From a virus: a DNA stretch of 23,983 bases. Location of the stretch: positions 1-23,983 of the IMG/VR virus record IMGVR_UViG_3300017753_001335; one strand, written 5' to 3'. The notes beneath the pieces are model-generated. The model saw nothing but the letters and a program-made list of their open reading frames with translations. It ran no database searches and was not told the origin of the DNA. Shown here in pieces: positions 1 through 23,983 of this stretch (position 1 is the first letter of the stretch; each line of letters starts with the position of its first letter). A program made the position numbers and the translations under genes.

Positions 1-808
1 ATTTGTCAAGCATAAAACTACATATTTTATCAAATATTAATTTATGACCCTTTGCGTTAGGGTGACCATCAATAATCCAACCTTCATTTGCTAGATTATC
101 ATCATTAGAATTTAAAACATACTCTTTCCAGTTGTCATTCCAGTATCTTCCTATTAACTCGTAAAAATTACCCCCACCCAACTCTTTTGTACCAGGAAAC
201 ATAAAGAAGTTTTCTTCGTTTAACTTATCAAATAACTCATGATTCATGTATTCTTTTAATATAGTAAGGGGTTGTTTTCTGTCTTTTTTACTACCTTCTG
301 GATAAGGTCTAACTGAAAATGCTTGTATATTCTTTATTTCTTTATGTTTTAATAAATTATCTATTGCTACAGAATAGTTTAGAAACCTATCTATCATGCA
401 TTTAGTGTCGAACAATTTGTCATCTGTAAATAAAGTATTATATTTTTCTGAAGATTTATATGTTTCATTTTCAAGTGTTAAATTGATGTGAATAGAATCT
501 CTACCACCAGTATTAGTAAATGGTAAATCTACCCTATCGAACTCTGACCAACAAATAATGGCAAACTCTATATCATCATTTGTATTTAAAGCATACAATG
601 TATTATCAAATATTTGTTGATTACCAGCGCCATTAAAAGATTGATTAATAATATCTAAATTTAATTTTTCACCTAGATATTCAAACCAATATTTGTATTC
701 AGATATTTCCCACAAATAAGAATTTCGTTTTGTTGCTTTAACTTTTCTTGCTTGTTGTAAATATCTAGAGCAAAAACTATCACCAACAACTAATAATTTA
801 CCAGACAT
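1..808 (-). CDS. SGNH-hydrolase-like protein, 3'-truncated by the window edge
   Basis: The reading frame opens at an ATG at 808 and stays open for 269 codons to the left edge, so the C-terminus is missing. The N-terminus carries a GDS motif (residues 9-11, after a short hydrophobic strand LLVV) and the visible C-terminal part carries DGHPN (D247, H249). A GDS block near the N-terminus plus a late Asp/His pair is the pattern of SGNH/GDSL hydrolases, which act as esterases or deacetylases on lipids and glycans. The start overlaps the carbamoyltransferase stop by 11 bp (ATGTCTGGTAA), so the two are probably translated together and may both serve a glycan or small-molecule modification. The gene probably ends within a few codons of the edge, because a TTGACA promoter box sits at 4-9. 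The family assignment is motif-based and the substrate is unknown. Confidence 0.7.
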   Translation of the reverse strand, partial: MSGKLLVVGDSFCSRYLQQARKVKATKRNSYLWEISEYKYWFEYLGEKLNLDIINQSFNGAGNQQIFDNTLYALNTNDDIEFAIICWSEFDRVDLPFTNTGGRDSIHINLTLENETYKSSEKYNTLFTDDKLFDTKCMIDRFLNYSVAIDNLLKHKEIKNIQAFSVRPYPEGSKKDRKQPLTILKEYMNHELFDKLNEENFFMFPGTKELGGGNFYELIGRYWNDNWKEYVLNSNDDNLANEGWIIDGHPNAKGHKLIFDKICSFMLDK

Positions 809-2105
809 TCACACCATACTTCTCTGTAAACTTACTTGCATCTTTCTCTGTGTTTACCATAGGTTTACCTTTTATATTAAGTGATGTATTCAACAACATA
901 GGAACTTTAGTTCTTTCATAAAACTCTTCTAGTATGGGTCTTATTACTGACTTACAATCTTTCTCAACAACTTGAACTCTTGCAGTATTGTCAACATGTG
1001 TTACTGATTTATAATCGTGTTTTGCTTTTGCTACAAACTGCATATAACGATTCATAGGTCCTTCAAAATACTCATCTGCATATTCTTCTAAAATTGCAGG
1101 TGCAAAAGGTCTAAACTTTTTTCTTCTTTTAATTGTGTTAACAGTATCTTTGATATCATATCTAGGGTCACCTAATAAAGAACGATTACCTAATGCTCTA
1201 GGTCCAAATTCTGCTCTACCATTTGCTACACCTACTATTTTATTTTCTAATATATCATCAACAACTTCTTTAGGATTTATGTATCTGCTAATATCATAAC
1301 CAAGATATGGATGTTCCCAATTAATCTTACCTTGTTTTAATGCTGATGCACCTAAAGAACTACCTGCATCACCAGGCGATGGCATAATCCAAATGTTCTT
1401 ACCCTTTATCTTACTATTAGCAACACAATTTAAAGCACAACCACCCATAAGTATCAAGTTTTTCTTCGGGCACATCTTTACTAATTTTAATAATTCATCT
1501 TCATATAGTTTTTGTATTGAGGCGGCGATGTCAACAGGTTCACCTTTAAGTGATTTTATACCTCTATGATTGTTTTCATATAAGAGATACTCATAATTAT
1601 ATTTGGGTTCACCAAATGCTGACATACCCATAACAATATATTCTTCTTCGTTAGGTTTAAATCCTAAATATTGTGTTACTGCTGAATATAATAACCCTAA
1701 AGAATATGGGTACGACCAAGACCTAATCTTGTTTAGATTGTCCCATATCGTAATTGTTTCCCATTCACCAATAGCATCTATAACTAATATATTACAATCT
1801 TCGAATGGTGCAGTATAATAACCTGCGGCGGCGTGAGATAAATGATGTGAGTAGTAGTTATCATATTTAAATCTAGTTTTTTCCCACGACTGACCTGCTA
1901 AAAGTCTTCTAATATTTTTTTTAAATGGTTTTTCATAATAAACCATGTTGTCACATTCATACATATCTAATAGGTCACCTGGTACCCACCTATCATTTTT
2001 ATTACCAGTGTATCTTTCTGATTCTGATGCAAACAATATTTCACCGTCTTCTACATAACAGACAGATGAATTATGAAACCCTTCTGAAATTCCTAATGTA
2101 ATCAT
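798..2105 (-). CDS. NodU/CmcH-family carbamoyltransferase
   Basis: Members transfer a carbamoyl group from carbamoyl phosphate, through a carbamoyl-adenylate, to a hydroxyl of a sugar or other small molecule. Family hallmarks are visible: the N-terminal LGIS..FHNSSV strand, the metal-binding SHHLSHAAAGY block, VIDAIGEWET, GGCALNCVANS, PSPGDAGSSLGA, and the C-terminal YrdC-like part with EFGPRALGNRSLL, KFRPFAPA and TSLNIKGKP. At 435 aa it is shorter than many cellular members (often 550 or more), with a compact middle and a C-terminus that ends soon after the conserved NTEKDA block. I chose the ATG at 2105, not 2111: it overlaps the preceding small gene's stop as TAATG and has GAGG eight bases upstream. 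The ATG at 2111 leaves only two bases after the GAGG. Carbamoyltransferases are recurrent in marine T4-like phages; the acceptor here is unknown. Confidence 0.9.
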   Translation of the reverse strand: MITLGISEGFHNSSVCYVEDGEILFASESERYTGNKNDRWVPGDLLDMYECDNMVYYEKPFKKNIRRLLAGQSWEKTRFKYDNYYSHHLSHAAAGYYTAPFEDCNILVIDAIGEWETITIWDNLNKIRSWSYPYSLGLLYSAVTQYLGFKPNEEEYIVMGMSAFGEPKYNYEYLLYENNHRGIKSLKGEPVDIAASIQKLYEDELLKLVKMCPKKNLILMGGCALNCVANSKIKGKNIWIMPSPGDAGSSLGASALKQGKINWEHPYLGYDISRYINPKEVVDDILENKIVGVANGRAEFGPRALGNRSLLGDPRYDIKDTVNTIKRRKKFRPFAPAILEEYADEYFEGPMNRYMQFVAKAKHDYKSVTHVDNTARVQVVEKDCKSVIRPILEEFYERTKVPMLLNTSLNIKGKPMVNTEKDASKFTEKYGVNVW

Positions 2106-2254
2106 TACCATTGCCTCAGTGTATTAGATATAATTGCAATACAAGTAATAATGTGCAATACAATCCAGCAAGTTCTAATTATTGCCACTTTATCTGCTTT
2201 ATTATCTTCGTCAAATGCTTTTGTGCCTATTGCTTTGCACCAATATTTCCACAT
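2105..2254 (-). CDS. 49-aa small membrane protein
   Basis: A short open frame starting MWKYWCKAIG and ending NTLRQW fills the apparent gap between the MT-A70 gene and the carbamoyltransferase. It has a hydrophilic start with several Trp and Lys, a charged stretch (DEDNKADK, about residues 15-22), then a hydrophobic segment at about 23-44 (AIIRTCWIVLHIITCIAII) long enough to cross a membrane once. Its TAA overlaps the next ATG (TAATG), typical of co-translated phage genes, which argues that it is real. No good Shine-Dalgarno is seen; the start lies one base after the stop of the preceding 22-codon frame, so re-initiation is plausible. From memory, very small proteins with a similar N-terminus occur in other marine T4-like phages; that would need a search. 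Function unknown. Confidence 0.6.
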   Translation of the reverse strand: MWKYWCKAIGTKAFDEDNKADKVAIIRTCWIVLHIITCIAIISNTLRQW

Positions 2255-2255
2255 A

Positions 2256-2324
2256 TTAATATATCCAAGGATTGTCTTTATCTTTTCTTTTTTTAAATAT
2301 AGATAAAAATAATCTAATTCTCAT
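2256..2324 (-). CDS. Possible 22-aa basic peptide
   Basis: The frame begins MRIRLFLSIF, continues KKRKDKD and ends NPWIY. It starts 10 bp after the MT-A70 stop and its TAA is separated by one base from the ATG of the following 49-aa gene. The amphipathic/basic composition (hydrophobic first ten residues, then a cluster of lysines) is not obviously random, and it would complete an unbroken chain of translation from gp43 to the SGNH gene. No ribosome binding site is visible and the length is below what can be called safely, so this is a candidate only. Confidence 0.3.
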   Translation of the reverse strand: MRIRLFLSIFKKRKDKDNPWIY

Positions 2325-2334
2325 TTTAAATTTT

Positions 2335-2874
2335 TTAAATTTCGTTACCATAACTATCCCAACCATCAACTCTTTGTCTTGCAAAGAGTTCTATTCGTGG
2401 TAAATCACCACACAGTTCTACTATATCACTTCTAATTCTATCAGGTTTTCTACTATGCTCTCTTCTCTCAGATATCACTAATTGTTTTACTGCTTTACTT
2501 ACTCTTTTAGGTTTACCTTTTGTAGCAAGTAAACACATTTCAGGATTACCTCTAGTCCAATATCCCATACCCGTAAACATACCCATTGATTTACTATTCG
2601 TTTTTGCCCAAGTAAATGCTACTGTCTTATATATAAATCCCCAAGAAGTGATTACCTCAAATGCTTGTGGTAACATAGGGTCTATCACCCACATTAATAA
2701 TACACAATCTTTATCTGAAATATCTTGTACTGGTAACTTCTTTATATCATCTAAGTTCATACAATCATAATGTTGATTAGGATTTCTACCCTCACCTTTG
2801 ACACTTCTTGATTTAAAATACCATGGTGGGTCTGCATAAATTATATTATATTTTTTGTCGGGAAATTTAAGCAA
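2335..2874 (-). CDS. MT-A70-family adenine N6-methyltransferase
   Basis: The protein is a short (179 aa) S-adenosylmethionine-dependent methyltransferase that probably modifies adenine in DNA (or RNA). The catalytic DPPW motif is at residues 15-18 directly after the strand YNIIYA, and the characteristic MT-A70 blocks follow: CVLLMWV, GYWTRGNPEMCLLATKG at about 104-120, REHSRKPD at about 138-145, and ELFARQRVDGWDSYGNE at the end. The frame has no in-frame ATG before DPPW; the start is a TTG at 2874 with a good ribosome binding site (AGAGGA, five bases upstream). It overlaps the gp43 stop codon by 8 bp, so its expression is tied to the polymerase. It may protect replicating phage DNA from host restriction. 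No partner endonuclease is seen next to it. Confidence 0.9.
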   Translation of the reverse strand: MLKFPDKKYNIIYADPPWYFKSRSVKGEGRNPNQHYDCMNLDDIKKLPVQDISDKDCVLLMWVIDPMLPQAFEVITSWGFIYKTVAFTWAKTNSKSMGMFTGMGYWTRGNPEMCLLATKGKPKRVSKAVKQLVISERREHSRKPDRIRSDIVELCGDLPRIELFARQRVDGWDSYGNEI

Positions 2875-5356
2875 AGAAGTCCTCTAGTGTTGCCTTTTTT
2901 TCTGCCTGCCACCCAATTGCCTCAAGTATAAATCTCATCGGATCAAGAAATGTTTTTTGAAACTGTATTTCATAATCAATACATTCTTGTAATTTAAATT
3001 CTGTAGGCAACTTAGTAACATAACTTATCACATCAAATCTAAATGGGTTTTGTTCTAGTAATTTAACAAACTTAATTTTATCACCATCTTGAATTAATGG
3101 ATATTTATTTTGTAGTTTTAATCTTTTAATATTGTAATTATATATTAACGCACCTTTAACATGTATTGGTGTGCCTTTAATAAAGATACTAGATGATGAC
3201 CTATATTTTTTAAGATTATTACAAGACCTAGGAAACGATACTTGTTCAGCAGATAATTTAAAAAACTCTTGTTTGAAATCTTGTATGAATTGTTGTAACT
3301 CATTTTCATCTTTGTTCATAATAATATTAATTGCTTCTTTAATCTTACCACGACAAACTTGAGGTGTTGAAGATTTTACTGCTTCAATACCCATAATTTT
3401 TAATTTAGGTTTTGCAAGACGAACACCTTCTTCATCTAAAACATTCATCATATATCTTTTCTTTGCCACCCAAATTGCTTTGTTTGTTATGACTTCTCTT
3501 TTCATAACCATTGCATTTTTATATGCATTTGTATATTTTGATAATCTATTAAAACACTTTTCAATAAATGGTTCTAGTTTATTATCACAAACTTTACCTA
3601 GGAAATCTGCAATTTGTTCATCAGTTTTACCTTCACAAGTTTTTTCTACAAGTTTGTCTAGTGTTACATATATACTATCCGTATCTGACGCAACTATATA
3701 ATCTGTTTTGCCTTGTGTTTGTAATATTTTATTTAAGTATTCATTAACTTCATTTTCAATGAAACGAATAATGAATTGTCCAGCAGTTGTAATACCACTT
3801 GCCTGTCTAACATCATAGTATCTAAAATATTGATTGCCTATGGCACCGTAAGCACTATTTAACGCAATCTTTCTTGCCCATTGTATATTATGATATCTTG
3901 ATATTTCTTTATCTAAATTTTTATCACCTGTAACTTCTTTTCTTTTCTTCGCATCTAACATTTTATTTTTATAGATAACTCGTTCTTTATACATTGTCTC
4001 CATCATCTCTGGTAAGAAACCTTGACTATCTGTTTTGAACAATGCACCGTTTGGTGTTATACACGCACCTTCTGTTTCTAAATATTCTAATGGTGTTCTA
4101 CCTTCTAACATTCTTTCTACAGATACACCATTTGATTTAACACCCAATATCTTTTCAGGTGATATATTGTACTGTATAATAATATGAGGATATAGAGAGT
4201 TAATATCAAATGATACAACCCATTTGTATAAACCAGGATTAGGTTCTTTTACATATGCACCTACATACTTTGTTTCTTTTACTTGGTCTTCTCTAGGTGG
4301 CACACATATCTTCTTACTCATCAAATGATTTGCAATTAAAGTATCCCACATTCTAACTTGTGAGAATATATCATCATAGTTTACTTTTGATTCATAAGCA
4401 ATAGTTAGCGATAAATCAATCAATCTTAATTTATCTTCTAAAGCATCTACAAGTTCAACATCTTGAATATTATAATCAACAAATTTTTGAAAGTCTTTCT
4501 CATAAAACTCTTTGAATGTATCATAAGGATTTTCATTTTTGTTTTGACCTAATTCAACTTCACCAATAAAGTCTAACTTATAACTCTCTTGTTTTTGTGG
4601 CACAAACAATCTATACAATTCAAGATAATCTAAATTTACAATACCAAATAATTCATATACTGTTTGTTCTTTGCCTCTGTAGAATATTTCTTTTCTTTCA
4701 ATCAGTTTCCAAGGCGACATTTTGTTTATCACTTTATCACCTGCAATTAATCTTATTCTACTCATTAGATATGGTACATCAAAGAACTTCGTATTCCAAC
4801 CAGTAATAACATCTGGATAATTCTTTAACCAGAATTTCATAAACTCCATCATTAAATGATTTTCAGATTTACATTTTACATAAGTTATATCAGTTCTATC
4901 TGTATGATAGTCACCAACACCCCATGTTATTATCTGTTTGTTCATTTGATTTTTGATAGTAATACAAAGTAATTCTTCAGTAGGATTTTCTACATCAGGA
5001 AAACCATTTTCACAAGTTGTTTCTATATCTAAAGAAAATATCTTTATATGTTCTCTAGACCATTCAATCTGATTAGGATATTCTTTACCAATATATTGAT
5101 ATTGAAATCTATCTAAACCAAATATAGGAGAGTTTTCTGTTGCACACTCTTTTTTGAATTTACGAGCATTGGCAATAGAACTAAACTCTATTGGTTTTAG
5201 ATTCTGACCTTGTAATGTTTTATATTCTGATTCTTCTTGAGTCAACGCATAGAGTGTTGGTGAGAAATCTAGTTTCTCACTATAATCTTTGCCATTCAAA
5301 ACTCCTCTGATAAGAAGTTTACCTCTGTGTACAATCACATTCTTGTAAAAATTCAT
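2867..5356 (-). CDS. 43: T4-like DNA polymerase (gp43), family B
   Basis: Replicative DNA polymerase with 3'-5' proofreading, 829 aa, slightly shorter than T4 gp43 (898 aa). The exonuclease motifs are present: ExoI SLDIETT (D110, E112), ExoII TGWNTKFFDVPYL, and ExoIII YNIQDVELVD. The polymerase motifs follow in order: motif A FDINSLYPHI at about 385-394, motif B KIALNSAYGAIGN, and motif C ASDTDSIYV at about 558-566. The extreme C-terminus (ATLEDFFA) resembles the sliding-clamp-binding tail of T4 gp43. The gene begins a transcription unit: a TTGACA-N17-TATATT promoter ends five bases before the ATG, with no room for a Shine-Dalgarno, so the message should be essentially leaderless. It continues straight into the MT-A70 gene. 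All catalytic residues appear intact. Confidence 0.98.
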   Translation of the reverse strand: MNFYKNVIVHRGKLLIRGVLNGKDYSEKLDFSPTLYALTQEESEYKTLQGQNLKPIEFSSIANARKFKKECATENSPIFGLDRFQYQYIGKEYPNQIEWSREHIKIFSLDIETTCENGFPDVENPTEELLCITIKNQMNKQIITWGVGDYHTDRTDITYVKCKSENHLMMEFMKFWLKNYPDVITGWNTKFFDVPYLMSRIRLIAGDKVINKMSPWKLIERKEIFYRGKEQTVYELFGIVNLDYLELYRLFVPQKQESYKLDFIGEVELGQNKNENPYDTFKEFYEKDFQKFVDYNIQDVELVDALEDKLRLIDLSLTIAYESKVNYDDIFSQVRMWDTLIANHLMSKKICVPPREDQVKETKYVGAYVKEPNPGLYKWVVSFDINSLYPHIIIQYNISPEKILGVKSNGVSVERMLEGRTPLEYLETEGACITPNGALFKTDSQGFLPEMMETMYKERVIYKNKMLDAKKRKEVTGDKNLDKEISRYHNIQWARKIALNSAYGAIGNQYFRYYDVRQASGITTAGQFIIRFIENEVNEYLNKILQTQGKTDYIVASDTDSIYVTLDKLVEKTCEGKTDEQIADFLGKVCDNKLEPFIEKCFNRLSKYTNAYKNAMVMKREVITNKAIWVAKKRYMMNVLDEEGVRLAKPKLKIMGIEAVKSSTPQVCRGKIKEAINIIMNKDENELQQFIQDFKQEFFKLSAEQVSFPRSCNNLKKYRSSSSIFIKGTPIHVKGALIYNYNIKRLKLQNKYPLIQDGDKIKFVKLLEQNPFRFDVISYVTKLPTEFKLQECIDYEIQFQKTFLDPMRFILEAIGWQAEKKATLEDFFA

Positions 5357-5361
5357 ACTGT

Positions 5362-5390
5362 AATATAACTTATTTTAGATTAATTGTCAA
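5362..5390 (-). promoter_or_regulatory. Early-type (sigma70-like) promoter for gp43
   Basis: TTGACA at 5385-5390, a 17-bp spacer, and TATATT at 5362-5367. The base before the -35 box is C, as in every other copy in this window. Only five bases separate the -10 box from the gp43 ATG at 5356, so transcription would begin at or next to the start codon. Confidence 0.8.
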
Positions 5391-6768
5391 GTTCGTAATG
5401 GGTAGTTAATACATATTTTCTTTGTGGTGATACAATTACATTTAATGTATTCATAACTGAACGGTCTAATAGTATTGGTGTTCTGTCTTCTCTATTGTCA
5501 ATTGTGAATAATAAATCTTTATACATTGTACCTAAAAACTCCATATCTAATTTTATAACATATCTTGTTTCATCATAATCTCTTAAACCACCAACTTTGA
5601 TATCTTCTTTTCTTATGATTTGAGATACAACTGTTTTGCCCATTAAAGTCCAAGCAATTGTTTTACCTTTTACCTTTGTTTTATCTGCATGTATTACAGA
5701 CATACCTGAGTTACCCGTATCAAACTTTGCAACAATTTCACCAAAAGGTTTTATACTTACAATTTCTTTGTAACCACAAGCATCAGGTACTTTAATTCTA
5801 TTTCTTTTTTTACCAAAAAATTCTATAACTTCTTTAGATATATTTTGACCACTTGCCTTTTCTATACCTTCTGTGCCAGGTGATGAATTTACTTCTAATA
5901 CAAAGGGTGGTAACTTCTCTCTATTTTTACTAGGTATAAAATCAACAGCAGTCCATAAACCACCAACTGCTTTCGCCGACTTTAAACATTCTGCAATTTC
6001 TAGTTCTGTTAAATCTATCTTTACTGGTTCTGAACCTTGAGATACATTACTTCTAAAATCACCGTCAATAACAGGTCTTTTCATATTTGCTAAAACTTTA
6101 CCACCCATTACTAAAACTCTAACATCATACTCATTAGGTATAAACTCTTGTAATAATAAATCAGCATCTTCATCTTGTTTATATAAAACTTGACATAAAC
6201 TATCAAGACCTTTTTCTGACTCTACAAATAAAACACCAACACCTTTACTACCTCGTAATGTTTTTAGTATTATAGGATATTTTGTATCTAACTTTTCGAA
6301 TGCTTCTTTTGATTTTTCTGGGTCTGTAATCAATGCCGTATTAGGTTGTGTAATACCAAAGTCAGCAAGTCTTAGATATGTTCTGTACTTGTCAGCACAC
6401 ACACTAATACATTGTCTAGAATTAACAACACAGATACCATCTTTCTCTAACATAGAAACAATGTCCATCCAACTATCTTTTCGTGTGATAGAACCTCTTA
6501 TGATAGCAACTGTATCAGATGTAATTTCAAAACCTTTTGGGTCTTTTTTATTATGAAGTCTTCTTACATTATCTTCAAAGGTAACATACCCACCAGATAA
6601 CTTATAAAGATAGAAAGGTAGTTTTAACTTTTCTGCTTCCTGTTTTAATCTATCAGCAGTATGAAATGTTTTTGCTTCTTCTGGTTCATCTGTAATAATT
6701 AAAACTTTACAAAAAGTTCTTTCTTTCTTCTCTTCATTTAAGAATTCTTTAAATTTGGCAACTTCCAT
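5380..6768 (-). CDS. RimK-like ATP-grasp ligase fused to a RimB-like retropepsin-fold domain
   Basis: A 462-aa two-domain protein. Residues about 20-320 are a RimK-type ATP-grasp ligase: NSRQ..SVCADKYRTYLRL (115-133), the glycine-rich ILKTLRGSKGVGV (167-179), LLQEFIPNEYDVRV (205-218), GDFRSNVSQG (236-245) and the Mg-binding EVNSSPGTEGIE (292-303). RimK enzymes add glutamate to protein C-termini such as ribosomal protein S6. Residues about 335-458 resemble the RimB/'ATP-dependent zinc protease' (retropepsin-like) family: AKFDTGNSGMS (347-357) holds the candidate aspartate D350, and TPILLDRSVMN (430-440) matches the LLGR block. So ligase and putative hydrolase sit in one chain. The ATG overlaps the regA stop (TAATG), placing the gene at the end of the clamp/clamp-loader unit. 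Marine T4-like phages often have an ATP-grasp gene here; the target protein is unknown. Confidence 0.88.
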   Translation of the reverse strand: MEVAKFKEFLNEEKKERTFCKVLIITDEPEEAKTFHTADRLKQEAEKLKLPFYLYKLSGGYVTFEDNVRRLHNKKDPKGFEITSDTVAIIRGSITRKDSWMDIVSMLEKDGICVVNSRQCISVCADKYRTYLRLADFGITQPNTALITDPEKSKEAFEKLDTKYPIILKTLRGSKGVGVLFVESEKGLDSLCQVLYKQDEDADLLLQEFIPNEYDVRVLVMGGKVLANMKRPVIDGDFRSNVSQGSEPVKIDLTELEIAECLKSAKAVGGLWTAVDFIPSKNREKLPPFVLEVNSSPGTEGIEKASGQNISKEVIEFFGKKRNRIKVPDACGYKEIVSIKPFGEIVAKFDTGNSGMSVIHADKTKVKGKTIAWTLMGKTVVSQIIRKEDIKVGGLRDYDETRYVIKLDMEFLGTMYKDLLFTIDNREDRTPILLDRSVMNTLNVIVSPQRKYVLTTHYELDN

Positions 6769-7202
6769 TACTCACCATTGTTTTGTGTATTCTTACCTAT
6801 ATTATATTTAGCAGATAAGTTCCATTCATTTTTTTCTTTGAAGTGTAATATTTTTATTTGACTTAATGGTGCTTTATCTTTTATATTATTCTTATCAACA
6901 ATGTCAATTAGTTCCCAATCTTCTAATAAAACTGCTATTGTGTTTCTTCTTTCAATATCATTCTTTACTAGACTTGCAGGTTTACCATCTAAAGCAAACA
7001 GTTCTTTAAAATGTGTAATAAAGTATTTACCTTGTTTATGTAATATATGACAAGACTGAAAAAGAGTTCTATCTTTTCTACTTGCAACACCTATTCTAGT
7101 TAATGTTTCTCTTATCTTTAGGAAATCATCTGGTTGTTTTATGGTAACTTCCAACATTTGTTCTGGCGACCATTTAATCGCTTCGTCATTAGTATCAATC
7201 AT
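6768..7202 (-). CDS. regA: RegA translational repressor
   Basis: RegA is the RNA-binding protein that, in T4, represses translation of many early mRNAs including its own and those for the clamp and clamp loader. The match to T4 RegA is plain along the whole length: KPDDFLKIRETLTRIGVA-like (residues 22-41), FQSCHILHKQGKYFITHFKE (48-67), NDIERRNTIAVLLEDWELI (80-98) and the end KNEWNLSAKYNIG. At 144 aa it has about 16 extra residues before the homologous start and a short Asn-rich tail. The start overlaps the gp62 stop as ATGA, and gene order 45-44-62-regA-43 is that of T4, with one insertion (the ATP-grasp gene) before 43. If it acts on leaders as in T4, the leaderless genes here would need to be recognised differently. 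Confidence 0.96.
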   Translation of the reverse strand: MIDTNDEAIKWSPEQMLEVTIKQPDDFLKIRETLTRIGVASRKDRTLFQSCHILHKQGKYFITHFKELFALDGKPASLVKNDIERRNTIAVLLEDWELIDIVDKNNIKDKAPLSQIKILHFKEKNEWNLSAKYNIGKNTQNNGE

Positions 7203-7591
7203 TTCTTCCCACCTTTATCTAACTTTTTCTTAATAGTTTCAATTTGTTCATCAGATAATATATTTAGAGCGGTCTTTGCCTTATCATTACTATAACCATA
7301 ATACTCTTTAATAATATCTAAATCTTTCAATTTAGTTTGTGATATCCATTTACCACCAAACCTTTTTTTCTTTCTTACACTATTTATGAAAAAATCAAAT
7401 TGAAGTTTTTTAGGAAGAAAATGATACCCATTCATTTCGTTTGCCTGCATCAAAGTATCATAATGCATTGACAAACATTTATTAATGATAAAGGGTGGGT
7501 ACTTCTTTTCCCAAGTCGTATCGTCTGTGTCTAGTAAGTTTTTCTTTGTTAAATTAATTGCATTGAGATAGTCTTTTAACTCATAACTCAT
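7199..7591 (-). CDS. 62: Clamp loader small subunit (gp62)
   Basis: In T4, one gp62 subunit joins four gp44 ATPases to load the gp45 clamp. This 130-aa protein is recognised by weak similarity (starts MSYELKDYLNAINLTKKNLLD, includes YPPFIINKCLSMHYDTL and NGYHFLPKKLQFDFFIN at about 31-70) and strongly by its place between gp44 and regA. The KR-rich segment RKKKRFGGKW at about 74-83 is shared by relatives. It is shorter than T4 gp62 (187 aa). Both boundaries are ATGA overlaps with neighbours (gp44 upstream, regA downstream), so the stoichiometry is likely set by translational coupling. The TGA stop used here is also evidence that TGA is a normal stop codon in this phage. Confidence 0.92.
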   Translation of the reverse strand: MSYELKDYLNAINLTKKNLLDTDDTTWEKKYPPFIINKCLSMHYDTLMQANEMNGYHFLPKKLQFDFFINSVRKKKRFGGKWISQTKLKDLDIIKEYYGYSNDKAKTALNILSDEQIETIKKKLDKGGKK

Positions 7592-8532
7592 TTAAACCTA
7601 CAATTCGCCATAATCTCGGTTAAACATGCAACCATATTTATTTCTTGGTCAGCAACAAAGGCAGATTTGTATTGATATCCTGCAAGTGTTAGTATTGCTT
7701 GTGGTACAGAATTATCAGCAAGATACTTACTCAAAGAATCATAAACAGTTCTAAATAAATGAGATGGTTCTTTATCTAGGTTTTGTACAACCCACTTTCT
7801 CATATCATTAAATCTTTTTTCTTTTAAAGTGTTCATCAATTCTTTAATGTTAACTTCAGACATACTGAAGAGAATACCACTATCTATTTTACCACTAACA
7901 GAATATCTTTGCAATTCATTTATCATTCTTCTAATATCAGGAAAGAACTTCATAATAAATTCTGCTAATACTTTCTTATCATATTCTACTTTGTTTTCGT
8001 CTAGAATATCACAAAAACTTTTTAGTAATTTGCCAGCAACTATTCTTCTTTGACCATTAACAATTTTAAAATCTACGGTTGTGCAACGACTGTGTAATGC
8101 AGGTAGTATTTTAGTTTTGTAATTGCAAGTAAAAATAAATCTACAATTATTGTGAAATGTTTCTATAAAGTTTCTTAATGCAGGTTGAACAGATTCAGGA
8201 TTCATATAATCTGCTTCATCTATTATAACAACTTTATGTTTTGAATTGCCATCTAACGATACAGTTGATGCGAAGTCTTTAATCTTATTTCTTAATGTAT
8301 CAATCTGACGACCTTCATCAGAACCATTAATAATAATATAATCTGCACCTATTTCTTCACACAATGCTCTTGCAACTGTGGTCTTACCTGTGCCAGATGT
8401 ACCTGATAATAGTAAGTTTGGTATCTCTTTACCAGAGGCAAACTTTTTCATTGTAGTCATTATATCTTTTGGTAAGATACAATCAACTATCTTTCTAGGT
8501 CTATATCTTTCGACCCATAAAAAATCTTCCAT
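7588..8532 (-). CDS. 44: Clamp loader ATPase subunit (gp44)
   Basis: AAA+ ATPase of the sliding-clamp loader, related to RFC small subunits. Visible motifs: N-terminal FLWVERYRPRKI, Walker A GTSGTGKT (residues 44-51), Walker B VVIIDEAD at about 104-111, sensor-1 FIFTCNY, and the clamp-loader SRC motif in ALHSRCTT. The frame also extends to an upstream TTG at 8547, but I prefer the ATG at 8532: it has GGAG nine bases upstream and gives the usual N-terminus immediately before the WVERYRP box. It starts 18 bp after the gp45 stop and ends in an ATGA overlap with gp62. All ATPase residues look intact. Confidence 0.97.
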   Translation of the reverse strand: MEDFLWVERYRPRKIVDCILPKDIMTTMKKFASGKEIPNLLLSGTSGTGKTTVARALCEEIGADYIIINGSDEGRQIDTLRNKIKDFASTVSLDGNSKHKVVIIDEADYMNPESVQPALRNFIETFHNNCRFIFTCNYKTKILPALHSRCTTVDFKIVNGQRRIVAGKLLKSFCDILDENKVEYDKKVLAEFIMKFFPDIRRMINELQRYSVSGKIDSGILFSMSEVNIKELMNTLKEKRFNDMRKWVVQNLDKEPSHLFRTVYDSLSKYLADNSVPQAILTLAGYQYKSAFVADQEINMVACLTEIMANCRFK

Positions 8533-8550
8533 AATATAAAACTCCAAACA

Positions 8551-9219
8551 TTATTTAAAAACACTCTCTTTTTCTACTGCAATCCAATATTGTATTGGTC
8601 TATTTCTATTAATGAAATGAGCAAGACCTTTTTGTGAGATTGCAACATCATAATCGTCTTCTATTTGTTTGAAGTTTTCCATTCTAAAATGAATAGAAAA
8701 TTCTTTTTCTGTTTCACCTAGTTCTACTGAATATTCATTTGATGATTTATTCTTTTTATCAGATGCAGTAATAGTCATTTTAGAACCATTGCCTGTTAAT
8801 ATAATATCAGGTAGTGCCAGTGAATTAGCACCTTTCATTAGTCTTTCAAATTTTTCTTTTGTGAATTTAAAAGTCACATATCTATCTGGTAAGTCAATTG
8901 TCTTTGAAGGGGTAACTAATACACATGGATCTGCAAAGAAATATTTAATTGATTGACCATACTTCTCATCTGCAATAGTAACATATTGACCACCATTAAA
9001 CTTTAATTTAGGTTGTTCAAACAGTTCTACTGAACGCAAGAACTCTGGAAGTTTATAGATACCAAACTCTTGTTCAAATTGTTCATCAACAGATGCTTCT
9101 GCTAGAACATTCTTCAATGTAGATATTGTACGAATTGTTTTACCTGGTTTTACTAAAATGTTCTCATTAATCTCAGAAAAGTTTTTGAGAACAGAAAGTG
9201 TTTGGTTACTTACCTTCAT
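8551..9219 (-). CDS. 45: Sliding clamp (gp45)
   Basis: Processivity clamp; as a trimer it tethers gp43 to DNA and, in T4, also activates late transcription by binding gp55. The N-terminus MKVSNQTLSVLKNFSEIN aligns well with T4 gp45 (MKLSKDTTALLKNF...). Later parts are more diverged (DPCVLVTPSKTIDLP, DIILTGNGSKMTITA), as is normal for phage clamps; at 222 aa the length matches T4 (228 aa). The frame opens at an ATG at 9234, but the ATG at 9219 fits the family start and has GGAG five bases upstream. That start lies 14 bp inside the preceding DUF3310-like gene, so the two are coupled. Confidence 0.95.
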   Translation of the reverse strand: MKVSNQTLSVLKNFSEINENILVKPGKTIRTISTLKNVLAEASVDEQFEQEFGIYKLPEFLRSVELFEQPKLKFNGGQYVTIADEKYGQSIKYFFADPCVLVTPSKTIDLPDRYVTFKFTKEKFERLMKGANSLALPDIILTGNGSKMTITASDKKNKSSNEYSVELGETEKEFSIHFRMENFKQIEDDYDVAISQKGLAHFINRNRPIQYWIAVEKESVFK

Positions 9220-9478
9220 CTTCACTCCTATCATAATTTATTAATAATGTAATGTAGTGCATCGCTTTAAATAAATCCATTTTATTCTTGCCATGTTTTT
9301 TACCATAACGACACAAGTATTTGATAGCATTTGCTTGAGCAAATTCACGACCAATATTCAGTTCTTTAAATATATCTTGAATTTGAAAACCACTACCACT
9401 ATCAGAGTAGTGTTGATTATATGTAGATTTCACATAATCAATAAGTTCATATAATATTTTATCTTCGTTATATTTCAT
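9206..9478 (-). CDS. DUF3310-like small protein
   Basis: A 90-aa protein of the kind annotated as DUF3310 ('SaV-like') in many phages, whose role is not established. The recognisable region is NIGREFAQANAIKYLCRYGKK (about residues 46-66) followed by DLFKAMHYITLL, matching the family pattern of GNAIKY..R.GKK then DL.KA..Y. The frame could be opened by a GTG at 9490, but that codon lies within the promoter -10 box (TATAGTG); the ATG at 9478 is therefore the start. The promoter leaves only about 3-4 bases of leader. The gene leads the clamp, clamp loader, regA unit and overlaps gp45 by 14 bp, which suggests a role linked to replication or nucleotides, by context only. Confidence 0.75.
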   Translation of the reverse strand: MKYNEDKILYELIDYVKSTYNQHYSDSGSGFQIQDIFKELNIGREFAQANAIKYLCRYGKKHGKNKMDLFKAMHYITLLINYDRSEDEGK

Positions 9479-9488
9479 AATACGAATC

Positions 9489-9517
9489 ACTATACAGTAT
9501 ATTTAATATTTTGTCAA
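9489..9517 (-). promoter_or_regulatory. Early-type promoter for the gp45-44-62-regA unit
   Basis: TTGACA at 9512-9517, 17-bp spacer, TATAGT at 9489-9494, again preceded by C. The first downstream ATG is ten bases past the -10 box, giving a leader of about three or four bases. This is the only promoter seen ahead of the replication genes 45, 44, 62 and regA. Confidence 0.78.
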
Positions 9518-9519
9518 GT

Positions 9520-10236
9520 CTAGATATCATGTAACATTCCAAATTTGTAATCTTCTGGAAGAAATTCAGTTTTTAAGATATCACACGCCTCATCAAAAGG
9601 TAATATACTATCATCAGGTCTATATAAGGGAAAACTTACAACACATCTTGGTATGTCACTTAAACTATTTTTAGCACTATGAAAATAATTTGTGCTTACA
9701 AGTGTAGGATAACAAGTATCTAATACAACCTCTTCCATTAATTCTGCATCTTCTCTGTTTAACATAGGTATTTCTTCTTTTATTTTTATATCATCATCTT
9801 GGTGAAATGGTAGATGATAAATTTTTTTACTATCTATTGGTTTAAAATATTGCAATCTACTTGTATAATGTCCGAAGGTAAAATTAATAGAACAGGTATG
9901 AAACCTATCAAAATCTAATTCTGTTCTTTCTTCATTTGCCCAAATAGCAATACCATTATCTGTGTGTATTGTTAAGTTTTGTTTTTTATTTGTGATTAGA
10001 TATGGCACATATTCACTTAATTTAATTCTAGATTTATAATGACTATTGATATAATCAACAAACAATTTATGTTCTTTTAAATGCAATGGTTGATGTTTGT
10101 AACCACATTCGTAAAAAGCATCTGCTTTAAATTTTCTATCAACATTTATCATATCAACAAAATTGTCAATAGTTGAAAAAGATTTTATAATTGCTTCTTT
10201 TTTTAAGAAGTAAGGTATATCAAGATATCTATACAT
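9520..10236 (-). CDS. Putative 2OG-Fe(II) oxygenase-like protein B (tandem paralogue)
   Basis: 238 aa, not a family I can name. It is clearly paralogous to its neighbour: both begin M[YF]RYLDIP[YF]F and share a scaffold. The residues expected of a double-stranded beta-helix 2OG/Fe(II) oxygenase are present in order: HTD (H91, D93) in NLTIHTDN, a middle strand SINFTFG..TSRLQYF, then YPTLVSTNYFHSAKN (H186) and IPRCVVSFPL (R197). H-x-D...H...R is the usual Fe and 2-oxoglutarate binding set. A C-terminal LPFDEACDIL motif is also shared with the paralogue. It starts 8 bp inside the paralogue and has its own promoter (10248-10276), so it can be made alone. The function and the enzyme assignment are inference from the motif order; the two copies have diverged widely outside it. 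Confidence 0.6.
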   Translation of the reverse strand: MYRYLDIPYFLKKEAIIKSFSTIDNFVDMINVDRKFKADAFYECGYKHQPLHLKEHKLFVDYINSHYKSRIKLSEYVPYLITNKKQNLTIHTDNGIAIWANEERTELDFDRFHTCSINFTFGHYTSRLQYFKPIDSKKIYHLPFHQDDDIKIKEEIPMLNREDAELMEEVVLDTCYPTLVSTNYFHSAKNSLSDIPRCVVSFPLYRPDDSILPFDEACDILKTEFLPEDYKFGMLHDI

Positions 10237-10813
10237 GATGTTTATTTAATATACTACAAGCATCATCAAATGTCAAGTATGAACCATCTTTATTTAATAA
10301 TGAAAAACTAATAACATACCTAGGTGTGTTTGATAATTTATTATATGCTCTATGAAATGCACCTGCATTTACTAAAGTTGGATAACTATTATCATTTGTT
10401 TCACATATAAACTTGGCATCTTTTTCATCTACTACAGGTACTAACTCTTCAAATTTTAAATCATCATTTTGTTTGTATTGTTTGTATTGTATTTTTGATT
10501 TATCTTCTACTTCATAAAACTGTAATTTACTTTTATCATCTGCAAAATTAAAGTTAAGTTTTGCAAAACTATTTTCATGTTCTAAATCTGAGTGTATGGT
10601 CATAATTGAATTTTCTGAAGTGTATAACTGTGTAACATAACCTAAAGTTATCTTGTCACCATAATTATCGTTTATCCATTTTTTAACTTGATTGTATTCA
10701 GATAAATCAATATCTCTCATAATATAACCTGAATTTGAATTATCTATTTTAATGTATTTTAATTGTTTGTTTGGTTGCTTTATGAAGAACGGTATGTCTA
10801 AATAACGAAACAT
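10229..10813 (-). CDS. Putative 2OG-Fe(II) oxygenase-like protein A (tandem paralogue)
   Basis: 194 aa from the ATG at 10813. The frame opens further upstream at 10876, inside hsp20, but the 10813 start gives MFRYLDIPFF, matching the paralogue's own start, and lies 20 bp after the hsp20 stop. The oxygenase-like signature is HSD (H74, D76) in IMTIHSDLE, the strand AKLNFNFADDKSKLQFY, then YPTLVNAGAFHRAYN (H154) and TPRYVISFSL (R165), with the shared ending LTFDDACSIL. It follows hsp20 with no promoter between, so it should be transcribed with it, including from the late promoter. The 3' end of this gene contains the -35 and -10 boxes of the next gene. Target unknown; Asp/Asn-hydroxylase or prolyl-hydroxylase-like chemistry on a protein is possible. 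Confidence 0.6.
   Translation of the reverse strand: MFRYLDIPFFIKQPNKQLKYIKIDNSNSGYIMRDIDLSEYNQVKKWINDNYGDKITLGYVTQLYTSENSIMTIHSDLEHENSFAKLNFNFADDKSKLQFYEVEDKSKIQYKQYKQNDDLKFEELVPVVDEKDAKFICETNDNSYPTLVNAGAFHRAYNKLSNTPRYVISFSLLNKDGSYLTFDDACSILNKHHV
10248..10276 (-). promoter_or_regulatory. Early-type promoter inside paralogue A, driving paralogue B
   Basis: TTGACA at 10271-10276, 17-bp spacer and TATATT at 10248-10253, preceded by C. It lies within the coding end of the preceding gene. The ATG of paralogue B follows 11 bases after the -10 box, so the leader would be about four or five bases with no Shine-Dalgarno. Confidence 0.72.
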
Positions 10814-10832
10814 ACCGTTCTTATTGTTGCTA

Positions 10833-11270
10833 TTACTTGATTGCAATAGTCTTTGGTTTTTTATGTTCAGGCACAATTCTTTCTAAAGAAACAGTCAATA
10901 GACCATCTTTTAGTTCTGCACCGTTTACTTCTACATCATCAGCAATTGTGAAATGCCTTTCAAAGTATCTCTTTGAAATCCCTTGATGTATTACTTCTTT
11001 CTCTTCTTCAGAATTTTCTCTGATAGATTTTACTAATAAAGTATTTTCTACTACCTTAACTTCAATATCTTTCTTCGAATAACCTGCGAGAGCAATTTGA
11101 ATATCGTATTTGTTATCAGTAACTTTTACGATATCATAAGGTGGGTAAGATTGTTTGTAAGAACCTCGTAGTATATTCTCGTCAAACATCTTTCCAAAAT
11201 CTTCAAAGATGTCGTCAAATCCTATAGTTACTGGTCTTAATTGATTGAATATGCTTAATGCGTTTGTCAT
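10833..11270 (-). CDS. hsp20: Small heat-shock protein (Hsp20/alpha-crystallin)
   Basis: ATP-independent chaperone that holds unfolding proteins; small HSPs are common in marine T4-like phages, where a role in virion protein folding or host stress is proposed. The 145-aa protein has a short N-terminal arm (LRPVTIGFDDIFEDFGKMFD), an alpha-crystallin domain at about 40-135 with YPPYDIVK..DNKYDIQIALAGYSKKDIEV, and the terminal strand ELKDGLLTVSLERIVPE, then the basic tail KKPKTIAIK with an I-x-I-type motif (IAI). The start has the strongest Shine-Dalgarno in the window (GGAGGT) on a long leader, unlike the other promoter-proximal genes. Both an early-type and a late-type promoter precede it, suggesting expression throughout infection. 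Confidence 0.96.
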   Translation of the reverse strand: MTNALSIFNQLRPVTIGFDDIFEDFGKMFDENILRGSYKQSYPPYDIVKVTDNKYDIQIALAGYSKKDIEVKVVENTLLVKSIRENSEEEKEVIHQGISKRYFERHFTIADDVEVNGAELKDGLLTVSLERIVPEHKKPKTIAIK

Positions 11271-11330
11271 ATAAACCTCCTTGTTTTAAGCAAAGTTAAT
11301 AAATGTACACTTTATAAGTCGTACATATAT

Positions 11331-11359
11331 AATATAATACTTTTATTTATAAATGTCAA
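11331..11359 (-). promoter_or_regulatory. Early-type promoter for hsp20
   Basis: TTGACA at 11354-11359, 17-bp spacer, TATATT at 11331-11336, preceded by C. The -35 box overlaps the TGA stop of kdsA. The leader is about 54 bases and ends in GGAGGT, so here the same promoter type feeds ordinary Shine-Dalgarno initiation. Confidence 0.78.
11344..11351 (-). promoter_or_regulatory. T4-type late promoter for hsp20
   Basis: An exact TATAAATA, the late-promoter element recognised in T4 by RNA polymerase carrying gp55. It sits in the spacer of the early-type promoter for the same gene, so the two cannot be occupied together. A transcript would start near 11338 and carry a leader of about 68 bases with the GGAGGT site. 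Confidence 0.7.
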
Positions 11360-12189
11360 GCAATAAATCCATTTTTTGTTACTTCATCTAATTCGACTAA
11401 CTCACTTAAAAGTTTATCTAGACTATCTAATCTGAGCATATTAGGTCCATCACTAGGTGCATTATCTGGGTCTTGATGTACTTCCATAAAAATACCTGCA
11501 ATGCCTGTCGTGATAGCACACTTTGCTAATACTGGTACAAAATCTCTATTACCACCAGATGTAGTACCATTGCCGCCAGGTTGTTGTACAGAATGTGTTG
11601 CATCAAAAATAACTGGATACTTTGTTTCTTTCATTATAGGCAACGCAGTCATATCAGATACTAATCTGTTATAACCAAAACTTGCACCTCTCTCACATAA
11701 TAAAATTTTATCATTTATGTGTTCTATTTTACTAATAACATTTTTCATATCCCAAGGTGCCATAAACTGACCTTTTTTAATCATTACAGGTTTATTAGTC
11801 ATAGCAGCAGCAACCAGTAAATCTGTCTGTCTACTTAAAAATGCTGGTATTTGAATAATATCTACAACTTGAGAAATAATAGTTTGTTCTTCTGTGTGTA
11901 TATCTGTTATAAGAGGCACATCATCAAATTCTTTCTGAAGATATTCAAATATATCCATAGACAAATCTAGACCTGCACCTCTTTTTGAGTTTGCACTTGT
12001 TCTATTTGCTTTGTCAAATGATGATTTAAAAACAAATGGTACTTCATATGTCATTGCAATTTCTCTTATTAGACCACACATATCTATAGAATGTTGTAGT
12101 GATTCTACTTGACAAGGTCCTGCAATTAAAACAAATGGACTATCATTGTTAAAACCAAATACTCTGTTATTTAAATTAATATGTTTCAT
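11356..12189 (-). CDS. kdsA: 3-deoxy-8-phosphooctulonate synthase (KdsA)
   Basis: KdsA condenses phosphoenolpyruvate with arabinose 5-phosphate to make Kdo 8-phosphate, the precursor of the Kdo sugar in the lipopolysaccharide inner core. The full-length protein (277 aa) has IAGPCQVES (C26), FKSSFDKANRTS (54-65), FLSRQTDLL, KKGQFMAPWDMKN, CERGASFGYNRLV, FDATHSVQQPGG (H199) and FMEVHQDPDNAPSDG (E236, D247). The Cys at the first site with His/Glu/Asp at the right distances marks the metal-dependent class; E. coli KdsA has Asn there. This is an auxiliary metabolic gene, complete and apparently functional, at the end of the gp55-to-kdsA gene run. Its start overlaps the methyltransferase stop by 4 bp. 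It may keep host surface sugar synthesis going or alter it. Confidence 0.96.
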   Translation of the reverse strand: MKHINLNNRVFGFNNDSPFVLIAGPCQVESLQHSIDMCGLIREIAMTYEVPFVFKSSFDKANRTSANSKRGAGLDLSMDIFEYLQKEFDDVPLITDIHTEEQTIISQVVDIIQIPAFLSRQTDLLVAAAMTNKPVMIKKGQFMAPWDMKNVISKIEHINDKILLCERGASFGYNRLVSDMTALPIMKETKYPVIFDATHSVQQPGGNGTTSGGNRDFVPVLAKCAITTGIAGIFMEVHQDPDNAPSDGPNMLRLDSLDKLLSELVELDEVTKNGFIA

Positions 12190-13271
12190 TTTACACCTAT
12201 AAAAATTGGTTCATATTTTCTACCAGGCAAATCTGGTCTTTCAAATTTACCTATATAATTGTTACTTTGTTTCTTTTCTGACTCATCACCTTCTAATGTT
12301 GCAACTTGTCTTGCCCCTTGTTGTGTTGATAATGATAACCACCAAACATCAATACTTCTAAATCCTGCTTCTACCATACATTGATGAGTATCTTCTTCAA
12401 ATGTTTTATATGATTTTACATTTGCAACATTGAACGCCGCCCTCTTACCTGGTTTCAAACCAATGTATGCGTTCTTAATTGTCTTTAATAAAAAACCATT
12501 ACGCCATTCATCTTGTTCTTTAAACTTATTAAATGATTGTTCTGGTTCATCACCATATTGTTCGTGTCCTAGATAAGGTGGACTTGTAAATACAAAATCT
12601 AATGAACCCTCTTCAGGTAAATATGTTTCACTACCTTGTCTTAATAGTTTATACATCTTATCTTTATGACCATATTGTTCTACTATTTTTTGTAAACCTT
12701 CATAAGTAGGAACACAAGGGTCTGTACCAATATAATTTACACCAGCAGCAATCGCCCCTAACACTCTACCACCATACCCCATACTAGGATCCCATACTGT
12801 ACCTGCAACAGTACCTTCTAGTATAGAATCTTTTTCTACAAAAACATCATAGAGTGTGGCGGCGGCAGTAGGTCTAAAGTTAGAAACTTTCTGTGTGCCT
12901 GAATATCTTTTCAACATTGTTCTAAAATCTGATGCAGTTATTTCTTCAGGTTTTCTTTTAGGAAAAAATTGACCTTTTAATATTTTGCCTATACCTTTTT
13001 TAAGATGTTCTTCATCTTCCCATAGTTCCATAGGTGTTCGCATCTTTCCACACTTAACACCCCAAGCGTGTTGCATAAATGACCACGCAAGAGAAAGACC
13101 ATGTGTAGATTGACCTATAATCTTATTCTGTCTATCTAACATAGTATCTCTACGAAAAGTTAAAAGTTTGTAATACTCACTATTTCTCCACTCTGTATCT
13201 GTAGAGTAAAAAGGAAAACCTTTATTCTTCCAATTATTATATACTAAGTCTATTAAATTTGTTTCTGACAT
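12186..13271 (-). CDS. DNA amino-methyltransferase (SPPY type)
   Basis: A 361-aa S-adenosylmethionine-dependent methyltransferase. The cofactor motif is DPSMGYGGRVLGA at about 161-173 followed by YIGTDP (181-186), and the catalytic motif IV is TSPPY at 229-233; S/TPPY is the form seen in N4-cytosine and some N6-adenine DNA methyltransferases. Motif I precedes motif IV by only about 65 residues. The N-terminal 150 residues (WSFMQHAWGVKCGKM, FRPTAAATLYDVF) may contact the target and are not familiar to me. The end FERPDLPGRKYEPIFIGV is typical of a conserved phage family. I chose the ATG at 13271 (AGGG seven bases upstream) over the one six bases earlier. It overlaps the GNAT gene. The base modified and the recognition sequence cannot be read from the sequence. 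Confidence 0.85.
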   Translation of the reverse strand: MSETNLIDLVYNNWKNKGFPFYSTDTEWRNSEYYKLLTFRRDTMLDRQNKIIGQSTHGLSLAWSFMQHAWGVKCGKMRTPMELWEDEEHLKKGIGKILKGQFFPKRKPEEITASDFRTMLKRYSGTQKVSNFRPTAAATLYDVFVEKDSILEGTVAGTVWDPSMGYGGRVLGAIAAGVNYIGTDPCVPTYEGLQKIVEQYGHKDKMYKLLRQGSETYLPEEGSLDFVFTSPPYLGHEQYGDEPEQSFNKFKEQDEWRNGFLLKTIKNAYIGLKPGKRAAFNVANVKSYKTFEEDTHQCMVEAGFRSIDVWWLSLSTQQGARQVATLEGDESEKKQSNNYIGKFERPDLPGRKYEPIFIGVK

Positions 13272-13680
13272 ATACATTCCCTGGCAATGTTCCTTTTGCC
13301 CAACTTGTTTTACCTATTAATTTCATCTTCATACTATCATAGAATTTGTTTGCTGTCAAGTTATCTTCTCTTACAGATAGATAAACATTGTTAGGACAAT
13401 AGTCAAAGAACCTATTTAATACATCTCTTGCATTACCCTTACCTTGTGTAGCATTTGCTATCTGATGTAATACAGTATCACCTTTTTCTAATTGCACATT
13501 ACCTACTTTTTGTTTTCTTTTTGTATGGTGAAAAGTTATAAGAACATTATTATCAAGAATCAGTTGTTTATTTTCAATCATTCTTTTCATGTAATCTGTT
13601 CTTACATGAGGAAACCATTGTTTATGTTTGTAAAATATTTCTTTTACTTTTTCAAAATCTTTAGAACATGCTAATTTCAT
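13237..13680 (-). CDS. GNAT-family acetyltransferase
   Basis: A 147-aa protein with the acetyl-CoA binding signature QGKGNA (79-84, the Q/RxxGxG/A motif A) after the strand VLHQIAN, and the C-terminal motif B YLSVREDNLTANKFYDSMKM (100-119), where N107, A110 and Y114 are the usual positions. The ending GKTSWAKGTLPGNVYV is unusual for GNATs. Members acetylate amines of proteins, antibiotics or small molecules; RimI-like enzymes acetylate ribosomal proteins. The substrate is unknown. It overlaps both neighbours (20 bp with the hydroxylase upstream, 35 bp with the methyltransferase downstream) and so belongs to the gp55-to-kdsA run. Confidence 0.75.
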   Translation of the reverse strand: MKLACSKDFEKVKEIFYKHKQWFPHVRTDYMKRMIENKQLILDNNVLITFHHTKRKQKVGNVQLEKGDTVLHQIANATQGKGNARDVLNRFFDYCPNNVYLSVREDNLTANKFYDSMKMKLIGKTSWAKGTLPGNVYVRNKFNRLSI

Positions 13681-14275
13681 TTATCATACCCTCAAGTTTC
13701 TCATTGATAAAACAGTCAATAACTAAATGTAATCTGTCAAAATCTGCATCATTTGTTACAGCGTGTGGTTTTGATACATCTGTATAATAATATCTACCTT
13801 GTTGTAAGTTACATTCTATTTTAGTTTTATCTTCCCACAAATACATTTTAACCTTTTCATTTGTTTTTAGGGGTGCGTGTATTCTGATAATATTACCATT
13901 CTTTATTTCTTTATCTACTTTATCTGTATGTTTTGATATCTTAGTACCTGCTCTCAATCTCATAATTCTAATTCGTTCAAAGTTTGCAGGTATATGCCAC
14001 AGTATTTGTTTTATAGGTGCACATTCTGGTTGTTCATATAGATGAGTATACATTAAACCTTGACCTTGTATATTACTATCTAATACACCTGGTTTTAAAA
14101 TGTTACTAATGTCATCACTATAACCTCTTATTGATATTGCTTGCCATTGTTCTTTTTTATTAAACTTAGTTTTTACTGCTGAGTAATTTAATTTGTTTAA
14201 ATAGTTTACCATTTCGTCTAATGGTTCATCAGCGAATGATGGTAAGTCTAAAAGTTTAAATGTCGCTCTTGTCAT
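13661..14275 (-). CDS. Aspartyl/asparaginyl beta-hydroxylase-like 2OG oxygenase
   Basis: A 204-aa protein resembling the Asp_Arg_Hydrox family, which hydroxylates Asp, Asn or Arg side chains using Fe(II) and 2-oxoglutarate. The core is IRIMRLRAGTKISKHTDKVD (H116, D118), RIHAPLKTN (H133), then GRYYYTDVSKPHAVTNDADFDRLHLVID-like spacing with H171 and R181 as distal Fe ligand and 2OG-binding residue. The order H-x-D, basic middle residue, H, R is intact, so activity is plausible. The first 95 residues are a variable cap. It lies between deformylase (20 bp overlap) and GNAT (20 bp overlap), three consecutive genes able to modify proteins. Confidence 0.82.
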   Translation of the reverse strand: MTRATFKLLDLPSFADEPLDEMVNYLNKLNYSAVKTKFNKKEQWQAISIRGYSDDISNILKPGVLDSNIQGQGLMYTHLYEQPECAPIKQILWHIPANFERIRIMRLRAGTKISKHTDKVDKEIKNGNIIRIHAPLKTNEKVKMYLWEDKTKIECNLQQGRYYYTDVSKPHAVTNDADFDRLHLVIDCFINEKLEGMINEISMF

Positions 14276-14825
14276 CTTTTTCTCTTTTGATTCTCTGTAA
14301 CTCTCTTGCGTGTTTTGTTGCTAATTTTTCTGCTTTCTTTTTTGCTAAGTCAAATCTAAATTTAGAAACACCATCAATCATTGATTTGCCTTGAGTGTGT
14401 TCGTATTCGTGTTGAAATATTCTACTCATATAACCATCTAGATGTGCTTCTTTTAATTCACCATCGGCATCTTCATATTTTCCTACACATTTTCTAGACC
14501 TTTCTATGTTTAGAAATATAAAAGGATATGATAAACAACCTTCTTTCATTTTTACTTTTTCTTGACTCATACTCACAATAACTGGATTAAAACATGCTAA
14601 TTTTAAACCATCTTCTATACTAGGATGTCCTCCTAATACAAACATATTTAGATTTATGCCTACTTGATTTGCAGTTAAACCTATGCCGCCTGCCTTTGCC
14701 ATAAATTTAAACATATCATCAACTAACTCTTGTCTAGTTTTATAACCATAATCCTTTAATTGTGAGTCGTCAAATGTTGGTAAAGGTTTATGTAATGATT
14801 CGCTATCTGGATTTAATAATTTCAT
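14256..14825 (-). CDS. def: Peptide deformylase
   Basis: Removes the N-formyl group from the first methionine of nascent proteins. All three family motifs are intact: GIGLTANQ (47-54; usual GxGLAAxQ), EGCLS (95-99, metal-binding C97) and HEYEH (139-143, HExxH with the catalytic Glu). At 189 aa it has a longer, highly basic C-terminal tail (KKKAEKLATKHARELQRIKREKDDK), unlike the short cyanophage enzymes, perhaps aiding ribosome contact, which is speculative. Deformylases are known auxiliary genes of marine phages. The start overlaps gp46 by 4 bp and has GAGG upstream. Confidence 0.95.
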   Translation of the reverse strand: MKLLNPDSESLHKPLPTFDDSQLKDYGYKTRQELVDDMFKFMAKAGGIGLTANQVGINLNMFVLGGHPSIEDGLKLACFNPVIVSMSQEKVKMKEGCLSYPFIFLNIERSRKCVGKYEDADGELKEAHLDGYMSRIFQHEYEHTQGKSMIDGVSKFRFDLAKKKAEKLATKHARELQRIKREKDDKSDI

Positions 14826-16534
14826 ACTGCCTCTAATCTAGTAAAGTTTTTATACTTTTCATATTTTATAATGTTTGTAAATTTGTCAAATAATATATCA
14901 CCCTTATGTGATATTACAAATACATTTTCATTCTTTAATGTTCTTATTATTTTAAAGAAATCATCTGTACCCTGCCCGTCTAAACTACTGTCAAATATTT
15001 CATCTAGTATTAATAGATTTGTATTTGTAGAGTTCTTCATCTTTGCAATAGTTCTCCAAGTAAATAATAATGCAAGGTCTATTCGCATCTTCTCACCCTC
15101 ACTAAAACTATTGTAAATAAAATTATCTCTAAATCTGCTTTTTATTGTTTCATTAAACTCTTCATCTAATTGAAAGTTTACATAAAAGTCCATAGATTGT
15201 AAATGTTGATTTATTAATTGATTCATAATAGGTAAATACTTTTTAATTATCTTTGTCTTTGCACCTTTATCATTTAGTATTTCTCTTAACACATCTACAT
15301 ATTCTTTCTCTTCAGTAACTTTCTTTAGTTGTTCTTCAGATTGTTTTACTTCTCGTAATAATTCATCTAACTCTATTTTTACAGATTCTATATCTGCTTT
15401 ACTACTATAATTTTTTAATTCTTCGTGTATAGAATCACTATGCACTTTTATATTTTCTAAAGAGTTATTTATTTTTGCAATATCTATATTCATTTCTTGA
15501 ATTTTTTTAGATATAGAATTATAACCTGATACCTTTTCTTCTGTTTTTGTAATCTCTGTAAATAAATCTTTTAATCCATTTGACAATGCATCTACTTTAT
15601 TTTTTTCTACATTACATTTTTCGTGTTTAAAGTTTTCATCTATTGGTTGTGTGCAAGTAGGACAAGTATCGTTTGTTTCAAAAAACTGTAATGTTTTTTT
15701 ATGTGTATTTAAATTTGTAGATATTTTAGATTCTAATTTATTAAGTTTTAATAGTTTATTATCGTGTAAAGATTTATCTTTTAACTTTTCTTTTTGTATT
15801 CCTATCTCAATATTAAGATTTTCTATGTCTTTTTCATATTTCGTTTTATTTTCGTTGTTTTTTTCAATGGATTTTAACTTACCCTCTTTAAAGTCGGTCT
15901 CCTTAACGCTGATAGATGATAGATACTTTGCTTCACTTTCATACTTAGTGCGTAGTAAAGCACCGTGATGGCGCATTTCTGTGAGTTTTTTTTGAAGGTC
16001 CGCCTGTTGTGAACGCAGTAATTGATCCATATGACCAAAAACTCTTATATCTAAGATTTCTTCTACAACTTCTCTTCTATATCGTGGTCTTAACTTCATA
16101 AATGGTTCATAAGACGAAGAACCTAATAAAACTACCTGAACAAATGCTCTGTAATTTAATTTCATTACAGTTTGTTCTAAATATTTTTGATAATCAATAT
16201 TACTTGCATCTTGATTCACTAATTTATTATTTTTATATATTTCAAATAAGTTTGGTTTGATACCTCTTTTTACTGTGTATGGAATTGTACCAACTAAAAA
16301 TTCAACTTCTAATAAACAATCGCTCTGATTAATAGTATTTACTAACTGGTCTTTTTTTATAAGTCTAAATGGTTTATTAAATAATACAAAACACAATGCA
16401 TCTAGTAATGTTGATTTACCAGAACCATTTGTGCCTATAACTAATGATGTAGAAGACTTATTAAATTCTACTTCAATAGGTGTGTTGCCCGTAGACAGAA
16501 AATTTTTATATCTAAGTTTTTTAAATACTATCAT
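14822..16534 (-). CDS. 46: Recombination endonuclease subunit gp46 (Rad50-like)
   Basis: SMC-family ATPase that pairs with gp47 to resect DNA ends for recombination-dependent replication. The 570-aa protein (T4: 560) has Walker A GTNGSGKS (34-41), a coiled coil on either side of a zinc-hook CPTC (about 289-292), the ABC signature SFSEGEKMRIDLAL (about 472-485) and Walker B LLILDEIFD (about 505-513). The start ATG overlaps the oxygenase gene upstream by 14 bp. A patch at about 15890-16030 (residues about 168-214) uses markedly GC-richer codons than the rest of the gene; see findings. Otherwise intact. Confidence 0.96.
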   Translation of the reverse strand: MIVFKKLRYKNFLSTGNTPIEVEFNKSSTSLVIGTNGSGKSTLLDALCFVLFNKPFRLIKKDQLVNTINQSDCLLEVEFLVGTIPYTVKRGIKPNLFEIYKNNKLVNQDASNIDYQKYLEQTVMKLNYRAFVQVVLLGSSSYEPFMKLRPRYRREVVEEILDIRVFGHMDQLLRSQQADLQKKLTEMRHHGALLRTKYESEAKYLSSISVKETDFKEGKLKSIEKNNENKTKYEKDIENLNIEIGIQKEKLKDKSLHDNKLLKLNKLESKISTNLNTHKKTLQFFETNDTCPTCTQPIDENFKHEKCNVEKNKVDALSNGLKDLFTEITKTEEKVSGYNSISKKIQEMNIDIAKINNSLENIKVHSDSIHEELKNYSSKADIESVKIELDELLREVKQSEEQLKKVTEEKEYVDVLREILNDKGAKTKIIKKYLPIMNQLINQHLQSMDFYVNFQLDEEFNETIKSRFRDNFIYNSFSEGEKMRIDLALLFTWRTIAKMKNSTNTNLLILDEIFDSSLDGQGTDDFFKIIRTLKNENVFVISHKGDILFDKFTNIIKYEKYKNFTRLEAV

Positions 16535-17168
16535 CTTTTTTATAAACTACTGCAGGTGCCTTTCTTGCCATCATATCAAAATTTACACTCATACTTCTTC
16601 TCACACCAGGACCTCTAAATGGATATACTAGATGTTCTAAGTCATATGGAAATACATAGAAGTCTCCCACTTTAGGGTCTATTAAATGATGTTTTATAGA
16701 AAACTGTCCACCACAATTACCCGCTAGTGTTAATCTACCATTATGAGGCATAGCAGTATTTGTATACTCTTTACCAAAGTCAGGTACTTTTAAAAATAAA
16801 ACTGAAGTAAACCCTATCTCAACTAAACCAGAGTGTCTATGCATAACTTGATATTCACCTTCTCTTTGGTCATTTATCCAAGCATCATTAATATGAAATG
16901 CATCTAACTTAAAAGATGGTTCATACAAAGATTGATTATATGTTGTTGATACTGCCTCTACTAATTCTCTATCTTTATCTGCTTCTGCTAACCAATCTCT
17001 AACTCTATACTCACTAGTTATTTTCGCTGATAAAGATTCTCTTGCATCTTCAAAAGATTTATCTGTTATTTGTTCATCCATTTTTTTGTTTAGTCTATCA
17101 ACTAAACCTTTTGATACTGTAAACAATTGAACTTGTTGCCCAAAGTATAATGTCTTAATATGTTTCAT
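16521..17168 (-). CDS. 2OG-Fe(II) oxygenase family protein (2OG-FeII_Oxy_5-like)
   Basis: A 215-aa protein with the arrangement of the 'putative 2OG-Fe(II) oxygenase' family widespread in marine phages. Visible are DAWIND..EGEYQVMHRHSG (H110, H112), FTSVLFLKVPDF, then DPKVGDFYVFPYDLEHLVYPF (H179) and VRRSMSVNFDM (R190/R191). The second member of the first motif is His rather than Asp in H-x-H, as I recall is common in this subgroup, so the exact metal ligands are uncertain. It sits between gp47 (ATGA overlap) and gp46, splitting the usual 47-46 pair, which shows it is co-expressed with recombination genes. Substrate unknown. Confidence 0.78.
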   Translation of the reverse strand: MKHIKTLYFGQQVQLFTVSKGLVDRLNKKMDEQITDKSFEDARESLSAKITSEYRVRDWLAEADKDRELVEAVSTTYNQSLYEPSFKLDAFHINDAWINDQREGEYQVMHRHSGLVEIGFTSVLFLKVPDFGKEYTNTAMPHNGRLTLAGNCGGQFSIKHHLIDPKVGDFYVFPYDLEHLVYPFRGPGVRRSMSVNFDMMARKAPAVVYKKDDSI

Positions 17169-18211
17169 TCACTTGCCTCACTATATAAGTTCTGCACATA
17201 CTGTTTTAATTTATTTTTATCTAAAGGTGTTTCAATTTGGTCAATATACTTTCTTAAAAATGACAAAGTATCTTCACCTTGTTCTAACACATCATCTTTT
17301 ACTGATACATTAATATCAATAGGATCATCTATGATTTGTAATTGATGCACATTTATTTTACTATATAATCTTTCAACAAATTTATTATACATTTCATCAT
17401 CTGTTTTATTTGATATAATAAGTTTAACAAAAGTTTTGTCGAACTGGTCTATATCATAATTTGTATAATCAACTTCTTTATCATTATAGATAATCTTCTT
17501 ATGTATTCTATACGGATTTGATACTCTTGTCAACTCTCTAGTGGCAGTATCGAATATATGAAAACCTTTAGGACATTTATAGTCTGACCAAGTTATTTCA
17601 TATTGTGTACCAAGATAGTATATTTGACCATCGTCAGACTTCTTGTGAAAGTGTCCTGATATAACTTTTTCATATCGTTTAAATATATTTTTATCTAGAC
17701 CCATTTCAGAAAAATGACCTTTGTGCATTTCAAAACCCTTAACTTCTAAATGACCCATTAATATTTCACAATTAGAATTTTGTATCATGTTAATCGAATC
17801 ACTATAGATATCATCACAAATCCAAGGTACAAACATAATATCTAAACCATCAAAAGAAACTACTTCAGGTTTCTTATATACTTTAGAATTACTATTAATT
17901 TTAAGATTAGTTAATGCATTGACTTCATTTGTATTTTTAAAGTAAGTATCGTGATTGCCTAATATGACATGTGTTTCAATAGAATTTTTATATAGTCTAC
18001 TCCAGAACTTCTTTCTAAAGTTATGTGCTGTTTTATGATTGATAAATTTTCTTCTATCAACAACATCACCAAGATGTATTAGTGTCTTTATATTATTTTC
18101 TTTTAAGTAAGGAAAAAATATATCATCATAAAATTTATTTTGATACTCTAGAAATGCAGGAGAATCATTACGACACCCAAAATGAGTATCGTTCAATAAT
18201 GCAATTTTCAT
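17165..18211 (-). CDS. 47: Recombination endonuclease subunit gp47 (Mre11-like)
   Basis: Metallophosphoesterase nuclease partner of gp46. The five-motif phosphoesterase set is present: NDTHFG (D8, H10), GDVVDRR (D49), GNHDTYF (N86, H87), MGHLEVKGF and SGHFHKKSD. At 348 aa it is close to T4 gp47 (339 aa). The N-terminus MKIALLNDTHFG is typical, confirming the start. It ends in an ATGA overlap with the following oxygenase gene. Nothing looks degraded. Confidence 0.97.
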   Translation of the reverse strand: MKIALLNDTHFGCRNDSPAFLEYQNKFYDDIFFPYLKENNIKTLIHLGDVVDRRKFINHKTAHNFRKKFWSRLYKNSIETHVILGNHDTYFKNTNEVNALTNLKINSNSKVYKKPEVVSFDGLDIMFVPWICDDIYSDSINMIQNSNCEILMGHLEVKGFEMHKGHFSEMGLDKNIFKRYEKVISGHFHKKSDDGQIYYLGTQYEITWSDYKCPKGFHIFDTATRELTRVSNPYRIHKKIIYNDKEVDYTNYDIDQFDKTFVKLIISNKTDDEMYNKFVERLYSKINVHQLQIIDDPIDINVSVKDDVLEQGEDTLSFLRKYIDQIETPLDKNKLKQYVQNLYSEASE

Positions 18212-18214
18212 AAA

Positions 18215-18400
18215 TTAGTTGTCCTTCATTTTTTCAGACCAGAGTATTTCAAACTCTTCATCTAATTGTGCTGTATTTTCTACAACACCCCATAATCTTT
18301 CAAAATACGAATCATAGCATTCTCGGGCAGTAGATTCAGTTACTTCTAAATGACCTTTAGTCAAATAGAATATTCTATACACTTCTTTTTTACTCTTCAT
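18215..18400 (-). CDS. 61-aa protein of unknown function between gp55 and gp47
   Basis: A small acidic protein starting MKSKKEVYRIFYLTKGHLEV and ending LWSEKMKDN. It has no motif I recognise; it has several aromatic residues and is soluble-looking. It starts 3 bp after the gp55 stop and ends 3 bp before gp47, so the spacing itself argues it is translated. Codon usage and base content match the neighbours. A short protein at this place is plausible as a helper of gp55 or of the gp46/47 complex, but nothing in the sequence shows that. Confidence 0.7.
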   Translation of the reverse strand: MKSKKEVYRIFYLTKGHLEVTESTARECYDSYFERLWGVVENTAQLDEEFEILWSEKMKDN

Positions 18401-18403
18401 ATA

Positions 18404-18949
18404 TTATAGAAATTCGTCTAGTTTACCTTTTTTTACTCTTCTTTTTTTTTCTTTTTTTATTGCAACAGGCGTATCATTTACTTCTTCTGTAGAATTTTGT
18501 CTTAGAAACTCTGTAAACTGATTTGTATATGAACCATCATCATGTGGTTGTAATGTTAAATCATCTAAGTTTGATTGAGTTAATAACTTTTGTTTTATGA
18601 TAACTTGTTTTTTTTCTTTTTGTATTCTTCTCACAAATGCAAAATATATTATTTGTGTAAAATAAGCAAAAGGGTTTTTAGATTTTTCTGGATCAAAGTT
18701 GCCTAGATACTGTAAACAGTTTTCAATACCATCAGATATCATATCATCTCTAAATGTATAATTAATAAAATTAGGACGATAAGATAAGTGATTCGCAATT
18801 TTTAGGAAACAACCACCTATGTAATTAGTAACTGGTGGTCTTTCTTCTCCATTTTCTTCAGCATTGTTACAAACTTTTTTGTACTCTTTCATTGCTTCTA
18901 GAAACATTGAATTATCTACATAATGTTCATTTTTCTTTTTATTTTTCAT
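18404..18949 (-). CDS. 55: Late-transcription sigma factor gp55
   Basis: Phage sigma factor that directs host RNA polymerase to TATAAATA late promoters, helped in T4 by the gp45 clamp. The 181-aa protein matches T4 gp55 (185 aa): YVDNSMFLEAMKEYK near the start, then RDDMISDGIENCLQYLGNFD (about 68-87), NPFAYFTQIIYFAFVRRIQKEKK (about 92-114), corresponding to the sigma region 2 core. The C-terminal end KLDEFL resembles the hydrophobic clamp-binding tail of T4 gp55. An early-type promoter ends six bases before the ATG, so the mRNA should start at the initiation codon. Two late promoters are found in this window as likely targets (before hsp20 and the tail-tube-like gene). Confidence 0.96.
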   Translation of the reverse strand: MKNKKKNEHYVDNSMFLEAMKEYKKVCNNAEENGEERPPVTNYIGGCFLKIANHLSYRPNFINYTFRDDMISDGIENCLQYLGNFDPEKSKNPFAYFTQIIYFAFVRRIQKEKKQVIIKQKLLTQSNLDDLTLQPHDDGSYTNQFTEFLRQNSTEEVNDTPVAIKKEKKRRVKKGKLDEFL

Positions 18950-18955
18950 TCAACT

Positions 18956-18984
18956 AATATACTTCCTTTTATCAATTTTGTCAA
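18956..18984 (-). promoter_or_regulatory. Early-type promoter for gp55
   Basis: TTGACA at 18979-18984, 17-bp spacer, TATATT at 18956-18961, preceded by C. Six bases (AGTTGA) separate the -10 box from the ATG, so transcription would start at or beside the A of the start codon. It is divergent from the plus-strand promoter at 19011-19038; the two CTTGACA boxes form an inverted repeat 24 bp apart. Confidence 0.8.
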
Positions 18985-19010
18985 GCGTAAAACGATATTA
19001 AATTTTAGAC

Positions 19011-19038
19011 TTGACATATATTTTTTATTATGTATACT
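19011..19038 (+). promoter_or_regulatory. Plus-strand promoter divergent from gp55
   Basis: CTTGACA with TTGACA at 19011-19016, a 16-bp spacer and TATACT at 19033-19038, preceded by TG. It is the only plus-strand promoter I see in the window. An ATG follows five bases after the -10 box (19044) and opens an 8-codon frame whose TAA overlaps a second ATG (TAATG) with 18 codons, ending at 19126. The transcript would run antisense to the 3' end of the Sm-like gene (19067-19489). Whether it makes a peptide, an antisense RNA or nothing is open. Confidence 0.5.
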
Positions 19039-19066
19039 CGTGTATGTCACGATTCAAGATAACTAC

Positions 19067-19489
19067 TTAATGTACGGTACCTGGGTCCTCATCATCATCA
19101 TAGTAATCGCCAAATATTTCATTTAATCTTTTATTTTCTTCGTCTGTAAATCTTTTTCTATCATATCCTGGAATACTTTTATTTGGTTCATCATAAGATG
19201 ATTTTACTTCATTATAACTTTTTTGCATCTCATTGGCGGCATTTGTTATAGTTAATATTTTACTTTTAGGAATAGTTATAATTTTATCATTTGTGTAACT
19301 TGCCCATTTTATTAATGCCACATAATCTCTAAATCCACCACCAGTCATTTGAGGTATATATCTTATTTGCATCGGTCTTTCTAAACGAAGTAAAGGAGAA
19401 TCATCAGGCAATTTACCTTCTTTTGCAAGAACACAAACAATGTCATCTCCGTTTGATAACTTGATTATTTTTATTTCTTCATTACTCAT
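19067..19489 (-). CDS. Small protein with possible Sm-like fold and acidic tail
   Basis: A 140-aa protein that begins MSNEEIKIIKLSNGDDIVCVL and then LRLERPMQIRYIPQ; the pattern LSNGDDIVCVL...LRLERPM looks like the Sm1 strand of an Sm/LSm-like fold, and IPKSKILTITNAANEM (about 86-101) could be the second motif. Proteins of this kind occur in marine T4-like phages, where their function is unknown. The C-terminal third is hydrophilic, with an acidic end DYYDDDEDPG. It overlaps uvsW by 8 bp and is the last gene of the uvsY unit. Its 3' end is opposed by the plus-strand promoter at 19011. The Sm assignment rests on a short motif and is uncertain. Confidence 0.7.
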   Translation of the reverse strand: MSNEEIKIIKLSNGDDIVCVLAKEGKLPDDSPLLRLERPMQIRYIPQMTGGGFRDYVALIKWASYTNDKIITIPKSKILTITNAANEMQKSYNEVKSSYDEPNKSIPGYDRKRFTDEENKRLNEIFGDYYDDDEDPGTVH

Positions 19490-20945
19490 TTTTTAATCCC
19501 ACCTTGTGTATTTCGTAGTTAAATTTTTCATCTTTGTATATATTTAGTCGTTCTCTAAAATGATTGAGTGTGTAGTTTGATGACCCTAAATCATCTGATA
19601 TATCATATAAAGTAGCATCTGATTTGTTATCTTTCAATCTAAGTCCCCTACCGATAGACTGTAAGTTTCTAATGCGTGATTTACTAGGTGAGGAAAAAAC
19701 AATGTTATGCAAATTCCTAATATTAATCCCAGTAGAAAAAGTACCATAGGAAGCAATGATAATCGCATTATCTGATTTTTCCGTAATATTACGAATGTAT
19801 TCTCTTTCATCTGTATCTACTCCTCCGTGTACATAAAATACTTTTTTATCTTCTGCCTTTTCAGCAATCATTTCTCTTAAATCTTTACCATGTTTTTCTA
19901 CAAACTGAAACAAACATAGAGTGTTTCCTTTCAACGCAATACATAAATTTCTTATATATTTATTACGACCCATATGATGCACAAGATAATCCATTTCTTC
20001 TTGATACTTCATATTCTTTGGTGCGTTTAAGTGTTGTAAAACTAAACAATATATTTTCAATTGTGCTAATTGATTTCTCTCTTGCAATATATTTGTAGAT
20101 ATTACTTTATTTACATTGCCAAATACGCCTTCTAAAACTAGTTTATGTGTCTTTGAACCATCTAATGTACCAGTGAGACCAACCCTATATTTACAGTTCT
20201 CTAGTTTGTTCATAATCTTTGTTAATGATACTGCCTTAAATAGATGTGCCTCATCTCCTATGACCATACCAAACTGTTCAAACCATTTCTTTGGTTGTTG
20301 ATATATTGATTGCCAAGTAGATATCACAACTCTCTTAGGTGTTGTCTTTGACATGCCTTGATATATTCTGTGTACATTTCTAAAACTATTGTAACCATAA
20401 TCTTTAAAATCTTTATATAATTGTTCTACAAGAGATGTTGTAGGAACAATAATTAATATTTTATTATTTTTATCATCTTTACTTCTAAGTAGATTATAAA
20501 TTAATATTAGATATATGATTAATGATTTACCACTGCCTGTAGGTGATAGTAATAAACATCTTCTTTTTTGAATTGAATATATAAATGCTTCTTTTTGATA
20601 ATCTCGTACTTCGTGAGGAAGTTTTAATGCACTTAAAAATCTATCTATGTGTTTAGGTTTTATTTTTGCATCTTTTATTTTTGTGCCATTAACAACCTGT
20701 ATATTATTTTTTTCTGCCCAATCTAAAATGTAATTATATAAACCGACATAAATTTGACCAGACGCATATTGAAATAACCTTATTTTACCATCCCATACTC
20801 TACTTCTATATTGAGGTGTAAATTTAAAACCTGGCATTTCAAATGCAAAGTATTCACTTAAATCTCTCTTAATAGAATTTTCTGCTTCTACTTTAAGATA
20901 AACTTCATTCTTTTTTTCTATTACAATATATTTTGTTAAGACCAT
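19482..20945 (-). CDS. uvsW: UvsW helicase
   Basis: Superfamily 2 RNA-DNA and branched-DNA helicase that in T4 unwinds R-loops and promotes recombination-dependent replication late in infection. The 487-aa protein has the family N-terminal domain (EYFAFEMPGFKFTPQYRSRVWDGKIR pattern, seen in pieces), Walker A PTGSGKS (about 135-141), GDEAH motif II, LTGTLDGS motif III, and motif VI QSIGRGLRLKD. The frame also extends to a TTG at 20963; the ATG at 20945 has GGGA upstream and fits better. It overlaps the 2OG gene by 10 bp. The stretch at about 19640-19800 (motif V-VI) is somewhat less AT-rich than its surroundings. Confidence 0.96.
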   Translation of the reverse strand: MVLTKYIVIEKKNEVYLKVEAENSIKRDLSEYFAFEMPGFKFTPQYRSRVWDGKIRLFQYASGQIYVGLYNYILDWAEKNNIQVVNGTKIKDAKIKPKHIDRFLSALKLPHEVRDYQKEAFIYSIQKRRCLLLSPTGSGKSLIIYLILIYNLLRSKDDKNNKILIIVPTTSLVEQLYKDFKDYGYNSFRNVHRIYQGMSKTTPKRVVISTWQSIYQQPKKWFEQFGMVIGDEAHLFKAVSLTKIMNKLENCKYRVGLTGTLDGSKTHKLVLEGVFGNVNKVISTNILQERNQLAQLKIYCLVLQHLNAPKNMKYQEEMDYLVHHMGRNKYIRNLCIALKGNTLCLFQFVEKHGKDLREMIAEKAEDKKVFYVHGGVDTDEREYIRNITEKSDNAIIIASYGTFSTGINIRNLHNIVFSSPSKSRIRNLQSIGRGLRLKDNKSDATLYDISDDLGSSNYTLNHFRERLNIYKDEKFNYEIHKVGLKNE

Positions 20946-21499
20946 TGTTTTCCCAATGTCCAACCTACTAACACCTTTCTAGTGCCTTTTCGAACTTTGT
21001 TAACTCTATGCCACATAAAAGATGGAAATACTAATAATGTTCCAGGTTTAAATCCTCTTAAATCTATTGTGTACTTTTCATTATCATCTTCTTTAGGATT
21101 AGGTACGGTTATATCAAAAGCACCTCCCTCATAATTATCATTTAAACTTAATGTAAAACTTAATTTTCTTATATACCCATTATCATATGGTTCAGATAAA
21201 CTGTCTATGTGCCAGTTATAAAAATCATCTTTGTTATATACTGTGTATTGAAAAGGTTCAAAATCTGCAAGTGAAAAGTTCCACCCTGCTTTTTTGTTTG
21301 CAAGTTTTACTGATTCTATTAATTGTAGTTCTAGGTGTCTGTTTTCTATCCAAGAAACTTTAGAAGAACGATTGAATTGTTTGCCGTCTAATATCTCGCC
21401 TGTTTTTAATTCTTTACTTTCACCTTGTGAAATAATATTACTACACAGTTCTTGTGTTATTGAATTATTAACAATGTGATAAACTTTATCTAAATACAT
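20936..21499 (-). CDS. 2OG-Fe(II) oxygenase (prolyl-4-hydroxylase-like)
   Basis: A 187-aa protein with a complete P4Hc/PiuC-like signature: DDFYNWHIDS (H97, D99), LSFTLSLNDNYEGGAF, PGTLLVFPSFMWHRV (H164) and GTRKVLVGW (R174), giving both iron ligands and the 2-oxoglutarate-binding Arg. This group hydroxylates protein residues or small molecules. It is inserted between uvsY and uvsW, which are adjacent in T4, and is linked by a single-base overlap to uvsY (its ATG shares a base with the uvsY stop) and a 10-bp overlap to uvsW. So it is co-expressed with recombination functions. Of the five oxygenase-like genes here, this has the clearest active site. Confidence 0.9.
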   Translation of the reverse strand: MYLDKVYHIVNNSITQELCSNIISQGESKELKTGEILDGKQFNRSSKVSWIENRHLELQLIESVKLANKKAGWNFSLADFEPFQYTVYNKDDFYNWHIDSLSEPYDNGYIRKLSFTLSLNDNYEGGAFDITVPNPKEDDNEKYTIDLRGFKPGTLLVFPSFMWHRVNKVRKGTRKVLVGWTLGKQWS

Positions 21500-21927
21500 T
21501 ATAAATCGCCATTGGTAAATTTACGCCAATCAATAGAGTTTTTTATTAGAAATCCTCTGTTATTTATTTGTTTAACAGTTCTATCTAGATAATCAATTAC
21601 AACTTCAAGATACTTTACTTTTTGTTTTGACTTTTGTAATTCACTATCTGCATCTAGATATTTATCTATATCTTGACGAAGTATTTTTAAATCAAATGGT
21701 TGTTCTTTATACACTTGTGCTTCTGCTTTACCAGTGTAATATTCCCACTTGTATTTTTTCAATAACTTATATTCGTCATCTGCTTTTACTTGTAGTAATT
21801 TAAACTTGTTTAATTCTTTTAGATATTTGTTATGTAACTGTGGTGTCTTTATTGATTCTAAAGACAAGTTAGTTTCATCCATTTTTAAATCATTTTGGAC
21901 TTGTTCTTGTAATTCTTCTAATGTCAT
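21499..21927 (-). CDS. uvsY: UvsY recombination mediator
   Basis: UvsY loads the UvsX recombinase onto gp32-coated single-stranded DNA. The 142-aa protein matches T4 UvsY (137 aa) over its length: LEELQEQVQNDLKMD at the start, LHNKYLKELNKFK, YKWEYYTGKA (the YYSGR block of T4), LQKSKQKVKYLEVVIDYLDRTV, and NRGFLIKNSIDWRKFTNGD at the end (T4 SRGFAIKHIQDMRAFEAG). It has the first position in its transcription unit, about 22 bases downstream of a -10 box, with the ribosome binding site AGGTGA seven bases before the ATG. Neighbour uvsW supports the call. Confidence 0.93.
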   Translation of the reverse strand: MTLEELQEQVQNDLKMDETNLSLESIKTPQLHNKYLKELNKFKLLQVKADDEYKLLKKYKWEYYTGKAEAQVYKEQPFDLKILRQDIDKYLDADSELQKSKQKVKYLEVVIDYLDRTVKQINNRGFLIKNSIDWRKFTNGDL

Positions 21928-21949
21928 TCAATCACCTTTTTAATAATGT

Positions 21950-21978
21950 ATTATAATATAAACCTTTCAAAAAGTCAA
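21950..21978 (-). promoter_or_regulatory. Early-type promoter for uvsY
   Basis: TTGACT at 21973-21978 (one change from TTGACA), 17-bp spacer, TATAAT at 21950-21955, preceded by C. The leader is about 16 bases and contains a Shine-Dalgarno (AGGTGA). It sits directly after the stop of the tail-tube-like gene at 21983, so it separates late structural from early recombination genes. Confidence 0.75.
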
Positions 21979-21982
21979 GGAT

Positions 21983-22606
21983 TTAAGAGGCAGTAATCTT
22001 CGTTGAAGAACCTCCTGGGTCTGCAAATTTGTAGATTAAATAATTAAATGTTACAGATGCTGTTAAATAGTCAATGTCTGTTGCTTGTTGGTCATAATTT
22101 AATCCTGATAAAGAAATGGGATATACATCTTGAAATCTACATTCTAATATAGGATTATTTTTACTAGATAATACATTTAATGTTGCGTCTGAGTAAACAG
22201 GACCTAAATTTTGAGTAGGACCTTTAGGTGCTTTACCAGCATCTTGAGTTGTATTACTACCAGTTGTAGGAAATCTATCTTGACCTGATGCTAATAAGTT
22301 TAGATACTCTGAGTCGTCAGATGGAAAACCTAACCCTATCAACCAACCGTGTATCTCTTGATAGTTTTCTAAATTTTCATCTACTATAAATGTCATTTGT
22401 AATTGTTCATATGTCAACTCTGCACCAGGTATTGGTATAGGTTTAAATCTAGTTGCAAAAGTTTCAGAACTTAATGATACACCAGGTATATTAACTGCTG
22501 TGCAAAAATACTCAACTTTAGGTAGTTTAAGAATACCAAACTTAAATTGAGTAGGACTTGCATAGTCTAATTGCGTTGGTTGTCTTTGTAATCCTGATGT
22601 TGTCAT
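21983..22606 (-). CDS. Tail-tube-fold structural protein (gp19/gp54 superfamily)
   Basis: A 207-aa virion protein of the T4 gp19/gp54 tail-tube superfamily. Diagnostic features are NIPGVSLSSETFATRFKPIPIPG (about 39-61), the strand-helix unit LTYEQLQMTFIVDENLENYQEIHGWLIGLGFP (about 64-95), and the C-terminal YPISLSGLNYD...YLTASVTFNYLIYKF, which resembles the gp54 segment ISVSAPELSYDGDNQITTFDVTFAYRVM. It could be the tail tube, the tube initiator gp54 or a related tail completion protein; I cannot decide, as the sequence is between gp19 (163 aa) and gp54 (about 320 aa) in size. A low-complexity insert (TTGSNTTQDAGKAPKGPTQ) lies at about 113-131. A late promoter abuts the ATG. Confidence 0.75.
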   Translation of the reverse strand: MTTSGLQRQPTQLDYASPTQFKFGILKLPKVEYFCTAVNIPGVSLSSETFATRFKPIPIPGAELTYEQLQMTFIVDENLENYQEIHGWLIGLGFPSDDSEYLNLLASGQDRFPTTGSNTTQDAGKAPKGPTQNLGPVYSDATLNVLSSKNNPILECRFQDVYPISLSGLNYDQQATDIDYLTASVTFNYLIYKFADPGGSSTKITAS

Positions 22607-22611
22607 ACTAT

Positions 22612-22619
22612 TATTTATA
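22612..22619 (-). promoter_or_regulatory. T4-type late promoter for the tail-tube-like gene
   Basis: An exact TATAAATA, five bases (ATAGT) upstream of the ATG at 22606. With T4 spacing the transcript would start on or next to the start codon. It is placed right after the gp23 terminator, so this gene has its own late expression. Confidence 0.8.
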
Positions 22620-22623
22620 CGCT

Positions 22624-22655
22624 AAAAAAAAGGGACATCCGAAGATATCCCTTTT
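22624..22655 (-). terminator. Rho-independent terminator after gp23
   Basis: A 12-bp stem, AAAAGGGATATC against GATGTCCCTTTT with one G-T wobble, closed by a stable C(TTCG)G tetraloop. It is followed by an eight-T run (22631-22624, which includes part of the stem). It begins 20 bp after the gp23 stop. It separates the abundant capsid mRNA from the downstream genes. Confidence 0.92.
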
Positions 22656-22675
22656 AGTGTTCTTATAGATAGAGA

Positions 22676-23983
22676 TTACATTAAGTTCGCAACTTGAACT
22701 CTTCTGTAGTATCTATTACTGTTGGCAGCGCCTGCACCATCGATAACAGCATCAGAACTAGAAGACGCCTCAGCAAATGGATTTGCCTGTAGACCATATC
22801 TAGTTTTGAAACCAATCTTTGGTTGGAAATTGTCTTGACCAACTGCTCTTACCATTTGTAATGGTACATATGGACAGTAGAATAATCCACTATCATATGG
22901 TGAAGAACCTTTATACCCAACAACAAAGTATTGAGCAGCAGCGTTATTTGCTGAGTACGGGTCAATATAAACTTTATATCTACCATTTAGTACCCCAGCG
23001 AAAGTATTGCCAGTGTCGTCAACTTGTAAGTTGTTGTTTAATGCAGGTGTGTAATCTAATACGCCTGCCATTTGTAAAGCAGAAGCAACATCAGATGAAC
23101 ATATTAATATGTTACCTTTACCTCTACGAGTTCTTTGAGCAATAACATTTGCTTCTCTTTCAACTTGGAACATAAGTCCTTTAAATCTCTCAACTGACCA
23201 TCTACCGTTTGAGTCTGTATCTAAATCAAAGATACCAGCAGTAGTTGTGTTGATAGCATTTACAGAACCAATTGCAGTTGAACCAGAATCAGATGCCCCA
23301 ATTTCAGCATTGATGTAAATAGTTCTTACAACTTCTCTGTTAATTTCTGCAAGTATTTCAGCAGATAGGATATTTGCAAGTTCTGTTTCAGCATCTAAAC
23401 CATGGATTGCCTTTAAGTCTTGTGCAAGTTCCATTGTATATTCTGCCTTTAATGCCCTACTTTTAGCAGTCACAGTTGACTTCTCGATTGAGAATGCCAT
23501 TTCTGCGAATGTATTGTCAGCAGATCCCCCTAATGCCTCAGCGGCAGCAGTTGACATACCAGTACCTTTAGTATATGTTCCTGCAGGATTATCGTTCAAT
23601 AATTTAGGGTTTGTGCCAGCGTGGGCAGTTCATGAGAACCCGTCAACTGAAGAACCTTCTTTGTTTCTACCAGAAAAATCTGTATCTGCTTCATCAAATA
23701 GTGCTTCTGTTCCAGATTGACTATCGTATCTTGCTCTCATTGCAAAAATAAGACCGGTTGGACCAGTCATAGGTTGAACACCACATATATCATATGCGAT
23801 TAAGTTAGGCATTGCTCTTCTTACTAACGAAATTAAAATTGGGTCCCAATTGTCTATACTAGAACCTGTTGCGTTAGCAGGAGTAACACTTGGAGATGCC
23901 TCACTAAGGAACGCTCTATCTTCTCTAATTGAGCGTTCTTGGTTTTCCAAGATAACTGAAGTCACAGCACGCTTGTAAGTATC
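22676..23983 (-). CDS. 23: Major capsid protein gp23, 5'-partial, with an in-frame TGA
   Basis: The HK97-fold capsid precursor of T4-like phages. Hallmarks are VTSVILENQERSIREDRAFL, WDPILISLVRRAMPNLIAYDICGVQPMTGPTGLIFAM-like sequence (23650-23890), EMAFSIEKSTVTAKSRALKAEYTMELAQDLK and LLAEINREVVRTIYINAEIG equivalents, DYTPALNNNLQVDDTGNTFAGVL, and the end YYRRVQVANLM. The frame runs open past the right edge, so some N-terminal residues are missing; the GTG at 23965 is not the start. An in-frame TGA at 23630-23632 breaks the frame, with the two halves (23633-23983 and 22676-23629) staying in register across it. The protein would otherwise be continuous (GFS-stop-TAHAGTN), most simply TGG (Trp) to TGA. 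TGA is a normal stop elsewhere here, so this is a nonsense mutation, a sequence error or a recoded stop. Confidence 0.93.
23630..23632 (-). other. In-frame TGA codon in gp23
   Basis: The codon sits in the context TCA TGA ACT. Reading on gives 11 sense codons and then continues the family sequence (NDNPAGTYTKG). There is no insertion or deletion, only one nonsense codon in otherwise intact coding sequence. Confidence 0.9.

What the first reader, a model, noticed from the sequence alone, without database searches (positions are those of the whole stretch)
5380..6768. RimK-type ligase and RimB-like retropepsin domain in one phage protein
Residues 20-320 carry a full ATP-grasp set, and residues 335-458 carry a DTG aspartate (D350) and an LLDR block typical of the RimB-like 'ATP-dependent zinc protease' family. 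In Pseudomonas, RimK adds glutamate residues to ribosomal protein S6 and RimB removes them, as separate proteins. A fusion would place synthesis and trimming of a tail on one polypeptide, expressed with the replication genes. The domain identity is from motifs; the fusion itself is directly visible as one frame.
Basis: partly seen in the sequence, partly recalled or inferred. Interest (0 to 1): 0.78.

Follow-up and report, generated by a model that had tools for sequence, protein, structure and literature searches.

The report
Phage glutamate-tail writer and eraser fusion
A marine phage gene really does join a RimK-type enzyme that adds glutamates to a RimB-type protease that trims them; this fusion was first reported in 2008, but its protease half is now identifiable and it also starts with a short tag resembling the one phage T4 uses to load proteins into its head, so it may be injected into the host.

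Summary
The fusion is real. The minus-strand ORF 5380-6768 (462 aa) is a RimK-family ATP-grasp ligase followed by a RimB/Rlo-type retropepsin-like domain with Asp350 in FDTG. A model of the C-domain has as nearest solved structures Legionella Lpg0085 and Pseudomonas RloA/RloA2 (Z 14-15), well above HIV protease (about 9). All ATP-grasp residues and DTG are invariant in 115/115 related viral contigs. The gene lies directly after regA wherever that can be judged (111/111).

It is not a new architecture. Monier et al. 2008 (PMC2530865) described this marine phage RimK next to regA, several copies carrying C-terminal DUF785 (=PF05618), and noted cellular RimK-DUF785 fusions in both orders. I found both orders too.

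What looks unreported, as far as I could search, is a conserved N-terminal tag, KF-x-x-[FY]-[IL]-x-E. A profile of it ranks T4's head-packaged internal proteins 4th, 5th and 11th of 2268 candidate T4 starts. It ends in a pattern like the prohead-protease site of this phage's own capsid protein. A distant Yersinia phage homologue was found in virions by mass spectrometry, though it lacks the tag.

Best reading: a packaged, injected polyglutamylation writer/eraser. Catalysis, target and packaging remain untested.

The parts
5380..6768 (-). 462-aa RimK-RimB-type fusion protein (whole ORF)
   Evidence: full-length homologues in IMG/VR, Pelagibacter phage Mosig and Yersinia phages YerA41/GN1
6733..6768 (-). 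residues 1-12, capsid-targeting-like tag MEVAKFKEFLNE with predicted prohead-protease cut after E12
   Evidence: low-confidence floppy segment in the model (pLDDT <50 at 1-15); pN/pS 0.30 against 0.57 for the next six residues
6397..6711 (-). residues 20-124, pre-ATP-grasp domain; R91 aligns with glutamate-chain-binding R64 of Pseudomonas RimK
   Evidence: no PF18030 Rimk_N match
5818..6396 (-). residues 125-317, RimK ATP-grasp domain (K127, K169, R217, D276, E292, N294)
   Evidence: best fold match RimK 7qys (TM 0.86 by target length)
5893..5895 (-). E292 codon, predicted Mg2+ ligand
   Evidence: invariant 115/115
5404..5784 (-). residues 329-455, RimB/Rlo-type retropepsin-like domain (PF05618)
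5719..5721 (-). D350 codon, predicted catalytic aspartate in FDTG
   Evidence: invariant 115/115 and in the distant fusions
5563..5565 (-). R402 codon (E-x-R motif shared with cellular RimB domains)
5461..5463 (-). R436 codon (LLDR, the LLGR position of RimB)
   Evidence: not kept in YerA41 (VNL)
6768..7202 (-). regA translational repressor; its stop overlaps the fusion's start (TAATG)
   Evidence: adjacent upstream in 111 of 115 loci, the other four at contig edges
2867..5356 (-). T4-type DNA polymerase gp43, downstream
   Evidence: downstream in 97 of 115 loci
7199..9234 (-). clamp loader gp62, gp44 and sliding clamp gp45 (replication cluster)
23897..23914 (-). AFLSEA, proposed prohead-protease site of this phage's major capsid protein (same [IL]-x-E pattern as the tag)

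Best explanation
A bifunctional polyglutamylation enzyme of T4-like pelagiphages. The ATP-grasp half activates a carboxylate with ATP and adds glutamate, most likely to the C-terminus of a host protein such as ribosomal protein S6, or builds poly-alpha-glutamate. The C-terminal RimB-type aspartic protease half, which brings one Asp per chain and so needs two chains to form an active site, trims those glutamates and may also tune the ligase. The protein is made with the replication genes, directly after regA. A 12-residue N-terminal tag of the T4 capsid-targeting type loads it into the prohead, where the prohead protease clips it after LNE12. It would then be injected with the DNA and act on the next host at once, as T4 Alt does. 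Shown by computation: domains, fold, conserved residues, synteny, tag conservation and the tag's likeness to T4 internal proteins. Inferred: catalysis (about 0.65), packaging and injection (about 0.5), S6 as the main target (about 0.35).
For: RimK family match over the curated cut-off, all ATP-grasp residues invariant in 115/115, model fits RimK 7qys. C-domain: phage-only profile against cellular RimB domains 95.9% probability, E=5e-9; its two best solved structures of 177,635 are RloA and RloA2, though weak (E=0.05 and 0.45); structure Z 14-15 to the RimB/Rlo family. Literature: RimB trims RimK-made glutamate tails and stimulates RimK (PMC11957791); Rlo proteases cleave polyglutamate (PMC12239564). 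Tag: present in the 53 distinct N-termini examined, F6/F9/[IL]10/E12 kept while the next residues drift, also in the K-only relatives Melnitz and L123; top scorer in the window and in Mosig, and T4 ipIII, ipII, ipI rank 4, 5, 11 of 2268 T4 starts. T4 Alt is cut at ITE-6 and LTE-619 (PMC5694885). The CTS can carry almost any protein into the head and is then removed (PMC7697877). The YerA41 homologue is starred as particle-associated in the proteome study and annotated as structural protein (PMC7354516).
Against: No activity or virion data for this phage group. YerA41, the one member seen in virions, lacks the tag. One tag-like N-terminus per genome is not itself beyond chance (background 7 per 39,689 residues); the case rests on conservation and on likeness to T4 internal proteins, and two T4 sequences not known to me as packaged (gp61.1 and an unannotated 76-aa ORF) score even higher. 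S6-ligase equivalog cut-off not met; residues S7/R8 that hold the glutamate chain in Pseudomonas RimK are not conserved. Melnitz keeps the ligase without any PF05618 domain, so trimming is dispensable there.
Confidence: 0.5

Rival explanations
1. The same writer/eraser, but acting only where it is made, during the replication phase; the N-terminal segment is a docking or oligomerisation helix and the protein is not packaged.
For: Lies in the middle-gene replication cluster; RimK tetramers use N-terminal loops for contacts (PMC10092738); no virion data for this phage group.
Against: The tag sits before the domain, is separated by a fast-drifting linker, ends in a prohead-protease-like site and resembles T4 internal-protein tags more than nearly all T4 starts do.
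Confidence: 0.3
2. The C-terminal domain is mainly a built-in activator of the ligase, and the product is free poly-alpha-glutamate rather than a tail on a protein.
For: Pseudomonas RimB stimulates RimK ATPase and poly-glutamate synthesis (PMC11957791).
Against: DTG and the RimB arginines are invariant, which a purely structural domain would not need.
Confidence: 0.15
3. The ligase joins another small molecule or amino acid (the public annotation says glutathione synthetase), so the pair has nothing to do with glutamate tails.
For: ATP-grasp enzymes vary in substrate; Mosig annotation; PF02955 GSH-S_ATP also matches.
Against: The RimK-family model is over its cut-off at 165 bits, while glutathione synthase models give 57-65 bits of the 272-299 required; R91, R217 and N294 match three RimK glutamate-chain contacts; fusion to a family with polyglutamate-cleaving members.
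Confidence: 0.1
4. The fusion is a chance reading or an assembly joint.
For: Pfam score of the C-domain in this copy is below the gathering cut-off.
Against: Full-length in independent contigs and three isolated phages, purifying selection on both halves (pN/pS 0.29 and 0.23).
Confidence: 0.01

Closest known systems
Marine phage RimK with C-terminal DUF785 next to regA (Monier, Claverie and Ogata 2008, PMC2530865)
   Same: Same gene family, same neighbours (regA, PolB, MT-A70 methyltransferase), same domain order; the window is a member.
   Different: In 2008 DUF785 had no function and the N-terminal tag is not mentioned in the passages read; hosts were unknown, now a Pelagibacter isolate (Mosig) carries it.
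Pseudomonas RimK + RimB (rim operon; PMC10092738, PMC11957791)
   Same: ATP-grasp glutamate ligase paired with a DTG retropepsin-like protease.
   Different: Two separate proteins there; one chain here with the protease at the C-terminus; S7/R8 glutamate-chain contacts not conserved; no evidence for S6 as target.
Cellular RimK-PF05618 fusions: protease-first in Caulobacterales/Algimonas/Crocinitomicaceae (L152, L155, L166, L193, L194); ligase-first in haloarchaea (L119, L120)
   Same: Both domains on one chain.
   Different: The protease-first ones branch with canonical RimK; the haloarchaeal ones sit on a separate long branch; no phage-type tag.
Pseudomonas Rlo proteases and Legionella Lpg0085 (9g58, 9g59, 2pma)
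   Same: Fold and motif of the C-domain (Z 14.1-15.1).
   Different: Stand-alone; Rlo proteins are periplasmic.
T4 internal proteins IPI-IPIII and Alt
   Same: N-terminal tag (IPs) and [IL]-x-E cut pattern; Alt is an injected enzyme that modifies host proteins.
   Different: Unrelated mature proteins; packaging of the window protein is not shown.

Membership tests
RimK-family alpha-L-glutamate ligase (TIGR00768) | Family model over its curated cut-off | tested here: met
   165.4 bits against 143.4
RimK-family alpha-L-glutamate ligase (TIGR00768) | ATP-grasp catalytic and metal residues | tested here: met
   K127, K169, D276, E292, N294 in 115/115
RimK-family alpha-L-glutamate ligase (TIGR00768) | Residues that hold the glutamate chain in Pseudomonas RimK (S7, R8, S14, R64, S68, R189, N262) | tested here: inconclusive
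   R64, R189, N262 equivalents kept (R91, R217, N294); S7/R8 region differs
Ribosomal protein S6--L-glutamate ligase (NF007764, RimK sensu stricto) | Equivalog model over its curated cut-off | tested here: not met
   98.4 bits against 331
Ribosomal protein S6--L-glutamate ligase (NF007764, RimK sensu stricto) | PF18030 Rimk_N pre-ATP-grasp domain | tested here: not met
   No match at E<=0.1, whereas two cellular fusions match at 1.5e-32 or better
Ribosomal protein S6--L-glutamate ligase (NF007764, RimK sensu stricto) | Adds glutamate to S6 | not testable with these tools
   needs an enzyme assay
RimB/Rlo retropepsin-like proteases (PF05618) | Pfam model over its gathering score | tested here: inconclusive
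   19 bits in the window copy (cut-off 27); 28.0 in Mosig, 29.0 in YerA41
RimB/Rlo retropepsin-like proteases (PF05618) | DTG/DSG aspartate motif and E-x-R / LLxR arginines | tested here: met
   Aligned with cellular RimB domains; 115/115 for D350 and R402; 114 of 115 for R436, one copy truncated
RimB/Rlo retropepsin-like proteases (PF05618) | Retropepsin fold nearest to RloA/RloA2/Lpg0085 | tested here: met
   Z 15.1, 14.6, 14.1, next about 9; phage-only profile 95.9% to cellular RimB
RimB/Rlo retropepsin-like proteases (PF05618) | Cleaves polyglutamate as a dimer | not testable with these tools
   needs an assay
T4-type capsid-targeted internal protein | N-terminal capsid-targeting sequence | tested here: met
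   Tag profile ranks ipIII, ipII, ipI 4th, 5th, 11th of 2268 T4 starts; this is likeness of sequence, not function
T4-type capsid-targeted internal protein | [IL]-x-E prohead-protease site after the tag | tested here: met
   [IL]10-x-E12 in every copy with a complete N-terminus, same pattern as AFLSE in the window's capsid protein and ITE-6/LTE-619 in T4 Alt
T4-type capsid-targeted internal protein | Present in the mature virion | not tested
   Only the distant YerA41 homologue, which lacks the tag, is reported in virions

The most novel reading that the evidence does not exclude
T4-like pelagiphages carry a glutamate-tail writer and eraser inside the virion and inject it, so that host ribosomes or other proteins are polyglutamylated from the first minute of infection: a packaged post-translational modification enzyme of a new chemistry beside T4's injected ADP-ribosyltransferase Alt.
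Probability: 0.4. Interest if true: 0.78.

Novelty: new member of a known kind. Interest (0 to 1): 0.5.

Why it matters
The fusion turns a phage gene known only as RimK plus a domain of unknown function into a testable one-chain system for adding and trimming glutamate tails, found in phages of the abundant SAR11 bacteria. If the tag works as in T4, it is an injected enzyme and makes host translation or another host protein a target at the very start of infection, a question that virion mass spectrometry can settle directly.

Tried and rejected
Chance or assembly artefact: rejected by full-length recurrence and purifying selection. Glutathione synthetase, as annotated in Mosig: rejected on model scores. 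Novelty of the fusion: rejected after reading PMC2530865 and finding cellular fusions. L124-L126 as bacterial genes: doubtful, since the L126 contig carries a T4-type portal gene. A direct search with the YerA41 protein in viral contigs found nothing. Melnitz or the two cyanophages having the protease as a separate gene: no PF05618 match in any of the three whole records. Whether the Pelagibacter host has its own rimK, rimB or a glutamate-ended S6 could not be checked with the scans left. A stricter tag profile without substitution scoring placed the T4 internal proteins lower (ranks 14, 15, 20 of 2268), so the ranking depends somewhat on scoring. Of the papers found in the held open-access library, PMC2530865 is the only one seen to describe the phage fusion; subscription papers were not searchable.

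Full report
WHAT IS THERE. The finding's coordinates hold a single minus-strand ORF of 462 aa (the plus-strand reading is full of stops). Pfam places the RimK ATP-grasp domain at 125-317 (E=3.3e-36) and a sub-threshold PF05618 'Zn_protease' at 332-454 (19 bits, cut-off 27). The same domain in close and distant homologues reaches the cut-off (Mosig 28.0, YerA41 29.0 bits). NCBIfam assigns the RimK alpha-L-glutamate ligase family over its cut-off, but the S6-ligase equivalog is not met (98 of 331 bits).

RELATIVES. In isolated phages the full fusion occurs in Pelagibacter phage Mosig (70% identity, annotated glutathione synthetase) and in Yersinia phages YerA41 and GN1 (37%). Two scans of IMG/VR gave 115 distinct loci with the fusion (91 distinct sequences; one copy is cut by its contig end). 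These were chosen as best matches to a full-length query, so the sample is biased towards fused copies. The gene follows regA directly in 111 loci, the other four being contig edges, and gp43 lies downstream in 97; regA's stop overlaps its start (TAATG). The window's polymerase is 75% identical to Mosig's, so a pelagiphage is likely. Methylophilales phage Melnitz and contig L123 carry the ligase without the protease domain. In a tree of the ligase domain the phage sequences form one supported group (98/96) that includes the huge-phage and YerA41 fusions, with Melnitz and L123 nested inside; the simplest reading is that the fusion is old in this group and the protease was lost there. Some inner branches are weak and several rows are long, so this is tentative.

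THE C-TERMINAL DOMAIN. A profile of phage sequences only aligns with cellular RimB-type domains at 95.9% probability, E=5e-9, and its two best hits among 177,635 PDB sequences are RloA and RloA2, weak as single hits (E=0.05, 0.45). AlphaFold2 gives mean pLDDT 83 for the domain. Its nearest solved structures are Lpg0085 (Z 15.1), RloA (14.6) and RloA2 (14.1), then a gap to retroviral proteases at about 9 (Foldseek agrees). The domain's alignment held five cellular RimB-type rows, which may have helped; the full-length model had only phage-type rows over that region, gave the same all-beta domain, and its search of viral models listed proteins named 'ATP-dependant zinc protease'. D350, T351, G352, E400 and R402 are unchanged in 115 of 115 loci and R436 in all untruncated ones.

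THE LIGASE DOMAIN. The model fits RimK 7qys with TM 0.86 by target length. All ATP-grasp residues are invariant. Of the residues that hold the glutamate chain in Pseudomonas RimK (PMC10092738), R64, R189 and N262 have equivalents (R91, R217, N294) but S7/R8 do not. The chemistry is probably glutamate ligation; the acceptor may differ from S6.

THE N-TERMINAL TAG. The 53 distinct N-termini examined read M-x(2-4)-[KNPQ]-F-x-x-[FY]-[IL]-x-E-x, nearly all with A, E, D or Q last. F6 is kept in 114 of 115 (one gap), E12 in 115. The next six residues drift about twice as fast (pN/pS 0.57 against 0.30). Melnitz and L123 share the tag, while two cyanophage RimKs of another branch do not. T4's internal proteins II and III begin MKTYQEFIAEA and I begins MKTFKEF. 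A substitution-scored profile of the phage tags ranks ipIII, ipII and ipI 4th, 5th and 11th of 2268 candidate starts in 159 kb of T4; a stricter profile gives 14th, 15th, 20th. In the window and in Mosig the fusion is the top scorer. The tag ends in [IL]-x-E, the pattern cut by prohead proteases: T4 Alt is cut at ITE-6 and LTE-619 (PMC5694885), and this phage's capsid protein has AFLSE-A. The T4 capsid-targeting sequence can carry almost any protein into the head and is then removed (PMC7697877; PMC3012670). The YerA41 homologue, listed as ribosomal protein modification protein, is starred as particle-associated (PMC7354516), but it lacks the tag. One tag-like start per genome is within chance (7 matches per 39,689 residues); conservation and the T4 ranking carry the case.

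WHAT IS KNOWN. Monier et al. 2008 (PMC2530865) found this phage rimK beside regA in over a hundred ocean contigs, several with C-terminal DUF785 (PF05618), and noted DUF785 at the N-terminus of Synechococcus RimK and at the C-terminus in Halobacteria. I found protease-first fusions in Caulobacterales, Algimonas and Crocinitomicaceae and ligase-first ones in haloarchaea. So the fusion is known; what is added is the identification of DUF785 here as a RimB/Rlo-type retropepsin, and the tag.

MECHANISM. RimB trims tails that RimK adds and also stimulates RimK (PMC11957791); Rlo relatives cleave polyglutamate (PMC12239564). The most likely reading is a one-chain writer and eraser of glutamate tails. 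Because the protease half brings one Asp, two chains must pair to cut. The tag suggests packaging and injection. Catalysis, target and packaging are inferred and untested.

Noticed in passing
window 23630-23632 (-): In-frame TGA within the major capsid protein gene, where Mosig has serine; sequencing error or a broken copy in this contig.
   Followed up: partly
L223 19130 (-) and L224 14210 (+) (phage T4 19130 and 114210): T4 gp61.1 (MKTFKEFIKED) and a 76-aa ORF (MLLEFKQFLYEA) score above the known internal proteins with the tag profile; possible further head-targeted T4 proteins.
   Followed up: no
L213-L220 (contig of L126, 400 kb, binned as Erysipelotrichaceae): Contig with a T4-type portal gene, probably a huge phage; about 16 of 136 ORFs start with MKxLxxYI/L-like sequences, perhaps its own head-targeting tag. 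It also carries the RimK-protease fusion.
   Followed up: partly
L001 548-757 (Mosig_00016): Mosig encodes a 30S ribosomal protein S21, a second possible handle on host ribosomes.
   Followed up: no
L207 2683-3342: A 636-kb uncultured phage encodes a stand-alone PF05618 retropepsin-like protein (219 aa, DSG motif).
   Followed up: partly
L132 1776-4979: Bacterial cluster of three RimK-like ATP-grasp genes in a row, the middle one fused to a C-terminal PF05618 domain.
   Followed up: no
window 13661-14275 (-): Aspartyl/asparaginyl beta-hydroxylase-like protein (PF05118), one of several oxygenase-type genes in this phage group.
   Followed up: no
window 798-2111 (-): Carbamoyltransferase (PF16861/PF02543) of unknown role in the phage.
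   Followed up: no

Follow-up and report, generated by a model that had tools for sequence, protein, structure and literature searches.

A tandem pair of predicted Fe(II)/2OG-dependent oxygenase paralogues in the hsp20–gp45 slot of a pelagimyophage-type phage

The tandem pair and its surroundings

The window is the whole stretch of viral DNA that was analyzed, and at 23,983 bases it is identical to the virus record from which it comes. Two adjacent genes occupy 9520–10813 on its minus strand. The upstream copy (10229..10813, minus, 194 aa) and the downstream copy (9520..10236, minus, 238 aa) have reading frames that overlap by 8 nt, and both encode predicted Fe(II)/2OG oxygenases. The start of the upstream copy is the ATG at 10813; there is also an in-frame TTG at 10876, within hsp20. 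Read along the minus strand, the order is hsp20, the tandem pair, a small MazG-like gene, and then gp45 and gp44. The slot holding the pair is bounded on its 5' side by hsp20 (10833..11270, minus; Pfam HSP20 E 1.4e-19), the neighbor that a first-pass annotation made from the letters alone had given it. Its 3' boundary is the MazG-like small protein gene (9206..9490, minus; homologues agree with a start at 9478), and the gp45 sliding clamp (8551..9234, minus) is the next conserved neighbor.

The DNA polymerase encoded in the window shares 75% identity with its counterpart in Pelagibacter phage Mosig EXVC030M and about 50% with cyanophage polymerases, and the nearest relatives of the hsp20 are those of Mosig and HTVC008M. 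From these affinities, the phage is a pelagimyophage-type T4 relative, of marine origin and with a presumptive SAR11 host. The window also contains metabolic genes adjoining the replication genes, namely a carbamoyltransferase (798–2111) and a member of the DAHP-synthase family, possibly a KDO8P synthase (11356–12189). Three more predicted 2OG-Fe(II) oxygenases, belonging to three different Pfam families, are encoded at 13661–14275, 16521–17168 and 20936–21499, which brings the number predicted in these 24 kb to five, counting the tandem pair.

The two copies are paralogues along their whole length, with 34% identity across 221 aa (BLASTP E 2e-35) and a local alignment score of 298, where 1000 shuffles gave a mean of 37 (sd 6.5) and a maximum of 76. 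The first-pass annotation had recognized adjacent paralogous genes here by their shared motifs, all of which are present: the starts MYRYLDIP and MFRYLDIP, HTD and HSD, the FH, PR..VSF and PR..ISF, and the endings PFDEACDIL and TFDDACSIL. Its further statement that the copies share little else is contradicted by the full-length alignment.

A sigma-70-like promoter match, TTGACA-N17-TATATT (11/12), lies at 10248..10276 on the minus strand, within the 3' end of the upstream copy and about 12 nt before the start codon of the downstream copy. A second promoter inside the upstream gene had been suggested at the first reading, and it is borne out as a consensus match, real as a motif and promoter-like only. 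It has a counterpart in the second tandem locus known to us (L001, described below), at L001:470–498, just before the downstream copy there. Another TTGACA-N17-TATATT match (11331..11359, minus) stands upstream of hsp20 and could serve the upstream copy too. Sites at the 11/12 level number seven on the minus strand of the window, where about one is expected, and six of the seven are shortly upstream of a gene start. Strong minus-strand sites of the TTGACA-N17-TATANT-like form are found at 5390–5362, 9517–9489, 10276–10248, 18984–18956 and 21978–21950, and also at L001:470–498. They stop only about 6–23 nt short of start codons, several of them so near that the predicted transcripts would be leaderless or almost so. 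We considered whether the conserved C-terminal motif of the proteins is mere promoter DNA and rejected that reading, since the downstream copy and the single copies found in relatives all terminate in this peptide, and their promoter-like sites fall after the gene.

Conserved residues and predicted fold

Thirteen columns are invariant in the seven distinct proteins of the family, which are mostly 26–44% identical. These include H91, D93, H186 and R197 of the downstream copy (H74-x-D76, H154 and R165 in the upstream copy), and apart from these four no column is all His, all Asp or all Arg. The HxD...H triad is therefore kept in order, and the invariant basic residue past the distal His follows it by 11 residues. 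As far as sequence can tell, the order matches that of an Fe(II)/2OG oxygenase, the one on which the first reading had been based, and since both tandem copies retain the full set, neither gives the impression of an inactive partner. The start [YF]RY[LV]D..LP and the ending F.[DE]A..[IL][LF] appear to be specific to the family.

Sequence searches of Pfam, PHROGs, NCBIfam, PADLOC and the PDB gave no family match for either protein, in keeping with the earlier failure to place them in a named family; sub-threshold matches to MobC_2, WisP and Caf1M were taken as chance. A tblastn search of 50,697 phage records with five family members returned nothing at E <=1, scans of genome contigs found no member, and there was no match in Rfam. 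The profiles PF13640, PF13759, PF05118, phrog_61 and phrog_81 did not match the tandem-pair proteins, and hhalign against three other 2OG-oxygenase families of these phages, using small member alignments, gave probabilities of 0.1–2.2%, nothing significant. The N-terminus of the Asp/Asn hydroxylase encoded at 13661–14275, TFKLLDLPSF, resembles the family start YRYLDLPF (hhalign E 0.02, 25 columns only). We do not claim kinship with that hydroxylase, as it would rest solely on the similar start.

AlphaFold2 models were built from alignments of the seven sequences only, and they reached pLDDT 88.7 and pTM 0.86 for the upstream copy and pLDDT 78.8 and pTM 0.80 for the downstream copy. Both are predicted beta-barrels, as anticipated by the proposal of a double-stranded beta-helix, and in both the H, D, H and R fall on consecutive predicted strands in the usual order and position. 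The PDB neighbors listed by Foldseek are 2OG oxygenases from the top of the list, with E down to 3e-5. VIA-align gave Z 9.6 for the downstream model with OkaE (rmsd 4.4, 176 aligned) and Z 10.8 for the upstream model with Cpz10 bound to alpha-KG (7v4m; rmsd 2.5, 126 aligned), an enzyme described in PMC9814697. The predicted barrel and the order of HxD...H and late Arg are likewise those of PHD2, the viral collagen prolyl hydroxylase vCPH (5c5t) and ALKBH3, but identity to these members of the superfamily is 5–15%, and the tandem pair fits no named subfamily. Z scores of 9–11 at such identity support the fold and not the activity. Among the matches, prolyl hydroxylases score level with AlkB homologues and small-molecule hydroxylases, so the fold names no substrate. 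The nearest folds in BFVD, at TM 0.72–0.78 to the upstream model, are uncharacterized phage proteins, among them A0A6J5LJN6 and A0A6J5TBF2 of uncultured Caudovirales, which are of similar length but only 13–19% identical and are themselves unnamed.

Relatives and divergence in the slot

Six IMG/VR contigs yielded members of the family, and in all of them the gene or genes sit in this one slot, flanked by hsp20 and by the MazG-like gene that precedes gp45. Direct searches yielded one relative locus, L001, which likewise has a tandem pair; searching with the neighboring clamp gene led to L007, L008, L010, L011 and L012, all of which have a family member there. The tandem arrangement occurs in two phages only, the window and L001, and the other relatives have a single gene. 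L001 also has a 457-aa frame (L001:1269–2642, DUF262/HNH-like by eye) between its tandem pair and the MazG-like gene. Scanning about 75 other pelagimyophage loci, with clamps of about 60% identity, with a profile of the seven proteins revealed no member close to gp45. The profile found none in the whole genomes of Mosig and HTVC008M either, apart from one match in Mosig (71463–71600, E 6e-4), which we take as chance because it covers a brief YPTLVN-like segment and the protein that contains it has neither the HxD nor the FH motif. Within the collections searched, the family looks confined to one phage clade.

We then asked what fills the slot elsewhere. Among 41 loci with a frame of at least 90 aa between hsp20 and the clamp, a peroxiredoxin is present in 31, a rubrerythrin in two (in one of them beside a peroxiredoxin) and the present family in four, and HTVC008M has a phrog_81 2OG oxygenase there. 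In seven further loci, the slot lacks any frame of at least 50 aa. Since most loci have a peroxiredoxin, we rejected the notion of a slot reserved for 2OG oxygenases. It is often occupied by proteins of oxygen or peroxide chemistry, although this may be coincidence. Across L018–L091, the interval between hsp20 and gp45 is a recurrent site for oxygen- or peroxide-related genes.

The phylogeny of the family places the four proteins of the tandem loci on one side and three single-copy proteins on the other with branch support 99/98; long branches inside leave the order unsettled. The downstream copies of both tandem loci share a private C-terminal tail, KF.ML.D. Between the window and L001, the upstream copy is 78% identical with dN/dS of 0.10–0.22, similar to that of the clamp (0.11–0.15), and is under purifying selection. 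For the downstream copy, identity between the same two loci falls to 38%. While the flanking hsp20, MazG-like protein and clamp are 81–99% identical across loci, the slot proteins are 30–45% identical, excepting the upstream pair. The slot thus appears either to evolve unusually fast or to exchange variants, and because synonymous divergence (dS) among the slot genes seems close to saturated, fast evolution is indistinguishable from a swap with a distant relative.

Candidate activity and alternatives

The observations support an undescribed, divergent family of 2OG oxygenases, which was the core of the first-pass reading. Very probably, both genes encode active Fe(II)/2OG-dependent oxygenases of an unnamed subfamily that is so far restricted to one pelagimyophage clade. 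We infer that the HxD...H would bind Fe(II), that the conserved Arg would hold the carboxylate of 2OG, and that O2 and 2OG would be consumed in hydroxylating a substrate or demethylating it oxidatively, giving CO2 and succinate. Duplication within the subfamily would have produced the pair, with the downstream copy diverging faster thereafter; that copy also appears to possess its own promoter.

An AlkB-like role in nucleic acid repair or base modification, serving the replication genes downstream, would suit the adjoining gp45 and gp44. DNA repair has been proposed for cyanophage 2OG oxygenases (PMC3037559), and ALKBH2/3/5 and AlkB belong to the tied group of structural matches, with no match to the AlkB family at the sequence level. 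However, prolyl hydroxylases and small-molecule hydroxylases score equally or higher, and the peroxiredoxin, rubrerythrin or empty slot of other loci does not suggest a replication role. We consider this role unlikely. In preference to DNA repair, we favor hydroxylation of a protein or small molecule as the likelier role, chiefly on account of how much faster the slot protein changes than the genes beside it.

The fold and metal site might instead have been kept for other chemistry, as in a cupin-type or 2OG-independent enzyme or a binding protein. The breadth of the fold matches and the lack of a sequence link to any characterized oxygenase would allow this. 2OG oxygenases usually anchor 2OG at a late Arg after the distal His, and such an Arg is invariant in all seven proteins; together with the 2OG oxygenases among the listed PDB neighbors, it makes other chemistry distinctly improbable. 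For the duplicated genes, the first-pass annotation had suggested two substrates or a heterodimer. Least probable of all the alternatives is an obligate heterodimer of one catalytic and one regulatory copy, for which overlapping tandem genes in two phages might speak, but each copy has the complete H-D-H-R set, other relatives manage with a single gene, and the downstream copy has a promoter-like site of its own.

If the pair are active 2OG oxygenases, they join phages already rich in such enzymes. T4-like cyanophages have several 2OG-Fe(II) oxygenases (PMC3037559), pelagiphages of another group have eight distinct non-orthologous ones (PMC9599517), and an Asp/Asn beta-hydroxylase is a core gene of pelagimyophages (PMC7029224). 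The known pelagiphage and cyanophage enzymes (phrog_61, phrog_81, PF13640, PF13759 and the PF05118 Asp/Asn hydroxylase) are of the same kind, several to a phage, and the phrog_81 member of HTVC008M even occupies the same slot, but none has significant profile similarity to the tandem pair. A further divergent branch is therefore expected in kind; the new parts are the tandem form and the divergence against constant flanks. We offer as a speculation, with the odds well against it, that in this clade the slot is a fast-diversifying or allele-swapping 2OG oxygenase locus, maintained by pressure from a host target that keeps changing, such as a surface or defense component modified by the enzyme; the tandem copy would then widen the range.

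Phages of SAR11 rank with the most abundant in the sea and encode many 2OG oxygenases of unknown substrate (PMC9599517, PMC3037559). Since the present family is absent from the libraries searched, its members would be annotated just as hypothetical proteins. The unusual divergence of the slot gene between near-constant neighbors marks it as possibly facing a changing partner.
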